In this document: positions 1-64,000 of the stretch, piece by piece | How positions within the stretch are numbered: the stretch's first letter is position 1 | Layout: every line of letters begins with the position of its first letter | Source of the DNA: Leptolyngbya boryana PCC 6306 | Lineage (GTDB): Bacteria > Cyanobacteriota > Cyanobacteriia > Leptolyngbyales > Leptolyngbyaceae | Length of the DNA stretch: 64,000 nt | Reading direction: 5' to 3' | NCBI RefSeq assembly: GCF_000353285.1 | Contig: NZ_KB731324.1 | Span: 3,552,577 to 3,616,576 of the forward strand | Position numbers and translations under genes: made by a program | The notes under the pieces: model-generated | What the model saw: only the letters and a program-made list of their open reading frames with translations | Database searches by the model: none | Told to the model about the DNA's origin: nothing

Positions 1-162
1 CACACCGAGCCACTTCAAGCGATGATCACGATCGGTTTCATCCATTGCTTCCCAGCCGAGCCGAGCAAAGTGCTCGAGTTCTGCTTTCACCGCAAGACCA
101 TCTTTCTCTGCTTTGAGTTTTTCAAACTTATTGAGGGTCGGTGCTGCAAGGGTGTCTGTCAT
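1..162 (-). CDS. nirA: Ferredoxin-nitrite reductase NirA, N-terminal part (cut by window edge)
   Basis: Only the first 54 codons are inside the window; the reading frame is open to base 1. The translation begins MTDTLAAPTLNKFEKLKAEK and continues through GWEAMDETDRDHRLKWLGV, which I recognise as the conserved N-terminus of cyanobacterial ferredoxin-dependent nitrite reductase. That enzyme is a siroheme and [4Fe-4S] protein that reduces nitrite to ammonium with electrons from ferredoxin. The cofactor-binding part lies outside. The ATG at 162-160 is the only reasonable start. An NtcA promoter sits about 90-130 bases upstream on the same strand, as expected for a nitrate-assimilation operon. Recognition is from memory of the family on a short fragment. 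Confidence 0.88.
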   Translation of the reverse strand, partial: MTDTLAAPTLNKFEKLKAEKDGLAVKAELEHFARLGWEAMDETDRDHRLKWLGV

Positions 163-242
163 GGATTGAGCCTATGAATATAAGGTGTTCCAGAGCGAAC
201 ACAAATCGATATCAACTGCGGAACCGTTTGATGATTCGCGGT

Positions 243-263
243 GATTACTGAGTAAAGGTAATC
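243..263. promoter_or_regulatory. Inverted repeat GATTAC-N9-GTAATC over the nirA -10 box
   Basis: GATTAC at 243-248 and GTAATC at 258-263 form a perfect 6-bp inverted repeat around 9 bases. It overlaps the TAN3T box of the nirA promoter, so a protein bound here would sit on the transcription start region. The LysR-type regulators NtcB or CbbR are possible binders, but nothing in the sequence identifies the factor. Confidence 0.35.
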
Positions 264-296
264 GGGATCACAGAGGACATTCGTATCTGTTGTTAC
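255..296 (-). promoter_or_regulatory. NtcA-activated promoter of nirA
   Basis: A perfect NtcA box, GTA-N8-TAC (GTATCTGTTGTTAC), lies at 283-296. Read on the minus strand it is followed after exactly 22 bases by TACCTT at 260-255, which fits the -10 consensus TAN3T. This spacing is the class II NtcA-activated arrangement known from cyanobacterial nitrogen genes. The direction agrees with nirA, whose start is at 162, leaving a leader of roughly 85 bases. Box, spacing and -10 are seen in the sequence; activation by NtcA under nitrogen limitation is inferred from the family. Confidence 0.85.
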
Positions 297-398
297 AAAA
301 CTTTTCATAATATGACGTTTCTGCATAAAGCCGATTCGTTTTCGTCATCTGTCGGCGGGAAGAGGGGGAAGGGCGTACTTTAGAAATAGTTGTAATTT

Positions 399-462
399 GG
401 TGGGGAGCGGGGGAGGAGTGGGAGATAGAAAGGATTTACCCTACTCCCCACTCCCTACTCAC
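399..462. repeat. G-rich/C-rich heptamer-type hairpin repeat, copy 1
   Basis: A G-rich arm (399-428, units such as GGGGAGC, GGGGAGG, AGTGGGA) is followed by a C-rich arm (440-462, ACTCCCC then ACTCCCT), which can fold back on each other imperfectly. It is the first of at least six similar intergenic elements in this window. The composition recalls short tandemly repeated repetitive heptanucleotides of cyanobacteria. The rest of the 163-492 gap holds the nirA promoter. Confidence 0.7.
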
Positions 463-492
463 TATTCCTCTATCGTTCTTTAGGAGAACCTC

Positions 493-909
493 ATGCGTCG
501 GAGAACATTTCTATCGTGGGCAAGCGTTGGATGGGTCATGAGTCGAGTTCCGGCAGTGTTGACTGCGTTTTTAGCAGCTTGTCAGGGGGGGCAGAAGAGT
601 GCGAGTGGGATGCAGACTGTGGGCAAAGTGGCAGAGTTAGATCAAAAAGGCTTTTTACAGACTGAGTCACCCGCACCGATCGCTGTTGTTCGTAATCCAG
701 CTGATCCAAAATCTCTGTTAGCTGTGAATCCAACCTGTACCCATCAAGGGTGCTTAGTGGCATGGAAGGCTGAGCGTAAAGCGTTTGAATGTCCTTGTCA
801 TGGCTCAGCTTTTGCACCCGATGGCTCGGTACAGAAAGGTCCTGCAACCGCAGCTTTAGCCAAGTACGAGGCAAGCATCGATGGAGAAAATGTGGTTGTG
901 AAATTGTAG
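493..909 (+). CDS. Small exported Rieske [2Fe-2S] protein
   Basis: 138 residues. The N-terminus has a twin-arginine-like motif (RRRTFLSW, residues 2-9), a hydrophobic stretch, and a lipobox-like LAAC ending at C30, so the protein is probably exported and perhaps lipid-anchored. The Rieske cluster motifs are complete: CTHQGC (C82, H84, C87) and CPCHGS (C100, C102, H103). The C87/C102 pair could form the disulfide typical of high-potential Rieske proteins such as PetC. There is no long membrane anchor or large PetC domain, so it is not the canonical cytochrome b6f subunit. Its partner is unknown; a periplasmic or thylakoid electron-transfer role is inferred. It stands alone between nirA (divergent) and a small hypothetical gene. 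Confidence 0.85.
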   Translation: MRRRTFLSWASVGWVMSRVPAVLTAFLAACQGGQKSASGMQTVGKVAELDQKGFLQTESPAPIAVVRNPADPKSLLAVNPTCTHQGCLVAWKAERKAFECPCHGSAFAPDGSVQKGPATAALAKYEASIDGENVVVKL

Positions 910-980
910 TGAAACTTTAGGTAGAGGACGGCTCGATCGCTTTGTTCCACCGTTAGATCAGATCGAATGGAGATGTGATT

Positions 981-1220
981 ATGACTCAAATGGCAGAAAA
1001 AAGCGGCAGCGCAATTAGCGACCTCGAATATGATTTGCTCACCGCCTTGCACAATAAAGCAGAAGCGGTCAAAGCTTATGAAACTTACATTCAAGATGCA
1101 CAACAGATGAATTCTCAGCCCTGTGTGCAACTGTTTCAGAAGTTAAGAGAGCAAGATCAACAAACAGCTCAAGAGATTCGTCATCACCTTCAACAAGTGA
1201 TGCAAAACGGCAAAATGTAA
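981..1220 (+). CDS. Small helical conserved hypothetical protein
   Basis: 79 residues when begun at the ATG at 981, which has a GGAGA ribosome-binding site at 969-973. A GTG at 975 would add two residues but lies too close to that site. The sequence is almost entirely predicted helix (SDLEYDLLTALHNKAEAVKAY, then QLFQKLREQDQQTAQEIRHHL), ends in a basic tail and has one cysteine. It resembles half of a small four-helix bundle. I do not recognise a named family. It follows the Rieske gene by about 70 bases and could be co-transcribed. Confidence 0.65.
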   Translation: MTQMAEKSGSAISDLEYDLLTALHNKAEAVKAYETYIQDAQQMNSQPCVQLFQKLREQDQQTAQEIRHHLQQVMQNGKM

Positions 1221-1277
1221 AACTCGCTTTCTTCTTCTAATTCTGGAAGCAGAAGCGAGCAGCTAGTCAATTTCAGC

Positions 1278-1344
1278 CGGATGGGAAGATAGAAAACAAG
1301 AATCATTTCCAGTTTTCCCTTATCTCCCCATCCCCCACTTCCCC
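1278..1344. repeat. G-rich/C-rich hairpin repeat, copy 2
   Basis: GGATGGGAAGATA near 1279-1291 pairs imperfectly with TATCTCCCCATCC near 1321-1333, and GAAAAC pairs with GTTTTC inside. The 3' arm continues with CCCACTTCCCC. Same class as the element at 399-462, here between the small hypothetical gene and the HEAT-repeat gene. Confidence 0.65.
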
Positions 1345-1471
1345 ATAAAACTCCGACCCTATGCACAATCCGAATCCTCCCGATGCTATTCTCGGAACCC
1401 CTACTTCTCGATCGCCCCTTTCTATGGCAAAGTAAACATCGTGAGAACTGAGATGTGCTAGGGCGAATATT

Positions 1472-2749
1472 GTGCAGAAATTCAGCTACACCGAAATTTT
1501 GGAACGCGCTCAAACCTCGGCTCGTCGCGCGGACTGGGAGCAATTAAGCTTAGACTTACAACTGCTCCTTCTAGGAGATGAGTCTACTCAAGGAACAGCA
1601 CTTTCTGACCCGAATGTGACACCTGCACTTCTGAATCTAGCCATGCAAGTTCTAGAATCCGGAAGTTTCCAAGAACGTTGGGACATTGCAAAAGTCTTTC
1701 CGAATTTCGGCATTGATGCACTTCGGCCCTTAATTGAACTGCTCAAAGATGAAGAAGCTGATCCGGAGTCTCAGTGGTTTGCGATCCGCATCTTAGGAAA
1801 CTTTCATCACCCTCAAGTGGTTGAAACCTTGATTGAGGTCTTGAAGACTTCGCACAGTGAAGAACTCAATTCAATGGCAGTTTCAGTGCTCGCAACTTTA
1901 GGGAGTACGGCTGTGCATGTGATTGAAGAGTTATTGCATGAAGATTCGACTCGATTGTTTGCGACCCAAGCATTAGGACAAATTCGGCGATCGCAGACCG
2001 TGCCCTTGCTGATGCAAGTCGTGAATGACTCAGATGCTCAAGTGCGCGCGATCGCCATCGAAGCGCTCAGCAGCTTTCATTCTCCTGAAATTACTGCCCT
2101 CTTGATCACCGCCCTCAAAGATGTCGCGGCTCCGGTCAGAATTGCCGCAGTATCAGGACTGGGATTTTGTGAAGGGCGAGATTTAGTCAAGCATCTCCGC
2201 CCGTTATTGTTTGATCTGAATTTGGAAGTGTGTCGTCAGGCGGCGATCGCGTTAGGTCGCCTTGCGACTCCCGAAGCTGCAACTGCTCTGTATGAAGCTT
2301 TGAAGTCAGAGTATATGCCAGAAAATCTCGCGATCGACTTAGTTCGTGCTTTAGGATGGATGCCGATCGTGGATGCACTCATCTATTTAGAATGTGTTTT
2401 CATGACAACTTCTGATGAAGGAATTCAGCTTGAGATTGTTCAAACTTTAGGGCGAGTTGGAGAGAATTTACGATCGCAAGCGACTGCCATTTTATTAGCC
2501 TGTCCTACACGTACACCAACCGTTCGGCAAGCCGTGGCGCTTTCTCTGGGGCAATTAGGCGATCCGAATGCGATCGATCCGCTGATCGCGATGCTAGCAG
2601 ATGCTGATGAGGGCGTACGATTGCATGTGATTTCTGCTTTAAAGACATTAGATGCAGAGGTCGCGTATCAAAAATTAGGTCAGATCGAAGCACAAGAATC
2701 AGACTTGAAAACAGGAATTGCGATCGCGCTGCAAGAATGGAGCTACTGA
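1472..2749 (+). CDS. HEAT-repeat protein
   Basis: 425 residues starting at GTG 1472. From about residue 60 to the end the protein is a run of ~30-residue helical repeats of HEAT / PBS-lyase type, for example DAQVRAIAIEALSSF, APVRIAAVSGLGF, LEVCRQAAIALGRL and PTVRQAVALSLGQLGDP. Cyanobacteria have many such proteins. Some are phycobilin lyases (CpcE/F type) and others are scaffolds. I see no feature that marks this one as a lyase, and no phycobilisome gene is near. There is no signal peptide. A protein-protein interaction role is all the sequence supports. Confidence 0.8.
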   Translation: MQKFSYTEILERAQTSARRADWEQLSLDLQLLLLGDESTQGTALSDPNVTPALLNLAMQVLESGSFQERWDIAKVFPNFGIDALRPLIELLKDEEADPESQWFAIRILGNFHHPQVVETLIEVLKTSHSEELNSMAVSVLATLGSTAVHVIEELLHEDSTRLFATQALGQIRRSQTVPLLMQVVNDSDAQVRAIAIEALSSFHSPEITALLITALKDVAAPVRIAAVSGLGFCEGRDLVKHLRPLLFDLNLEVCRQAAIALGRLATPEAATALYEALKSEYMPENLAIDLVRALGWMPIVDALIYLECVFMTTSDEGIQLEIVQTLGRVGENLRSQATAILLACPTRTPTVRQAVALSLGQLGDPNAIDPLIAMLADADEGVRLHVISALKTLDAEVAYQKLGQIEAQESDLKTGIAIALQEWSY

Positions 2750-2877
2750 GGTCGAGAGAACGCTAGAAACTACTGCTTTTGGCTCGACACAACTCATCAA
2801 AAGGGTGAGGAAGCCAGAGTCAGCGAACCTTATTGTGAAGACATATTCGTTCTTTACTAAGGATCGACAAAAGTACT

Positions 2878-3711
2878 ATGGCGCTTCATAAGATTAAGGA
2901 TTTTGACCCCGACTATCGGACGCATTTTGATAATGATGATGTAATTGGGCTTGACTTATATTCTGGCAACGACAAGATCGGTTCAGTTGAGGATGTTCTC
3001 GTTGATGATAATGGTGCATTCCGTTATCTCGTGATCAATACAGGTGTGTGGATTTTGGGTAAAAAAGTCCTGATGCCGATCGGACAAGCTCGAATTGTTT
3101 ATGGCGAACGTCGAGTGTATGCCAACGGCTTAACCAAGGCTCAAGTCGAAGATTTACCCGAATACGACCCGGATCACTTGGTCGGCTACGACTACGAAGA
3201 ACAAGTCCGCGATATCTATCGTCCGAATACAGTCGCAGCGGGCATGACTGCAACCGACATGACCTACGACCAAGACAGCTATCGCTACGAGCATGATCCA
3301 GCGTTGTACAATCTCACCGAAGATCACGACACTTTACGTCTGTATCAAGAGCGCTTAATTGCCAATAAAGCTCGTCGCAAAACAGGTGAAGTGGCAGTCG
3401 GTAAACACATTGAAACTGAAACCGCACGGGTGGAAGTTCCAGTCGAGAGAGAGCGAGTTGTCATCGAGCGATCTCCTGTTACAGGTGAATCAACTGTGAT
3501 GCCGGGTGAAGCAGATTTCCACGAAGGCGAAGTCGCACGGGTGGAAGTCTATGAAGAAGTGCCTGATATCCAGAAAGAGACATTTGTGCGCGAAGAAGTC
3601 CGCGTGAAAAAGGTCGTCGATCATGAAACAGTAACCGCAGAGGATCAGGTTCGCCGAGAAGAACTCGATCTCGACATTGATGGCAATCCGAATGTCGATC
3701 GACAAATCTAA
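2878..3711 (+). CDS. PRC-barrel / DUF2382 stress-type protein
   Basis: 277 residues. Residues ~15-95 form a PRC-barrel domain (VIGLDLYSGNDKIGSVEDVL through LMPIGQARIVY). Residues ~145-265 form a DUF2382 (YsnF/AvaK) domain with the typical LRLYQERLIANK, RRKTGEVAVGKHIETE and PVERERVVIE blocks followed by a highly charged E/V/R-rich tail. Proteins of this type are linked to stress and desiccation in cyanobacteria and other bacteria, but their biochemistry is unclear. It has an AAGGA-like site about 15 bases upstream. It opens a same-strand run with another DUF2382 gene, a CAAD protein and a small hypothetical gene. Confidence 0.87.
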   Translation: MALHKIKDFDPDYRTHFDNDDVIGLDLYSGNDKIGSVEDVLVDDNGAFRYLVINTGVWILGKKVLMPIGQARIVYGERRVYANGLTKAQVEDLPEYDPDHLVGYDYEEQVRDIYRPNTVAAGMTATDMTYDQDSYRYEHDPALYNLTEDHDTLRLYQERLIANKARRKTGEVAVGKHIETETARVEVPVERERVVIERSPVTGESTVMPGEADFHEGEVARVEVYEEVPDIQKETFVREEVRVKKVVDHETVTAEDQVRREELDLDIDGNPNVDRQI

Positions 3712-3743
3712 TTTTGGCTAAGTAACCTCAGTGTTGATGTGAA

Positions 3744-3794
3744 GAGTAGGGAGTAGGGAGTTACCCCCCATCTCCCACTCCCCACTCCCCACTT
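3744..3794. repeat. G-rich/C-rich hairpin repeat, copy 3
   Basis: Tandem AGTAGGG/AGTAGGG heptamers at 3745-3760 face CCCACTC/CCCACTC heptamers at 3773-3792, giving an imperfect stem with a short loop. It separates the two DUF2382 genes and could fold in the transcript as an attenuator or partial terminator. Confidence 0.7.
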
Positions 3795-3836
3795 AAGAAC
3801 CCACAACCCCAACAGATCACTCCCCTTACCCGAATC

Positions 3837-4271
3837 ATGACCTCTCAACCTCACAGCTTACTACCTAGCGAAGAAATCGATCTCACCCCTGAACAAGCCA
3901 TTCGCCTGTTAGAAGAACGATTAATCGTTCGGTCTGATAAGCGGAAGGTTGGAGAAATCGTGGTGCGGAAAGAAGTCGAAGTCCGCATGGTCGAAGTTCC
4001 CGTCCGTCGCGAAAAGCTGATCGTTGAGCAAGTTCAGCCCAAGTATGAGCGACTTGCAGAAATTGATCTCGGACAAACCACTGAAACCGCAGGTTCAGGA
4101 GCCATCGTCTCTGGCGAATTCGACTCTCCCCGTGCGGTCAGCGATCTCTTAGATGCGATCGCAAGAACTCCGGATCACAGTTGTGCTGAAATTCGTGTCG
4201 AAATCAAGCTCAAAGATTCTAAGCATCAAGAGACTTATCAAACTTGGTTCGATCGCTGCCGTAAATCCTAG
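3837..4271 (+). CDS. DUF2382 (YsnF/AvaK-type) protein
   Basis: 144 residues. The DUF2382 core occupies residues ~15-70 (LTPEQAIRLLEERLIVRSDK, GEIVVRKEVEVRMVEVPVRREKLIVEQV) and closely parallels the second domain of the protein encoded at 2878-3711. Here it lacks a PRC barrel. The C-terminal half (~80-144) looks like a small alpha/beta unit. The start ATG at 3837 is the first in frame after the repeat. Its stop is 9 bases before the CAAD gene, so the two are almost certainly co-transcribed. Function unknown; likely a stress-related accessory protein. Confidence 0.82.
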   Translation: MTSQPHSLLPSEEIDLTPEQAIRLLEERLIVRSDKRKVGEIVVRKEVEVRMVEVPVRREKLIVEQVQPKYERLAEIDLGQTTETAGSGAIVSGEFDSPRAVSDLLDAIARTPDHSCAEIRVEIKLKDSKHQETYQTWFDRCRKS

Positions 4272-4280
4272 GAGACATCT

Positions 4281-4715
4281 ATGACGACTGAACTTGAAGC
4301 ACGTCCCGAAGTAATTGATCAAGAACTAATTGAAGCGCGTCGGCTGATGGCTTGGGAGCGCGATCGCGCTCAGATTGAGGACTTTTTCAATGAACCCGGA
4401 AAATATGTTCGTGCATTCTGGCAAGAATATAAGCCGATTATTTATGTCTTAGGTGCTATCTTTACCGCTTTGGTTGCCCTGAAAGTTGTGCTCGGACTCA
4501 TTGGATTTGTGACTGGGCTACCTCTGATCGGTGGACTGCTTGAACTGGTTGGAATTGGCTACTCTGTATGGTTTGCGAACCGCTACTTGCTCAACGCCGA
4601 AACTCGTCAAGAACTTTCCCAAAAAGTAGACGAACTCAAGCAAGAGGTAGTCGGCGCTGCAAGTTCGACTCAAGAAAAGATGCTCGATTCGATCGACACC
4701 CAAACCGTTGAATAA
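4281..4715 (+). CDS. CAAD-domain membrane protein (CURT1-like)
   Basis: 144 residues. An acidic N-terminus with an amphipathic segment (REF around residues 20-45) precedes two adjacent membrane helices at about residues 53-76 and 80-100, then a charged amphipathic C-terminal helix (RQELSQKVDELKQEVVG). That order matches the CAAD domain, first seen appended to cyanobacterial aminoacyl-tRNA synthetases and related to the thylakoid-curvature protein CURT1. A good AGGAG site lies just upstream of the ATG. The isoleucyl-tRNA synthetase in this window has no CAAD tail, so this free-standing copy is separate from it. A membrane-shaping or membrane-anchoring role is inferred. Confidence 0.75.
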   Translation: MTTELEARPEVIDQELIEARRLMAWERDRAQIEDFFNEPGKYVRAFWQEYKPIIYVLGAIFTALVALKVVLGLIGFVTGLPLIGGLLELVGIGYSVWFANRYLLNAETRQELSQKVDELKQEVVGAASSTQEKMLDSIDTQTVE

Positions 4716-4742
4716 TCTTATCCCCCTATTTTGAACATCACT

Positions 4743-4952
4743 ATGCTGCTACAAGAGAAAGAAACAGGTAATTTAGTCGAAGTGCTCGATATCCAACTGC
4801 TGATTGACCCGAATGAAGAAACGATTTCAGCAAAAGATCAAGCGGGTCAAGAAGAACAAGACCCAGAGAAATTTGCGAAAACGAATTTAGTCTTTCCTTC
4901 GGGAGAAGCTCTGCCCCAATGTTGGGTTGATGCAAATTATCGCACTCGATAA
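4743..4952 (+). CDS. Small conserved cyanobacterial protein
   Basis: 69 residues from the ATG at 4743; an upstream TTG at 4731 would add four. The sequence MLLQEKETGNLVEVLDIQLL...FPSGEALPQCWVDANYR matches a short family I have seen across cyanobacteria, sometimes mislabelled acetyltransferase. It is too small for that enzyme and carries no acetyl-CoA motif. It is acidic in the middle and has one cysteine. It follows the CAAD gene by 27 bases on the same strand and probably ends that operon; the 46-bp palindrome just beyond it would be a natural stop. Confidence 0.7.
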   Translation: MLLQEKETGNLVEVLDIQLLIDPNEETISAKDQAGQEEQDPEKFAKTNLVFPSGEALPQCWVDANYRTR

Positions 4953-4976
4953 AGGCTGTACAAATTCATAGGCGTT

Positions 4977-5022
4977 TGAGAGAGGAGGAAATTGAGCGAT
5001 CGCTCAATTTCCTCCTCTCTCA
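4977..5022. terminator. 46-bp perfect palindrome centred on GCGATCGC; likely two-way terminator
   Basis: The 23-base half TGAGAGAGGAGGAAATTGAG + CGA at 4977-4999 is followed directly by its exact reverse complement at 5000-5022. The centre is a HIP1 octamer. It lies between two convergent genes (ends at 4952 and 5032), the usual place for a bidirectional terminator, but no U-tract follows on either side. In RNA it would form an almost loopless hairpin. Confidence 0.6.
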
Positions 5023-5031
5023 TCGCATCAG

Positions 5032-7077
5032 CTACTGCTCTAGCACTGCCTCAACAAATGCCCACTTATCTGCAACTTCTTCAATAATTTTTGCAGTCGG
5101 TTTTCCGGCTCCATGCCCTGCTTTCGTCTCAATCCGAATCAGCACAGGTTGCGTTCCCTGATGCGCCGCTTGCAGTGCCGCAGCAAACTTAAAGCTATGG
5201 GCTGGCACAACGCGATCGTCATGATCTGCTGTAGTAATTAAGGTTGCTGGATAGCTCGTTCCTGCTTTAAGTTGATGAAGCGGTGAATAAGCATACAGTG
5301 CCTTAAATTCTTCTGGATCATCAGGAGAACCATAATCGCTTGTCCATGCCCACCCGATCGTAAATTTCGGAAACCGCAGCATATCTAATACACCAACCGC
5401 AGGAAGTGCCGCACCAAATAAGTCCGGACGTTGCGTCATACAAGCGCCGACCAGTAAACCGCCATTACTTCCGCCAGAAATTGCGAGCTTACTAGCAGAC
5501 GTGTAGCTATGCTCGATTAACCATTCTGCTGCTGCAATAAAATCGTCAAACACATTCTGCTTATTGAGTTTTGTGCCTGCTTGATGCCAAGCTTCACCAT
5601 ACTCACCGCCTCCGCGCAGATTCGGGATTGCATAGACCCCTCCGCGCTCCATCCAAACGAGATTCGCGATCGAGAAACTCGGCGTCAGTGAAACATTAAA
5701 GCCACCATAGCCATACAGACAGGTGAGATTGTTTCCATTCAGTTCTAAGCCTTTTTTATGGGCAATGAACATCGGAACCTGAGTTCCATCTTTACTCTGA
5801 TAAAAAACTTGTTGAACTTCGTAGTCGTGAGGATCGAACTCAACTTGCGGTTGTCGGAATAGCGTACTTTCTCCTGTCTCTAAGTTGTAGCGATAAATCG
5901 TTGTGGGTGTTGTAAAACTCGTAAAGCTATAGAACGTCTCAGTATGACTTCGCTTTCCACCAAATCCCCCCACTGAACCAATCCCAGGCAATTCGACGAC
6001 TCGAATCAATTCACCCTGAAGATTCAGGATCTTAATTTGGCTACAAGCATCTTTGAGAGATGACACAACGAATTGATGACCAAAAAGGCTGACATTATCA
6101 AGCGTTTCAGAAGTTTCTGCAATCACTTCTTGCCATTGGTCACGCTGAGCATTTTCTAAGTCGATCGCAATCACTCGCCCGCGTGGTGCATCAAGATTAG
6201 TTTGAAACCAGCACAGACTTCCTTCAGAGTTGATCAAGTGATAGCTAGCTTCTAGCTGATCGATCAAAGCAACTACCGGAGCATAGGGAACAGTCAAATC
6301 TTTGTAATAGATCAAATTCTTCGGCTCTGATCCGAAGCGGACTGTGATGATCAAGTAATTCCCGTCCTCGGTCACCTCGCCATCTATCAACGCTTCTTTC
6401 TGCTCAGGAAGCTCAAACACTAGAACATCCTCAGCTTGGTCTGTTCCGAGTTGATGGTAGTAGAGTTTATGAAAATAGTTGATGTCTTCAAACTGTGTCG
6501 TTTCGCTCGGTTCAGGATAGCGAGAGTAGAAGAATCCTTGATGATCATGTGTCCAAGCAACACCGGAAAATTTCGCCCACTTGACTCGATCACTTTGATC
6601 TTCTCCCGTCTCCACATCGCGTACATACCATTCTTTCCAATCAGATCCCGAAGTAGAAAGAGCATAAGCCATCCATTGACCGTCATCACTAATCGCAAGA
6701 CCAGACAGCGCGATCGTGCCATCGTCTGAAAGCTGATTTGGATCAAATAAGACTCGCGGCTGATCTTCTAGCGAATTCAACGTATAAAGTACACTTTGAT
6801 TTTGTAAGCCGTCATTTTTGAAATAAAAATAGCGATCGCCAGCTTGAAACGGCGTGCCATATTTCTCATAGTCCCAAAGCTGAGTCAACCGTTGTCGAAT
6901 CGATTCGCGCTGCGAAAGCTGTTCGAGATAGCGAAACGTCAATTGATTTTGAGCCTCAATCCAGGTACGACTCTGCTCAGAATCAGGGTCTTCTAACCAG
7001 CGATACGGATCTGTAACTTCGAGTCCGTGATAGATGTCTTTTTGCTCAACGGTGGGAGTGATGGGATAGGGAAGCAT
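5032..7077 (-). CDS. Prolyl oligopeptidase (S9A)
   Basis: 681 residues from the ATG at 7077. The N-terminal part (PITPTVEQKDIYHGLEVTDP) begins the seven-bladed propeller, and the C-terminal alpha/beta-hydrolase domain carries the catalytic triad: Ser537 in GGSNGG, the Asp in TADHDDRVVP and the His in KAGHGAGK. The enzyme cleaves short peptides after proline, normally in the cytoplasm or periplasm; no signal peptide is visible. The frame is open to 7173. The extra residues (PTPHSLTPPLSLL) come from a G-rich/C-rich repeat and match nothing in the family, so I prefer 7077. An ATG at 7152 with a GGAG just upstream is an alternative. It is a single-gene unit convergent with the small gene at 4743. 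Confidence 0.92.
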   Translation of the reverse strand: MLPYPITPTVEQKDIYHGLEVTDPYRWLEDPDSEQSRTWIEAQNQLTFRYLEQLSQRESIRQRLTQLWDYEKYGTPFQAGDRYFYFKNDGLQNQSVLYTLNSLEDQPRVLFDPNQLSDDGTIALSGLAISDDGQWMAYALSTSGSDWKEWYVRDVETGEDQSDRVKWAKFSGVAWTHDHQGFFYSRYPEPSETTQFEDINYFHKLYYHQLGTDQAEDVLVFELPEQKEALIDGEVTEDGNYLIITVRFGSEPKNLIYYKDLTVPYAPVVALIDQLEASYHLINSEGSLCWFQTNLDAPRGRVIAIDLENAQRDQWQEVIAETSETLDNVSLFGHQFVVSSLKDACSQIKILNLQGELIRVVELPGIGSVGGFGGKRSHTETFYSFTSFTTPTTIYRYNLETGESTLFRQPQVEFDPHDYEVQQVFYQSKDGTQVPMFIAHKKGLELNGNNLTCLYGYGGFNVSLTPSFSIANLVWMERGGVYAIPNLRGGGEYGEAWHQAGTKLNKQNVFDDFIAAAEWLIEHSYTSASKLAISGGSNGGLLVGACMTQRPDLFGAALPAVGVLDMLRFPKFTIGWAWTSDYGSPDDPEEFKALYAYSPLHQLKAGTSYPATLITTADHDDRVVPAHSFKFAAALQAAHQGTQPVLIRIETKAGHGAGKPTAKIIEEVADKWAFVEAVLEQ

Positions 7078-7088
7078 AAGCAAGGATA

Positions 7089-7128
7089 GTGGGGGAGTGA
7101 GGGAGTGAGGAGTGGGGGAATAGGGAGC
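7089..7128. repeat. G-rich heptamer repeat (single arm) at the prolyl oligopeptidase start
   Basis: GTGGGGGAGTGAGGGAGTGA and further G-rich units run across 7089-7128. Only one arm of the usual hairpin is present. It lies immediately upstream of the preferred start of the prolyl oligopeptidase gene and is in frame, so it may supply the leader or a repeat-coded extension. Confidence 0.6.
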
Positions 7129-7222
7129 AATCTGAGCTTGGGTTCTCTCCATTTCTCCACTCCGGAAAATCAATGCAGTTAACTAAGAGAATGTTTGGAA
7201 CGTATCGTTCATCGCATTCACC

Positions 7223-7350
7223 CGCCCGTGATTGAAAATCCGGGCTAGTTGAACGAAGTCCACTAAAGGGACTAAAAACCAATTAGAATCAGGTCTTCAG
7301 TCCTTTGAAAAGGACTTCGCACCGTTAGCCCGGAATTCTATTCCAGGGCG
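7223..7350. repeat. ~128-bp imperfect palindromic element
   Basis: Nested inverted repeats span the element: CGCCCG...CCGGGCTA at 7223-7247 against TAGCCCGG...AGGGCG at 7326-7350, CGAAGTCC at 7254-7261 against GGACTTCG at 7312-7319, and an inner AGTCCTTT-GA-AAAGGACT hairpin near 7299-7316. Together they would fold into one long stem with internal bulges. It fills most of the 335-base gap between the prolyl oligopeptidase and osmoprotectant genes. It looks like a MITE or REP-type element. Similar intergenic sequences occur, to my memory, in other filamentous cyanobacteria. Confidence 0.7.
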
Positions 7351-7412
7351 AGATAGAACGGGGCGAGGAAACTGTTGATACGGTTCAAACGCTCTCTAAC
7401 TAACTAGTCTAC

Positions 7413-8297
7413 CTATCTAGACTTTAAGAAATCCCGAACAACTGCTTTGATATCTTCTTTCTTTCCATCCACACGGAAGTTTAATTCCTGCATCGTTTTA
7501 TCGGAAATCAAGCCCCCAAGCTGATCCAAAACGTCTTTGAGTTCTGGGTGTTTCTGCAAGGTTTCTTGTCTGACAACTGCGGCAGCCTCATAGGGTGGGA
7601 AATAGCGTTTATCGTCTTGCAACACCGTCAGATCCAGAGTCGAAAGCAGCCCGTCAGTTGTATTGCCAGCCACGATATCCACTTGTTTATCGTTGAGCGA
7701 TCGATACAAGAGTCCCAAATCCATCACTTTTGGCGGCTGAGTAAATTTGAGATTGTAATGCTTTGCAAGTCCTGGAAATCCATCTTCACGATTGAGAAAT
7801 TCAGGCCCAAAGCCCGCCCGCCATTTTGGAGTTTGAGGCGCAGCTTGGGACAATGTTTGTAGCTTCAATCTGCGAGCATCTTCGCCTCGAATCACCATCG
7901 CAAAAGAATTGTTAAATCCAAACGGCTTTGACCAGAGCAGCTTAAAGTCGCGCTTAAATCGACTCTCGACTGTTTCACGTGTCTTTTTGGGATCGCTGTT
8001 TGCTCCAAGCTTCAAAATCGCGTTATAAGCCGTTCCCGTGTACTCAGGATAGATATCAATTTCACCTTTCTGAATTGCCGTCAAACAGATAAACGTTCCA
8101 CCTAAATTCAATCGACGATCGACTTTCAAATTTGTTTTCCGCTCAATCTGCTGCGCCAGCAGTTCACCTAAAATATTCTGCTCTGTAAAGTTTTTCGAGC
8201 CAATAACAATGCGATCTCCCCCGGGCTGACAAGCCACGATCAAACCCGTTAAACAAACGGCGAGGAGTGCAAATGTAAAAAGTTTTTTCAGCTTCAT
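7413..8297 (-). CDS. Osmoprotectant ABC transporter, substrate-binding lipoprotein
   Basis: 294 residues. The N-terminus is a lipoprotein signal (hydrophobic stretch ending in LIVAC, C23). The body starts RIVIGSKNFTEQNILGELLA and continues with EIDIYPEYTGTAYNAIL, both hallmarks of the glycine betaine/choline/carnitine-binding OpuC/OsmF family. It should capture the solute outside the membrane and hand it to the permease encoded just upstream. The start overlaps the permease stop by four bases (ATGA, 8294-8297). It is the last gene of a three-gene operon. Exact substrate cannot be told from sequence. Confidence 0.9.
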   Translation of the reverse strand: MKLKKLFTFALLAVCLTGLIVACQPGGDRIVIGSKNFTEQNILGELLAQQIERKTNLKVDRRLNLGGTFICLTAIQKGEIDIYPEYTGTAYNAILKLGANSDPKKTRETVESRFKRDFKLLWSKPFGFNNSFAMVIRGEDARRLKLQTLSQAAPQTPKWRAGFGPEFLNREDGFPGLAKHYNLKFTQPPKVMDLGLLYRSLNDKQVDIVAGNTTDGLLSTLDLTVLQDDKRYFPPYEAAAVVRQETLQKHPELKDVLDQLGGLISDKTMQELNFRVDGKKEDIKAVVRDFLKSR

Positions 8298-8920
8298 TTT
8301 TTAACCGTCAATCGTCGTTCAATCCAACCTAAAATCCAATCTGCACCTAACGCCATTATTGCAGCCGGAATCGCGCCTGCAATAATCAGTTGATTATCTA
8401 CAATGGCGACTCCTCGAAAAATAAATTCTCCTAATCCTCCCGCTCCAATTGCCGATGCGATCGTTGCCAATCCAATCCCAATCACAGTTGCCAGCCGAAT
8501 ACCCGACAAAATCACACTCATCGCCAATGGAATTTCAACTTGTAACAGCAATTGACGATCGCTCATTCCCATGGCTCGTCCTGCTTCTCGAACAGCGGGA
8601 TCGACCGAGTTAATCCCAACAAAAGTATTGCGAATAATCGGCAGCAGCGAATACAGCACCAACGCCACGATCGCAGTTTTCTCTCCAATTCCCCCAATGA
8701 TCGGAATCGGCAACAGAATGCCAAACAGCGCCAGACTCGGAATCGTCTGCATCACATTGGCAAACCCCAAAATCGGTTTCGCAAGTCTCGAATATCGCGT
8801 GATCAAAATTCCTAGCGGAATTCCGATAAGGATTGCGATCGCCATTGCCACTGCCACTAAAAATAAATGCTCTCCACTTCGCTGTAAAATCTCCTCGCCA
8901 TACCGCGTCCAGAATTCCAT
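8294..8920 (-). CDS. Osmoprotectant ABC transporter permease
   Basis: 208 residues with five or six membrane helices and the inner-membrane-component EAA-like loop (DPAVREAGRAMGMSDRQLLLQVEIPLAMSVI, about residues 107-137). The opening HLFLVAVAMAIAILIGIPLG and the IRLATVIGIGLATIASAIGAGG block fit the OpuBB/OsmW/YehW-type permeases for glycine betaine, choline or related solutes. It lies 11 bases after the ATPase gene and overlaps the binding-protein gene by four bases, so the complex is made from one transcript. Only one permease gene is present, so a homodimer is likely. Confidence 0.9.
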   Translation of the reverse strand: MEFWTRYGEEILQRSGEHLFLVAVAMAIAILIGIPLGILITRYSRLAKPILGFANVMQTIPSLALFGILLPIPIIGGIGEKTAIVALVLYSLLPIIRNTFVGINSVDPAVREAGRAMGMSDRQLLLQVEIPLAMSVILSGIRLATVIGIGLATIASAIGAGGLGEFIFRGVAIVDNQLIIAGAIPAAIMALGADWILGWIERRLTVKK

Positions 8921-8931
8921 CTCAATTCCTC

Positions 8932-9654
8932 TCAGTCTCTCGCGCTCAAAAATGCTCTGGCTTCTGGATGCTGAGATCGCTCAAATTCAGCCGGAGTCGC
9001 AATTTCTACCAACCGACCAGCTTGCATCAATCCAATCCGAGTTCCCAACTTAAACGCCTCACGGATATCATGCGTGACAAAGACGATCGTTTTCCCTAAC
9101 TGCTGTTGCAACCGCTGAAACTCTCGCTGAAGTTCGACGCGCGTAATCGGATCAAGTGCCCCAAACGGCTCATCCATCAGTAACAGCGGCGGATCTGCCG
9201 CCAAAGCTCTCGCGACTCCAACCCGTTGTCTTTGTCCACCCGATAATTGATGCGGATAGCGATCGCTAATACTTTTTTCCAATCCGACGAGTTCTAACAA
9301 GTCCATCACTCTCGATCGAATCCGCTCCGGCTGCCAATTTTCCAGGACAGGCACAACTCCAATATTCTGTGCCACGCTCAAGTGCGGAAAGAGTCCAACT
9401 TCTTGAATCACATATCCAATTCGCCGCCGCAAGTGGATCGGGTTCCAAGATTGAGTCGATCGACCTTCGACTCGAACTTCTCCTTGCGTAGGGGTCAGAA
9501 GATGATTGATCAATCTCAGGGTCGTTGTCTTTCCGCAACCACTTCGACCCAGTAAAACAATTGTTTCACCAGAAAAAATTGTAAAGCTGAGATCTGCAAT
9601 CAGCAATCTCTGATTTAGTTGATAGGAAACTTGGCAGAACTCAACAACACTCAT
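8932..9654 (-). CDS. Osmoprotectant ABC transporter ATP-binding protein
   Basis: 240 residues. Walker A is GRSGCGKTT (about residues 37-45), the signature is LSGGQRQRVGVARAL (about 136-150), Walker B is LLLMDEPFGALDP, and the H-loop is FVTHDIREA. The pattern matches OpuBA/OsmV-type ATPases. It lacks the C-terminal CBS pair seen in OpuA/ProV, so direct ionic-strength sensing through CBS domains is not expected. It is the first gene of the operon on the minus strand, diverging from the histidine kinase gene. The 9655-9795 gap contains small inverted repeats (CACCC-AGCC-GGGTG and AAGGA-ATA-TCCTT) that might be regulatory. Confidence 0.92.
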   Translation of the reverse strand: MSVVEFCQVSYQLNQRLLIADLSFTIFSGETIVLLGRSGCGKTTTLRLINHLLTPTQGEVRVEGRSTQSWNPIHLRRRIGYVIQEVGLFPHLSVAQNIGVVPVLENWQPERIRSRVMDLLELVGLEKSISDRYPHQLSGGQRQRVGVARALAADPPLLLMDEPFGALDPITRVELQREFQRLQQQLGKTIVFVTHDIREAFKLGTRIGLMQAGRLVEIATPAEFERSQHPEARAFLSARD

Positions 9655-9795
9655 TTAAGATTCGGTTAACTTGCGTTTTTTCATTGAAATTCAGTCTAGA
9701 TCACCCAGCCGGGTGAAGCCTATCAAGGAATATCCTTCTAACCTAGATTAGTCTATTCCAGCGATTGGAGTGCTACATCCTTGTTCAAGGATCAC

Positions 9796-12018
9796 ATGGC
9801 AAAACTCAACCTATCTCAGGTTGGTCACTCATTGTTCGCGATTGCGATCATCGCGATCGTGTACTACTTGAGTGCACGTTTTGCCTTGAGCATCACCCTC
9901 CTCAATCACTGTGCTCTGGCATCTGTGCTCTATCCCCCGATTGGAATTTCACTGGCAGCTATTTTACTGATAGAACATCCTGTTTGGCTCGGTGTCTTTT
10001 CTGGTGCAGTCATGTCTGGGCGATCGCTCGATCAAGTCAATTGGCTGACAGCATTCCTAGCAGCAACGGGCAACACGCTAGAAGTTATCGTTGCGAGCCA
10101 ATTGTTGAAACAAGTGGAATTTAGTAGATTACTTCGTCGTGTACGAGACGTGTTGGCATTAATTGGATGTGGAGCCGTTCTTGCCCCCACGCTGAATGCA
10201 ACCATCACAACTCTGACTTCGGCTGCGATCTCCCAACCGACGGAGCTTATGAATCATTGGTTTGCAAGTTGGCTTGACAGTTCAGTTTCGATTTTGGTTT
10301 TCACACCCGCGATCGTGGTGTGGGGAAATCAAGAACTTCGTGTACCGCACTCTTTTCGCAACAGATTGAAAAAGTTGCAGCCCGTTCTCGTGGGTCAACG
10401 GACGATCGAGTTTTACATCTGGTTAGGATTGATGGGAGTGTGGAATGGGCTAATGTTGACTACTTCAACCGGAACAGCCCCAATTGTGCAGGGAGCAGCA
10501 CTGCTTTTACTGAAGTATTCACCATTTCTGTTTGTAGTTTGGGCAGCACTGCGGTTTGGACAGCAGAGAACGATGTTGTGCTTGCTGATTGCATCCTTAA
10601 GTTCGATTTGGGGACTGACCCAGATCCAGCAGGGAAATTTTCAATCTTCACTGTTTCAGATCCAGATTGCGATCGCAATCATGGCGATCATCACCCTGGT
10701 TTTAGTTGCGACGATCGCGGAGCGCAAAACAGTCGAAGCTCAACTAAGGCGCAGAATTGAACAAGATCAGTTTTTAGCTGAAAGCACATTGAGAATTCGG
10801 CAATCTTTAGATGTCAAGCAGGTTTTGAATACGACCGTCGCAGAAGTTCGAGCGTATCTGAACGCCGATCGTGCTCATATTGCTGTGTTTGATGAACAAG
10901 GGTTTACCGATGTTGTTGCCGAATCAGTTGCACCCGGATGGAACCCGATGCTAGGAACGCGATCGCCTCGACCAATCTTGGCGGATATTGCCGTTTTATT
11001 TGAGCAGCAATCTGTGCGAGTCAACCCAAATTCAGACATGACTCAGAACGAGTTTCTGAAGCTTTATTATGCGATGTATCAGGTCAAAGCAAGCATTGGA
11101 ATCGCAATTTGGCAAGAAGGACAGTTGTATGGTGTGTTAAATGTGCATCAGTGCGTTGCACCGAGGAATTGGCAGGATTTTGAAATTGAATTGCTGACTC
11201 GGTTAGCTACTCAGGTAGAGTTGGCGATTCAGCAGGGACGTCTGTATGAAAAGGTGCAGGGATTTGCCAGCGGATTAGAATCTCAGGTACAGGAGCGGAC
11301 TGCACAGTTGCAGCAGAAAATGATCGAATTAGAGACGTTGAATCAGGTGAAGGACACGCTGGTTCATGCGGTAAGTCATGATTTGAGAACGCCTGTGTTA
11401 GGAATGTTGATGGTTCTGAAACGGTTGCAAACGAAAGCAGAGGAAACCATTTCACTCTCGAAATCCGTGCTCGATCGCATGGTCGAAAGTGGCGATCGCC
11501 AATTAAGTTTGATTAGTTCCTTACTAGAAAATTATTCGCAGGAACCACACAAGTTGAGTTTGAATTATCAACGTGTGTCGATCGTGGAATTAGTCGATCA
11601 AACGTTACACCGATTAGAGCCATTGATCCATCAAAATCAAATTCGCTTAGAGAAGCAGATTGCGCCTGATGTGCCACAGTTCCTAGCTGACTCAATCCAG
11701 TTACAGCGCGTGTTAGAACATCTGATTACCAATGCTATGAACCACAATCTTCCAGGCATCAATTTAGCAATTCAGGTAGAGAAGGCTGAGAATGAGATGA
11801 AATGTACGATTTCGGACAATGGAATCGGAATTCCACCCGATCAGTGCAATTTGCTGTTCGATAAGCCTTTCCTAAGAGGATCGCAAAATCATCATCGCAC
11901 TGGGTTGGGATTAGGATTATTTCTTTGTAAGCAGGTGATTACAGCACATCAGGGGCGAATTGGTGTGAACTGCGAAGGGAAAGGAGCAAATTTTTGGTTT
12001 ACTTTGCCTTTAGGGTAA
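9796..12018 (+). CDS. MASE1-GAF sensor histidine kinase
   Basis: 740 residues from the ATG at 9796, preceded by AAGGA; a TTG at 9781 would add five residues. Residues ~10-305 are a multi-helix MASE1 membrane sensor (YPPIGISLAAILL, TGNTLEVIVASQLL). Residues ~325-480 are a GAF domain, then a coiled coil (SQVQERTAQLQQKMIELETL). The kinase core has the phospho-accepting His528 in VSHDLRTP, the N-box LITNAMNHN, DNGIGI near residue 674 and GLGLGLF. The signal is unknown. No response regulator lies next to it, so it is an orphan kinase. It diverges from the osmoprotectant operon, which hints at but does not prove a link to osmotic response. Confidence 0.9.
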   Translation: MAKLNLSQVGHSLFAIAIIAIVYYLSARFALSITLLNHCALASVLYPPIGISLAAILLIEHPVWLGVFSGAVMSGRSLDQVNWLTAFLAATGNTLEVIVASQLLKQVEFSRLLRRVRDVLALIGCGAVLAPTLNATITTLTSAAISQPTELMNHWFASWLDSSVSILVFTPAIVVWGNQELRVPHSFRNRLKKLQPVLVGQRTIEFYIWLGLMGVWNGLMLTTSTGTAPIVQGAALLLLKYSPFLFVVWAALRFGQQRTMLCLLIASLSSIWGLTQIQQGNFQSSLFQIQIAIAIMAIITLVLVATIAERKTVEAQLRRRIEQDQFLAESTLRIRQSLDVKQVLNTTVAEVRAYLNADRAHIAVFDEQGFTDVVAESVAPGWNPMLGTRSPRPILADIAVLFEQQSVRVNPNSDMTQNEFLKLYYAMYQVKASIGIAIWQEGQLYGVLNVHQCVAPRNWQDFEIELLTRLATQVELAIQQGRLYEKVQGFASGLESQVQERTAQLQQKMIELETLNQVKDTLVHAVSHDLRTPVLGMLMVLKRLQTKAEETISLSKSVLDRMVESGDRQLSLISSLLENYSQEPHKLSLNYQRVSIVELVDQTLHRLEPLIHQNQIRLEKQIAPDVPQFLADSIQLQRVLEHLITNAMNHNLPGINLAIQVEKAENEMKCTISDNGIGIPPDQCNLLFDKPFLRGSQNHHRTGLGLGLFLCKQVITAHQGRIGVNCEGKGANFWFTLPLG

Positions 12019-12063
12019 GGACTTACGATCATTTCTATATGAAACACGATCGTTCCTCAATTC

Positions 12064-12176
12064 GATGAACTTTAAAGTTTTTGAGGGATAGATTGTGTCA
12101 ATGGATCATCCAAGAGTTCATCAATGCAGTTCTTCTAGAGAACTTTTTGGAGAAACGATCGAAGATGTTGCTGTTC
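12064..12176 (-). pseudogene. Decayed C-terminal remnant of a TIR-NB-TPR gene
   Basis: Read on the minus strand this stretch translates to HLRSFLQKVL-stop-KNCIDELLDDPLTQSIPQKL-stop. It clearly aligns with the last ~35 residues of the intact protein encoded at 12982-15636 (RFRSLLQKALQENRTDELSD, then DPMTQSILQEL). The DNA also aligns over about 105 bases, with a premature TAG. It is therefore the 3' tail of a second, lost copy in the same orientation. The rest of that copy is absent; the VapBC-like pair occupies the space between remnant and intact gene. The remaining part of the 12019-12228 gap shows nothing further. Confidence 0.82.
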
Positions 12177-12228
12177 GGTAGAAATTGCTCCAGTGATTTT
12201 TATATTTGCTGGACAGGCACGTGGGTCA

Positions 12229-12627
12229 TTACCGCCAAACTCTTGTTTTCATCACATCAAAATGGAAATCATATGTCCAAACTGGGAGTTGCAATCGTTG
12301 AGCGATCGTAGTGGTTGTCGCATCGAAGAGGGTAATCGCTTGGTCTGGATATTGTTGAATCAGTTGAGTTGCATTTTGGTAATCCGCGATCGTCGGTTGA
12401 ATAAGATCTGCGCCATTTAGAATTTCATCAATGTACCGAAACCCGATACGGATTTCTAAGCGTTTTAGGATGAGACTATGCGTTTCAAGGAATACAGGAT
12501 AAGACACAAGCACGGTCAGATTTTGGGTTGCTAAGCGATCTAGTTCTGCAAGAGCTTGAGCATGATAGGTATCACTCGGATCGTAAGCGGCATAAAGTGG
12601 GCCTGTGTCAGCAAGCACGCGAATCAC
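12229..12627 (-). CDS. PIN-domain toxin, VapC-like
   Basis: 132 residues. The PIN ribonuclease fold is indicated by LADTGPL at the N-terminus (D7), E48 in PVFLETHSL, D102 in LFDATTTTIA and acidic residues D120/D124 near the C-terminus, giving the acidic cluster that binds metal. VapC-type toxins cut specific RNAs, often tRNA or rRNA, when freed from their antitoxin. The start overlaps the upstream antitoxin gene by four bases (12624-12627), the normal toxin-antitoxin layout. It sits between a TIR-NB-TPR gene and a remnant of another such gene. Confidence 0.85.
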   Translation of the reverse strand: MIRVLADTGPLYAAYDPSDTYHAQALAELDRLATQNLTVLVSYPVFLETHSLILKRLEIRIGFRYIDEILNGADLIQPTIADYQNATQLIQQYPDQAITLFDATTTTIAQRLQLPVWTYDFHFDVMKTRVWR

Positions 12628-12878
12628 ACCAAATGCTCCTGATCGAGGTTAGCAAGCACTTGATCATGTTCGATCGAGGTATTGTGATATCCACTGCCTT
12701 GTTCAGCAGGAGTAATTCTTAGGCGCTTCTTGGGTTGAGAGAGATAACCCCGCTCGGTCAGAAAAGTTTCTAAGGCGGTTTGGAGAACATCGGGAAGATC
12801 GGTTGGGTCAGTTTGATCTTGGATGTAATCAGCGATCGCTTGGGCGAGATGATCTGGTAATTCTGTGTTCAATTGCAT
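12624..12878 (-). CDS. Antitoxin partner of the PIN-domain toxin
   Basis: 84 residues. The N-terminal half (LPDHLAQAIADYIQDQTDPT...VLQTALETFLTERGYL) looks like a small helical DNA-binding or dimerisation unit. The C-terminal half (RLRITPAEQGSGYHNTSIEH) is polar and probably wraps the toxin. It precedes the PIN gene with a 4-base overlap, the typical order for a VapB-like antitoxin that also represses its own operon. I cannot assign it to a named antitoxin superfamily with confidence, so the call rests on position and size. Confidence 0.75.
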   Translation of the reverse strand: MQLNTELPDHLAQAIADYIQDQTDPTDLPDVLQTALETFLTERGYLSQPKKRLRITPAEQGSGYHNTSIEHDQVLANLDQEHLV

Positions 12879-12981
12879 GGGTAGGAGAGAATCGCGGTGT
12901 TATTTTATTATGGCTTGCAATCTAAGATGCCAATCTTTTATGAATCAATGCAGTCGTTCCGATTTCAAATTCAATTGCTCC

Positions 12982-15636
12982 TCAATCCAATGTGCTTCGT
13001 AGTTCTTGAAGGATAGATTGTGTCATTGGATCATCGGAGAGTTCGTCGGTGCGGTTCTCTTGGAGAGCTTTTTGAAGAAGCGATCGAAATCGTTGCGAGG
13101 CTTCCTGTCTCCATTGATGGCTTTCCTCTAGCTTGGCAGACAGGATGGGGATAGCTTGCAGGTAAAGAGCTTCTGCCTCTCCGGAGCGTCCTTGTAGATC
13201 GTAGAGGTATGCCAAATTACTCAAATTCTTGGCTGATAACGGATGGTCGGCAGGAAGTTGTTCTTGCCGAATGCGGACTGAGTACAGGAGCAGAGGTTCT
13301 GCATCCTCGTAGCGTCCTTGCAAATGGTAGAGTACTGCCAGATTGTTGAGGCTAGTTGCCACATCGGGATGGTCAGTGCCTAACTGCTGTTCCCGAATCG
13401 AGAGAGCACGCACTAAGAGCGGTTCTGCCTCTTCGTAGCGCCCTTGCAAATGGTAAAGAAATGCCAGATTGTTGAGGCTAGTTGCCACATCGGGATGGTC
13501 AGTGCCTAACTGCTGTTCCCAAATCGGGAGAGCACGCACTAAGAGCGGTTCTGCTTTGTGGTGGCATCCTTGCGATTGGTAGAGTACTGCCAGATTGCTG
13601 AGGCTAGTTGCTACATCAAGATGGTCAGTGCCCAATTGCTGTTCTCGAATCGAGAGTGATCGCACATAAAGCGGTTCTGCCTCCTCGTAGCGTCCTTGGG
13701 AACGGTAGAGTACTGCCAGATTGTTGAGGCTAGTTGCTACATCAAGATGGTCAGTGCCCAATTGCTGTTCTCGAATCGAGAGTGATCGCACATAAAGCGG
13801 TTCTGCCTCCTCGTAGCGTCCTTGCTCTTTGTAGAGTAATGCCAGATTGTTGAAGCTATTTGCCACATCGAGATGGTCTGCTCCCAACTGCTGTTCATGG
13901 ATTGAGAGTGATCGCACATAAAGCGGTTCTGCCTCCTCGTAGCGCCCTTGCGCGTAATAAAGTTCTGCTAACCAATTTAGACAAGTTGCTAAATCCAATG
14001 CTTGCTCTGGTCTAGCTAATCGCTCCATTGCTTCCTGCAAATGGGCAATCATCATCGTGGATTCCCGAATTAGAGATTTCTCCGGCTCATCCCTGACTCT
14101 TTTTGCCTCAGCAATCACCACCTGATAAAACCGCTGCTGCAAGTCGGAGTCATCCGCCCGTTGCTCCCGCTTCACCACAAAAAACTCCCGTAACAATTGA
14201 TGCAGTTGGTACATCCCCTGATCCACGCGCTTCAGCAGATTTGCACCAAGAAGCATCTGATCGCGAATATCCTCCAACTCCTCAGCATCAAACTTCGGCA
14301 AACACTGTTCTACCAGCTTCCACGGAATTTCAACCAAAGCAAACAGACTCAAAACGGCTGCAACTTGCTGTGCAATCTCATCCAAAGCGTGCCAACTCAA
14401 CTCAAACGCCGCTGCAACCCCCAAAGATGCCGTCATTCCAGGTTCCGCTTGCTGAAACGCTCTCGCTTCCAATCGTTTCTCTTGCAACCGTTGCCACAAA
14501 AGCTCGATCGATAAATCTCTCTTCTTCGCCAAATGCCGCCCAACTAATTCCACGCCCAACGGCAAATATCCCAACCATTCACAAAGTTCTTTCGAGCGCG
14601 CTAACTCCTCATCAACCCGCGAATCTCCCACCAACGATCGCAATAATTCCAGCGCTTTCTCTTCCGACAACACATCAAGCTGTAATGGTTGCACCGGAGA
14701 TCCGAAGCGCGATCGCGAAGTCATCAGCACTTTAAACCTAGATTCCTGTGGCGGCAGAAACAATTCAATATCCTCATACTTCTGCACATCATCAAAAATT
14801 AGCAATGCTGCTCCCTCTCGCCAGCGTCGCCAGCACCAGCGCACCTTTTCGACTAATTCGAGATCCTCTGGCGGAGTCAAATCTAAGCACGATCGTACAA
14901 AGCTAATAATTTGAGTTCCAACTTCCTCACGCGCCCTCAACCAGCACAATCCACCCGGATAAGATCCTTCACGACAGTGCTTCCGAGCATATTGCAGCGC
15001 TAATTCTGTTTTGCCAATGCCGCCCATTCCCGCGATCGCTGAAATTGCCACCGTCGAACTTTGTTGCAACTGCTGATGAATCTGTTCAAGCTCCACCTCT
15101 CGTCCGACAAAGTTTATACTTCCATACGGCAAGTTCTGAATCAGATTTGGGGGATAAGTAGGCTTTGCTCGATCGCTGATCGTCCCCGATTGCCCTGGGA
15201 ATTGCGGCGGTTGATCAGGTTTAGTTCGTCCATCTTGCACCGCTTGTAAAACTAAATCCCGCGCTGATACCTCATCAACTTCGACTAAATCGACATAGAC
15301 GATCGTTGACCACATTCCACTCAGCAAACAGTTCCCGATTCGGATGGGAATGAGCGATCGCTTCTCCCCAGTCGGATCTTGTGCAAAAGCTGATGCCCAT
15401 TCAGGCTGGGTAAATTGCGAACTGAGATAATTTTCGGATAAAACCGAGATCGTTCGTTCTGCCTCAGATGCCGCTCGTTGCATATCCAGCACAAAGTTTC
15501 CACCCGGACGAAAATCCCAGGCTTGAATCACGACGGTATATCCCGATTCTTCCAAGATCCAAGCAATCCACTCAGCCCAAGCTTTGTCATGGCGATTGTA
15601 GCTGACAAAAAAATCCTTCTTTGCGTCTGTACTCAT
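12982..15636 (-). CDS. TIR-NB-TPR protein (NLR-like STAND ATPase)
   Basis: 884 residues. Residues ~6-140 are a TIR domain (FFVSYNRHDKAWAEWIAWIL, ISVLSENYLSSQFTQPEW) with a glutamate, E79, at the position of the TIR NADase catalytic residue. Residues ~175-420 are an NB-ARC-like STAND ATPase with P-loop GMGGIGKT (203-210), Walker B LLIFDDV (278-284) and TSRSR (306-310). Residues ~420-550 are helical. Residues ~555-820 are seven kinesin-light-chain-type TPRs of 42 residues. This architecture matches bacterial NLR-like proteins in which the repeat region senses a trigger, the ATPase oligomerises and the TIR domain destroys NAD+. An anti-phage abortive role is inferred from the family. Its neighbours are a toxin-antitoxin pair and a decayed sister copy. 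Confidence 0.9.
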   Translation of the reverse strand: MSTDAKKDFFVSYNRHDKAWAEWIAWILEESGYTVVIQAWDFRPGGNFVLDMQRAASEAERTISVLSENYLSSQFTQPEWASAFAQDPTGEKRSLIPIRIGNCLLSGMWSTIVYVDLVEVDEVSARDLVLQAVQDGRTKPDQPPQFPGQSGTISDRAKPTYPPNLIQNLPYGSINFVGREVELEQIHQQLQQSSTVAISAIAGMGGIGKTELALQYARKHCREGSYPGGLCWLRAREEVGTQIISFVRSCLDLTPPEDLELVEKVRWCWRRWREGAALLIFDDVQKYEDIELFLPPQESRFKVLMTSRSRFGSPVQPLQLDVLSEEKALELLRSLVGDSRVDEELARSKELCEWLGYLPLGVELVGRHLAKKRDLSIELLWQRLQEKRLEARAFQQAEPGMTASLGVAAAFELSWHALDEIAQQVAAVLSLFALVEIPWKLVEQCLPKFDAEELEDIRDQMLLGANLLKRVDQGMYQLHQLLREFFVVKREQRADDSDLQQRFYQVVIAEAKRVRDEPEKSLIRESTMMIAHLQEAMERLARPEQALDLATCLNWLAELYYAQGRYEEAEPLYVRSLSIHEQQLGADHLDVANSFNNLALLYKEQGRYEEAEPLYVRSLSIREQQLGTDHLDVATSLNNLAVLYRSQGRYEEAEPLYVRSLSIREQQLGTDHLDVATSLSNLAVLYQSQGCHHKAEPLLVRALPIWEQQLGTDHPDVATSLNNLAFLYHLQGRYEEAEPLLVRALSIREQQLGTDHPDVATSLNNLAVLYHLQGRYEDAEPLLLYSVRIRQEQLPADHPLSAKNLSNLAYLYDLQGRSGEAEALYLQAIPILSAKLEESHQWRQEASQRFRSLLQKALQENRTDELSDDPMTQSILQELRSTLD
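13180..13965 (-). repeat. 126-bp tandem coding repeats (TPR array)
   Basis: Within the TIR-NB-TPR gene the block around the string GCCTCCTCGTAGCG recurs about every 126 bases (near 13304, 13430, 13556, 13678, 13804, 13930). The units around 13600-13930 are nearly identical at DNA level, while the outer ones are more diverged. Each encodes one 42-residue TPR with the core EQQLGTDHLDVATSLNNLAV. This indicates recent unit duplication or gene conversion and may vary in number between strains. Confidence 0.88.
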
Positions 15637-15723
15637 CGGGGCAACTCAGAGACAACACTGTTTCTTTTCTACCGCAGAAGAAGTCCGGAGTCCGCGAATT
15701 GTCACAGCTCCTTTAGAAACGAT

Positions 15724-16956
15724 TTATTTTGCTGCTTGAATCTTCTGGATCTGCTGAGTGAAATAATCAACTCGATAATTAATTTGTTTTGCAACTTCTA
15801 ACCCTTGCTGAAATGCCTTTGCAGCCTCCGCTGGTGCATTCCGTTGCAGTTGAATCTGACCAATCTGATCTAGCGCATCCATCACTCCATAGGTGTCATA
15901 CGCCTGCTGCTGCACACCCGCTAAATAGTTATAAACCTGAAGTGCTGCCTCTAATCGATTGTTCGATCGATAAAGCACCCCTAATTTTTTCAACGCATCA
16001 CTCGCATATGCCAACTGTCCCAAAGGCTGTGCAAGCTCAAATGCATCCTGATATACCCTTTCTGCCGCATCTAATTGCTGGCTCGCAACAAAATTATCTC
16101 CCTGTCTGATCTTCAAAGCCGGAACGAACAAAGCTTGCTGCGGATTCTTTTGATAAATCTCAATCAACTGCTGCTGATACGTCACCGCTTGAGCAGATTG
16201 CTTAGCTTGTTCGTGAATGTAAGCAAGCTGAGCTAAATTTGTCACAATGTTAGGAGCATCATTGCGCGATCGCGCCAATTGCAAAAGCTCCTCATACGTC
16301 GCGATCGCAGGCGGATAATCAAACCAGCTTAAATGCAATTGTCCGATCGTATTGAGTAAGCTCACTTCTGCCACGGAGTCTTTGCGCGTTCGGGCTTCAC
16401 TCAACATTTGCTGATAGACTTCCAGCGCCAGTCCCGGCGATCGCACTTGTTGATAAGCAATACCCAACGCAGGGAAAATCTGAGCGCGATCGGGCAGACT
16501 GACCTGCTGCTGATTTTGCAGCGGTCTTTGAACTTGGGTTTGAATCGCGGACAGACGATTGGTAATCACTCGGACTTGGGGATTTAGATTTTGTCGCCAA
16601 GCGATGTCTCCTACTCGACCCAAAGCCTGCACTTCTTCTAAAAATCCCAGCGCCCGTCTGAGTCTTAATTCTCGGTTCCAAATTTCAAACGATCCTAGAA
16701 CATCTCCAGCCCGTAGTTTTGCGATCGCTTGTGTATTTAATTCATCTAATGCTTTGCGTAACGTTTGGCGTTCTGGCTCTGACAAAGGGCGATTTAGCCC
16801 TCCAGGCAACAGCGGATCAGGAGCCGTCAACTCCAGCGGATTCGGCGGAAATTTATCCGGTTGTTTGGGCGGTTCAGCCGCATTCACACTTAAGGTCAAT
16901 GAAACAACTCCGGCAATTGCCATTCCACTGAAGCCCCGCCAGTCAAATCTTGTCAT
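15724..16956 (-). CDS. Exported TPR protein
   Basis: 410 residues from the ATG at 16956 (MTRFDWRGFSGMAIAGVVSL); a GTG at 16980 would add eight. The N-terminus is a signal peptide ending near NAAEPP. After a proline-rich linker, residues ~65-410 are TPR-type helical hairpins (VAEVSLLNTIGQLHLSWFDY, LAYIHEQAKQ, KKLGVLYRSNNRLEAALQVY). It is probably periplasmic or lumenal and works by binding partners. It lies 87 bases upstream of the TIR-NB-TPR gene on the same strand, but its repeats are not close copies of that gene's, and I do not claim a shared role. Confidence 0.8.
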   Translation of the reverse strand: MTRFDWRGFSGMAIAGVVSLTLSVNAAEPPKQPDKFPPNPLELTAPDPLLPGGLNRPLSEPERQTLRKALDELNTQAIAKLRAGDVLGSFEIWNRELRLRRALGFLEEVQALGRVGDIAWRQNLNPQVRVITNRLSAIQTQVQRPLQNQQQVSLPDRAQIFPALGIAYQQVRSPGLALEVYQQMLSEARTRKDSVAEVSLLNTIGQLHLSWFDYPPAIATYEELLQLARSRNDAPNIVTNLAQLAYIHEQAKQSAQAVTYQQQLIEIYQKNPQQALFVPALKIRQGDNFVASQQLDAAERVYQDAFELAQPLGQLAYASDALKKLGVLYRSNNRLEAALQVYNYLAGVQQQAYDTYGVMDALDQIGQIQLQRNAPAEAAKAFQQGLEVAKQINYRVDYFTQQIQKIQAAK

Positions 16957-17178
16957 AAATTTATCTCTAGAAGCGATCACCCTATCTACTTAATAGAATT
17001 CCAGACTCTGGAAAAGTTTCAGCCAAAAATTTGCGATTTGCTGGAATTAAACGAAAATTCATAATTTCCGCGCACTGAAGATTTTACAGTTAGGCTTAAG
17101 ATTTGTACTGGACTAGATGCGAAAATCGATCGCGCTATTTCTTGATGAATTTATCCATTTGGTTTGGGTGAGGAATCT

Positions 17179-18462
17179 GTGAGAGTTTTGGTTGTTGGCA
17201 ATGGTGGGCGAGAACATGCCCTAGCTTGGAAGTTCTTGCAGTCCCCGCAAGTGCAACAGGTGGTCTGTGTTCCGGGAAATGGCGGGACGGCTTCTCTGAA
17301 GAATTGCCGAAATTTAGCGCTTTCTGTAGATGACTTTGAAGGTATTGCCCGATATGCCTTAGTCAACAACATTGGAATGATCGTTGTCGGGCCAGAATTA
17401 CCGCTATCGCTCGGCATTACAGATTATCTCAAAGCGCAGGAATTAACCGTCTTTGGACCAACCCGAGAGGGGGCACAAATCGAGTCGAGTAAAGCCTGGG
17501 CAAAAGACTTGATGAAAGCCGCAGGCATTCCCACTGCGCGGGCAGAAGTTTTCACAGACGCAGAATCTGCGATCGCCTATATCCGCTCTCAAGGAGCGCC
17601 GATCGTGATCAAAGCCGATGGCTTAGCTGCCGGAAAAGGCGTCACCGTTGCCATGACGCTCGAACAAGCTGAAACTGCGGTCACTGCTTGTTTCTCCGGA
17701 CAATTTGGCGCAGCAGGTAGCCAAGTCGTGATCGAAGAATATCTGCAAGGTGAAGAAGTTTCGATTCTGGCAGTCACCGATGGTCTAACGATTCGTCCCT
17801 TATTGCCCGCTCAAGACCATAAGCGAATTGGCGAGAACGATACTGGCGAGAATACAGGCGGCATGGGGGCTTACGCTCCAGCCCCGATCGTCACTCCAGA
17901 CTTAAAACAGCGCATTCAAACAGAAATCCTGGAGCCAGCCATTCAAGCGTTGCGCGATCGCAATATCGATTATCGAGGCATCCTCTACGCTGGATTGATC
18001 ATCACACCCGAAGGCGATCCGAAAGTGATCGAATTTAACTGTCGATTTGGCGACCCCGAAACTCAAGTCGTTCTGCCTTTACTAGAAACGCCGCTGGAAA
18101 AACTGCTCTATGCCTGTGCCAAGCAGAAATTAGCAAACTTTCCAGAGATCGAATGGAAATCAGGAGCAGCAACTTGCGTAGTGATTGCTTCAGAAGGATA
18201 TCCCGGCAATTATCCGAAAGGCTTGCCGATCAACGGAATTACAGCCGCAGAAGAAACGGGTGCAGCTGTCTTCCATGCCGGAACCCAAATGAAGAATCAA
18301 CAAATCGTCACAGATGGAGGTCGCGTGTTTGGTGTAACGGCGATCGCAGACACCTTTGACCAGTCGATCGAGCAGGCGTATCGAGCCGTCGATCAAATTC
18401 AATTCGAGGGGATGTACTTCCGCCGAGACATCGCGCACCGAGTCCGAGGAAAAAGTATGTGA
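17179..18462 (+). CDS. purD: Phosphoribosylamine-glycine ligase
   Basis: 427 residues. I start at GTG 17179 because RVLVVGNGGREHALAWK is the canonical PurD N-terminus and a GAGGAA site lies just upstream; a TTG at 17164 gives a less likely longer form. The ATP-grasp domain is clear (IKADGLAAGKGV, EEYLQGEEVS, EFNCRFGDPETQ), as is the GENTGGMGAYAP substrate loop. It catalyses ATP-dependent joining of glycine to phosphoribosylamine, the second step of purine synthesis. It is followed by a strong hairpin terminator at 18500-18550, so it is transcribed apart from nblS. Confidence 0.96.
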   Translation: MRVLVVGNGGREHALAWKFLQSPQVQQVVCVPGNGGTASLKNCRNLALSVDDFEGIARYALVNNIGMIVVGPELPLSLGITDYLKAQELTVFGPTREGAQIESSKAWAKDLMKAAGIPTARAEVFTDAESAIAYIRSQGAPIVIKADGLAAGKGVTVAMTLEQAETAVTACFSGQFGAAGSQVVIEEYLQGEEVSILAVTDGLTIRPLLPAQDHKRIGENDTGENTGGMGAYAPAPIVTPDLKQRIQTEILEPAIQALRDRNIDYRGILYAGLIITPEGDPKVIEFNCRFGDPETQVVLPLLETPLEKLLYACAKQKLANFPEIEWKSGAATCVVIASEGYPGNYPKGLPINGITAAEETGAAVFHAGTQMKNQQIVTDGGRVFGVTAIADTFDQSIEQAYRAVDQIQFEGMYFRRDIAHRVRGKSM

Positions 18463-18499
18463 AGCGGTAGTCCTTCAACATCCCTGTGAGCAGTTTGAC

Positions 18500-18550
18500 A
18501 GTGGGGAGTAGGGAGTCACCTAGACTTACTCCCTACTCCCCACTCTTTTT
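18500..18550 (+). terminator. Rho-independent terminator of purD made from a heptamer-type repeat
   Basis: AGTGGGGAGTAGGGAGT at 18500-18516 has its perfect 17-base complement ACTCCCTACTCCCCACT at 18528-18544, separated by 11 bases. The stem is followed by CTTTTT. It is the most regular member of the G-rich/C-rich repeat family in the window (copy 5) and has every feature of an intrinsic terminator, 37 bases after the purD stop. Confidence 0.8.
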
Positions 18551-18734
18551 GGGACTTACAACTCCACCAGAATCGCTATCGTTTTATACCGCGTTCCACT
18601 TCCGAAATTTCGCGGCACTGCATCACTTAGGCAAAAGTTTCAGATTCCCTAAACACAGTAAGATTAAAAGACAGTAAGGCGTGAAACAAACTATTAAGTT
18701 TCAACCTTCGTTCTTCATTCTTTAGAATCTGCCC

Positions 18735-20696
18735 GTGTCCTCCTTTATCACACCGATTCGAGACGTTTTACGACGCTGGTGGTCAGGATTTAGCCTCCAG
18801 ACAAAACTGATGGCGGCGGCAACTTTAGTCGTTTCGATCGTCATGAGCGGTCTTACGTTCTGGGCAGTTAATACAATCCAACTGGATGCCCGAATGAATG
18901 ACACTCGCTTCGGCAGTGATTTAGGCTTGTTATTAGCCGCCAACGTTGCGCCATTGGTGAATGAAGAAAATCGCACCGAACTGGCTCAATTCTCGCATCG
19001 GTTTTATGGCAGCACTTCTAGCATTCGCTACATGCTCTATGCCGATGCCGATGGCAATATTTTCTTCGGCATTCCTTTCTCGGATTCCGAGGTTCAAAAT
19101 TCCCTAACCATTCAGCGCAAAATTCAACTGCCTGAAGACTTTAATGAACGCACCAATCGTCCCATGGTGCGTCAGCACATTACGCCGGATGGTGAAGTCA
19201 CCGATGTGTTTGTGCCCTTGGTTTTTGAGAACAAATACTTAGGCGTTTTAGCGATCGGAACCAATCCCAATCCAACCGTTGTCACCTCATCGCATTTAAC
19301 GCGAGACGTCACGATCGCGGTTTTCGTCTCAATCTGGGTGATGGTCATTCTCGGTGCAGTCTTCAACGCGCTGCAAATTACCAAACCGATTCGGGAACTT
19401 GTGATCGGCGTGAGAAACATCGCCAAAGGAAATTTCAAACAACGAGTCGAACTGCCTGTGGGCGCAGGAGTGGAACTGAGCGAACTGATTGCCAGCTTTA
19501 ATGACATGGCAGAACGCTTAGAACGCTATGAAGAACAGAACATTGAGGAATTGACCGCCGAGAAAGCAAAGCTTGAGACTTTGATTTCGACGATCGCAGA
19601 TGGAGCCGTTCTGCTCGATGCCAACATGCGGATTGTTCTTGCCAACCCCACCGCACGGAGAATCTTTGGCTGGGAGAACAAAGCGATCGAAAGCGAAAAC
19701 GCCATGTATTTCTTCCCGGTTGCCGTTCAAGTCGAACTGACGCGCCCGCTCTTTCAAATGGCGCGTGGCGAATTGCGAGAAGAAGCAGAATTTCGGATTA
19801 CCGCGATCGAGCCGAATAACCGGACGCTGAGAATTCTTTTAAATGCCGTCGTCGATCCAGTCCGAGACAACGTGAAAGGAATTGCGGTGACGGTGCAAGA
19901 CATTACCCGCGAAGTTGAACTGAATGAAGCAAAAAGTCAATTTATCAGCAATGTCTCGCACGAACTGAGAACGCCATTATTCAACATCAAGTCGTTTATT
20001 GAAACGCTCTACGAATACGGCGACGAACTCAGCGAAACTCAGAAGCTCGAATTTTTGGAAACCGCAAATCGAGAAACCGATCGCTTAACTCGCCTGGTTA
20101 ACGATGTTTTAGATCTGTCTCGCCTCGAATCCTGCAAGATTTATCAATTTGAAGCGATCGACTTAGTACAACCGATCGAACAAATTCTCAGAACTTACCA
20201 ACTCAACGCCAAAGACAAAGGCATTGAACTGATTAAAGATATTGAACCCGATCTGCCGCCTGTGTTTGGGCATTACGATCTGTTGCTGCAAGTCTTTGCG
20301 AATCTCGTGGGCAACGCTTTGAAATTCACCGAGGCGGGTGGAAAAGTCGCCCTGCGCGCCTACTCTTTAAGATCATCTGAAGATCAAGTCCAGCAGTTCG
20401 TGAGAGTTGAAATCGGTGACACTGGCATTGGAATTGATGGCGCAGATCAAGAAGCAATCTTCGATCGCTTCTTCCGCGTCGAAAACCGAGTCCATACCTT
20501 AGAAGGAACAGGCTTAGGACTGTCGATCGTCAAAAATATTATTGAGCGTCATCGGAGCCATGTCCGTCTCGTCAGCGAAGTCGGCTGTGGCACAACCTTC
20601 TGGTTTGATTTGGTGGTGTTTCAGGAGAATCCTGAGTTTGAAGAAATGTCAGTCACTCTGGACAGTCCAGCACTCCTTCAATCAAAACCAGGATAG
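18735..20696 (+). CDS. nblS: Sensor histidine kinase NblS (Hik33/DspA)
   Basis: 653 residues from GTG 18735. Two membrane helices (about 26-48 and 194-215) flank a periplasmic sensor region. Then come HAMP (~215-270), PAS (~285-390, ADGAVLLDANMRIVLANPTA) and a kinase core with His409 in NVSHELRTPLFN, N-box LVGNALKFTEAGG, DTGIGI and GTGLGLSIV. The order and sequence match NblS/Hik33, the conserved cyanobacterial kinase that controls high-light genes and phycobilisome degradation through RpaB and related regulators. It lies downstream of purD behind a terminator and converges on ribBA with a 14-base gap. Confidence 0.93.
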   Translation: MSSFITPIRDVLRRWWSGFSLQTKLMAAATLVVSIVMSGLTFWAVNTIQLDARMNDTRFGSDLGLLLAANVAPLVNEENRTELAQFSHRFYGSTSSIRYMLYADADGNIFFGIPFSDSEVQNSLTIQRKIQLPEDFNERTNRPMVRQHITPDGEVTDVFVPLVFENKYLGVLAIGTNPNPTVVTSSHLTRDVTIAVFVSIWVMVILGAVFNALQITKPIRELVIGVRNIAKGNFKQRVELPVGAGVELSELIASFNDMAERLERYEEQNIEELTAEKAKLETLISTIADGAVLLDANMRIVLANPTARRIFGWENKAIESENAMYFFPVAVQVELTRPLFQMARGELREEAEFRITAIEPNNRTLRILLNAVVDPVRDNVKGIAVTVQDITREVELNEAKSQFISNVSHELRTPLFNIKSFIETLYEYGDELSETQKLEFLETANRETDRLTRLVNDVLDLSRLESCKIYQFEAIDLVQPIEQILRTYQLNAKDKGIELIKDIEPDLPPVFGHYDLLLQVFANLVGNALKFTEAGGKVALRAYSLRSSEDQVQQFVRVEIGDTGIGIDGADQEAIFDRFFRVENRVHTLEGTGLGLSIVKNIIERHRSHVRLVSEVGCGTTFWFDLVVFQENPEFEEMSVTLDSPALLQSKPG

Positions 20697-20710
20697 ATGC
20701 ACAGCCGGAC

Positions 20711-22414
20711 TTAGACCTTCAAGAAGCTGTAAATCGTTTGAGTTGTCAGCAAGTCACAGATCGTAGAAGGCAGACGATGTAACGGGAAGGTTTGACGATC
20801 AAGTTGAATCTGGAGTCCAACTAATGGATCACTTCCAGGTGAAACGAGGAACTCCATCTTCTCTAGAGACAGACCCATCGTAATTTGATCCAACATATCG
20901 GCAACAGCAATCGTAAACGGATGCTGCGCAGACTTGTACCACTCGGCATCAGCGGCGATTTCATGCTCAAAGCCTAAATTGATGATCAATGACGATCGAT
21001 CAAACAGCGCGAGCGCCATCGGTCGAGTTTCTTCCTGTAACATCAAATCCCGAGCTTTCGCCACATGCCGTAATTTCTCAAGCAGCGCATACCGCTCGGT
21101 CACAGAATTCAGATCATCTCTTAAATTGATCGAAATGGTTGCTAAGTAAGTGCGAAGAAATAAATGCCCTAATTTTTCTGCTTTCGTCGCCAAATAGCCA
21201 GAATTGTAAGTCGTCGCTTCTGTTAATAAAGGAACGCGATCGATCATTTCCAATCCATAGCCTTTAAGTCCTGCAATCTTGCGCGGATTATTGGTGACTA
21301 GACGAATCTGTTTTACCCCCAGATCATTCAAGATCTGAGCGCCCACTCCGTAATCCCGCAAATCTGCTGGAAATCCTAGCTTTTCATTGGCTTCAACAGT
21401 ATCGAGTCCCATGTCTTGCAGCGAGTAGGCTTTCAGCTTATTCACTAAGCCAATCCCTCGCCCTTCTTGTCTCAAATACACGACGACACCGGAACCGTTA
21501 TGCTCAATCATCTTCAATGCAGCTTCCAGTTGCACTCGGCAATCGCAGCGCAATGACCCTAAAGAATCGCCGGTCAAACATTCTGAATGGACGCGCACCA
21601 TCACAGGCTGGTTTGAAAACTCGGCGGGATCACCTTTGACGATCGCCACATGCTCTGTATTGTCGAGCAGATTCCGATAGCCATAAATCTTAAAGTGCCC
21701 AAATTGGGAAGGTAAATCAGCAACCGTTTCTCGATGTACAAATCGTTCATGCTTTAACCGATAGCTGATCAGATCGGCGATGCTGATAATTTTTAAATCA
21801 TGCTCACGGGCGTAGTCGATGAGCTGTGGCAACCTTGCCATCGACCCATCTGGGTTTTGAATTTCACAGATCACACCCGCCGGATATAAACCTGCCAAGA
21901 GAGATAAATCGACCGCTGCCTCAGTATGTCCTGCACGTTTCAGAACACCGCCGCTGCGTGCGCGGATCGGGAAGATGTGTCCAGGACGACGTAAATCAGT
22001 CGGACGCGTGTCGGGATCAAGAACAGCCTGGATTGTTTTAGCGCGATCGTCGGCGGAAATCCCGGTCGTGACGCCGATCCGAGGAGACGCATCAATACTG
22101 ACAGTGAAAGCCGTCTGATTCGTATCCGTATTTTCTCGAACCATTAAAGGGATATCTAGCTCATCGAGCCGTTCTCCCGTCATAGCGAGACAGATCAGAC
22201 CTCTAGCATAAACTGCCATGAAATTAATCATGTCAGCCGTGGCAAACTGCGCGGCGCAGATGACATCCCCCTCGTTCTCCCGGTTCTCATCATCGACAAC
22301 AACGATCGCTTTTCCGATTTTCAAGTCGGCGAGGGCATCATCGATCGAATCGAAGGTAAACGGTTGGGTATAGGTTGGTTGAGACGATTTAACAGAGAAG
22401 TTCAAGGCGACCAC
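20711..22414 (-). CDS. ribBA: Bifunctional riboflavin enzyme RibBA
   Basis: 567 residues. Residues ~20-225 are DHBP synthase ([36 protein letters not shown]). Residues ~230-425 are GTP cyclohydrolase II, with zinc cysteines in [20 protein letters not shown] and catalytic [10 protein letters not shown]. It makes two riboflavin precursors, one from ribulose 5-phosphate and one from GTP. A further ~140 residues (about 430-567) follow both domains. I recall a similar C-terminal extension in other cyanobacterial RibBA proteins, and its role is not known to me. No FMN riboswitch is visible upstream. Confidence 0.94.
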
Positions 22415-22447
22415 ACCGTAAAGTTTCTTGAAGCGGACTTATCTTTG

Positions 22448-22496
22448 ATTGTAATTCTTTTGACTACGGAACTCATCGTCTAATTGTAATTCTTTT
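22448..22496. repeat. 14-bp direct repeat upstream of ribBA
   Basis: ATTGTAATTCTTTT occurs at 22448-22461 and again at 22483-22496, a spacing of 35 bases, within 85 bases of the ribBA start. Paired sites like this may bind a regulator. The rest of the 22415-22778 gap holds a TACAAT -10-like box for argC at 22734-22739 and no recognisable RNA. Confidence 0.5.
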
Positions 22497-22778
22497 TACG
22501 CAGAGGGATGGGCAGGAGGCAAGCATCGCACGCTACACTTCTAAAAATCAATACGTAGGATATTGTACAGATCCGTAAGATTTATGAGAAAACCAGTGAG
22601 TATTCACATTCGTCAATTCCCTGAAGTCGTATCGAGCGAAGCAGTTTTGATTGAAGTGTGACCATAGATTAAAAATGCAAGTGTAACGGCTGAAATCTGT
22701 CGAGATCGGCTTTGAGAATTTCACGATCGGCATTACAATGCAGCAAACATTAAGGTGATTCACAGAAGGTCGAAGGCT

Positions 22779-23837
22779 ATGGGTGATTCAGAACGGATCT
22801 CCGTCGGGATTATAGGCGCATCAGGTTACGGAGGAGTTCAACTCGTTCGCCTGTTGCTGGATCATCCGCGCCTGGAGTTGGCTTATTTGGGCGGCGATAG
22901 TACTGCGGGACAGGATTTCTCTGCTCAGTATCCTCATCTTTTTTACGCAGTACAACAGCCGATCGAAGCAATTGATCTCGATAAAATTGCTGAACGTTGC
23001 GATGTCGTTTTTCTTTCTTTGCCAAATGGTTTGGCACTGAAGATGGCTCCAACGTTGCTAGAGCGCGGCTGTAAGGTTTTGGATCTGTCAGCCGACTATC
23101 GTTTTTCGGATTTGTCAGTTTACAAGCAGTGGTATGGCGGCGATCGTACCGATGATGCCGTCGCTGAAACGGCAGTCTATGGCTTGCCGGAGTTGTATCG
23201 CGATCGCATTGCTGGAGCGAATTTAGTCGGGTGCCCAGGATGTTATCCGACCGCAAGTTTGTTGGCGTTGTCTCCTTTGCTAAAGCAGGGATTGGTTGAT
23301 CCAGGAACTGCAATTATTGATGCGAAGTCTGGGACTTCTGGCGGCGGGCGAGTTCCCAAGACTGGCTTCCTACTCGCCGAGGCGGATAATTCGCTTGGGG
23401 CTTACGGTGTGGCGCGGCATCGTCATACCCCAGAGATTGAGCAGATTTGTAGCGATCTGACCGGGCATGATGTGCTTGTTCAGTTCACACCGCATTTAAT
23501 CCCAATGGTGCGCGGGATTTTATCCACAGTTTATGCAACGTTGCGCGATCCAGGATTGGTGCGGGATGATTTGCTGACAATTTATGGGGCATTTTATCGA
23601 TCGTCACCTTGGGTGAAGTTGTTGCCCAGTGGAACCTATCCGCAGACCAAATGGGCATGTGGAACAAATCTTTGCTATATCGGCATTGAAGTCGATCAAC
23701 GAACGGGCAGAGTGATTGTCATGTCCGCGATCGACAATTTAATGAAGGGACAGGCAGGGCAGGCAATTCAATGTCTCAACATCATGATGGGATGGGATGA
23801 AACTCTAGGATTGCCGAAGTACAGCTTTTATCCTTAA
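22779..23837 (+). CDS. argC: N-acetyl-gamma-glutamyl-phosphate reductase
   Basis: 352 residues from the ATG at 22779; a GTG at 22755 is an unlikely longer start. Residues ~8-25 are the NADP-binding [17 protein letters not shown]. The catalytic Cys155 is in [10 protein letters not shown], and the substrate loop KSGTSGGGR and HRHTPEIEQ follow. It reduces acetylglutamyl phosphate to the semialdehyde in arginine synthesis. A TACAAT box at 22734-22739 is a plausible -10. It is a single gene, convergent with cobM 34 bases away. Confidence 0.96.
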
Positions 23838-23870
23838 TGCAGTGCTAGGTGAACTCTATCAATCAAGACA

Positions 23871-24686
23871 TTATTCGGAAGTTGGATGATCTTTAAACAA
23901 GCGATCGTGTTGTGGATCATAAAGTCGCGATCGCGCGTTTAAATTCACGCCTTCAGACCCATAAGGAACAGTTGCAGCACTCAAGGCAGGACTAATCACA
24001 TAAAGGGTTGTCCGAATTAGATTTTCCTGTTGGGTCACTTCTGCCATTTGAGCAAGAGGAACGACTCGAATTTTTTCATCTTCCCAACCTAAGCGAAAAC
24101 AAATTGCAACCAGCGTTTCGGCTGAATAGTGTTGCAGAAGTTTGTGCTGAGCAGTTTCAACATGGCGCGCACTGAGATAGAGACAAAGCGTTGAGCGATG
24201 GGCTGCCAATGACGACAGTTCTTCGGATTCTGGCACCTGAGTCCGTCCGCTAATGCGAGTCAGAATGATCGACTGCACTAAGCCTGGAACGGTAAATTCA
24301 ACTCGCAACCGCGCAGCCGCTAACTGATAAACACTAATGCCTGGAATGACTTCAAAAGGAATATCCGCATCAAATAGTGCCTGCATTTGTTCTTGGATAG
24401 CACTGTAAAGACAAGGATCGCCGGAATGAAGCCGGATCACCGATTTGTGCGATCGCACTCGATCAATCAGAATCGGCAAAATCTCTTCTAAAGTCTTATC
24501 TGCTGTCGGAATCACCTCAGCATCAGCCCGAATCCCCTCAAGAATTTGAGGGGGAACCAAGGAATCAGCGAATACGATCGTATCTGCCTGAGCTAAAAGT
24601 TTTTGCGCTTTTACCGTCAGTAAATCGGGATCGCCTGGTCCTGCACCGACAATATAAACTGCGGGAGAGAGAGGGATATCATCCAT
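23871..24686 (-). CDS. cobM: Precorrin-4 / cobalt-precorrin-4 C11-methyltransferase
   Basis: 271 residues from the ATG at 24686; a GTG at 24698 would add four and overlap the upstream stop. The tetrapyrrole-methylase fold is shown by VYIVGAGPGDPDLLTVKAQK, IRLHSGDPCLYSAIQEQ and FEVIPGISVYQLAAA, a combination typical of CobM/CbiF. It methylates C11 of the corrin ring precursor during vitamin B12-type cofactor synthesis. It directly follows a ketoacyl-ACP synthase gene on the same strand with no functional link that I know of. No cobalamin riboswitch is visible. Confidence 0.93.
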   Translation of the reverse strand: MDDIPLSPAVYIVGAGPGDPDLLTVKAQKLLAQADTIVFADSLVPPQILEGIRADAEVIPTADKTLEEILPILIDRVRSHKSVIRLHSGDPCLYSAIQEQMQALFDADIPFEVIPGISVYQLAAARLRVEFTVPGLVQSIILTRISGRTQVPESEELSSLAAHRSTLCLYLSARHVETAQHKLLQHYSAETLVAICFRLGWEDEKIRVVPLAQMAEVTQQENLIRTTLYVISPALSAATVPYGSEGVNLNARSRLYDPQHDRLFKDHPTSE

Positions 24687-24694
24687 AGCAATTT

Positions 24695-25807
24695 TCACCG
24701 CGAAAAAGCAACGATCGCATTCTGTCCCCCGAAGCCAAAACTAAAGCACAGAACATTTTCTAATTTTGCGGTCTGAGCCGATCGCGCGATCGCTAACTCA
24801 AACTCCAATTCTCGCAAACCTACATTCGGTGGCACAATTTGCTCTTGCAAAGCCATCAAACAAAACGCCGCTCCCAAAGCACCCGATCCACCCAAAGTAT
24901 GTCCGGTCGCTCCCTTCGTCGAACTGACCCAAACCGAATCGGAAAAACAGCGCTGAATTAACTGGGCTTCATTGCGATCGTTCAATTGGGTAGACGTTCC
25001 ATGAGCGTGAATGTAGTCAATCTCTTGGGGTCGAAGCTGACTCCGCTCCAAACAGTGTTGAACCGCAGCGATCGCGGCTCGACTCTCAGGCTCCGGCGCG
25101 CTGACATGATACCCATCCGCCGTCAGTCCAGCCCCCAAAACTCGTCCATAGATTTTGGCATTTCTTTGAGCGGCTAACTCCGCCGACTCCAAAATCAAAA
25201 CTGCCCCGCCTTCTCCTAATACTAAGCCTTGTCGATCTACATCGAACGGAAACGCTCCCTCTCTCGCTAAGGCTCCCATCCGTTCAAATCCAATCAGGGT
25301 CAGAGGAGTAATGGGTGCTTCGATCGCTCCACAAATGACACGATCGCACTGTCTACTGCGAATCAATTCCGCCGCGCGCGCGATCGCCCAAAGTCCAGTC
25401 GCACAGGCGGCCATCGGAGCCAACACAATCCCTTGAGAGCCGACCATCTGAGCCGTCGCGATCGCCGCCACATTGGGCAACGTATTCAACCAGTTTGACA
25501 TCTCCCCTTGCCCTGCCGCTAACTTTTCCCACTGCATCTGGTTGCCACGACTTGACCCCAGCACAATCCCACAGTCAAACAAAGGTGATTCTAATCCTGC
25601 ATCCTCGATCGCATCTGCTACAACCTGTCGCGTCAACGTTAAAATCTCACTCGGCTGTTGTTCAATCAATGCGATGGGTTTCGGCTCCACACACGAAAAA
25701 GGCTGGTAGAACTGAATGCCTGATCGCATTTCTACCAACCCTTTCCAACTCGACATTAGATTTCCCAACGCTGAGACTAAACCAATCCCAGTAACAACGA
25801 CATCCAT
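24695..25807 (-). CDS. Beta-ketoacyl-ACP synthase, FabF-type
   Basis: 370 residues from the ATG at 25807 (MDVVVTGIGLVSALGN); the open frame reaches 25876 but the extra residues look like leader. The thiolase-fold triad is present: the Cys in MAACATGLWAIARA, His in HAHGTSTQLND and His in GATGHTLGGSGALG. The protein is shorter than standard FabF (~410), so it may be a paralog with a narrower role. It would catalyse chain-elongating condensation in fatty acid synthesis or in a specialised acyl pathway. It is transcribed with cobM just downstream. Confidence 0.87.
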   Translation of the reverse strand: MDVVVTGIGLVSALGNLMSSWKGLVEMRSGIQFYQPFSCVEPKPIALIEQQPSEILTLTRQVVADAIEDAGLESPLFDCGIVLGSSRGNQMQWEKLAAGQGEMSNWLNTLPNVAAIATAQMVGSQGIVLAPMAACATGLWAIARAAELIRSRQCDRVICGAIEAPITPLTLIGFERMGALAREGAFPFDVDRQGLVLGEGGAVLILESAELAAQRNAKIYGRVLGAGLTADGYHVSAPEPESRAAIAAVQHCLERSQLRPQEIDYIHAHGTSTQLNDRNEAQLIQRCFSDSVWVSSTKGATGHTLGGSGALGAAFCLMALQEQIVPPNVGLRELEFELAIARSAQTAKLENVLCFSFGFGGQNAIVAFSR

Positions 25808-25829
25808 TGAGTAGTTCGCAAGGTTAAAC

Positions 25830-25870
25830 GTGAAAAACGAAGTTGGGGAATGAAGAAACCACCCCCAACT
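25830..25870 (-). terminator. Rho-independent terminator of the cyclophilin gene
   Basis: On the minus strand AGTTGGGG (25870-25863) and CCCCAACT (25848-25841) form an 8-bp stem around a 14-base loop, followed by TCGTTTTTC. It sits 13 bases after the cyclophilin stop, between that gene and the ketoacyl synthase gene, so these are probably separate transcripts. Confidence 0.6.
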
Positions 25871-25883
25871 CTTCATTTTCTCA

Positions 25884-26693
25884 CTAGGGTGAAGTCGTCG
25901 GACTTGGAGAAGGACTTGCGCTTGGACTCGCCGCTGGACTCGCCGAACCTCCCTTTAAATTTTCTAATCCCTGAGTGACCTTCGCAGATTCAATACGATC
26001 GCCCTGTTGAATCTTATCCACCGTCTCCATTCCCTGGGTCACATATCCAAACACGGCATAATCGCCATCTAGGAATTGCAAATCTGCCAACGCGACATAG
26101 AACTGTGATGAAGCCGAATCCGGAGACTGCGATCGCGCCATCGCGACTGCTCCACGAGTATGTCTAAGTTTCGGTGGAACATTCACCCCAGCTTCTCTAA
26201 ATGTACGGCTATAAATCGGCTCTTTTGCATCTCGGGGCGTAATTTCCAATGGAATGTCTCGCGGTTGCTGAGTTGCTGGATCAATAAATCCACCTGTTCC
26301 CAAGCGATCGAGCGGTACATTCGGATTCTTACTTTGAGGATCGCCACCCTGCACTACAAACGGTTGAGGTTCCCGCACTACACGATGAAACACCAATCCG
26401 TCATAAACCTTGCGGTTTACCAAATCGACAAAGTTTCCGGCTGTAATCGGTGCACTGGTTCCATCTAATTCCATTGTGATGGGCGCACCTTTCACCGTCA
26501 TCACCACGGTTGCTTTTCCTTCTAAGCGAGGCAGTGTCGTTGCCGTTGGCGAACTTGTTGCTGGTGTAGAAGGGCTTGGAGTAGGCGATCCGGTTGGAGC
26601 GGCAGAAGTTTCCGGTTGAGAATTACACCCAACTAAGGCAAACATTGTGATGACCAATAAACATACAAGCCAATTCTGGAGTTTTGTCTGCAT
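25884..26693 (-). CDS. Cyclophilin-type peptidyl-prolyl isomerase, lipoprotein
   Basis: 269 residues from the ATG at 26693, which has GGAATAGG upstream; a start at 26723 is possible but less good. The N-terminus is a lipoprotein signal (MFALVGC). A Ser/Thr/Pro-rich linker follows, then the cyclophilin domain at about residues 60-240, with YDGLVFHRVV, FVVQGGDP, GAVAMARSQSPDSASSQFYV and LDGDYAVFGYV. A second Ser/Pro-rich tail ends the protein. It should help fold exported proteins outside the cytoplasmic membrane or in the thylakoid lumen. Confidence 0.92.
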   Translation of the reverse strand: MQTKLQNWLVCLLVITMFALVGCNSQPETSAAPTGSPTPSPSTPATSSPTATTLPRLEGKATVVMTVKGAPITMELDGTSAPITAGNFVDLVNRKVYDGLVFHRVVREPQPFVVQGGDPQSKNPNVPLDRLGTGGFIDPATQQPRDIPLEITPRDAKEPIYSRTFREAGVNVPPKLRHTRGAVAMARSQSPDSASSQFYVALADLQFLDGDYAVFGYVTQGMETVDKIQQGDRIESAKVTQGLENLKGGSASPAASPSASPSPSPTTSP

Positions 26694-26754
26694 TTCTAGA
26701 TACCTATTCCAACAAAAAGCCAACTAACATCTTACGCACATTCGCGCAAATGAA

Positions 26755-26793
26755 GCATAAAAAAGCTTGTAGATTCCACACCCACAAGCTTTT
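26755..26793 (-). terminator. Rho-independent terminator of ycf4
   Basis: On the minus strand AAAAGCTTGT (26793-26784) and ACAAGCTTTT (26770-26761) form a perfect 10-bp stem around 13 bases, and the T-run continues to give six T in a row. It lies about 80 bases after the ycf4 stop, before the cyclophilin gene. Confidence 0.8.
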
Positions 26794-26875
26794 CTATACA
26801 TTCATCAGTTTCTATCAACAGAATTCATCATCTGTAAGCTGCGTCAACGTTTGCTACAGCATCGTAAATCCGCCC

Positions 26876-27445
26876 TTATAAACCTTCTAAGGGAACACTT
26901 AAAAACTTCGCCAATCCTGCTGCTTCGTTCTCTAATTCTGCTAGTGTCATCGGCTGTCCGACGCGAGTCAAAGGAATATCGCGCATTCCTTTCACTTTCA
27001 AGTACAGCGATCGTCGAGGATTGACCCCTTCTCTCAGCGTCACTTTCACTGCCTGAACATCCGAAGTCTTCAAATCAACTTCAACCTTACGATTTTTTCC
27101 AGGAAAACCCCAGCGAAAGATTTTGACTTCGCCTTTCTCTTTGTTAAATTCGTTGTAACCGCCGCCTAAATCCCAAGAAATCGTCAACCACAAATAGGTT
27201 GCCAACAATAATCCAGCCGTGCCATAAAAGCCCATCACGAGTCCTTGCGGCACGAAGACAAGCTGAGTCGGATCAGAAAACGGCAAAAAATTCGTTTTGG
27301 TATAGCTAGAAATTGAAGCTAGGAAGAATCCAGTCGCTCCTACTGAAACAACCGTTGCCCAAAAATAGTTACTGAACCGCCGCGCACCTAAGACTGGCTG
27401 CCTCAAAACAAGGCTTTCTGAAGATGATGTGGTTTGTGCCGCCAT
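26876..27445 (-). CDS. ycf4: Photosystem I assembly protein Ycf4
   Basis: 189 residues, the normal length for the family. Two membrane helices at about 25-48 and 65-88 are followed by a soluble domain with ISWDLGGGYNEFNKEKGEVK, IFRWGFPGKNRKV and INPRRSLYL-like text (GVNPRRSLYLKVKGMRDIPLTR). Ycf4 is a thylakoid membrane scaffold for photosystem I assembly. It is divergent from psbD, the two sharing a 366-base intergenic region. Confidence 0.96.
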   Translation of the reverse strand: MAAQTTSSSESLVLRQPVLGARRFSNYFWATVVSVGATGFFLASISSYTKTNFLPFSDPTQLVFVPQGLVMGFYGTAGLLLATYLWLTISWDLGGGYNEFNKEKGEVKIFRWGFPGKNRKVEVDLKTSDVQAVKVTLREGVNPRRSLYLKVKGMRDIPLTRVGQPMTLAELENEAAGLAKFLSVPLEGL

Positions 27446-27715
27446 AGCGCTTTTACTACCTAAAAAACTTACAAAATCTCAAATTCATTGATCGCGTCAA
27501 ACCGTATCCCAGCCCGATCTACAATCTTACAGACAATCTTAATTAGTATACCGCCTGCAACACTTCGTTAAGTACAAGTAAACATAAGTATAGTTACTCA
27601 TTGACAATCGAGCGTTCTCATAAAGCGATTCAAAGACTGAAATGCTGAAAAGCCTGATTTGTTTAGCGATCGCAAAAAAGTACAAAAAAATTATGCTGAG
27701 ATTCGACGTGTCGGT

Positions 27716-27743
27716 TTGTAAATTTTCTAATTTCTCTTATTAT
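27716..27743 (+). promoter_or_regulatory. Likely psbD promoter (-35 TTGTAA, -10 TATTAT)
   Basis: TTGTAA at 27716-27721 and TATTAT at 27738-27743 are 16 bases apart, matching four and five of six sigma-70 consensus positions. The transcript would start near 27750 and have a leader of about 60 bases, with an AGAGGA site about 10 bases before the psbD ATG. The remainder of the 27446-27811 region is AT-rich and shows no other structure I can name. Confidence 0.55.
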
Positions 27744-27811
27744 ATATAGGCATATAAACTCGTTCACTCTAGACAGCCAGCAGTTTTTATTAAGCTAGAG
27801 GATTTTGATTC

Positions 27812-28867
27812 ATGACCATCGCAGTAGGTCGCGCGCCGCAGAGAGGAGTCTTTGACGCTCTCGATGACTGGCTCAAACGCGACAGATTCGTCTTCGTCGG
27901 TTGGTCGGGCATCCTGCTCTTCCCCTGTGCCTTCCTGGCACTCGGCGGATGGATGACCGGAACCACCTTCGTTTCCTCGTGGTACACCCACGGACTCGCG
28001 TCCTCGTACCTCGAAGGCTGTAACTTCCTCACCGTCGCAGTCTCCACCCCCGCTGACAGCTTGGGACACTCCTTGCTGTTGCTGTGGGGACCCGAAGCCC
28101 AAGGCGACTTCACCCGCTGGTGTCAACTCGGCGGTCTGTGGACATTTGTTGCCCTACATGGCGCCTTCGGACTGATTGGCTTCTGCCTGCGCCAACTCGA
28201 AATTGCTCGGTTGGTGGGCATCCGTCCGTACAACGCGATCGCGTTTACTGGACCGATTGCCGTGTTCGTGTCGGTGTTCTTGATGTACCCCTTGGGACAA
28301 TCGTCCTGGTTCTTTGCTCCCTCGTTTGGGGTAGCTGCCATCTTCCGCTTCATCTTGTTTGTGCAAGGGTTCCACAACTTCACCTTGAATCCGTTCCACA
28401 TGATGGGCGTAGCGGGGATTCTCGGGGGTGCGCTGCTGTGTGCGATTCACGGGGCGACTGTAGAGAACACCCTGTTTGAAGACGGTGAAGGCTCCAGCAC
28501 GTTCCGGGCGTTCAACCCGACCCAAGCAGAAGAAACGTATTCGATGGTGACGGCGAACCGCTTCTGGTCGCAGATCTTCGGGATTGCGTTCAGCAACAAA
28601 CGCTGGTTGCACTTCTTCATGCTGTTCGTGCCTGTGACCGGGTTGTGGATGGCGTCGGTGGGCATCATCGGCATTGCGCTGAACTTGCGGGCGTATGACT
28701 TCGTGTCGCAAGAGCTTCGGGCCGCTGAAGACCCAGAATTCGAGACGTTCTACACCAAGAACATTCTGCTGAATGAGGGCATCCGGGCATGGATGGCATC
28801 TCAGGATCAGCCTCATGAACACTTTGTATTCCCCGAAGAGGTTCTTCCCCGTGGTAACGCTCTCTAA
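27812..28867 (+). CDS. psbD: Photosystem II reaction-centre protein D2
   Basis: 351 residues, nearly invariant sequence from [20 protein letters not shown] to the C-terminal [10 protein letters not shown]. It has five membrane helices and the conserved region [20 protein letters not shown] around the quinone and non-haem iron site. D2 pairs with D1 to hold the primary electron carriers of photosystem II. The gene has a strongly biased, GC-rich third-position codon use compared with neighbours, which fits very high expression or conversion with a second psbD copy. Its last 17 bases overlap the psbC start. Confidence 0.98.
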
Positions 28868-30233
28868 TACTTCTTTCGCAGGCAACCGCGACCAAGAATC
28901 ATCTGGATTTGCTTGGTGGGCAGGTAATGCTCGTTTAATCAATCTCTCTGGTAAATTACTGGGTGCTCACGTCGCCCACGCAGGTCTGATCGTTTTCTGG
29001 GCAGGTGCAATGACCTTGTTTGAGGTTGCGCACTTTATCCCCGAGAAACCGATGTATGAGCAAGGTTTGATCTTGCTGCCTCACTTGGCAACCCAAGGTT
29101 GGGGTGTTGGACCGGGTGGCGAAGTGATTGACACCTTCCCTTACTTTGTCGTCGGTGTTTTACACCTAATCTCTTCCGCAGTACTCGGTCTGGGTGGAAT
29201 TTACCACGCAGTTCGTGGACCGGAAACACTTGAAGAATATTCGTCTTTCTTCGGTTACGACTGGAAAGATAAGAATCAAATGACCAACATCATTGGCTAT
29301 CACTTGATCCTGTTGGGTCTAGGTGCATTGCTGTTGGTGATTAAAGCAATGTTCTTCGGCGGAGTCTACGATACTTGGGCACCGGGTGGTGGTGATGTTC
29401 GTGTGATCACGAACCCCACATTGAACCCTGCTAAGATCTTCGGCTATCTCACCAAAGCTCCTTTTGGTGGAGAAGGCTGGATCATCAGCGTGGACAACAT
29501 GGAAGACATCATTGGCGGTCATATTTGGATCGGGTTCATCTGTATTGCAGGTGGAGTCTGGCACATCTTGACCAAGCCTTTTGGTTGGGCACGTCGCGCG
29601 CTGATTTGGTCAGGTGAAGCTTACCTTTCCTACAGCTTGGGTGCGTTGTCTTTGATGGGCTTCATTGCTTCTGTCTTTGTTTGGTATAACAATACGGCTT
29701 ACCCCAGTGAATTCTACGGTCCGACGGGTCCTGAAGCGTCTCAAGCGCAAGCGATGACCTTCTTGATTCGTGACCAGAAGTTGGGGGCGAACGTTGGTTC
29801 TGCTCAAGGTCCGACAGGTCTTGGTAAATACCTGATGCGCTCTCCGACGGGTGAAATCATCTTTGGTGGTGAAACCATGCGCTTCTGGGATTTCCGTGGT
29901 CCTTGGTTAGAGCCGCTACGGGGTCCGAACGGTCTTGACTTGAACAAGATCAAGAACGATATCCAACCTTGGCAAGTTCGCCGCGCGGCTGAGTACATGA
30001 CTCATGCTCCGCTGGGTTCGATCAACTCCGTGGGTGGTGTTGCAACGGAAATTAACTCGTTCAACTATGTGAACCCTCGTGCTTGGTTAGCGAGCTTCCA
30101 CTTCATCATGGGCTTCTTCTTCTTGGTTGGTCACTTGTGGCATGCAGGTCGCGCACGCGCGGCTGTTGCTGGCTTCGAGAAAGGAATCAACCGTGAGACT
30201 GAACCTGTATTGTCGATGCCGAACCTTGACTAA
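28851..30233 (+). CDS. psbC: Photosystem II chlorophyll-binding protein CP43
   Basis: 460 residues when started at GTG 28851, 17 bases inside psbD. This GTG gives [20 protein letters not shown], the mature-like cyanobacterial CP43 N-terminus, and has GAGG 9-12 bases upstream. An ATG at 28815 ([11 protein letters not shown]) reproduces the longer form in older annotations. Six membrane helices carry histidines for antenna chlorophylls, and the large lumenal loop includes [20 protein letters not shown], whose glutamate and arginine contact the oxygen-evolving cluster. Translation is probably coupled to psbD. Confidence 0.97.
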
Positions 30234-30253
30234 TTTCTAGTCAGTTCGATTTC

Positions 30254-30285
30254 AAAGCCCTCGCCTCGTGCGGGGGCTTTTTGTG
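30254..30285 (+). terminator. Rho-independent terminator of psbDC
   Basis: AAAGCCCTCGC (30254-30264) pairs with GCGGGGGCTTT (30270-30280) as an 11-bp stem, one G-T wobble included, around a 5-base loop, then TTTTTG. It is 20 bases past the psbC stop. Confidence 0.88.
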
Positions 30286-30364
30286 TAGAATCTCTATCAA
30301 GTCGGATGTAAGTTCTAATGCGATCGCTGTGGAATAGAGCTATCCAACTTGAAAGTTTAGAAGA

Positions 30365-30898
30365 ATGATGACTTTATTTTTTCTGATCGCGATCGCTGCA
30401 ATTCTTGGCGCGATCGTGTCTGCATCTCGCACTTATACAAAACTCAAGTTACAGCCCAATTCTGTTCAAGAAGCCATTGCCCCAGAAGCTCCGAAACTTC
30501 AGCCTGATTTAGACTCTGAAGGTGCAATTCTGTCGATGATTCCACAGCCTACACCTGATATTCCTTTAGCGACATCGCTGAGAATTTCAGAGGTGATTGA
30601 TCCGAGCTTAGAGACTGATTCACCCCCAGAAGCAACGCATCATTCCCAGCCTGTTCTCGCAGAACTTGAGCAGTTAGAACAGGTTGAGGAAACGTTGAAT
30701 CAGCTGACGAGCAAGGTCATCGATCCAGATCCATTCATGCGATTGGCGGTTGCGGTTGAATTGGGAGAGTTGGCAAAACGAGGGCAAGCGGTTGATCGAG
30801 TCGTGACCCTCTTGAATCGATTGCTAGAAGATGCTGATTTAGAAGTTCGAGTCCAAGCAGGAGCATCTTTAGCAATGCTTCCGAATGCTCTAATTTAG
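30365..30898 (+). CDS. Membrane-anchored protein with C-terminal HEAT-like repeat
   Basis: 177 residues; ATG at 30365 or the next codon ATG at 30368. One N-terminal membrane helix (LFFLIAIAAILGAIVSA, residues ~4-20) is followed by a proline/acidic linker to about residue 95 and then a helical region ending in a HEAT-type unit (FMRLAVAVELGELAKRGQ, DADLEVRVQAGASLAMLP). No family name comes to mind. It probably anchors a protein-interaction module at the membrane. The last four bases overlap the end of the convergent cysteine desulfurase gene. Confidence 0.7.
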   Translation: MMTLFFLIAIAAILGAIVSASRTYTKLKLQPNSVQEAIAPEAPKLQPDLDSEGAILSMIPQPTPDIPLATSLRISEVIDPSLETDSPPEATHHSQPVLAELEQLEQVEETLNQLTSKVIDPDPFMRLAVAVELGELAKRGQAVDRVVTLLNRLLEDADLEVRVQAGASLAMLPNALI

Positions 30899-32064
30899 TA
30901 GCATTCACAGGGCTGCTTTTGAGGTTGCAGACGCGCCAAGATCTGCTGCAATACGATTGCAGTCCAATCAATATCTTCTTCGGTTGTCTGTTTTCCTAAC
31001 GTAAGCCGGATACCTGATTTCGCAACACGATCGTCATAACCCATCGCCTGCAAAATCGTACTGGGGCGCAATGTTCCGCTACTACAGGCAGCCCCTGCAC
31101 TAATTCCAATGCCCGCAAGATTCATTTGTCGAACTAACACTTTGCCATTCAGCGTCTGCCCATCTGCCTCGGGTAAGCAGAAGCTGACATGATGCGGGAG
31201 CCGATGCACCCGGTCTCCGGTCACGACTAAGCCAGAAACATTAGATAGCGCATCAAATAAGCGATCACGGAGCCGAATCAAGCGAGGAGTTTCGATCGCT
31301 AATTCTTGAGCGATCAACTCGGCTGCAATGCCAAAACTTGCGATCGCTGGCAGAGCTTGCGTGCCCGATCGCAGTTTTGCTTCTTGTCCGCCACCATTGA
31401 GCAGCGGCAGAAGTTTTACCCCAGGACGCACATAAAGTGCTCCAGCCCCCTGAGAGCCGTAAATTTTATGACTTGACAGTGACAGTAAATCAATCGGTAA
31501 GTGCTGAACATCGATCGGCAATCGTCCCGCAACCTGGACAGCATCGGTATGAAAAACTGCACCATGATCATGAACAATCTGACCCAATTGGGCGATCGGT
31601 TGAAGTGTTCCAACTTCGCTTTGACCATAGATGATCGACACTAAAACGGTGTTGGATTGAAGCGATGCTTTTAAATCTGCGGGATCGACTTGTCCAAGTC
31701 GATTCACTGGCAGTCGAGTCACTTCCCAACCCCACTGTTCTAGAAGGCTTGCAGGCTCAGAAGTGGCGGAATGTTCAACACTAGAAATAATGATATGTTG
31801 AGGCGTACGGTACTGCTGAGCGATTCCCATCACCGCAAGATTATTTGACTCTGTTCCACCCGAGGTAAAAACAATTGACTCTTCGGGTGCATTAATTAGA
31901 CGAGCAACTTGAACGCGCGATCGCTCTAGAATCGTTGCCGCACGCTGACCCCACTGATGCAAACTCGACGGATTGCCCCATTCCTCCGTCAGGACTTGTT
32001 GCATTGCTGCGATCGCTTCGGGTCGCGTGGGCGTAGTTGCACTATAGTCGAGATAAATTTGCAT
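30895..32064 (-). CDS. Cysteine desulfurase (IscS/NifS family)
   Basis: 389 residues. The PLP lysine is in SLSSHKIYGSQGAGALYVRP and the sulfur-carrying cysteine in GISAGAACSSGTLRPS. The N-terminus IYLDYSATTPTRPEAIAAM and FTSGGTESNNLAV are typical. The enzyme takes sulfur from cysteine as a persulfide for iron-sulfur clusters and thio-modifications. No isc or suf partner gene is adjacent, so it acts as a stand-alone source of sulfur. Which paralog it is cannot be fixed from this window. Confidence 0.93.
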   Translation of the reverse strand: MQIYLDYSATTPTRPEAIAAMQQVLTEEWGNPSSLHQWGQRAATILERSRVQVARLINAPEESIVFTSGGTESNNLAVMGIAQQYRTPQHIIISSVEHSATSEPASLLEQWGWEVTRLPVNRLGQVDPADLKASLQSNTVLVSIIYGQSEVGTLQPIAQLGQIVHDHGAVFHTDAVQVAGRLPIDVQHLPIDLLSLSSHKIYGSQGAGALYVRPGVKLLPLLNGGGQEAKLRSGTQALPAIASFGIAAELIAQELAIETPRLIRLRDRLFDALSNVSGLVVTGDRVHRLPHHVSFCLPEADGQTLNGKVLVRQMNLAGIGISAGAACSSGTLRPSTILQAMGYDDRVAKSGIRLTLGKQTTEEDIDWTAIVLQQILARLQPQKQPCECY

Positions 32065-32157
32065 GAGTGGGGGTTGCCAAAGATGGGTACGCTACAGGTG
32101 CTATTCGATGCGAATGCATTGAAAGTAGCACGTTGATGTTGTGCGAGAATCTAGCTT

Positions 32158-33714
32158 GTGGTCAGACTGAATCACCTTATCCAGTTTAGTCTCTGTACGC
32201 TCCTATTTGCGGGATGCCGAGCAGCTTCATCTTCGATCAGTGTGCGCCCACTGCCACAAGATCCCAACATCCAAGTCTTTACGAATCAAGCAGCGGCCTC
32301 TGAATATACTGAGCCGTATCGCAAAATTACAAGGGCAGGCGATAACTTAGAAGAAGTTTTAATCGATACGATCGCACAGGCAAAGTCGAGCATTGATGTT
32401 GCTGTTCAAGAATTTCGATTGCCTAATGTGGCGAAGGCATTGCGCGATCGAGCCGCAGCAGGCGTGACCGTGCGAGTGATTCTCGAAAATCAGTACGCTC
32501 GTCCTTACAGCAGTTATTCTGCCGCAGAAGTTGAGAAATTGCCGGAGCGAGAAAAAGCGAGATATCAGGAATCCAGAACGCTGATCGATCAAGATCAAGA
32601 TGGACAGTTAAGCCTGACTGAAATTCAGGATCGAGATGCCTTAGTGATGTTGGATGTTGCGAAGATTCCTCGGATCGATGATCGAGCCGATGGCAGCCGA
32701 GGCAGTAACTTAATGCACCACAAATTCATAGTTGTGGATGGAAAGACTACGATCGTGACTTCGGCAAACTTCACGATGTCAGACGTACACGGAGACTTTG
32801 CTCGTCCTAGCAGCCGCGGCAATGCTAATAATTTGCTGAAGATGGAAAGTGTGGAAGTTGCACAGGCTTTTACAGCAGAATTTGAACTCATGTGGAGCGA
32901 TCGCAAATTTGGCGTGAAAAAGCCATTTCGTCCAGCACAGCAGTTCAAACTGGGCGAGAGCGTGATTTCCTTGCAGTTCTCACCCAATTCCAGAACGATT
33001 CCCTGGGAACAAACACCCAATGGTTTGATTGCCAAAACGCTTCAGCAATCCACGCAAGCGATCGATTTAGCGTTGTTTGTGTTCTCGGATCAGGATCTAG
33101 TTAATACGATCGAAGGAAAATCAATTCGGGCATTAATCGAACCCAGCTTCATGTATAGACCTTTCAGCGAAGGTTTAGATATGTTAGGCGTGGCGCTAAG
33201 TAATAACTGCAAGTGGGAAGTCAATAATCGTCCTTGGCAAAATCCCATCAAGACAGCTGGAGTGCCGCAACTTCCGCCCGGTGATATGTTGCATCACAAG
33301 TTTGGAATTGTAGACGGACATACCGTGATTACAGGGTCTCATAACTGGACGCTTGCCGCGAATCGTGGAAATGATGAAACGGTTATCGTGATTCGGAATC
33401 CGGTAGTTGCAGCCCATTTTCAACGAGAATTTGATCGACTGTATGCAAATTCAGTTCTGGGGATTCCTCCAGCAATTCAGCGCAAGGTTGAGGCTGAACA
33501 GAAACAATGTCCTCCACCAAGCCAATCTCGCACCGGGTTAGTCAATCTCAATACTGCAACTCAGGCAGAGTTAGAAGCATTGCCGGGAGTTGGCTCAGGA
33601 TTAGCGAAACGAATCATTCAAGCCCGTCCATTTCAGTCCTTGGAAGATCTCGATCATGTGCCTGGTGTCGGGAAGAAGTTGATAGAACGCTTGAGCGATC
33701 GTGTGACCTGGTAG
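32158..33714 (+). CDS. Exported PLD-family protein with EF-hand loop and HhH domain
   Basis: 518 residues from GTG 32158. A lipoprotein-type signal ends at LLFAGC (C20). Two phospholipase-D HKD motifs are present: H187-K189-D194 in MHHKFIVVDG and a second in LHHKFGIVDG near residue 380. Between the first PLD strand and its HKD lies a perfect EF-hand loop, DQDQDGQLSLTE (144-155), then a DRDALV continuation. The C-terminus (~460-518) is a ComEA-type helix-hairpin-helix pair (LVNLNTATQAELEALPGVGS, DLDHVPGVGKKLIERL) that binds DNA. An extracellular, calcium-dependent nuclease is the simplest reading; lipid hydrolysis is less likely given the HhH domain. Confidence 0.85.
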   Translation: MVRLNHLIQFSLCTLLFAGCRAASSSISVRPLPQDPNIQVFTNQAAASEYTEPYRKITRAGDNLEEVLIDTIAQAKSSIDVAVQEFRLPNVAKALRDRAAAGVTVRVILENQYARPYSSYSAAEVEKLPEREKARYQESRTLIDQDQDGQLSLTEIQDRDALVMLDVAKIPRIDDRADGSRGSNLMHHKFIVVDGKTTIVTSANFTMSDVHGDFARPSSRGNANNLLKMESVEVAQAFTAEFELMWSDRKFGVKKPFRPAQQFKLGESVISLQFSPNSRTIPWEQTPNGLIAKTLQQSTQAIDLALFVFSDQDLVNTIEGKSIRALIEPSFMYRPFSEGLDMLGVALSNNCKWEVNNRPWQNPIKTAGVPQLPPGDMLHHKFGIVDGHTVITGSHNWTLAANRGNDETVIVIRNPVVAAHFQREFDRLYANSVLGIPPAIQRKVEAEQKQCPPPSQSRTGLVNLNTATQAELEALPGVGSGLAKRIIQARPFQSLEDLDHVPGVGKKLIERLSDRVTW

Positions 33715-33765
33715 GAGACTTAACTGATCACTCTATCTCTAATGTTTACGCATTCCGTCCAGGTT

Positions 33766-34125
33766 TTAGAAACCTTCGATCGTACACAGTGCCTCTCGCA
33801 ATTCCAAAGCGTTTTCCCAGTAACCTTCTGCCCTTCTTCCAGTTTGAAGAATTAATCTCAAACTATAAGCATTCGGAAATCCTTCCACCTCTAGCCAGAT
33901 GCGATCGCTCTCTAATTCACAAGCGATCCTCTCTTCATCCATCAACTCTTGAGCGATTTGTTGAAGGGTCTCATGCAGTTGTTCGCTCAAGCGACGAAAA
34001 TCATTCCATTCCTGCTCGGTTAGTTCGATCGCCCAATCTTCTCCACCGACTAAGCCTTTAAATTCAGGAGCCGCAGCATCCCAACCTAATCGCCAACCTG
34101 CACCCGTTTTCAGAATCCGGCTCAT
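33766..34125 (-). CDS. DUF1818 protein
   Basis: 119 residues, matching the cyanobacterial DUF1818 family (ILKTGAGWRLGWDAAAPEFKGLVGGEDWAIELTEQEW). The family is small, soluble and of unknown function, with relatives in chloroplast-bearing organisms. The start overlaps the upstream gene's stop by four bases (34122-34125). It is the last gene of a short rpoZ-led operon, a context that could point to transcription or growth-related roles, but that is guesswork. Confidence 0.85.
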   Translation of the reverse strand: MSRILKTGAGWRLGWDAAAPEFKGLVGGEDWAIELTEQEWNDFRRLSEQLHETLQQIAQELMDEERIACELESDRIWLEVEGFPNAYSLRLILQTGRRAEGYWENALELREALCTIEGF

Positions 34126-34559
34126 CGAGGGGTAAAGACATTCACTAACGACTGAATCAAGGCATCGCGCTGTTTGCGATTCAACTTTTGGATAATCGCA
34201 CGATCGCTTTCAAAGGGATTTTTGCGGAGATTTTCAGCCCCAGGATAAGTACTTGCGCTCATTAGTTCATTTGCGCCCAGAAAATCCGCGATCGTATATT
34301 TCCAGTCCAGCCGATAATTCACCGGACGACCTTTGATGAAATAGTGATAACGCACCAAACGACTGACTAAAGTGTTGTTGGGATCAACCTTGCCCGTTTC
34401 ACGATTCACGTATTGATTTTCGAGCGGGAGATCCGGATTGTCTTTGTATACTTGCTGCCATGCTTCCTGAATCCGAGTCGGGCGAGAACCAGGCGTTTGG
34501 GCGAGAGCAGGCGAACTCAAGAACAGCGTGACGAGACTGAAAGTAATAAAGCGCTTCAT
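34122..34559 (-). CDS. Exported conserved hypothetical protein
   Basis: 145 residues from the ATG at 34559 (MKRFITFSLVTLFLSSPALA); a start at 34571 would add four. A signal peptide is cut after ALA (residue ~20). The mature protein is basic and aromatic-rich (YVNRETGKVDPNNTLVSRLVRYHYF, DWKYTIADFLGANE) and ends with a short helix. I recognise it only as a family seen in cyanobacteria. It lies between rpoZ and the DUF1818 gene, overlapping the latter by four bases. Confidence 0.72.
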   Translation of the reverse strand: MKRFITFSLVTLFLSSPALAQTPGSRPTRIQEAWQQVYKDNPDLPLENQYVNRETGKVDPNNTLVSRLVRYHYFIKGRPVNYRLDWKYTIADFLGANELMSASTYPGAENLRKNPFESDRAIIQKLNRKQRDALIQSLVNVFTPR

Positions 34560-34605
34560 AAGACTGATCAAAAAATAAGGGCAATTGCTTGCCCCAAATT
34601 CAGGA

Positions 34606-34851
34606 TTATTCGCCGATAATTTCGGGCTGTGTCAGTTCATCCGACATTTCGATAATGGCTCGCATCACAGGCTTCATCATCGGATCATCTCCACTGTCAA
34701 AATCTTCAAAACGGCGGCGTTTGGCGCGATTTGCAACTTGAACAGTGATCCGGTAACGGTTAGAAGCAGCGCTAATCAAGTCATCGGCGCGGCGCATCAG
34801 TTGAACCGTGTCAAAGGTGGGACGTTTATGTAAGGATCCAGATTTTGCCAT
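34606..34851 (-). CDS. rpoZ: RNA polymerase omega subunit
   Basis: 81 residues, the usual short cyanobacterial omega (Ycf61). [30 protein letters not shown] is the conserved block. Omega helps assemble the beta-prime subunit and, in cyanobacteria, affects sigma-factor recruitment. It begins the rpoZ - exported hypothetical - DUF1818 run on the minus strand; the next gene starts 46 bases on. Confidence 0.93.
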
Positions 34852-34995
34852 CAGTGTTCTCTCAGTAAAGAATTCGGAAGTATTTCGATCTTCAAAGCTT
34901 GTGTAAAGTTTTGAAAAATTTCGTTTAGAGTGATAGAGTCCGAATTAGCTCAGACTCTATTAATAGCGCAGACCTGTTTCATTCGCACAAGATTC

Positions 34996-35688
34996 ATGCA
35001 GATTTTGGTTTCTCCCCCAATCAATTCTACGGCTCCTCCAGTGTCTTCACTGCGAATTTTGGCATTAGGCGATAGCCTCGTCTATGGATTTGGTGATCCA
35101 GAAGGTGGAGGTTGGGTAGAGCGACTCAGACGACGCTGGATGAGTCCGGGAGAGGCAAACCACGCCCTTTATAACTTGGGAGTGCGAGGAGATGGGGTGC
35201 GGCAGGTCGCACGGCGATTAGAGGTCGAATTTCATCACCGCGGAGAATTGCGAAATCGCGTTCCGGATTTGATTATTTTGTCGGTCGGAGTGAACGACTC
35301 GCCACGAGTTGGCAAGCTGGATGGAAAAAATTTAACGCCGTTTGAGACCTTTCAAGTTGAAATGGCGGATTTACTCGATCGAGCCAGTAAGCTTTGTCCT
35401 GTTTTGTTTGTTGGCATGGTTCCAGTAGACGAAGCGAGAATGCCGTTTCTGGACTGTATGCATTACAACCATCAAGATCAGAGTCGCTATAACGCAGCAA
35501 TTCGATCAGCATGTGAGGCAAGAAAGATCCCGCATTTAGATCTGTTCGAGACTTGGAGATCGAGAGGATCAACTTGGTGTCAGCAGCAATTTACTGAAGA
35601 TGGATTGCATCCCAATGTCAGTGGATATCAGGCATTATTAGAAGATATTTCGAGTTGGGATGCGTTTCGCAAGTGGATTGAGAGATGA
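34996..35688 (+). CDS. SGNH/GDSL-family hydrolase
   Basis: 230 residues from the ATG at 34996; an earlier in-frame start at 34930 gives a less likely extension. The four blocks of the family are seen: LALGDSLVYGFGD (catalytic Ser), NLGVRGDG, ILSVGVNDSPR and EDGLHPNVSGY (catalytic Asp and His). It has no signal peptide and is probably a cytoplasmic esterase or thioesterase. The stop overlaps the rdgB start by four bases (ATGA at 35685), so the two genes are translationally coupled. Confidence 0.9.
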   Translation: MQILVSPPINSTAPPVSSLRILALGDSLVYGFGDPEGGGWVERLRRRWMSPGEANHALYNLGVRGDGVRQVARRLEVEFHHRGELRNRVPDLIILSVGVNDSPRVGKLDGKNLTPFETFQVEMADLLDRASKLCPVLFVGMVPVDEARMPFLDCMHYNHQDQSRYNAAIRSACEARKIPHLDLFETWRSRGSTWCQQQFTEDGLHPNVSGYQALLEDISSWDAFRKWIER

Positions 35689-36260
35689 CAGTTTTAGTGG
35701 TAGCAACCGGAAATCCGGGCAAAGTGAAAGAGATTGAGCCGTATTTGTCTGGGCTGAATTGGGAATTACGGTTGAAGCCGCCAGAATTGGAGATGGAAGA
35801 AACGGGAACGACGTTTCAGGAAAATGCGGCTCAAAAAGCGACGCAAGTTGCGATCGCGACCGGACAATGGGCGATTGCCGATGACTCGGGATTGGAAGTC
35901 ATGGCATTAGACGGTAGACCCGGCGTGTATTCGGCTCGGTATGCAGAGTCAGACCAAGCTCGAATTGCAAAATTATTAGGCGAATTAGGAGATGCCACCG
36001 ATCGGCGGGCGCAGTTTGTTTGTGCGATCGCGGTGGCGAAGCCAGATGGAACGATCGCGCTTTTGACCGAAGGATTCTGTCCGGGTGAGATTTTAACCGC
36101 TCCGAGAGGCGAAGGCGGATTTGGATACGATCCGATTTTTTACGTGCCAGAGCAGAGAATGACGTTTTCTGAGATGCCGTTAGAGGTCAAGCAGGAAATT
36201 AGCCACCGTGGGCGGGCTTTCCAGGCGATTTTGCCGCAGATGAAAGCGCTTAAAGTGTGA
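35685..36260 (+). CDS. rdgB: Non-canonical purine NTP pyrophosphatase (RdgB/HAM1)
   Basis: 191 residues. The family blocks are LVVATGNPGKVKEIEPYL at the start, WAIADDSGLEVMALDGRPGVYSARYA and GGFGYDPIFYVPE. It hydrolyses dITP, XTP and related nucleotides to keep them out of DNA and RNA. It is coupled to the upstream GDSL hydrolase gene. A hairpin shared with the convergent PEP-CTERM gene follows. Confidence 0.95.
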   Translation: MTVLVVATGNPGKVKEIEPYLSGLNWELRLKPPELEMEETGTTFQENAAQKATQVAIATGQWAIADDSGLEVMALDGRPGVYSARYAESDQARIAKLLGELGDATDRRAQFVCAIAVAKPDGTIALLTEGFCPGEILTAPRGEGGFGYDPIFYVPEQRMTFSEMPLEVKQEISHRGRAFQAILPQMKALKV

Positions 36261-36261
36261 G

Positions 36262-36298
36262 CGAGAAAGAGAAAAGGGCTTGGAATTTTCCAAGCCCT
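36262..36298 (-). terminator. Hairpin terminator between rdgB and the PEP-CTERM gene
   Basis: AGGGCTTGGA (36275-36284) and TCCAAGCCCT (36289-36298) form a perfect 10-bp stem around four bases. On the minus strand it is followed by TTTTCTCTTTCTC, a good U-tract, so it ends the PEP-CTERM transcript; the rdgB side lacks a U-run. Confidence 0.7.
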
Positions 36299-36330
36299 GG
36301 TTGATAGGCATTGACTAGCAAAGCGAAAAA

Positions 36331-37092
36331 TTATTCTGCTTTCGCTTTACGTTTGCGGGCAGAGTAAGCGCCAACTGCGCCCAGAGCCAGCAATCCAGCA
36401 GCAGAAGCGGGTTCTGGAACGGATTCAGCAGGCGGCATATCAGTGACATCAGCAACCGTCAGCTTGGTGCGGAAAATGGTGTAGCGATTATTATCACGCT
36501 TGTCACCGGATGAATTGGTCGTGGTGTTGAGGAATTCTGCTGCTTGAGTCACTTCCGAAATCCGTCCCCAAGGACGAGTTGAACCATCGTTCAAGCCTCG
36601 GCTACGAGCAGAAATCCAATTCGCATTCGAGATTTCCCAGTTCAACTCAGCATTACCGGGTGTGTGTCCCCAGTCACCGGGGTTTGTGCCTTTCTGAGTA
36701 ATGACATACTCCCACGCATCCGGTTTCGAGAGTAAGTTGTAAGTCTTGCTGTCTTTGTCTTTGAAGCTGAACTCGCCGACCCAAGACTCGTCTACACTGC
36801 GATCGTCCCAAACGACGACATACAAATAATCATTAGAGTCCATTGTGAAATCCCAAGTTTCGGCATGTGACCAGTTGTAGCCGCCCGTGCTGCCATTGGG
36901 ACCATACTCATTGCGTCCGACGAAGTTTAAGCGGTCGCCCGTGCTGCTGCCATGAAAGAGTCCGTAGTGATTATCAGCAGTTAGCGTAGCCCGACTCGTG
37001 AGGGAAGCTGCAAACGCTTGACCTGCGTTCGAGAGTGCGATCCCCATTGCAAGAATTGCTCCAGCAATGAACTGTTTTCCAGAGAGAGACAT
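36331..37092 (-). CDS. PEP-CTERM sorted surface protein
   Basis: 253 residues. A signal peptide (about 1-29, AGAILAMGIALSNAGQAFAAS) leads a mature domain rich in W, N, G and D (NYWSHAETWDFTMDSNDYLYVV-like region). The C-terminus is a PEP-CTERM signal: VPEPASAAGLLALGAVGAYS followed by ARKRKAKAE. Such proteins are cut and attached or secreted through exosortase; the exosortase gene is not in this window. The function of the mature domain is unknown to me. A strong terminator follows. Confidence 0.85.
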   Translation of the reverse strand: MSLSGKQFIAGAILAMGIALSNAGQAFAASLTSRATLTADNHYGLFHGSSTGDRLNFVGRNEYGPNGSTGGYNWSHAETWDFTMDSNDYLYVVVWDDRSVDESWVGEFSFKDKDSKTYNLLSKPDAWEYVITQKGTNPGDWGHTPGNAELNWEISNANWISARSRGLNDGSTRPWGRISEVTQAAEFLNTTTNSSGDKRDNNRYTIFRTKLTVADVTDMPPAESVPEPASAAGLLALGAVGAYSARKRKAKAE

Positions 37093-37507
37093 GCCTGTAG
37101 CTCCTTGAGATGAATGCGTTCATACTGGCATCTCAGTGTTTTAGTGTGTATGTTTTTACACTTTTCTTGTTTCTTTACTGATGTAATCCCAGGCGTTTTT
37201 GAGGAGGAAATAAATTTCTTGCATAGTAAAAGAGATCGCTTCACATTCTCCTTGTAAACCCGGAGATAAAATTAGATTAATTTCAATATTTAAGCAATTA
37301 AGAATAGATTTTATTCAATGATCAATCCGTAAGATTGATGAGAAGGCACTAGAAATACAGGAAAGATGATGCGACTTCTATCGTATTTTTCACTGATAAA
37401 AGATTCTATTCTTGCTAAGAATGCGGAGCAAAATCAGCTTGAATCTCCGCAGTGGCGAAATTCCTGACAGAATAGATAGATGTGATTTTTTCTAGCCCTT
37501 TTTTCTT
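37093..37507. other. Intergenic region upstream of ileS
   Basis: 415 bases without a gene. It is AT-rich and contains the motif ATCCGTAAGATTGATGAGAA at 37325-37344, nineteen of whose twenty bases recur at 22571-22590 upstream of argC. It must also hold the promoters of the divergent PEP-CTERM and ileS genes. I cannot pick out either with confidence, and no T-box-like structure is evident. Confidence 0.4.
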
Positions 37508-40390
37508 ATGACTGCGACAGAGCCAGGTTCATACAAAAATAGTGTCAATCTTCCCCAGACTAAGTTTGACATGCGCGCAAATGCCGTCAAACGGGAACCC
37601 GAATTGCAGAAGTTCTGGGCAGAACAGAAGATTTATGAACACCTGTCACAAGAAAATCCGGGTGAAGTGTTCATTCTGCATGACGGGCCGCCTTACGCCA
37701 ATGGCGCGTTACACATCGGTCATGCGATGAATAAAATTCTCAAAGACACGATTAATAAATACCAATTGCTCAAAGGGCGAAAGGTTCGGTATGTTCCAGG
37801 CTGGGATTGTCATGGTTTACCGATCGAGTTAAAAGTCTTGCAAACCCTCAAGCCAGATGAGCGTCGAGCCTTGACGACGATCGAGCTACGCCACAAAGCG
37901 AGAGATTTCGCCCTTGCAACGGTCGAGCAACAGTCCAAGAGCTTTCAACGATATGGGGTTTGGGGAGATTGGGAGCATCCTTATCTGACCTTGAAGCCAG
38001 AATACGAAGCGGCTCAAATTGGTGTGTTTGGGCAAATGGTGCTGAAAGGCTATATCTATCGCGGCTTGAAGCCTGTGCATTGGAGTCCCAGTTCTAAGAC
38101 AGCTTTGGCTGAAGCGGAATTGGAATATCCAGAGGGTCATACTTCGCGCAGTTTGTATGCGGCGTTTGAAGTGTTGAACTTGTCGAAAGAATTGCAGATG
38201 CCCCTTGATCCATTTTTGGGTGAATTGGGTGTAGCGATCTGGACAACAACGCCTTGGACGATTCCAGGGAATTTGGGTGTGAGTGTCAATCCAGATTTGG
38301 TCTACGCGGTCGTTGAAGTTGGAGAGAATGCACCGGGAAGATTTAAGTATCTGATCGTGGCAAAGGATTTGGTCGATCGCTTGTCAGAAGTGCTTGGGAC
38401 AACCTTAGAAGTCAAAGCAACGATGATGGGTCGATTGCTGGAGCATTGTACGTATCGGCATCCCTTGTACGATCGCGTCAGTGAAATCTTGATCGGAGGC
38501 GATTATGTCACAACGGAATCCGGAACAGGATTAGTTCATACCGCTCCAGGACATGGTCAAGAAGACTATCAGGTTGGACAGCGCTACGGATTGCCGATTC
38601 TTGCGCCTGTCGATGATAATGGCGACTTTACTGAAGAAGCCGGACAATTCAAAGGACTGAATGTTCTGGGTGAAGGGAATACAGCTGTGATCGAGGCATT
38701 GCAAGAAGTCCGATCGCTCTTAAAAGAAGAACCCTACCAGCACAAATATCCTTACGATTGGCGCACCAAAAAGCCGACGATCTTCCGAGCGACTGAACAA
38801 TGGTTTGCCTCTGTTGAAGGATTCCGCGATCAAGCCTTGAAGTCGATCTCTGAAGTTCAATGGATTCCGGCTCAGGGAGAGAATCGCATTACATCAATGG
38901 TCGCTGAGCGATCGGATTGGTGTATTTCACGGCAGCGGAGCTGGGGCGTGCCGATTCCCGTGTTTTATGAGGAAGAGACGGGTGAGCCATTAATGAATGA
39001 AGAAACGATCGCGCATGTGCAGCAGATCGTTGCCGAAAAAGGCTCAGATGCTTGGTGGGAATTGTCGATCGAAGAACTGCTTCCCGAAAAATACCACGGT
39101 AAAAAGTATCGAAAAGGCACAGACACAATGGATGTCTGGTTTGATTCAGGCTCGTCTTGGGCATCGGTTGTAGAACAGCGATCGGAACTTCGCTATCCGG
39201 CTGATATCTATCTCGAAGGTTCAGATCAACATCGCGGCTGGTTCCAATCAAGCTTACTCACGAGTGTGGCAGTGAATGGTCATGCGCCTTACAAAGCGGT
39301 GCTAACTCATGGGTTTACTTTGGATGAACAGGGACGGAAGCAAAGTAAATCGTTAGGAAACGTTGTCGATCCAATGGTGGTGATCGAAGGGGGTAAGAAT
39401 CAGCAGCAAGAACCGCCTTATGGGGCTGATATTTTGCGATTGTGGGTGTCTTCGGTGGACTACACCAATGATGTGCCGATCGGGAAAAATATCTTGAAGC
39501 AGATGTCCGATGTGTATCGCAAGATCCGCAATACGGCTCGGTTTTTGCTTGGGAACTTGCATGACTTTGATCCTGCAAAAGATGCTGTTCCCTATGAGCA
39601 GCTACCCGAACTCGATCGATATATGCTGCATCGCATCACTGAAGTCTTCGACGAGGTTCAAGATGCGTTTGAAACTTATCAATTCTTCCGCTTCTTCCAG
39701 ACGATTCAAAACTTCTGTACGGTTGATTTATCGAACTTCTACTTAGACATTGCAAAAGATCGGCTGTATATCAGTTCGGTCAATGCTCAACGTCGCCGGA
39801 GTTGTCAGACTGTTTTGGCGATCGCGCTTGAGAATTTAGCGAAAGCGATCGCGCCTGTGCTATCCCACATGGCAGAAGATATCTGGCAGTACTTGCCTTA
39901 TTCCACTTCGCACAAATCGGTGTTTGCGGCGGGATGGGTGAAGCTAGAGGATCAATGGCGCAATCCAGAGCTAGCAAAACAGTGGGAACAGTTGAGAGAA
40001 CTGCGGGCAGAAGCGAACAAAGTTCTGGAACAAGCTCGCGCTGATAAAGCGATCGGGTCTTCACTCGAAGCTAAGCTTTTACTCTTTGTTGCGGATTCAG
40101 AGCTGCGGGCAAAACTGCAAGCTTTGAATCCTGCTAGTAGTTTGAGCGGCAATTGTGTGGATGAATTGCGCTATTTGTTTATCACTTCGCAAGTTGAACT
40201 ACTCGAATCTAGCGATCGCTTAACTGGTTCAAAGTATTGCTCTCAAACGGATACACTTGGCATTGGCGTGATTGATGCTGAAGGGGAGAAATGCGATCGC
40301 TGCTGGAACTATTCGACACATGTGGGTGAATCAAAAGAGCATCCATTGTTATGTGAGCGATGCGTTCCTGCGATGGAAGGTCACTTTTAG
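37508..40390 (+). CDS. ileS: Isoleucyl-tRNA synthetase
   Basis: 960 residues, a normal bacterial length. HIGH-type motif PYANGALHIGHAMNK lies at about residue 57-72 and the KMSKS-type motif is KQSKSLGNVVDP near residue 613. The editing domain (TTTPWTIPGNLGVSV) and the C-terminal zinc site (CDRCWNYSTH, LLCERC) are present. It charges tRNA-Ile and edits valine. It has no appended CAAD membrane domain, unlike some cyanobacterial synthetases. It stands alone and ends in a hairpin shared with the convergent gene. Confidence 0.97.
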   Translation: MTATEPGSYKNSVNLPQTKFDMRANAVKREPELQKFWAEQKIYEHLSQENPGEVFILHDGPPYANGALHIGHAMNKILKDTINKYQLLKGRKVRYVPGWDCHGLPIELKVLQTLKPDERRALTTIELRHKARDFALATVEQQSKSFQRYGVWGDWEHPYLTLKPEYEAAQIGVFGQMVLKGYIYRGLKPVHWSPSSKTALAEAELEYPEGHTSRSLYAAFEVLNLSKELQMPLDPFLGELGVAIWTTTPWTIPGNLGVSVNPDLVYAVVEVGENAPGRFKYLIVAKDLVDRLSEVLGTTLEVKATMMGRLLEHCTYRHPLYDRVSEILIGGDYVTTESGTGLVHTAPGHGQEDYQVGQRYGLPILAPVDDNGDFTEEAGQFKGLNVLGEGNTAVIEALQEVRSLLKEEPYQHKYPYDWRTKKPTIFRATEQWFASVEGFRDQALKSISEVQWIPAQGENRITSMVAERSDWCISRQRSWGVPIPVFYEEETGEPLMNEETIAHVQQIVAEKGSDAWWELSIEELLPEKYHGKKYRKGTDTMDVWFDSGSSWASVVEQRSELRYPADIYLEGSDQHRGWFQSSLLTSVAVNGHAPYKAVLTHGFTLDEQGRKQSKSLGNVVDPMVVIEGGKNQQQEPPYGADILRLWVSSVDYTNDVPIGKNILKQMSDVYRKIRNTARFLLGNLHDFDPAKDAVPYEQLPELDRYMLHRITEVFDEVQDAFETYQFFRFFQTIQNFCTVDLSNFYLDIAKDRLYISSVNAQRRRSCQTVLAIALENLAKAIAPVLSHMAEDIWQYLPYSTSHKSVFAAGWVKLEDQWRNPELAKQWEQLRELRAEANKVLEQARADKAIGSSLEAKLLLFVADSELRAKLQALNPASSLSGNCVDELRYLFITSQVELLESSDRLTGSKYCSQTDTLGIGVIDAEGEKCDRCWNYSTHVGESKEHPLLCERCVPAMEGHF

Positions 40391-40409
40391 CAAAGCCTCT
40401 GCGTAATAC

Positions 40410-40443
40410 TCTCTCGCCTCAAATTGAACATTGAGGCGAGAGA
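40410..40443. terminator. Hairpin between ileS and the DUF938 methyltransferase gene
   Basis: CTCTCGCCTCAA (40411-40422) pairs perfectly with TTGAGGCGAGAG (40431-40442), 13 bp with the flanking T-A pair, around an 8-base loop. It is placed between two convergent genes and can act as a bidirectional terminator, though the downstream U-tracts are weak. Confidence 0.6.
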
Positions 40444-40473
40444 AGCAATTTATCGTTTGGATGTTTGGGATTC

Positions 40474-41085
40474 TTATCGCTTTTGAAAGACAACAGATAG
40501 ATTATTGGCAGGCATCGAAAGGACTTTCAATAACTCTAAATTTTGAGCTTGAGCAGCATCAACTACATCCTCCAAATTTCTGACACCCCACTCTGGATTT
40601 TGTAGTTGCAAGCTGTCATCGAACAATTCATTACTAGGAGCGGTATGGATTCCGCTTTGTTTGTAGGGACCGTACAAATACAAAATTCCGCCGGGTGGAA
40701 GCAGTCGATTCGCACCTGCCATTAGCCCTAAACACGCTGCCCAAGGCGCAATGTGAATCATATTGATATTCACGATCGCTTGAATTGAGTCTTCAACATT
40801 CCAAACTGAATCACGTGCGTCAATCTCGATCGGGGCAGCTAGATTCTCCGCAGGCTCAAACTCGCGCCACGCGGCGATACTGTCACGCGCGATCGCGCTT
40901 GGATCAGAAGGTTGCCATCGTCGAGGTGCTAAACGAGGTGCAAAGAATACCGCATGTTCTCCTGTGCCACTGGAAATTTCTAGGATTGTTCCTGCTGGAG
41001 GGAGCACTTCCAGTAAAACCTCTAGAATCGGTTCACGATTGCGTTGAGTGGCAGGAGCAAATTGACGATCGTGAGATGGATTCAT
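40474..41085 (-). CDS. DUF938 SAM-dependent methyltransferase-like protein
   Basis: 203 residues. The SAM-binding motif I is ILEISSGTGEHAVFFA (about residues 34-49), followed by RWQPSDPS and INMIHIAPW, the pattern of the DUF938 family. The fold is a class I methyltransferase, but no substrate is known for the family. It is a single-gene unit facing ileS. The start MNPSHDRQFAPATQRNREPI matches homologs as I remember them. Confidence 0.85.
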   Translation of the reverse strand: MNPSHDRQFAPATQRNREPILEVLLEVLPPAGTILEISSGTGEHAVFFAPRLAPRRWQPSDPSAIARDSIAAWREFEPAENLAAPIEIDARDSVWNVEDSIQAIVNINMIHIAPWAACLGLMAGANRLLPPGGILYLYGPYKQSGIHTAPSNELFDDSLQLQNPEWGVRNLEDVVDAAQAQNLELLKVLSMPANNLSVVFQKR

Positions 41086-41527
41086 TAGATATACCTTCTA
41101 TTCATCGACTTAACGAGAGAAAATTGATTGAGCCATTGAAATTTTTAACTTATCCGGATTCACGCTTGACCCTAGCGGTAATAGTTATACCTCACTGCTC
41201 CACAAGCTGATCCATCTGTATACCCCCTTCCGACATAAATCAGATTGGCATTCCTACTCTTCTCACAATGCATTGATCTGAAATATTGCTGAAGGATTGT
41301 CGATCGCGGAACCAATCCCCAAACCTCCCGATTTACAAGTATCTTCCAATCTAAATCTGTTCGATGGAACTTGTCGAACTCGAAAATTTAACCTCTAAAG
41401 TCGCAAGGTTTTTTGTCGATCGACAGCTAGAAACGATATCCTGCTTAAGGCTGCACAACTCAGAACTCTAAAGAGTCTGAACAAGTCTAAAAAATGATCG
41501 TGATCTCAGTGGGCGAACCGAAATCGT
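41086..41527. other. Intergenic region upstream of the TolC-like gene
   Basis: 442 bases between divergent genes. Apart from several CGATCG sites and a short inverted pair (TTGTCGATCGACAG near 41413) I find no RNA gene, repeat family member or clear promoter. Confidence 0.4.
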
Positions 41528-43387
41528 ATGAAACCGTATTTTGAATTGTTGGCTTTAGGTGTAGGAGCGTGGATGGCTATCGGCTCGGTGGATGCGGCAA
41601 CCGCCAATCCCACCTCACCCCAAAATGAGCCAGAACCCGCCTCAAACTCGTCCGTCGCCGCTCAACCACAATCTCGTGTTCTGGTTGCGGCTCCCCCCAG
41701 TGTGGCAAAACCCTCAATTTTTAACCAATTCAAGCCAGAGAACAGTTCTCCAACGCTCACCCTCGCAGCATCGCGCGACTTAGAAGGCGATCCTACCCCT
41801 CCTTGGGTCATTGATCTCAAACCGAACGCGATCGCACAAACTCCCTCCGTCGTTGTCCCAACCAAACCCGTCACGACTAAGCCAAACCCCAAACCCAACC
41901 CAACCGCCCAAGCTCCAACAACTCCACGTCCTTCTGCACCCTTACCCCGACCAACGACCTCTACACCAACCCCCACTCCCACCCCTACTCCAACCCCTAC
42001 TCCCCCACTCCCCACCTCCCCACCTCCCACCCCCGGCGCTTCTGCCCAAACCCTCCTCACCCCCTCCCCCAACCGTCTCCTCTTCCCCACCAAACCTGGA
42101 GAAGTCCAAGTCCGTTCCGTCCAACCGATTACCCTCCAACAAGCGCTAGACCTTGCAGAACGCAACAACCGCGATTTAGAAATCGCCCGTCTGCAAGTTG
42201 AACAAAGCCGTGCTGCCATTCGAGAAGCGCGTGCAGGAAACTTTCCCACACTTGCATTGACATCCAACCTCACCCGTTCTGGAAGTGCTTTCATCACTCA
42301 AGACACCCAACAAAATAGCTTTCTAGAGCAACTGGGCATCCAAAGTCAGAGCGGCAGCTCCACACGAACGGCGTTCGGTCTGGGCGCACAGCTAAACTAC
42401 GACATTTTTACGTCAGGGCTACGTCCAGCTCAGATTGAAGCAGCAGAACGGCGATCGCGCACGGCTGAATTGCAATTGGAACAAACTCGCGAAGAACTGC
42501 GGCTGCAAGTTTCCAATGATTACTACAACTTGCAGAATGCAGACTCTCAAGTTGCGATTAACGAAGCAGCAGTCCGAAATGCAGAAGCTAACCTGCGAGA
42601 CTCGAGAGCGCAAGAAACAGCCGGACTAGGAACTCGATTTGACACCTTGCGTGCAGAAGTTAACTTAGCCAATGCTCAGCAGCAACTTCGCAACTCCCAA
42701 GCGACCCAGGAGATCAATCGCCGACAACTGGCTCAGCGGCTCAGTTTATCTGAAACCGCGACGCTGACCGCGGCTGATCCAGTTCAGCCTGCAGGAACGT
42801 GGACGATTCCGTTGGAAGATAGCATCGTCTTGGCTTATAAAAATCGAGCAGAACTCGAAGAACAGCTTGTGCAGCGTGAAATTAGCCAAGCTCAAATTCG
42901 GGCTGCACGAGCGCAAAATGGAGTCACTCTTGGCTTTGTCGCCTCGTATGATTTCAGTCGCTCTGGAACCATTGATACCGATGCTAACAATTCCGACAAT
43001 TACAGCCTGGGACTGCAAGCACGTTGGAATCTTTTTGATGGCGGGGCAACTAATGCTCAAATTAGCCAGCGAGAACGCGATCGCGAGATTGCCGAAGCCC
43101 GATTTGCTCAAAACCGCAATCAAATCCGCTTCCAAGTCGAGCAAGCTTTCGCGAACCTCCAAGCCAACTTTGCCAATATCAATACGACTCAGCAATCGGT
43201 CGCCCAGGCAGAAGAAGCGCTGAGATTGGCAATTTTGCGTTTCCAGGCTGGAGTCGGTACACAAACCGATCGAATTAGTGCTGAAGCAGCCCTGACTCAA
43301 GCTCAGGGAAACCGTGTTAGCGCCATCATCGGTTACAACCAAGCACTCGCTCAACTGCGACGTGCTGTGAGTAACATTCGCCCATAA
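41528..43387 (+). CDS. TolC-family outer membrane protein
   Basis: 619 residues. A signal peptide ends near DAATA (residue ~26). Residues ~100-185 are a proline/threonine-rich linker that includes a run of PT repeats. Residues ~200-615 are two outer-membrane-efflux (OEP) repeats, beginning ITLQQALDLAERNNRDLEIA and later IVLAYKNRAELEEQLVQ, with long alanine- and glutamine-rich coiled coils. It should form the trimeric outer-membrane channel for type I secretion or multidrug efflux, like cyanobacterial HgdD. The inner-membrane partners are not adjacent. The C-rich repeat DNA coding for the linker resembles the intergenic heptamer repeats. Confidence 0.92.
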   Translation: MKPYFELLALGVGAWMAIGSVDAATANPTSPQNEPEPASNSSVAAQPQSRVLVAAPPSVAKPSIFNQFKPENSSPTLTLAASRDLEGDPTPPWVIDLKPNAIAQTPSVVVPTKPVTTKPNPKPNPTAQAPTTPRPSAPLPRPTTSTPTPTPTPTPTPTPPLPTSPPPTPGASAQTLLTPSPNRLLFPTKPGEVQVRSVQPITLQQALDLAERNNRDLEIARLQVEQSRAAIREARAGNFPTLALTSNLTRSGSAFITQDTQQNSFLEQLGIQSQSGSSTRTAFGLGAQLNYDIFTSGLRPAQIEAAERRSRTAELQLEQTREELRLQVSNDYYNLQNADSQVAINEAAVRNAEANLRDSRAQETAGLGTRFDTLRAEVNLANAQQQLRNSQATQEINRRQLAQRLSLSETATLTAADPVQPAGTWTIPLEDSIVLAYKNRAELEEQLVQREISQAQIRAARAQNGVTLGFVASYDFSRSGTIDTDANNSDNYSLGLQARWNLFDGGATNAQISQRERDREIAEARFAQNRNQIRFQVEQAFANLQANFANINTTQQSVAQAEEALRLAILRFQAGVGTQTDRISAEAALTQAQGNRVSAIIGYNQALAQLRRAVSNIRP

Positions 43388-43464
43388 GTGGCGCGATTTT
43401 CTAAATACCCGTCACAATAAAAGCTTGAGCCTTCTCGATCGCTATTGTCTCCCCAAATCGTCCC

Positions 43465-44433
43465 ATGACTCACTCTCTACTTAATCTCTTCTGGATGCGT
43501 GCCTTAATGATTTCAGGGTTGGGCTGGCTCGTCGGACTCGGTGCGATCCGTTCTGTCCACGCTCAAGCCCCAACCGATCCTTTGCCTGCGGTCAAACCTG
43601 CTGCTCCTGCTGCGGTTGAGATTGCGCCACCCGTTCAAGTTGCCCCTGCGGTTGAAGTTGCCCCTGTGGAGGGGGATACGTTTATTGACAAAACCGACTA
43701 TGACTTAGGTGCAACTGAACGATCGACTCCGACTCCAACCGTGATTGCGAAACCTCCAGCGTCGATCGTGTCTCCTCGGTATCGTGCGCCTGCTGAATCG
43801 GTGAGTATGGCTCCGGTTGAAGTGGGCGGCTTTAACTTGTCCGTCACGGGAATTAACTGGGCAGGAGCAGCACAATCCAACCCGATTGGCTCCGCTTACG
43901 GCACCGTTCAAAATTATTACAATCGCAATGTTCGCCCGATCGGACGTATTGGGAACGGTGATCTCAGGTTAATTTTTCCGTTAGCGATTCCGGCTCCGAT
44001 CACATCCATGTTTGGTTGGCGAGTTCATCCGATCACGGGCAATACGAGATTACACACAGGAACTGATATTGGAGCAGCATTGGGTACTCCTGTTTTAGCC
44101 GCGTTAACAGGTCGCGTCATTCTCTCTGATTTTTTTGGAGGCTATGGTTTATCGGTTGCGCTAGAACACAATGCAGGCGCACAACAGACGCTCTATGCTC
44201 ACTTATCAGAGATCTTTGTCAAACCGGGCGATATTGTGAAACAGGGTACCGTCATTGGGCGAGTGGGGAGTACAGGCAATTCGACTGGACCTCACTTGCA
44301 CTTTGAGGTGCGCCAGCAGACGACCGAAGGTTGGGTGGCAATGGATGCAGGAGTCGTCTTAGAAACGGCGATGGCAGAATTAGTGAAATCGATGCAGGTG
44401 GCTCAAAAGCCTGTTCAGCCGAACCGTCAATAG
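43465..44433 (+). CDS. Exported M23 peptidase
   Basis: 322 residues. A signal peptide ends near VHAQA (residue ~34). A linker of alternating P, A and V (VEIAPPVQVAPAVEVAP) follows. The LytM/M23 domain spans about residues 165-305, with zinc ligands in RLHTGTDIGA (H, D) and GPHLHFEV (second HxH). It should cut peptidoglycan cross-links or act as a regulator of amidases in the periplasm. It follows the TolC-like gene by 77 bases on the same strand, so co-transcription is possible. Confidence 0.92.
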   Translation: MTHSLLNLFWMRALMISGLGWLVGLGAIRSVHAQAPTDPLPAVKPAAPAAVEIAPPVQVAPAVEVAPVEGDTFIDKTDYDLGATERSTPTPTVIAKPPASIVSPRYRAPAESVSMAPVEVGGFNLSVTGINWAGAAQSNPIGSAYGTVQNYYNRNVRPIGRIGNGDLRLIFPLAIPAPITSMFGWRVHPITGNTRLHTGTDIGAALGTPVLAALTGRVILSDFFGGYGLSVALEHNAGAQQTLYAHLSEIFVKPGDIVKQGTVIGRVGSTGNSTGPHLHFEVRQQTTEGWVAMDAGVVLETAMAELVKSMQVAQKPVQPNRQ

Positions 44434-44457
44434 GTGCATTTGATAGCCCGACGTGGA

Positions 44458-44505
44458 ATGGGGAGATAGGGAGACTAAATTCAGAGTGCTCCCTATCCTC
44501 CCCAT
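44458..44505. repeat. G-rich/C-rich hairpin repeat, copy 6
   Basis: ATGGGGAGATAGGGAG (44458-44473) faces CTCCCTATCCTCCCCAT (44489-44505), complementary except for one extra base. It lies 24 bases after the M23 peptidase stop and is followed by CTTTCT, so it may terminate that transcript. The rest of the 44434-44862 gap shows no gene or further structure. Confidence 0.7.
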
Positions 44506-44862
44506 CTTTCTATCTGATTGATTGCCGTGAACTACTCGGTGAAAAGAGATCTGCTCTACAGCATCGTTCATTCCCTCAACTCTCGAACATCGAAGAGTTG
44601 AGGTTGTCGCTGTAATTTCCGAACTCAAGGGATATGTCTTAAGCCTTCTCACGCTACACATGCCCCGAATTACTGAGGCTTCTGATACATTGAAAAGCCC
44701 TTGCCATAACTTCTAGAAGATTGTTTAATCGATTGAAATTGTGAACGTTTAGTGAACAAATCAACCGAACATTGTGTCCTGAATTTAAAGATGAGACCTG
44801 AATTTTGTAGAAGGCGATGAGAGGTAGGTCTGCAACTATAGCAATTGATTGTGAGTGTAAAT

Positions 44863-45789
44863 ATGTCTATCCGATTGTGTTTTAAAATCGTACTCTTGTC
44901 CGCTGGATTGTGTCTGCTTTCTTCTACGGCATCTCTGAGTCATGCGACTCCGCTGCTGCTTGCTCAAGCTTCTCGACAAGCAACAGCATCAGCAGAATCA
45001 AAAGTTAATCAAGGATTACAACAAATTCAGCAAGGAAAATTGAATGAAGCGATCGCTTCATTTCGCGAAGCAGCTAAGCTCAATCCGCGTCTTGCTGCGG
45101 CTCACTATAATTTGGGGTTAGCATTACGTCAAGCTGGACAACTTCAGCCCTCAGCCGATGCGTTTCATCAAGCCACCAAAGCCGATCCAAATTTTGCACT
45201 AGCATTTGCAAATCTGGGTGCTGCGTTGCTAGAAGGCAATAATATCAAGCAAGCAAGAGACTACTTAGCAAGAGCGATCGAACTTGATCCGAAGTCGGGT
45301 GTGGCTCAGTATAATCTGGGCTTAGTTCTGATGCAGGAGAAGAACTATGATGCTGCAGTGCAAGCGTTTCAGAAATCAGCCAATCTAAGTTTGAATGCTC
45401 CGGAGCCTTTATTTCAGATCGGACAAGCCTATCAGCAGCAAGGAAAATTGAATGAAGCGATGTCTGCGTTTCAGCAAGCGATTCAGCGCAATCCGAACTA
45501 TGTCGAAGCACACTATAGCTTAGGTTTAGTCTCTTACTATCAGGGTAAACTAGACCAAGCTTTGAATGGGTTTCGCAAAGCAACCCAGATCAATCCGAAG
45601 TTTGCAACGGGTTACTATGCCGCAGGTTTGGTATTTGTTCGGCAGAAGAATTTGCCTGAAGCTGAACGGGTGTTGCGATATGCCAGAGATCTCTTTTCTA
45701 GTCAAGGGAATACAGCTTGGGCGAAGAAGACAGAACAGCAGCTTGAGCAAGTGAAACGGATTGAACGCGGGGAGATGCGCCCGCAATAG
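44863..45789 (+). CDS. Exported TPR protein
   Basis: 308 residues from the ATG at 44863; a TTG at 44845 would add six. A signal peptide (ILLSAGLCLLSSTASLSHA-like) ends near residue 28. Residues ~45-300 are seven or so 34-residue TPRs with the classic pattern (AHYNLGLALRQAGQLQPSAD, AQYNLGLVLMQEKNYDAAVQ, AHYSLGLVSYYQGKLDQALN). It is likely periplasmic or lumenal and a scaffold for assembly of other proteins. No partner can be named from context. It converges on the AAA ATPase gene. Confidence 0.85.
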   Translation: MSIRLCFKIVLLSAGLCLLSSTASLSHATPLLLAQASRQATASAESKVNQGLQQIQQGKLNEAIASFREAAKLNPRLAAAHYNLGLALRQAGQLQPSADAFHQATKADPNFALAFANLGAALLEGNNIKQARDYLARAIELDPKSGVAQYNLGLVLMQEKNYDAAVQAFQKSANLSLNAPEPLFQIGQAYQQQGKLNEAMSAFQQAIQRNPNYVEAHYSLGLVSYYQGKLDQALNGFRKATQINPKFATGYYAAGLVFVRQKNLPEAERVLRYARDLFSSQGNTAWAKKTEQQLEQVKRIERGEMRPQ

Positions 45790-45909
45790 ATACGCCCAAA
45801 GATGTATGAGGAAAGTTTCGGGTTCTCCTCGACTAGGCTTAACCCGATATGTGAGCGATGCGTGGGCTGAGCGTAGTCGCAACTCAACCCCACGATTCAC
45901 TCGATCGCG

Positions 45910-47115
45910 CTAAACAAATCGATGCTGAAATTCACAGATCAAATCGACTCGACCTTTGCGCAACATTGCCGGATCAAGCCGTTCCGTCGTATTGCAAGTC
46001 ATCAGCACGACTAATTTTTGCTCTAGCTCAAAGTTACCAACGCTCACCACACTCTGATACAACGTTCCATCGAGCAAGCTCAAAATATGCTCTGTCTTAT
46101 TACTCGCCTGAGCAATCTCTGTTGAGCGATCCTGTGCTAAGTTATCTGCCTCATTGATAATCAGACAAATCCGCTCTAGATAAGCAGGCGGCACAAAATT
46201 CTCGACTGCATCGTGATCCAAAATGAAAATCACGTAGCCCAATGGCACAAGAATTTCTTTCGCGATCGCTTGCGTCCAAGCAGTCTTTCCAGTTCCCGGA
46301 TCACCATGCACTAAGACGGCGAGACGATCTTGCGTCATGACCGTTTGCTGCACCGCATCACTAAAGGCTTGAATCTCCTCTGGAAAGTCACGGGTACTAA
46401 ACTGAGCATGAATTTGACCTACACGGTTCTGATACCCACTTAGCATCACTGCTAAGCCATAGGTCGCCTTTTGAATCAACGGAGCCATATTCTTCGCCAT
46501 CAGCGTCCAATACCGCCGACCGCGATCGACATAGTCAATTTGCAACCACGCATCATGGCTTGACCAATAGGCATAAACGGTACTAACTACATCGAGACGT
46601 TCCCACTGATCAAATCGATCGGGTGGAAAGTAAAACCAGCGATCGAGATAGTTCTGAGTAATCAGATCTGGACGACCTAAGATTTCCAGCATTTTCCGAA
46701 TTGCCGTTTCCTGCAATCGATTCAAAGCATAATCGATCGGAATGCTGCTACGGCTCACAACTTGCCGCATCGGAGTTTCTACACTCAAGCTATCGATATA
46801 GTGGTGATCCGGACAGGGTGGCTCAGGCGTGAGATAGTTCCAAACCTGATCTAGTTCTCCACGCGTATAAGACGAGCAAAGATTGATTACATTTGACCAC
46901 CAAGCTTGATAGCTCCGTCCTAGAGAATCTGTAATCGTACTCACTGCACCCATCATGCGGCGATTCAGTTCATCCCCGTCGTTCTGTACAAGGTGCAAAA
47001 AATAATTCCAGTCAAAATCTCGATTCAGCGGTCGCCATCCCGCTGCTAGTAAGTTTTGCCCTTGCTGTTGACTATGCTGAAATTGATTGTATTGATTGAA
47101 GTTGAAGTCTGACAT
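45910..47115 (-). CDS. AAA ATPase with unusual Walker B
   Basis: 401 residues. The N-terminal ~240 residues are aromatic-rich (WDRWFYFPPDRFDQW-like text) and match no domain I know. The C-terminal part is an AAA ATPase: Walker A GDPGTGKT (271-278), Walker B ICLIINEAD (316-324) and a sensor-1 region LMTCNTTERLDP followed by arginines RKGRVD. Asparagine 321 replaces the usual first aspartate of Walker B while the catalytic glutamate remains. The downstream layout (sensor 1, arginine) resembles BCS1-type and classical AAA proteins. It is 6 bases downstream of a small His-rich unknown gene and almost certainly co-translated with it. Confidence 0.8.
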   Translation of the reverse strand: MSDFNFNQYNQFQHSQQQGQNLLAAGWRPLNRDFDWNYFLHLVQNDGDELNRRMMGAVSTITDSLGRSYQAWWSNVINLCSSYTRGELDQVWNYLTPEPPCPDHHYIDSLSVETPMRQVVSRSSIPIDYALNRLQETAIRKMLEILGRPDLITQNYLDRWFYFPPDRFDQWERLDVVSTVYAYWSSHDAWLQIDYVDRGRRYWTLMAKNMAPLIQKATYGLAVMLSGYQNRVGQIHAQFSTRDFPEEIQAFSDAVQQTVMTQDRLAVLVHGDPGTGKTAWTQAIAKEILVPLGYVIFILDHDAVENFVPPAYLERICLIINEADNLAQDRSTEIAQASNKTEHILSLLDGTLYQSVVSVGNFELEQKLVVLMTCNTTERLDPAMLRKGRVDLICEFQHRFV

Positions 47116-47121
47116 AAGATT

Positions 47122-47538
47122 TCAGAACGATTTTAAATTGGGTTCGACCCAAGTAGAACGAGCAAGCGGTGAAAACAAACAATCGCGGCTGTAATATTCA
47201 AACAACACTGCCGGATCAGCGTAGTGATGAATGAGTTGATTGGCTAAGTTCAGTAAAGAATCATGAATATCAACATGATTGAGATCGGTTTGAATGAGGT
47301 GAATCCAAAATAACGTAATTGTTTCGTGATAGCCGCCAGTTGGAGTTGATTCAATCCCGTGTGCATGATTATAGCGTTGGATGCCAAAGCGGATTTTCTC
47401 TACTGCAGTGCGAGGAGATCGAATTAAATACCACAATGCAACGGTTAAATGTGCTGCATGTGTCCAGTGTTCTCTCGCTAAACGACAATCCTCAAACGCT
47501 CGAACCAATTCAGTAATTTCATCTTCTGACGTATACAT
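47122..47538 (-). CDS. Small His-rich protein of unknown function, AAA partner
   Basis: 138 residues from the ATG at 47538. Conserved-looking blocks are CRLAREHWTHAAHLTVALWY near residues 18-37 and RYNHAHGIESTPTGGYHETI near residues 55-75, with many histidines that could bind a metal or nucleotide. I recognise this as a family found in many bacteria without assigned function. The stop lies 6 bases before the AAA ATPase gene. The upstream stretch is an AT-rich ATATATA-type promoter region shared with the divergent peptide-binding gene. Confidence 0.75.
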   Translation of the reverse strand: MYTSEDEITELVRAFEDCRLAREHWTHAAHLTVALWYLIRSPRTAVEKIRFGIQRYNHAHGIESTPTGGYHETITLFWIHLIQTDLNHVDIHDSLLNLANQLIHHYADPAVLFEYYSRDCLFSPLARSTWVEPNLKSF

Positions 47539-47627
47539 GAGCAAACTACTGATATACTACATATATAATACAATTACTGTCAACGGGTTTCGGATACAAT
47601 CCTGAAGTCTTTTAGTCATCAGTTGCA

Positions 47628-49250
47628 ATGGTCAAACCTCGAATTTGGCGATCGACATTCATCGCGCTTCTATTTGTAATGAGTGCGATCGTTACGAATT
47701 GTGCCTCACAAAATACGACTCCAACAAATCCAGGGGTTCTAGTATATGCAGCCAGTGGGCAGCCGACCAATTTAGAACCTGGAAACATTACTGACGGAAA
47801 TTCTCTGATTGTTCAGAATCAAATCTACAATCGCTTGATCCAATTCAAGCCTGGAACTGCGGACTTAGAGCCGAGTTTAGCAACGTCTTGGAGCGTCTCA
47901 AAAGATGGTAAAACTTGGACATTCAAGCTGCGCAAAGGTGTGAAATTCCATGACGGCACCGAGTTTAATGCACAAGCAGTGAAGTTTAATGTCGATCGCT
48001 GGTGGGATAAAAAGAATCCGAATGGATTTCGCAATGCGGGCAAAAGCTACGAAATTTGGGGTCAGATTTTTGGCGGTTACAAAGGTGAACCTGACTCACT
48101 CGTTCAGGATGTCAAAGTGATCAATCCTTTGACGATTCAATTCGTTTTGAAACAGCCGTTTGCTGCTTTTCCAACAGCGATCGCATCTTCTTACTTTGGC
48201 ATTGCGAGTCCAACTGCAATTCAGAAAGCAGGGGCGAACTATGGAACACCTGCAAGCGGAGCAATTGGAACCGGGGCATTTGTATTCAAAGGGTGGCAAA
48301 GTGGCGATCGCATTACGCTTGAGAAAAATCCGAACTATTGGAAGCCAAACTTACCTCAGTCAAATCAGCTTGTGATGCGGTTTGTAACGGATTCTGGCGC
48401 AAGACTTGCACAAGTTAGAGCAGGACAAGTTGATTTTACAGTTGAGCTAGCACCTGATCAAAAGCAAGAAATTGAGCAAGATCAGAATTTAGCAGTGATG
48501 AATCGTCCTTCGTTTAATGTCGGCTACTTAGCATTAAATCCGAGCTTTAAGCAGCTTTCTGATGTGCGAGTGCGACAAGCGATCGCACATGCCATTAACC
48601 GAGAAGCGCTGGTGCAAGCGTTTTGGAAAGGATCAGCCCAAACAACGCCGCATTTTCTTCCGCCGTCTCTGGATTGGGCAACGTCACCTAAGGTCAAAGG
48701 CTATGACTACAATCCTGACAAAGCAAAAGAGTTACTCAAACAAGCAGGATTTGCCAATGGCTTTGAAATCGACTTGTGGTACATGCCTGTAGCACGCCCT
48801 TATTTTCCCACACCAAAAGCGATCGCAGAAGCGTTTGCCGCCGACCTACAAGCCGTGGGAATTAAAGCAAATCTGAAAACAAAAGATTGGGCAGCTTATC
48901 TTGCTGATCGCAATAAAAAACCGGGCTATCCAATGTTTATGTTGGGTTGGACAGGAGATTATGGTGATCCAGATACATTTTACTATCCGCACTTTGGCCC
49001 AGGTAGCACAACCGATTTAGGCAATTGGAAAAACGATCGAGTCATTCAACTGCTGAATCAAGCTCGATTGACAGGCGATCGGACTCGTCGTGCAAAACTT
49101 TATGCTGAAGTAGATGAAATTATTCAGCGCGAAGCGGTGCGATTATCGATCGTGCATTCTGATCCGTTATTAGTGCAGCGAAAATCGATCGCCGGATGGA
49201 CACCTAGCCCATTAGGAACTGAGCCATTTGAAGCGATTCGCAAACAATAA
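47628..49250 (+). CDS. Peptide/nickel-type ABC substrate-binding lipoprotein
   Basis: 540 residues. A lipoprotein signal ends at AIVTNC (C25). The body is SBP family 5: EPSLATSWSVSKDGKTWTFK, LRKGVKFHDGTEFNAQAVKF and NPNYWKPNLPQ, plus the C-terminal LNQARLTGDRTRRAKLYAEV helix. Such proteins bind oligopeptides, nickel chelates or opines outside the membrane. No permease or ATPase genes are adjacent, so it must work with a transporter encoded elsewhere. A small palindrome (TTTTGGT-ACGA-ACCAAAA, 49251-49268) follows the stop. Confidence 0.9.
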   Translation: MVKPRIWRSTFIALLFVMSAIVTNCASQNTTPTNPGVLVYAASGQPTNLEPGNITDGNSLIVQNQIYNRLIQFKPGTADLEPSLATSWSVSKDGKTWTFKLRKGVKFHDGTEFNAQAVKFNVDRWWDKKNPNGFRNAGKSYEIWGQIFGGYKGEPDSLVQDVKVINPLTIQFVLKQPFAAFPTAIASSYFGIASPTAIQKAGANYGTPASGAIGTGAFVFKGWQSGDRITLEKNPNYWKPNLPQSNQLVMRFVTDSGARLAQVRAGQVDFTVELAPDQKQEIEQDQNLAVMNRPSFNVGYLALNPSFKQLSDVRVRQAIAHAINREALVQAFWKGSAQTTPHFLPPSLDWATSPKVKGYDYNPDKAKELLKQAGFANGFEIDLWYMPVARPYFPTPKAIAEAFAADLQAVGIKANLKTKDWAAYLADRNKKPGYPMFMLGWTGDYGDPDTFYYPHFGPGSTTDLGNWKNDRVIQLLNQARLTGDRTRRAKLYAEVDEIIQREAVRLSIVHSDPLLVQRKSIAGWTPSPLGTEPFEAIRKQ

Positions 49251-49387
49251 TTTTGGTACGAACCAAAACTGCCATCAGTCGAGGATTCGGGGCAACATAG
49301 ACCCCGTATAAATTCCCACCTCAGCCATCAATGGAGTGTGATTCTAAGCTAAAATCTGAATGCGCACCTGTTTCATAGTCCGAAATC

Positions 49388-49828
49388 ATGCTCTTAGAAC
49401 TTTCAGGTCGAACGAAATATGCACTCTTAGCGATGTTGGAATTGGCTTCAGTCTATGAGACAGGGGAAACATTACAGATTCGACAGATTGCAGCATCACA
49501 GAATATTCCCGATCGCTATTTAGAGCAGTTACTCGCGACCCTAAGACGAGCTACTCTTATTTCGAGTGAGCGGGGCAAAAAAGGGGGATATTTTCTCTCT
49601 CGCCATCCTCGCAGAATCACAATTTTGGAGATTGTGAACTGTATGGAAGGAGAAGAACCTGCAACGTCTGCTGAAGGTAGTTCTGAATCTGCTGCAATGC
49701 AAGCAATCACTGGCTTTTGGCAAAAGGTTAAACAAGCAGCTGATGAGGTTTTAGAAACTCATTCCTTACAAGATCTGCTAGAGCAGCGCAATCATTTTCA
49801 GCAGCCGATTACAATGTATTACATCTAA
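49388..49828 (+). CDS. Rrf2-family transcriptional regulator
   Basis: 146 residues. The winged helix is typical (SGRTKYALLAMLELA, IPDRYLEQLLATLRRATLIS, RGKKGGYFLSR). Only one cysteine (NCMEGEE) is present where IscR and NsrR have three, so it probably does not carry a [2Fe-2S] cluster and is closer to CymR-like regulators of sulfur metabolism. It is transcribed toward, but 334 bases away from, the NafY-like gene. Its own target is unknown. Confidence 0.9.
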   Translation: MLLELSGRTKYALLAMLELASVYETGETLQIRQIAASQNIPDRYLEQLLATLRRATLISSERGKKGGYFLSRHPRRITILEIVNCMEGEEPATSAEGSSESAAMQAITGFWQKVKQAADEVLETHSLQDLLEQRNHFQQPITMYYI

Positions 49829-50084
49829 ACGGCTGCCTTCAGTTGATAGAGTGTCTATTTCAAAAATCGATTTCAATCGATCGTTGAACCCGTAGTTAGA
49901 AACATCAGCCTCAGTCCAGGTGCAAAATCGGGCGTCAGAACTTGTGTCTGACATGCCTGTAACAGCCTATGCAACAGAGGTTTACAAAGCACACTTATTT
50001 ATTCACTTAACTCAATCAGACTCACCCTCTAGTTCGTAGTCGATCGTACTGAAATCTTAGGTCAAGTCTCAGCTAATGAATAGA

Positions 50085-50103
50085 GAAAACATTAGATGTT
50101 TTC
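50085..50103. promoter_or_regulatory. 19-bp perfect palindrome upstream of the NafY-like gene
   Basis: GAAAACAT (50085-50092), TAG, ATGTTTTC (50096-50103). It lies 60 bases before the gene start, a good place for an operator. The remainder of the 49829-50162 gap contains only a near-miss NtcA-like GTA-N8-TGC. Which protein binds here is unknown; the Rrf2 regulator next door is one candidate. Confidence 0.5.
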
Positions 50104-50162
50104 TTGTGTTTTCTCACGTCTGACCTATCTCTACGTTTGCCCTACTCTCTAGAAACTTAAGC

Positions 50163-50912
50163 ATGAGTACTACCACCAGTAACCCTCCTATCTCGAATGA
50201 AGTTGCCTTACGAATCGCTCTAGCTGTTAGAGTTTTGCCTGAAATTTCGCTCACTGAGTTGATTGAAGCACTCCAAGATAATGTTGGAGAAGTCTTGAAT
50301 GAAGCAGCACTCAGCCGCATTACAGTTACAAACTTAAAAACTGCCTTTGGACAGACTTATGATCTAGATGGTGAAGAAGAAGGCGAAGATGCCAATGCAG
50401 GCGACATTGCTGCACTCAAAGAAGCGGTTCGGATTCTCTGGGGCGCAAAAGATGAAGCTGAGGCACTTCCGACGATCGAGCCTTATCAAGATGGTGAAAT
50501 GCCACACTCTGTTCGGATTGCAGTTGCTTCTAACAATCGCGAACTGCTTGATGGTCACTTCGGATCTTGTTTGCGGTACTTGGTCTACCAACTTTCTGCT
50601 ACAACGCTTAAATTAATTGATATTCGCTCAGCACTCGAAGCTGATCTATCCGACGATCGCAATGGATTTCGCATCAATCTGATTCGAGATTGCCATGTCG
50701 TGTATATCGTCTCCATCGGTGGCCCTGCTGCTGCCAAGGTTGTGCAAGCTGGTATTTATCCAATGAAACTAATCGAAGGGGGTGAAGCAAGAGCGATTCT
50801 GACTGATCTGCAAACTGTCATTGCGACGGCTCCACCGCCTTGGATGGCTAAAGTTTTAGGCATTGCAGAAGGTGATCGCGTCAAGAATTACAAAGCCATA
50901 GAAGCAAGTTAA
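50163..50912 (+). CDS. NafY/NifX-like nitrogenase-cofactor protein
   Basis: 249 residues. Residues ~10-66 (NEVALRIALAVRVLPEISLT, LSRITVTNLKTAFGQ) resemble the N-terminal apodinitrogenase-binding domain of NafY. A very acidic linker (DLDGEEEGEDANAGD) follows. Residues ~118-235 (VRIAVASNNRELLDGHFGSC, RDCHVVYIVSIGGPAAAKVV) are the NifX/NafY-type cofactor-binding domain. NafY holds FeMo-co and stabilises apo-nitrogenase. No nif genes are in the window, so this copy lies outside any local cluster. It suggests, without proving, that the organism has nitrogenase. Confidence 0.8.
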   Translation: MSTTTSNPPISNEVALRIALAVRVLPEISLTELIEALQDNVGEVLNEAALSRITVTNLKTAFGQTYDLDGEEEGEDANAGDIAALKEAVRILWGAKDEAEALPTIEPYQDGEMPHSVRIAVASNNRELLDGHFGSCLRYLVYQLSATTLKLIDIRSALEADLSDDRNGFRINLIRDCHVVYIVSIGGPAAAKVVQAGIYPMKLIEGGEARAILTDLQTVIATAPPPWMAKVLGIAEGDRVKNYKAIEAS

Positions 50913-51012
50913 GACTTCTGGCGCCTTTTTCTGTCAAGTTCAACATTCTTTAGGTTTTGAAGTCTCTCCCGCTCATACACTATGAGAGAACACATTCAAC
51001 CTAAAGCCTGTA

Positions 51013-51987
51013 ATGCATCCGCGTGTTATCTGTCTCGGCGAAATTCTCTTCGATCGCATTTCCAACCAGCCAGGACTCCCCCTCGAAGCAGTCACCACTT
51101 GGACAGATTATCCGGGTGGTGCTCCTGCCAATGTCGCCTGTGCCTTAACTAAACTTGGCACACCCAGCGCATTCGTTGGAGCCGTTGGAGATGATGACTT
51201 AGGTCAATCGCTGACCGAGTTACTCAAGAATCTCAAAGTCGATACGAGCGGTGTGCAAATCTATCCCGCTCCAACTCGGACAGTCCTGGTGTTGCGATCA
51301 CAAACCAACGATCGTAGTTTCGTCGCGTTTGGCGAGAATCGCGATACAAGCGAATTTGCAGATACACAACTTCAAGGCGATCTCATTCCTGTCGAATTGT
51401 TTCAACATGCAGATTATCTGGTGCTTGGAACTTTATTGATGGCTTATCCGCGCAGTCGAGTCGCGATCGAGCGGGCTTTACAACTTGCCGAACAGTTTTT
51501 TGTCAAAGTCGTCTTAGATGTCAATTGGCGACCTGTGTTTTGGAAAGACCAGAACATTGCACCTGCACTGATTCATGACTTAATCAAGCGGGCAGATTTT
51601 CTCAAAATGGCAGAAGAAGAAGCTGCATGGTTATTTGATACAACTGATCCGGGTGTGATTGCCCATCGCGTCGAATCCCTAGAAGGCGTGCTAGTAACCG
51701 CAGGCGAAAAAGGATGTAGCTACTGCCTCAATCAGCGAGAAGGAAAGATTCCAGCTTTCTCGATCGACGTTGAAGACACAACAGGCGCAGGCGATAGCTT
51801 CTTAGCTGGATTTGTACATCAACTTTGCCAGCACCAACTGTCTGAAATTAACCATGATGCAGAACATATTGTCAAATATGCCAGTGCTGCGGGTGCGTTA
51901 ACGACCTTAAAAGCAGGCGCGATCGCCGCTCAACCGACCGGGGCAGAAGTCGATGCTTTCTTATTTTTAGATCAACAGGCGAGCTAA
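51013..51987 (+). CDS. PfkB-family sugar kinase, likely fructokinase
   Basis: 324 residues. The two PfkB signatures are present: YPGGAPANVACALTKLG (33-49) and DTTGAGDSFLAGFV (255-268), where D261 is the catalytic base. Overall sequence is closest in style to bacterial fructokinases, but ribokinase or other substrates cannot be excluded. It is followed directly by a CYTH gene starting three bases after its stop, so the pair is an operon. Confidence 0.87.
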   Translation: MHPRVICLGEILFDRISNQPGLPLEAVTTWTDYPGGAPANVACALTKLGTPSAFVGAVGDDDLGQSLTELLKNLKVDTSGVQIYPAPTRTVLVLRSQTNDRSFVAFGENRDTSEFADTQLQGDLIPVELFQHADYLVLGTLLMAYPRSRVAIERALQLAEQFFVKVVLDVNWRPVFWKDQNIAPALIHDLIKRADFLKMAEEEAAWLFDTTDPGVIAHRVESLEGVLVTAGEKGCSYCLNQREGKIPAFSIDVEDTTGAGDSFLAGFVHQLCQHQLSEINHDAEHIVKYASAAGALTTLKAGAIAAQPTGAEVDAFLFLDQQAS

Positions 51988-51990
51988 GTG

Positions 51991-52452
51991 ATGGGAATCG
52001 AAATTGAGCGAAAATTCTTAGTGATTGGAGATGAATGGCGCGCGCTTGCACCAGGCACTCTCTATCGACAAGGCTACATTCCAACGCTAGAAAGTACAGT
52101 GAGAATTCGGATTATTGACGATCGAGGATTTATCACGATTAAAGGCATGACTCAAGGCATTTCGCGATCGGAGTTTGAGTATGAAATTCCGCTCACGGAT
52201 GCTGCACAAATGTTAGATACGCTCTGCAAACCGCCACTGATTGAAAAATATCGGCACAAAATTTCACTGAATGGCTTAGTTTGGGAAGTCGATGAGTTCT
52301 TAGGGCAGAATCAAGGATTAATCATGGCAGAGGTTGAACTAAAAAGCGCCGATCAGTCGATCGATCTGCCCGAATGGATTGGAGAAGATGTTTCTCACGA
52401 CCCGCGCTATTACAACTCCAATTTAGCGAAGCATCCGTTTAGTACGTGGTAA
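51991..52452 (+). CDS. CYTH-domain triphosphate tunnel enzyme
   Basis: 153 residues from ATG 51991; a GTG one codon earlier is equally possible. The defining EIERKFLV (ExExK) motif is at residues ~3-10, followed by VRIRIIDDRGFITIKG and LSVEYE-like alternating charged strands (FEYEIPLTDAAQML, MAEVELKSADQ). CYTH enzymes bind triphosphates in an eight-stranded tunnel; short bacterial ones are often inorganic tripolyphosphatases. It is coupled to the sugar kinase gene and converges on glsA with a 9-base gap. Confidence 0.9.
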   Translation: MGIEIERKFLVIGDEWRALAPGTLYRQGYIPTLESTVRIRIIDDRGFITIKGMTQGISRSEFEYEIPLTDAAQMLDTLCKPPLIEKYRHKISLNGLVWEVDEFLGQNQGLIMAEVELKSADQSIDLPEWIGEDVSHDPRYYNSNLAKHPFSTW

Positions 52453-52461
52453 CGCTCTGCA

Positions 52462-53370
52462 CTAGCAAAACACACTCAATTTCAATTCCTGAGCCAGTTT
52501 TTCAACTAGAAAAAGTCCAGCAACAGAATTTCCAATCCGATCGATCGCTGGACTATAGCAAGCGATCACGCCTTGTTTTGGCACAATGGCGAGCAGCGCT
52601 CCACTCACGCCCGACTTCATCGGCAAGCCAACCTTTACAGCGAAAATTCCAGACACTTCATACAATCCGCAGGTCAACATCAGGGCTGAAACCGTCTGCT
52701 GGTGCAAGTGAGAAATTTCCGGATGCGGTTTTGCCAGCAATAACCCCAGTTGTGCTAAATCTGCGATCGTTCCTGACAAACAGCAAAGCTGATTATACGT
52801 ATCCAGCGCCAGATCTGAACGATCCAGCAAGTCACTCTGAACAAGTAAATCCGCGATCGCACGATTGGTTTCATTCGGCAGCGATCGTACTGAATTCAGC
52901 GCGTTTTGATCCAATTCAATTTGAGTGTGAGCGAGATCGTTCAACCATTTGCAAAATGCGGCACAGCGGTCTGAACCGGAAGCTTTGGGCATCAGACCTG
53001 TAAGCGCGATCGCGCCGCTATTGATCATAGGATTGCGAGGACGGCTATGATCCGCTTTCAGTTGCACGATCGAATGAAACGGCAAATCCGAAGGTTGCAT
53101 CCCCACTTGCTGAAAGACGCGCTCAGCACCGACCTGCTCTAGAAGATAAAGCAGCAAAAACGGCTTAATGACGCTCATCAGCACAAAAGGCTGAGCGACA
53201 TCACCCGCGGCTAGCGTTTGAGTTTCAGCCAAAACTTGAGCCGCAAGCAGGCGCGAATCAACCTGCGCCAACTGCGGAATATAATCTGGAAGCCGTCCTT
53301 GCAGCGTAAACCGTCGTGCTTGGATAACCCAAGCATCGAAATCAGCTTGTGTGAGAACTGCCAGAGTCAT
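52462..53370 (-). CDS. glsA: Glutaminase
   Basis: 302 residues, a normal length. The serine-dependent beta-lactamase-like active site is S66-x-x-K69 in VLMSVIKPF, with NPMINSGAIAL and GVSGALLAIVP downstream. The enzyme converts glutamine to glutamate and ammonia in the cytoplasm. The gene stands alone on the minus strand, between a CYTH gene and a CcmK-like gene. I see no NtcA site upstream. Confidence 0.94.
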   Translation of the reverse strand: MTLAVLTQADFDAWVIQARRFTLQGRLPDYIPQLAQVDSRLLAAQVLAETQTLAAGDVAQPFVLMSVIKPFLLLYLLEQVGAERVFQQVGMQPSDLPFHSIVQLKADHSRPRNPMINSGAIALTGLMPKASGSDRCAAFCKWLNDLAHTQIELDQNALNSVRSLPNETNRAIADLLVQSDLLDRSDLALDTYNQLCCLSGTIADLAQLGLLLAKPHPEISHLHQQTVSALMLTCGLYEVSGIFAVKVGLPMKSGVSGALLAIVPKQGVIACYSPAIDRIGNSVAGLFLVEKLAQELKLSVFC

Positions 53371-53430
53371 GAGGAACCGAAGTTTAGAGAAGAAGCCAAC
53401 AGGAGTATAGCCTCATTCGTTCTGCTTTCC

Positions 53431-53757
53431 TTAGACTTGATTAAATTCTTCGGTGCGTTCGCTGTAATCGATCGGTAAAACAACCATCAAGTTTTCATTG
53501 GGGCGAGGAATATAGTGCGATGATAGAAACAGTTTGTCGCCTTCTTTGTAAGCCGTCATTTTTTTGGCAGCTTCTAATCCAGCTTCAACGGAGATTTTGA
53601 CTTCTGAAACATCGCCTCGAACGACGATCGTAATATAGGCGCCGCTAACACGTTCCATTTCAACTAATGTCACTCGTGCGGCTTTGACCATGACATCTGC
53701 AACCGCAAGCGCCGGGGGTAAACCCCGCACTTCTACCATTCCGACTGCCTTAGCCAT
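53431..53757 (-). CDS. Orphan CcmK-type carboxysome shell protein with altered pore loop
   Basis: 108 residues. The BMC fold is clear (VGMVEVRGLPPALAVADVMVKAARVTLVEMERVSGAYITIVVRGDVSEVKISVEAGLEAAKK). CcmK proteins form hexamers whose central pore carries a conserved K-I-G-S-G-R-type loop; here the same place reads MERVSGAYIT. The gene is not with a ccmKLMN operon, so it is a satellite paralog comparable to the CcmK3/4/5/6 series. It should modify carboxysome shell permeability in assembly with other CcmK proteins. Confidence 0.9.
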   Translation of the reverse strand: MAKAVGMVEVRGLPPALAVADVMVKAARVTLVEMERVSGAYITIVVRGDVSEVKISVEAGLEAAKKMTAYKEGDKLFLSSHYIPRPNENLMVVLPIDYSERTEEFNQV

Positions 53758-53774
53758 CCTCTAAACTCCCTTCC

Positions 53775-53790
53775 ATATTGCGCGCAATAT
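53775..53790. promoter_or_regulatory. 16-bp perfect palindrome upstream of the CcmK-like gene
   Basis: ATATTGCGCGCAATAT is its own reverse complement and lies 17 bases before the start codon, next to a GGGAG ribosome-binding site. It could be an operator or an mRNA feature, but chance cannot be excluded at this length. The adjoining 53791-53870 region has no other structure. Confidence 0.4.
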
Positions 53791-53870
53791 ATAGATTATT
53801 ACAGTTTGGTCTATGGATGGCGAAACTCGGGTCGTTGCTTCCGCTGTTCATTCTGATTAGAAAATCTAAT

Positions 53871-54686
53871 CTATTTGCGCCGTTTGCGATGCACTAAGCC
53901 ACCGAGCATGATGGCAATTCCTGAACCGAGCAGAGTAGAAGGTTCTGGAACAGCGGTTGCATCGACTGCAAGCCGAGCAGCACGAGCTGTAGAGTTAGCA
54001 AAGGGGATCGCTCTAGGAGTGAGATCGACTCGGGTTATACGAACAGAAGCACTGGCTGAGGTGGTGTTATCTCCGAAGAAAACGAAATTTGGTAAATTGT
54101 ACGGCACGCCTTCGGGTGAGTAGTTACGCAGGCTTCCGGTGAGAATGGGAGTTTGAAAATTGCCGTTTGCGAAGAGTCCATAGTAATTGCCTTGCACAGA
54201 GAGGTCGTAGCGAACAGCGCGCACTGGACTAAATGAAGTGCCTTCTGCATGAGTAAATCGAGGCGGTTTGGTCGCTCCGTCGTTTTGTGCCCAGATGCGA
54301 TCGCTCAATTTCGCATCACTTGCCCAGAATCCCAGTTCGATACCGCGCCGATCAGAACTCAAAGCGATAATGCTCAATCCTGCTCGATCAGGATTTTGAT
54401 GGGCTTCAGACAACAGTTGGAGATTGAAGCCCAATGTATATCCTTTGGTACGATCGAGGGTGCGAAAAATTGAATATCCGCCTTGGAGAGTGTTGGATGC
54501 TCTGGTGTTGAAGGTTGTCCCACCATTGCTGACAGTTTCAGTGCCGGGAGGTGTCACGCTTGTCCAACCTTGTTTGGCAAATGAGGTATTACGTGAACCA
54601 TCGTATAGATTTAGAGTCTGTGCTTGTACCTGGGTTGCGGCGAGTGTCAAACTCAAGCCTGCAAGGATTCCGACTGCTGTTCTCAT
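53871..54686 (-). CDS. PEP-CTERM sorted protein
   Basis: 271 residues. A signal peptide ends near VQAQT (residue ~24). The mature part is beta-rich and polar, with N, T, S and G (SNTLQGGYSIFRTLDRTKGY, PDRAGLSIIALSSDRRGIEL). The C-terminus is the PEP-CTERM signal VPEPSTLLGSGIAIMLGGLV plus HRKRRK. It is a different family from the PEP-CTERM protein at 36331-37092. It should be sorted by exosortase to the cell surface or exopolysaccharide. Function unknown. Confidence 0.85.
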   Translation of the reverse strand: MRTAVGILAGLSLTLAATQVQAQTLNLYDGSRNTSFAKQGWTSVTPPGTETVSNGGTTFNTRASNTLQGGYSIFRTLDRTKGYTLGFNLQLLSEAHQNPDRAGLSIIALSSDRRGIELGFWASDAKLSDRIWAQNDGATKPPRFTHAEGTSFSPVRAVRYDLSVQGNYYGLFANGNFQTPILTGSLRNYSPEGVPYNLPNFVFFGDNTTSASASVRITRVDLTPRAIPFANSTARAARLAVDATAVPEPSTLLGSGIAIMLGGLVHRKRRK

Positions 54687-54862
54687 TCTTCTTTCCCTCT
54701 AAGTAATGATTCGGGATAGAAGCGCCCTGCCAGTAGCAGAATACACCTAAAAAACAGGGATTTTATAATTCTTGAGAAATTGATGCGATCGCAGTTTAGT
54801 TTTCCGCTTGCTTCGCATTGTGCATTCGTATGTTTAGTGCGAAAGCACTCGTGCTACAAACG

Positions 54863-55657
54863 TTAAGTCTGTTGATGTTTGAGCTTGAACCAAAGCGATC
54901 GCAGTTTCCAAAACTTACTACTTTCCATCGCTTCAATTCGCGTTCTTAAAGCAGCATTCTCCGCTTGCAACTGCATTTCTCGCTGAATCTGCTGTTCCAC
55001 AAAATTTTGATGTCCGACAATCTGAGGAATCGCTTGACGATTATGCGATCGACCTTTGATCCAAAATGCCTGATCTGGTCCAACTCGCTCTAAAACAGGC
55101 TTCTCATGATGTCGGTCGCAGAAATCATAAAACGCCTCTCGACACCCTTCCCAATAGCCAAAATCATCCAGAACAATACAGCCACCCGTCACAATGCGAG
55201 GATAAAACGTTTCTAAAACCAACGTCACCGAATCGTACCAATCCGCATCACAATGCAGCAACGCGACCTTCTCAGGCAATTCCGCTTGGAAAGTCGTTTC
55301 AAACCACCCTTTTCTAATCGTATACGACTGCTCATCCGTACCCACCGTGTGCAAAATCGTTTTGAGATCCTCAATCGTGCCCACACATTCCCCGACCCAA
55401 ACCTTCGCATCATCCCCATCTTTTGCCGTTGTCGGTGGCATTCCTGCAAAACTGTCGTACAGCCAGAGATGTCGGTCTTCCAGAAACGTTGAAATTACGG
55501 CTGCTGAGCCGCCCTTGTAAGTTCCACACTCCACAAAGTCACCGTCGATCTGATTCAAATTCAGGTATTCGCAAAGTGCAGCCAGATTCGTCAGACGATC
55601 GGAAGTACACAGGGTATAAGGTTGAACTTGCTGAAGCAACAATGGGTCAAGAGACAT
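54863..55657 (-). CDS. TylF/MycF-type O-methyltransferase
   Basis: 264 residues. The SAM-binding start is GDFVECGTYKGGSAAVI, followed by LYDSFAGMPPTT; metal-binding acidic residues lie in LLHCDADWYDS and CIVLDDFGYWEG. This is the macrocin O-methyltransferase-like family, which often methylates sugars. The last ~40 residues form a coiled coil (EQQIQREMQLQAENAALRTR). It is downstream of an ABC polysaccharide exporter (gap 6 bases), so it probably methylates the polymer chain before or during export, as terminal methyl groups do in some O-antigen systems. Confidence 0.86.
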   Translation of the reverse strand: MSLDPLLLQQVQPYTLCTSDRLTNLAALCEYLNLNQIDGDFVECGTYKGGSAAVISTFLEDRHLWLYDSFAGMPPTTAKDGDDAKVWVGECVGTIEDLKTILHTVGTDEQSYTIRKGWFETTFQAELPEKVALLHCDADWYDSVTLVLETFYPRIVTGGCIVLDDFGYWEGCREAFYDFCDRHHEKPVLERVGPDQAFWIKGRSHNRQAIPQIVGHQNFVEQQIQREMQLQAENAALRTRIEAMESSKFWKLRSLWFKLKHQQT

Positions 55658-55663
55658 AAAGCA

Positions 55664-56950
55664 TTAGAGTTCGATAAGCGTTTCGTCTGGAGTTGAACTA
55701 GAGCGGTAAATCTCAAAAGTAGGATTGAGATTCACAATGCCTGCCCAGAGAATCGCATTGGGGTTTTGGAGAATTTTTAGCACAGCAGTATTATGAAGCA
55801 TCGTCAAGACTCGTTTGAATTGATGTTCACTGAAGCCACCCTCTGCGATGCCGATTGTAATCGTATAATCTCCAGCCAGTAGAGGTAGATGAAACTGAAA
55901 TCGAGCTTCGATCGAGCTACCTGCTTCGACCGCTCCAATGCTGTGCTTCATGCAGAATGTATTCGACTCAAACACGACTTCTCCTGTACGATTTCGCATT
56001 CGGAATCCTACATGCGGATCTTCCATGCGCTCTAGAAAGGTGAGTCCGATCGCTAGCTGAACTTTAGAATCACTAAAGGCGGATTGGATCGCATGATTGT
56101 CCGCATCGAGAAACTGCACATACTTCAATTGCACTGATGTTGACGTGATAGCAGCATCGGTACTCGCTTGAGGCATTTGAATCGCAATGCGCTCCGGAGC
56201 TTGATCTTGTTTTTGTAAAAGCTTCGCTTCGTACAGGTCAACGACTTGCCGGGGAGTTGCATCGAGAATGACTCTGCCATGTTCTAGCAAAATCGCGCGA
56301 TCGCACAACTTGCACACGGCACTCGAATCATGCGAGACAAAGAGTAACGTTACGCCTGCTTCTCGTAACTCCCTCAATCGAATAAAGCATTTCTGCTGAA
56401 AGTAGACATCTCCTACTGCCAGCGCTTCATCGACAATGAGAATATCCGGATCAGTATTGACAGCCACAGCAAACGCTAACCGGACAAACATACCGCTCGA
56501 ATAGGTTTTCACGGGCTGATCGATGAAATCTCCAATGTCGGCAAACTCAACGATCGTGTCAAATTTCTGCTCAATCTCAGCTTGACTTAGCCCTAAAATC
56601 CTACCGTTAAAAAAGACATTCTGCCGTCCTGTAAACTCTGGATTAAAACCACTCCCGAGTTCTAACAATGCGGAAATTCGACCATTAACAGTTAACTGTC
56701 CGGAGGTGGGAGTCAATGTCTGGGTAATCACTTGCAGCAGCGTGCTTTTTCCGGCTCCATTCTGCCCGACAATGCCGATCGTTTCGCCTCTGAAAATTTC
56801 TAAATCAATCTCTTGGATTGCCCAAAATGGCACAGCCCGACTTTTCCCAGGCAGCAAGATCTCTTTTAAGCGATCGACCGGACGCGCATACCGCTTAAAA
56901 CACTTTGAAACACCTTTGAGAGAAATTGCAACCTCAGCCATAGAGTTCAT
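55664..56950 (-). CDS. Polysaccharide ABC exporter ATPase (Wzt type)
   Basis: 428 residues from the ATG at 56950; other in-frame starts reach 57010. Residues ~10-250 are the ATPase domain: Walker A GQNGAGKST, signature SSGMFVRLAF and Walker B ILIVDEALAVGD, the short SSGM form typical of polysaccharide and teichoic-acid exporters. Residues ~275-420 are a C-terminal carbohydrate-binding-like domain (Wzt_C; FRMRNRTGEVVFESNT, YTITIGIAEGG), which reads the chain end in O-antigen systems. It forms an operon with the permease upstream and methyltransferase downstream. Confidence 0.92.
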   Translation of the reverse strand: MNSMAEVAISLKGVSKCFKRYARPVDRLKEILLPGKSRAVPFWAIQEIDLEIFRGETIGIVGQNGAGKSTLLQVITQTLTPTSGQLTVNGRISALLELGSGFNPEFTGRQNVFFNGRILGLSQAEIEQKFDTIVEFADIGDFIDQPVKTYSSGMFVRLAFAVAVNTDPDILIVDEALAVGDVYFQQKCFIRLRELREAGVTLLFVSHDSSAVCKLCDRAILLEHGRVILDATPRQVVDLYEAKLLQKQDQAPERIAIQMPQASTDAAITSTSVQLKYVQFLDADNHAIQSAFSDSKVQLAIGLTFLERMEDPHVGFRMRNRTGEVVFESNTFCMKHSIGAVEAGSSIEARFQFHLPLLAGDYTITIGIAEGGFSEHQFKRVLTMLHNTAVLKILQNPNAILWAGIVNLNPTFEIYRSSSTPDETLIEL

Positions 56951-56951
56951 C

Positions 56952-57842
56952 CTACACAACATCAGCAAACGCTGGACGCAATCGCCGATAAACGAATAGC
57001 CCAATGGCAAACGTGAGCATGGAAACGCCCCACAACACGCCCAATTCTTCCCAATGATGCATCCGACCGACCAACACTAAATCACGATACACTTCGACGA
57101 TCGTGGTCATCGGATTCAACCAGAACACCAAAAATCGCCATCCTTCAGGAATGAGTGAAGATGGATAAACGATCGGAGTCAAGTAAAACCACAAATTCAG
57201 AATCACCGTAATCGTTTGCGGAATGTCTCTCAAAAACACCGTCAATCCTGCTACGAGATACCCTAAACCCGCTGTGAGCAGCAATTGAGGAATCCAAATG
57301 ATCGGAAATAACAGCACCGAAGTGTGAATCAGTTTGGCGGTAAATGCCACAAATGTAATCAGTAAGATAATTCCAAACGAGCTTTCGACCAATGCTGTAC
57401 AAATGGGCACCAGCGGCAGCAGCCCTAGCGGAAATACGACTTTCTTGATCAAATTCGGCTGACTAATCACCGACGTGGTTGCCCCTGTGAATCCTGCGAC
57501 AAAGGCTGTCCAAGGAATCAGCCCCGCAAACATCCACAGCCCAAACGTAAAGTCATTCGCAGGCAACCCCCGAAAATTGAGTTTGATTTGCAGAACAATC
57601 GAAAATAAGTATGTATATACTAATAGCTGCGCGAGTTGATTTAAGATCGCCCAAAAATTTCCGAGGATTGATCCTTTATATTTCGCTTCTAGATCGCGTT
57701 TAACCAAGGTTTTGAGCAGATCAAACTTGATCCAAAAAGATTGAGGAATCGGCAATCGGCGCACTGCTCGATCGCGTTGCCGTGTGCTGAAAGTAACGAA
57801 TTTACGCGCCACGATTTTCAATGGATTTTTCACACCTCTCAC
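56952..57842 (-). CDS. Polysaccharide ABC exporter permease (Wzm type)
   Basis: 296 residues. Six membrane helices with the ABC-2 pattern (LVKRDLEAKYKGSILGNFWA, GGAWI-like loops, WFYLTPIVYPSSLIPEGW, LNPMTTIVEVYRDLVL) are typical of Wzm/RfbA exporters. The frame begins at a GTG; other starts upstream are not evident. Its stop is one base before the preferred ATPase start, so the two halves are made together. It exports a surface polysaccharide, lipid-linked, whose composition cannot be told here. Confidence 0.92.
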   Translation of the reverse strand: MRGVKNPLKIVARKFVTFSTRQRDRAVRRLPIPQSFWIKFDLLKTLVKRDLEAKYKGSILGNFWAILNQLAQLLVYTYLFSIVLQIKLNFRGLPANDFTFGLWMFAGLIPWTAFVAGFTGATTSVISQPNLIKKVVFPLGLLPLVPICTALVESSFGIILLITFVAFTAKLIHTSVLLFPIIWIPQLLLTAGLGYLVAGLTVFLRDIPQTITVILNLWFYLTPIVYPSSLIPEGWRFLVFWLNPMTTIVEVYRDLVLVGRMHHWEELGVLWGVSMLTFAIGLFVYRRLRPAFADVV

Positions 57843-57876
57843 CCTAGTTCAACGCAATTGCGTCTTCGTCAGGATA

Positions 57877-58416
57877 TCAGTTTAGGCGCACATGTTCGAT
57901 CGCGTGCAAAATTGCCGATCGTTGCTCATCGTCATATTGCCATCGGCGTAAAAAATCTCGATAGGTTCCATCTGACTCGATCGAGGTTTTTAATTCCATG
58001 AGCTGACGATCGACGCTTTTCGACATCATGCGGCGAATTAAATAAGTGCTGCGCCGCTGTACTCTGGCTGAACCCTCTGCCAGTTCTGGCTTTTGATTGC
58101 GCGTATGGGTCAAGATCATGGCGGTTGACATGGCTAAATTCTTCGTCAGCAGATCCGCGACTTTCTCTTCAGCAGGAAGCAATCCTAATACAACATGAAA
58201 GCCAATTTCATCCATCAATTCCCGATCGTCGCTTAAATAAGTGACAAAAAAACCGCGTGCGCCGTTCTCAGTTTGTACTAACGCAGTTATGATCCTTTCA
58301 AGTTCAGGTTCCGAGACGTGACCCTGTTCGACCTCGGCAAGGAGTGATTGGGTTAGCTCGATCGCGCCTTCAAACGAGATCGAGTCGGGAATTGCAAAGC
58401 GAGAAGGAATCTCCAT
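57877..58416 (-). CDS. Conserved cyanobacterial hypothetical protein
   Basis: 179 residues from the ATG at 58416 (MEIPSRFAIPDSISFEGAIE); a start at 58452 would add twelve residues that overlap the ruvB leader. The protein is soluble and mostly helical, with GARGFFVTYLSDDRELMDEI and TRNQKPELAEGSARVQRRST as its most distinctive parts. I recognise it as a family confined largely to cyanobacteria with no known function. It diverges from ruvB, 38 bases apart. Confidence 0.75.
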   Translation of the reverse strand: MEIPSRFAIPDSISFEGAIELTQSLLAEVEQGHVSEPELERIITALVQTENGARGFFVTYLSDDRELMDEIGFHVVLGLLPAEEKVADLLTKNLAMSTAMILTHTRNQKPELAEGSARVQRRSTYLIRRMMSKSVDRQLMELKTSIESDGTYRDFLRRWQYDDEQRSAILHAIEHVRLN

Positions 58417-58454
58417 ATTCACGATCTCTCTAAAGTTGATGGTTCTCAACAATT

Positions 58455-59597
58455 ATGGCGATCATTTCCTCTAAAAAACAGCCCAACGATCGAGATAAAG
58501 CTGCTGCGCCCGCTGACAAGGTGAGCGTCATGGCGCAAGCTGTCTCCCAAGCTGTCTCCCATGGCAAGCCTGAGAAGACAACCATTCTTCAAGCTGAGCC
58601 GGAGCCTGAAGAACGCAGCAAACAAGAAGAAAAAATCCGTCCCCAATGTCTGACGGAATATATTGGACAGAAAGATCTAAAAGATGTTTTAGATATTGCG
58701 ATTCGCGCCGCTAAGTCTCGCCAAGAGCCATTAGATCACCTTTTACTCTACGGCCCTCCCGGACTGGGTAAAACCACAATGTCGCTGATTTTGGCGCAAG
58801 AAATGGGCGTGAAATGTAAAATTGCTAGCGCTCCTGCCCTCGAACGCCCGCGCGACATTATGGGTTTACTGATTAGCCTTCAGCCGGGTGATGTGCTGTT
58901 CATCGATGAGATTCACCGTCTTGCCAAAGTCGCTGAAGAATTGCTCTACCCGGCAATGGAAGATTTTCGGGTAGACATTCCCCTTGGCAAAGGGAAAAGT
59001 GCCAAAATGCAATCGATGAGCTTGCCGCCTTTTACGTTAGTAGGAGCCACAACGCGAGTCGGTGCGTTGACTTCGCCATTGCGCGATCGCTTTGGCTTAA
59101 TCCAACGCCTGCGATTTTACGAAATCGATGAACTGACTGAAATCGTCTTGCGTACGGCTGCACTGCTGAAAATGAACATTACCCAGTCGGGTGGAGAAGA
59201 GATTGCTCGCCGCGCCCGTGGAACCCCTCGGATTGCCAATCGCTTGCTCAAACGAGTCCGCGACTTTGCTGAAGTGAAAGCCTTTCGAGAAATCGATCGA
59301 GACATTGCCGCCGAAGCCCTGCAACTGTTCAACGTCGATCCTTGTGGTTTAGATTGGACGGATCGCCGCTTGCTCAGTTTCATGATCGAACGACACAACG
59401 GTGGTCCCGTCGGACTTGAAACGCTAGCTGCGTCCACGGGTGAAGACGCTCAAACGATCGAGGAAGTTTACGAACCTTATCTGATGCAAATCGGGTATCT
59501 TAGCCGTACCCCACGGGGTCGAGTGGCAACTGCGGCTGCTTGGAAACATTTGGGCTATACCCCACCCGATACTCATCAAATGACACTTTTACCGTAG
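58455..59597 (+). CDS. ruvB: Holliday junction helicase RuvB
   Basis: 380 residues, slightly long because of a basic N-terminal tail of about 55 residues. The AAA core has Walker [13 protein letters not shown], Walker [11 protein letters not shown], sensor 1 [18 protein letters not shown] and the C-terminal winged helix ([23 protein letters not shown]). RuvB drives branch migration of Holliday junctions with RuvA. RuvA/RuvC genes are not adjacent. It is followed by a TPR gene 9 bases on. Confidence 0.96.
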
Positions 59598-59600
59598 GAG
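59596..59600 (+). promoter_or_regulatory. Ribosome-binding site deciding the TPR protein start
   Basis: AGGAG lies directly against the ATG at 59601 but six bases before the ATG at 59607. Only the second spacing permits efficient initiation, so 59607 is the true start. Confidence 0.7.
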
Positions 59601-59606
59601 ATGTTC

Positions 59607-60419
59607 ATGATTCGCTGTTTGCTCAAATCTCTGTTGATGGTTGCGATCGCGTTTTTCATCGCTTGGCAACCTGTTCTTGCTGAAGAAGAACCCATGACTG
59701 CTGCAACTCTGTTTGAGCAACTTTCGACTCTAAAACAGCAAGCCTTTGAATCGACGAACAAAGGCGACTTTACCAAAGCTGAAGCGTATTGGTCAGAACT
59801 GCTAGAGTTGCTGCCAGATAATCCCGCCATTTGGAGCAATCGCGGCAATTCCAAAGTCAGTCAAAACAAGTTAGAAAGTGCGATCGCAGATTTCAACAAA
59901 GCGATCGAGCTTGATCCGAATGCCCCTGATCCATATCTGAATCGGGGCGCTGCAATGGAAGGATTGGGAAAATTTGAAAGCGCGATCGCCGATTACAACA
60001 AAGTTCTCGAACTTGATCCCAATGATCCGGCTGCCTATAACAATCGAGGCAGTGCTGAAGCCGCATTAGGACAGTGGGAAGTGGCAGTAAAAGATTTTCA
60101 AAAAGCAGCGGATGCTGCTCCAGACTATGCGTTTGCTCGTGCCAACTATGCATTAGCTCAGTACCAACTTGGCAACATTGAAGATGCCATTCGGACAATG
60201 CGAAATTTAGTTCGCAAGTATCCAAAATTTGCCGATATGCGGGCAGCGCTCACGGCTGCACTGTGGGTTGAAGGCAAGCAGGGCGAAGCAGAGAGCCAGT
60301 GGGTTTCAGCCGTCGGATTAGATAAGCGGTACAAAGACATTGAATGGGTGAAAAACGTGCGCCGCTGGCCGCCAACCATGTCGAGTGCTTTGGAGAAGTT
60401 TCTCAGCCTCAAATCTTAG
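59607..60419 (+). CDS. Exported TPR protein
   Basis: 270 residues from ATG 59607. A signal peptide (KSLLMVAIAFFIAWQPVLAE) ends near residue 25. Residues ~45-215 are TPRs with the consensus AIWSNRGNSKVSQNKLESAI and PYLNRGAAMEGLGKFESAIA; the C-terminus (~215-270) is a separate helical part (WVSAVGLDKRYKDIEWVKN). It resembles thylakoid or periplasmic TPR proteins of cyanobacteria that have plant lumenal relatives. It is co-directional with ruvB, 9 bases apart, which could be incidental. Confidence 0.87.
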   Translation: MIRCLLKSLLMVAIAFFIAWQPVLAEEEPMTAATLFEQLSTLKQQAFESTNKGDFTKAEAYWSELLELLPDNPAIWSNRGNSKVSQNKLESAIADFNKAIELDPNAPDPYLNRGAAMEGLGKFESAIADYNKVLELDPNDPAAYNNRGSAEAALGQWEVAVKDFQKAADAAPDYAFARANYALAQYQLGNIEDAIRTMRNLVRKYPKFADMRAALTAALWVEGKQGEAESQWVSAVGLDKRYKDIEWVKNVRRWPPTMSSALEKFLSLKS

Positions 60420-60539
60420 AACAATGGCTCTACTTTGAAACTATAAGCTCAAAAATTCGATGGTTGAGCAGTATTGCGAACTCTGAACTATCCGCAACTC
60501 AACTTGAGCATAAGGTTAAGAGTTCACCACGATCAATCT

Positions 60540-60603
60540 GATGGGGAGAGCGGAGAAAGACCTAAAATCATAGTCCTGCTCCCCATCGTCCCACCTCTCC
60601 ACT
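60540..60603. repeat. G-rich/C-rich hairpin repeat, copy 7
   Basis: GATGGGGAG (60540-60548) pairs with CTCCCCATC (60579-60587), and the 3' arm continues with CCCACCTCTCCACTC. It lies in the 374-base gap between the TPR gene and the BTAD regulator; the remaining sequence there shows only the regulator's GGGAGGA ribosome-binding site. Confidence 0.7.
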
Positions 60604-60793
60604 CTACAAAGTCAGCATCGTCAACTAGCCGTTCTCACCGCAGGCAACCTCGGATATCGGAAGACCATGAATTATTCGGATGCAATATTTAAAGAAATGT
60701 AATGAAAGTTGCAAAAAATCCGATCCGTTCATTCTATGGAATTGGGAGCCTTTAGGTTAGACGAGATCTCTAGGTTAGGGAGGAAGCGCGATC

Positions 60794-63700
60794 GTGCCAC
60801 CCATGTTGCAGATTCAACTTCTTGGTGGGTTTGACTTATCCTACGGCGACCAGTCGTGGACGAGGGCGATTTCAGAACGGCTTCAGTCTTTGCTGGCTTA
60901 TCTAGCATTGAATCGGCAAAGGGCACAATCTCGCCAACACTTAGCCTATCTATTTTGGGGAGACTCGAGCAATCCGCAGGCTCGAACTAACCTACGTAAA
61001 GAGTTATACAATCTGCGGCAAAACCTACCCAATGTAGAACAGATTGTACGGATCGAGCCAAAAACGCTCTCATGGTCGCCAACTATTCCTTTTGCGCTAG
61101 ATGTGATGGAATTTGAGAATGCGGTAGCACAGAACCAACTTGAACGTGCGATCGCGCTCTATCGAGGTCAATTATTGCCCAGTTGCGACGATGACTGGAT
61201 TTTCCCAGAACGAGATCGATTGCAGCAATTGTATGTTCGAGCCTTAGAGCAATTGATCGAACAACTCAAAAACCAGCAAGACTATCGTTTAGCTTTAAAC
61301 TACGCACAACAGCTATCACGGGTCGATCCGCTCAACGAATCGACCTACTGCACCTTGATGCAATTGCATGATTTGAGTGGCGATCGCGCTAATGCACTTC
61401 AGGTTTATCACCACTGTATGACGATGCTGCGCGAGGAGTTGGGCGTTGATCCGAGTCCTACCACTCGTAGATTCTATGAACAATTGCTACTAGAAGAAGA
61501 ATCACCCATCGGCTCATCTCCAATTCAGCCAAGGGTACATCTCCCCCTATCGCTGCCGTCACAATCCGCCTTGCCAATGGTCGGACGGAACCACGAGTGG
61601 CATTTAATTCAAGAATGGTCAGCGATCGCTGACCCCCAAGTTCTACTCCTCACTGGTGAACCTGGGATTGGCAAAACTCGACTTCTAGAAGAACTTCGAG
61701 AAACAACCCCTTTTGCGCTCTGGGGACGGGGATTTGCGGCTGAAATGCTACGACCCTACGGCATCTGGATCGATGCATTGCGATCGGTACGGCTCCTCAA
61801 TCCTGTCCCAGCAGAATTAGGCTTCTTACTGCCCGAAATCGGACAACCGAGCAAAGCCCCACCGGATCGAAGCCATTTGTTTGATGCGGTCGTGCAATTG
61901 CTAGCAAACTGGGCAGCACAAACCCCCTTACTGGTGATGCTCGATGATATTCAGTGGATAGATGAAGGCTCATCCGCCTTACTGCACTATGCGAGTCGCT
62001 TGTTGACTCATCTCCCGGTTAAATTTGCTTGTACGGCTCGTTCTGGAGAACTCTCCAAAAATGCCGCGATTTCGCAAGTTCTTCGATCGCTTCGACGGGA
62101 GCAACGTTTAAATACGATTGAACTCCAACCCTTCGATCGGGGTAACACAGCAGCCTTGATTCATGCAGCCAATACCGATCATCCATTTGAGATGTCTCTA
62201 GAACTCATCGATCGAGTTTTTCGAGATAGTGGCGGCAATCCTCTCTTTGTGCTGGAGATAGCACGAGCATTGTCTCAGCGGCAATCTCATGCAACGGATT
62301 TGGCAGCGTTGATTCGCGATCGCTTAGACCAATTAGAGGACAAAGCGCGTGACCTTTTACCCTGGGCAGCCGCGCTCGGACGAAGTTTCAAGCCTGCAAT
62401 GGTCGCTCAGGTGGCAGACTATCCGTTGCCGGAGTTATTCAGCGCGATCGCGCAACTAGAGCAACAAAGCATTATCCGTCCCAGTGCGACAGGTGAAAAT
62501 GAACTAGGCTATGACTTTGCCCATGATGTCGTGCGCCAAGTTGTGTATCAACACATTTCAGAGCCGCGCCGCCAGTTGATGCATTGGCAGATTGCTCACC
62601 GGCTCAACCAAATCGCAACGCTAGATCATTCTTTCGCAGGAGATATTACTCATCATGCGGGGCTAGGAGGAGATCATGCACTCGCTGCCTCTCATGCCTT
62701 GCCTGCCGCAGAACGCTGCTTAAAATTATTTGCTTATGCGGAAGCAACAGTTCTCGCAGAGCGGGGGGTGCAGTCGTGTCAATGGCTCGATCAGCGCTCT
62801 CGTATTCCCTTACAGTTGAGGTTACTCCGAGTCTGGGCGATCGCAGGTGTCAAGCACGATCTCGCTGTGCAGATCGAAACTCAGGTTCATCAACTGATGG
62901 CAGAAGCAAATCGATTAGGCTTGAATGACGATGCCGCAATCGGACACGAAACTTTAAATGTTCTATATTACGAGCAGGGCAATTACGTTCAACTGCATCA
63001 ACATTCCCTGCGATCAACAGAAGTGAGTCGTGCCGCTAGCCCTGCGACAGCCGCTAGAGTGTTAGCGCTGAGTGGCTCCTGCTTGACAGAATTGGGACAG
63101 GATATGATTCGGGCAGAAGCACTCCTCCTAGAAGCCCAATCCTTGGCGAATCGGGTCGGACTAGAGCAGTGTGATATCCATAGTGGATTAGGAGGGATTG
63201 AACTACACAAGGCGAACTATGATGCAGCGCGAACTTTCTTGCAACAGGCATTGCAACTCGCGCAACGCGATCGTGATCGTTGGCGAGAATGTAACTGTTT
63301 AATGGGGTTAATCATGACCGAATTAGAAGCAGGCAATCCAAGCGCTGCTTTGTCTTACTGTTCAACGATGACGCATCTTGTTGCCCAGATTGAAGGCAAA
63401 GAGAGTGAAAACGCTATAGCAGCAGCCTTAGCAGCGCTTGCCCATTATCAGCTTCAGCGCCCCGAAGCCAATTTAGAAGCCGCGATCGTCAAACTGCAAC
63501 AACTGGATATCAAGCGAATGCTAGCTTACATCCTGATTGGAGCAGCAGAAGTAGATTTTGCTCAGGAACGATTTGAATTAGCGGCTCTTCGAGCCGAGGA
63601 AGCTTTACAAGCGGCGCAAACGATGAAGCATCCGAGCGAGATTGCGATCGCTGGAGCGCTGCTGATTCAAAGTGTTTTAGCATTAAAGCACGCCGAACGG

Positions 63701-63832
63701 GCAATAGGAGTATTTGAAACCTTACACCATCGGATTGATCGCCGTTTGCTCAGTGTCCGCGCTCAAACTCAGGTTGATTGCATGACGCAACAACTACAGC
63801 CCTTAATGAAAAAACGTAAACTTTCTAGTTGA
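60794..63832 (+). CDS. BTAD/AAA transcriptional activator (SARP-LAL type)
   Basis: 1012 residues from GTG 60794, chosen because GGGAGGA at 60778-60784 is 10 bases upstream; an ATG at 60803 is too far from it. Residues ~1-95 are a winged-helix DNA-binding domain and ~100-240 a BTAD (LNYAQQLSRVDPLNESTYCT, REELGVDPSPTTRRFYEQLL). Then a STAND ATPase follows with P-loop GEPGIGKTR (~288-296) and Walker B LLVMLDDIQWIDEGS (~382). Residues ~600-1000 are TPR-like. Such regulators activate nearby operons when a ligand binds the repeat region. The next gene starts 7 bases after its stop, so it probably controls its own downstream genes. Confidence 0.88.
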   Translation: MPPMLQIQLLGGFDLSYGDQSWTRAISERLQSLLAYLALNRQRAQSRQHLAYLFWGDSSNPQARTNLRKELYNLRQNLPNVEQIVRIEPKTLSWSPTIPFALDVMEFENAVAQNQLERAIALYRGQLLPSCDDDWIFPERDRLQQLYVRALEQLIEQLKNQQDYRLALNYAQQLSRVDPLNESTYCTLMQLHDLSGDRANALQVYHHCMTMLREELGVDPSPTTRRFYEQLLLEEESPIGSSPIQPRVHLPLSLPSQSALPMVGRNHEWHLIQEWSAIADPQVLLLTGEPGIGKTRLLEELRETTPFALWGRGFAAEMLRPYGIWIDALRSVRLLNPVPAELGFLLPEIGQPSKAPPDRSHLFDAVVQLLANWAAQTPLLVMLDDIQWIDEGSSALLHYASRLLTHLPVKFACTARSGELSKNAAISQVLRSLRREQRLNTIELQPFDRGNTAALIHAANTDHPFEMSLELIDRVFRDSGGNPLFVLEIARALSQRQSHATDLAALIRDRLDQLEDKARDLLPWAAALGRSFKPAMVAQVADYPLPELFSAIAQLEQQSIIRPSATGENELGYDFAHDVVRQVVYQHISEPRRQLMHWQIAHRLNQIATLDHSFAGDITHHAGLGGDHALAASHALPAAERCLKLFAYAEATVLAERGVQSCQWLDQRSRIPLQLRLLRVWAIAGVKHDLAVQIETQVHQLMAEANRLGLNDDAAIGHETLNVLYYEQGNYVQLHQHSLRSTEVSRAASPATAARVLALSGSCLTELGQDMIRAEALLLEAQSLANRVGLEQCDIHSGLGGIELHKANYDAARTFLQQALQLAQRDRDRWRECNCLMGLIMTELEAGNPSAALSYCSTMTHLVAQIEGKESENAIAAALAALAHYQLQRPEANLEAAIVKLQQLDIKRMLAYILIGAAEVDFAQERFELAALRAEEALQAAQTMKHPSEIAIAGALLIQSVLALKHAERAIGVFETLHHRIDRRLLSVRAQTQVDCMTQQLQPLMKKRKLSS

Positions 63833-63839
63833 GGTCGTT

Positions 63840-64000
63840 ATGTCACTCGTGATTGTTGAAACTGTTGCCGAACAACCACTGACCGATGCTTACTTAGAAG
63901 AAGCCGTTGAAATTGCGTTGCCCTGTCTACAAGCTCGTGGGATCACCTGGCTTCATTCCCTCCTGTCTCGCGATCGCGCTCAAATGATCTGTCTTTACGA
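63840..64000 (+). CDS. DUF4242 protein, N-terminal part (cut by window edge)
   Basis: The first 53 codons are present; the frame is open at base 64000. The sequence MSLVIVETVAEQPLTDAYLE continues to LQARGITWLHSLLSRDRAQM and ICLYE, the beginning of the DUF4242 family, small ferredoxin-fold proteins of which a Streptomyces member binds nickel. It starts 7 bases after the BTAD/AAA regulator stop, so it is in that operon and may be the gene it controls. Confidence 0.78.
   Translation, partial: MSLVIVETVAEQPLTDAYLEEAVEIALPCLQARGITWLHSLLSRDRAQMICLY

Follow-up and report, generated by a model that had tools for sequence, protein, structure and literature searches.

A conserved EF-hand loop in a putative DNA-uptake nuclease of the cyanobacterial ComA (Slr0197) type

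The window, which is the whole stretch of 64,000 nucleotides of Leptolyngbya boryana PCC 6306 DNA analysed here, encodes a protein whose most likely identity is ComA (Slr0197 in Synechocystis), a cyanobacterial DNA-uptake protein and predicted nuclease anchored in the cell envelope. The gene most likely comes from a known family, and what appears new, in the literature searched, is the EF-hand that the protein carries ahead of its first HKD motif. Conservation among homologs and the structural model provide strong evidence that this EF-hand would be a conserved metal site, and the conservation of the ligand positions strongly suggests that it binds Ca2+.

Domain layout and gene neighbourhood of the PLD protein

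The first-pass annotation had read this open reading frame as a lipoprotein that combines a PLD domain, an EF-hand loop and a HhH tail. This reading was borne out by a lipobox, a PLDc_2 match, two HKD motifs, the loop and an HHH_3 match, all of which lie in one frame (Table 1). In the Pfam search, PLDc_2 matched the 518-aa protein in two stretches with 137.5 bits, and HHH_3 also exceeded its cut-off, which is 27 bits for both. The best NCBIfam matches were NucT, DrmC and comEA, each of which stayed under its cut-off, with 65.9 against 297 bits for NucT (NF010492) and 52.5 against 152.35 bits for the ComEA model TIGR01259. The two HxKxxxxD motifs and, in the model, the PLD fold assign the protein to the PLD (HKD) superfamily. 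Its closest named relative is from Leptolyngbya sp. Prado105 and is 86% identical; the source genome comprises 7.26 Mb in five contigs.

Table 1. Features of the PLD protein gene and its divergent neighbour, with positions in the window
Feature	Position	Strand	Basis or remark
PLD/EF-hand/HhH protein gene	32158..33714	+	GTG start, 518 aa; probable orthologue of ComA/ComEA (Slr0197)
Export signal with lipobox LFAGC, residues 1-20	32158..32217	+	Cys20 is the predicted lipidation site; model helix 2-22
N-terminal PLD half, residues ~35-250 (approximate)	32260..32907	+	PLDc_2 68-246; PDB alignment of model residues 31-443
EF-hand helix-loop-helix, residues 130-167	32545..32658	+	Model helices 130-143, 153-159, 161-167; fragment model
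EF-hand loop DQDQDGQLSLTE, 12 residues, 144-155	32587..32622	+	Pattern match; ligand conservation in homologs
HKD motif 1, HHKFIVVD, residues 187-194	32716..32739	+	H187, K189, D194 invariant in 135 sequences
HKD motif 2, HHKFGIVD, residues 379-386	33292..33315	+	H379 invariant; H380, K381, D386 at least 90%
ComEA-like HhH pair, residues 461-517	33538..33708	+	HHH_3 59.6 bits; PDB match 2duy E=2.1e-10
Cysteine desulfurase-like protein (by recognition)	30895..32064	-	Divergent neighbour of the PLD gene

When 386 genomes of the phylum were searched in full, 158 had a homolog at E<=1e-20. The window's class accounts for 153 of these, including the source genome, and other classes account for five. 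The family alignment contains 139 rows: the query, nine named loci and loci from 129 same-class genomes, out of the 152 with a match besides the source genome. Left out were 23 same-class genomes with a match and a tenth named locus, L045, which is a distant PLD. Near-duplicates across the two collections (L018/L040 and L024/L042) are identical in the columns used for the tree. A lipobox-like match was found within the first 70 residues of 91 rows, taken with uncurated start codons. The orthologues L095, L100 and L102 of genus g8 have a hydrophobic N-terminal stretch in place of the lipobox found in the window protein, which indicates that the mode of anchoring varies across the family.

The gene context gave little. 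The desulfurase-like gene, separated from the PLD gene by 93 bp in the window, was the only very frequent neighbour cluster in the 139 loci. A member of its ORF cluster occurs in at least 64 of these loci and is directly upstream and divergent in 50, and the counts are lower bounds because many loci have flanks of only ~1.5 kb. This conserved neighbour probably lies outside the function of the PLD protein. The window also carries psbD/psbC-like ORFs near the PLD gene, named by recognition, and at 36331-37092 on the minus strand a predicted exported protein with a PEP-CTERM-like sorting tail (VPEPAS...RKRKAKAE, by eye).

Conservation and modelled geometry of the EF-hand

A perfect 12-residue EF-hand loop had been called from the sequence, and this call was upheld by the pattern match, by ligand conservation and by the register of the model. 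The loop of the window protein has D/N ligands at positions 1, 3 and 5 and E at position 12. The first-pass annotation had let the site depend on the presence of the loop in homologs; classified by pattern, the loop is present in 127 of the 139 rows (strict in 77, relaxed in 43, degenerate in 7) and absent from 12. Conservation of the ligands was assessed in the 126 EF-bearing rows that remained after removal of L110, which is truncated at its N terminus, and of the 12 rows without the loop. The combination of D/N/S at positions 1, 3 and 5 with E/D at position 12 was found in 125 of these 126 homologs, the exception being L059. Position 1 is D in 125 rows and position 12 is E in 125, whereas N/D/S at position 3 and D/N/S at position 5 occur in all 126. 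The entropy of the four ligand positions is 0.07-0.71 bits, compared with 2.2-3.0 bits at positions 2, 4, 7, 10 and 11. A chance match to the EF-hand pattern was rejected, since the ligand positions are kept in 125 of 126 homologs and the other loop positions vary freely.

We built an AlphaFold2 model of the 518-aa protein with a family alignment of 135 sequences. The model (mean pLDDT 94.4) contains a helix at 130-143, the loop at 144-155 and a second helix from residue 153. In canonical EF-hands, the second helix begins at the position that residue 153 takes here, and the modelled loop is in the canonical helix-loop-helix register. The EF-hand is preceded by the strand 104-109 and followed by the strand 172-174 and HKD1. 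The loop had been placed between the first PLD strand and its HKD motif; its position upstream of HKD1 stands, but the strand that precedes it is 104-109, the first strand being 78-83.

The EF fragment was modelled with a pLDDT of 89.2. A fold search with it gave weak scores, with a best E of 1.5, a best Z of 3.4 and nothing at E<=0.001; EF-hand proteins, assigned by title or recognised chain, made up at least 48 of the best 50 Foldseek rows and all of the best 23 VIA rows. A search with the 52-residue EF segment likewise placed calmodulins and other EF-hand proteins on top, with marginal scores (best E 0.012, best single stretch 4.8). At E<=0.01, no Pfam EF-hand model matched the EF segment of the window protein, and PF13202 (EF-hand_5) was matched by 50 of the 139 family members. 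The same Ca2+-binding loop has been described as the DxDxDG loop across many unrelated structural contexts (PMC3123361). In the accessible part of that paper, the terms 'nuclease' and 'PLD' do not occur, and the phospholipase it describes is a propeller-bearing GPI-specific enzyme.

The 12 EF-less rows represent only two or three lineages, all of which retain both HKD motifs. In place of the loop, L139-L142, L144 and L145 show a single short gap with both flanks retained; the gap is longer in L123-L125, L128 and L133, and L143 is a third case. These lineages would fit an EF-hand that is a structural relic, a helix-loop-helix fold in which Ca2+ contributes neither to activity nor to stability, as would the single, unpaired nature of the EF-hand and the loops of five rows of one clade, which depart from the full pattern even though their ligand positions are retained. 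Conservation of the four ligand positions in 125 of 126 rows, beside freely varying non-ligand positions, is hard to explain without metal binding, and we regard a relic as improbable.

Fold of the PLD domain, its probable substrate and the variable tail

The solved structure closest to the model is SpPLD of Serratia plymuthica (7e0m; Z 32.3, 314 aligned residues, rmsd 2.8). Like the window protein, SpPLD is exported, carries two HKD motifs and has some nuclease-like loops, whereas it is a reported phospholipase D and comprises 416 aa rather than 518. Lipid-type folds score nearly as high, with Z 29 for vaccinia F13 and Z 28 for E. coli phosphatidylserine synthase, and two HKD motifs in a single chain, as found here, are usual for phospholipases. 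The main enzymatic rival to a nuclease is therefore a phospholipase D or another phosphodiesterase that acts on envelope lipids, with the HhH tail as an accessory. However, the exonucleases PLD3 and PLD4, which share the two-HKD fold and act on nucleic acid outside the cytosol, are nearly as close to the model (Z 29.8-30.6, ~15-17% identity in the aligned part). Because SpPLD, PLD3/PLD4, F13 and the synthase all lie near, the fold alone cannot choose between lipid and nucleic acid. Other features argue against a lipid enzyme, which we consider unlikely. The top NCBIfam matches are NucT and DrmC, lipid synthases scoring only weakly; the ComEA-like HhH pair is of a kind that binds DNA, and the distribution of the family follows that of ComEC, as described below. 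Moreover, the GSxN-like motifs of the window protein are TSAN after HKD1 and GSHN after HKD2, whereas GG has been reported at the first such motif of Streptomyces and human PLDs. The serine is nuclease-like but not decisive, because SpPLD, a secreted phospholipase D by report, also has GS at its first motif; its authors ask whether it cleaves nucleic acid as well. Overall, the sequence profiles, the ComEA-like tail and the link to ComEC favour DNA as the probable substrate.

NucT of Helicobacter pylori is short (162-residue chain 6ehi, against 518 aa in the window protein) and has one HKD motif per chain. It is a PLD nuclease, described in the accessible part of PMC5714352 as membrane-associated and periplasmic, as implicated in transformation and purine salvage, and as having a basic extra loop near its groove. 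NucT thus sets a precedent in transformation for a PLD nuclease that is periplasmic and membrane-associated.

Bacillus-type ComEA shares the C-terminal (HhH)2 DNA-binding module and is not known to have a nuclease domain. In the present family, two HKD motifs were found in 136 of the 139 rows (three motifs in two rows, one motif in one row), while the HhH tail is present in 83 and absent from 56, including all 12 EF-less rows. A tree was calculated from the PLD columns without the EF region by a quick method (LG+G4), with 48 of 134 inner branches drawn open. On this tree, absence of the EF loop requires at least two changes and presence of the HhH tail at least 18; the counts omit L110 for the EF loop and L076, L108 and L110 for the tail, and they are blind to gain versus loss. 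The PLD domain is the stable core of the family and the HhH tail comes and goes, as the HKD pair is nearly always retained while the tail changes so often. Recognition of ComEA by its HhH tail thus seems to miss many orthologues. The tail is dispensable in many lineages, since more than a third of the rows do without it, and Ca2+ would not be needed by every family member, since the EF loop is absent from some. The EF-less rows are nested among EF-bearing rows, which suggests that they arose by loss.

In L097, a 61-residue HhH-like stretch, 66% identical to the tail of L035, lies past the stop codon, downstream of the frame at 2493-3941 on the minus strand. A recent loss of the tail is likely in this case; such a downstream remnant was found in one of the 56 HhH-less rows. 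We searched 18 genomes with an HhH-less PLD protein for a stand-alone exported ComEA. Many of them contain stand-alone HHH_3 ORFs of ~174-250 aa, often with two HHH_3 matches, and the two examined by eye (L171 and L172) have no obvious signal peptide or other export signal; a motif filter gave no hit in eight further loci. In an other-class genome, a 440-aa ORF (L195, G035:C362:900-3221, +) has an export-type N terminus and looks, by recognition, like a metallo-beta-lactamase-fold part, as in the C-terminal domain of ComEC, followed by two ComEA-like HhH pairs. It would join this tail to a different presumed nuclease fold; the HhH match in this genome was rejected as a PLD protein. A search for the same domain order in other genomes, proposed with the first reading, found PLD, EF-hand and HhH in this order in most sampled families of the class. 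A rare lineage-specific fusion was rejected on the same finding.

Relation to ComA and ComEC

An architecture of DNA-binding and endonuclease parts was described earlier for ComA, as far as the accessible parts of the sources go, and the predicted domain content of the window protein matches the description of ComA, which comprises periplasmic DNA-binding and endonuclease-type domains and an envelope anchor. The impression that the architecture was new probably holds only in part: the DNA-binding and endonuclease layout is known for ComA, whereas the EF-hand is apparently undescribed. Among the literature matches listed, which were accessible in part and whose scope did not extend to the founding papers (Yura 1999, Yoshihara 2001), there is no description of an EF-hand in ComA/Slr0197, and an EF-hand in the ComA family seems unreported within the literature searched. 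In the accessible parts of the sources, Slr0197 is reported to be required for transformation and dispensable for motility. The gene slr0197 is named comEA in PMC10667661, where its ORF spans 844 bp or more and gene transfer is abolished in the knockout, and all3087 is given as its Anabaena 7120 orthologue (PMC3976300).

Orthology of the window protein to Slr0197 is probable, not proven, and was traced through the Synechocystis-like genome G076. PsbU of this genome matched 7n8o_U with an E-value of 3e-79, the next distinct sequence reaching 4.6e-34; we take 7n8o to be photosystem II of Synechocystis 6803. The PLD protein of this genome (L102) also has the PLD, EF-hand and HhH parts. An rpiA-like ORF (ribose-5-phosphate isomerase, by recognition) lies two ORFs upstream of its gene, and since slr0194 is presumably rpiA, the PLD gene would be slr0197. 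Among the three g8 loci examined, L102 has this neighbour and L095 and L100 do not. The PLD protein was the top HHH_3 match in all four g8 genomes searched. The other HHH_3 matches were too short for an 844-bp ORF, apart from a 353-aa ORF in G014 and partial matches in ~644-aa ORFs of G076 and G093.

Co-occurrence with ComEC (PF03772) was determined in 186 same-class genomes. Both proteins are encoded in 151 genomes and neither in 29; the PLD protein alone was found in two (G101 and G278) and ComEC alone in four, with an apparently intact ComEC in G051 and G157 and a short ComEC match in G264 and G326, that of G326 adjoining a contig edge. Fisher's test gave 2e-27 for all genomes and 4e-6 outside family f19, values that treat the genomes as independent, which they are not (no phylogenetic correction). 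The 29 double-negative genomes, many of them small, fall into three family-level groups, f19 (24), f20 (2) and f6/g46 (3). In the accessible part of PMC5101192, Prochlorococcus with small genomes are described as devoid of comAEF, two strains excepted.

Four families were compared among the 31 ComEC-less genomes: the PLD protein is absent from 29, DprA (over cut-off) from 26, KaiA from 24 and the secretin family from 17, so that the PLD protein is the most concordant with ComEC. KaiA plays no part in DNA uptake, and yet the 24 genomes without it are those same f19 genomes, and DprA, which does belong to competence, is present in the ComEC-less genomes G111, G123 and G249; co-loss alone is thus a weak argument. 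The controls on the ComEC-positive side comprised six genomes only (G051, G157, G264, G326, G316 and G257). Of these, G257 and G316 belong to f19. The PLD homolog of G257 is broken up, giving two matches that overlap but lie in separate open frames (G257:C1:360630-361924). The PLD match of G316 is weaker than those of its relatives (G316:C1:1774820-1776127), and its ComEC is a fragment; a decay of DNA uptake is possible in both.

An exported DNA-processing enzyme in uptake or nutrient recovery had been proposed. The ComA-like domains and the distribution with ComEC point to uptake, and nothing in the analysis spoke positively for nutrient recovery. The export signal and the PLD domain would also agree with a nuclease outside the cell or in the periplasm that serves nutrient recovery or foreign-DNA clearance, and not transformation, and NucT of H. 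pylori is implicated in purine salvage besides transformation in the accessible part of PMC5714352. The relatives in other classes, 12 loci (L146-L157) with 12 HKD ORFs from five genomes, several with lipobox-like N-termini, have neither a strict EF loop (0/12) nor, by eye, a ComEA-like tail (0/12) and are perhaps general nucleases of this kind. For the window protein, such a role is distinctly unlikely, as the family follows ComEC and Slr0197, with the same described domains, is the protein reported to be needed for transformation.

We consider it probable that the protein is an envelope-anchored ComA/ComEA nuclease whose HhH tail binds DNA, whose PLD domain cuts it for ComEC and whose EF-hand binds Ca2+. 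According to this model, the type IV pilus would bring DNA into the periplasm, where the protein, in this case a predicted lipoprotein, would be tethered to the cell envelope. The C-terminal (HhH)2 tail, where present, would hold the incoming DNA, and the double-HKD site would cut or trim it through its two histidines, after which one strand would pass through ComEC as single-stranded DNA. The single EF-hand in the N-terminal PLD half would bind one Ca2+, which would most likely stabilise or position, and so lock, the segment of the catalytic domain ahead of HKD1. Nuclease activity, Ca2+ binding and an effect of Ca2+ are what we infer from these data, and we prefer a structural over a regulatory role for Ca2+. 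It is a tentative and rather doubtful extension that periplasmic Ca2+ acts as a switch, in which a Ca2+-loaded EF-hand would permit the ComA nuclease to process incoming DNA for ComEC and external calcium would gate transformation. If it did, lineages with an excised loop would have uptake uncoupled from calcium, and in HhH-less lineages the PLD domain alone would be both receptor and nuclease.

A near-invariant calcium-type site inside the catalytic domain of a putative transformation nuclease offers a single-residue test of calcium control over uptake, and orthologues that naturally lack the EF loop or the HhH tail are at hand for matched comparison. The conservation of this site suggests, short of proof, a role of calcium in the uptake of DNA by cyanobacteria.
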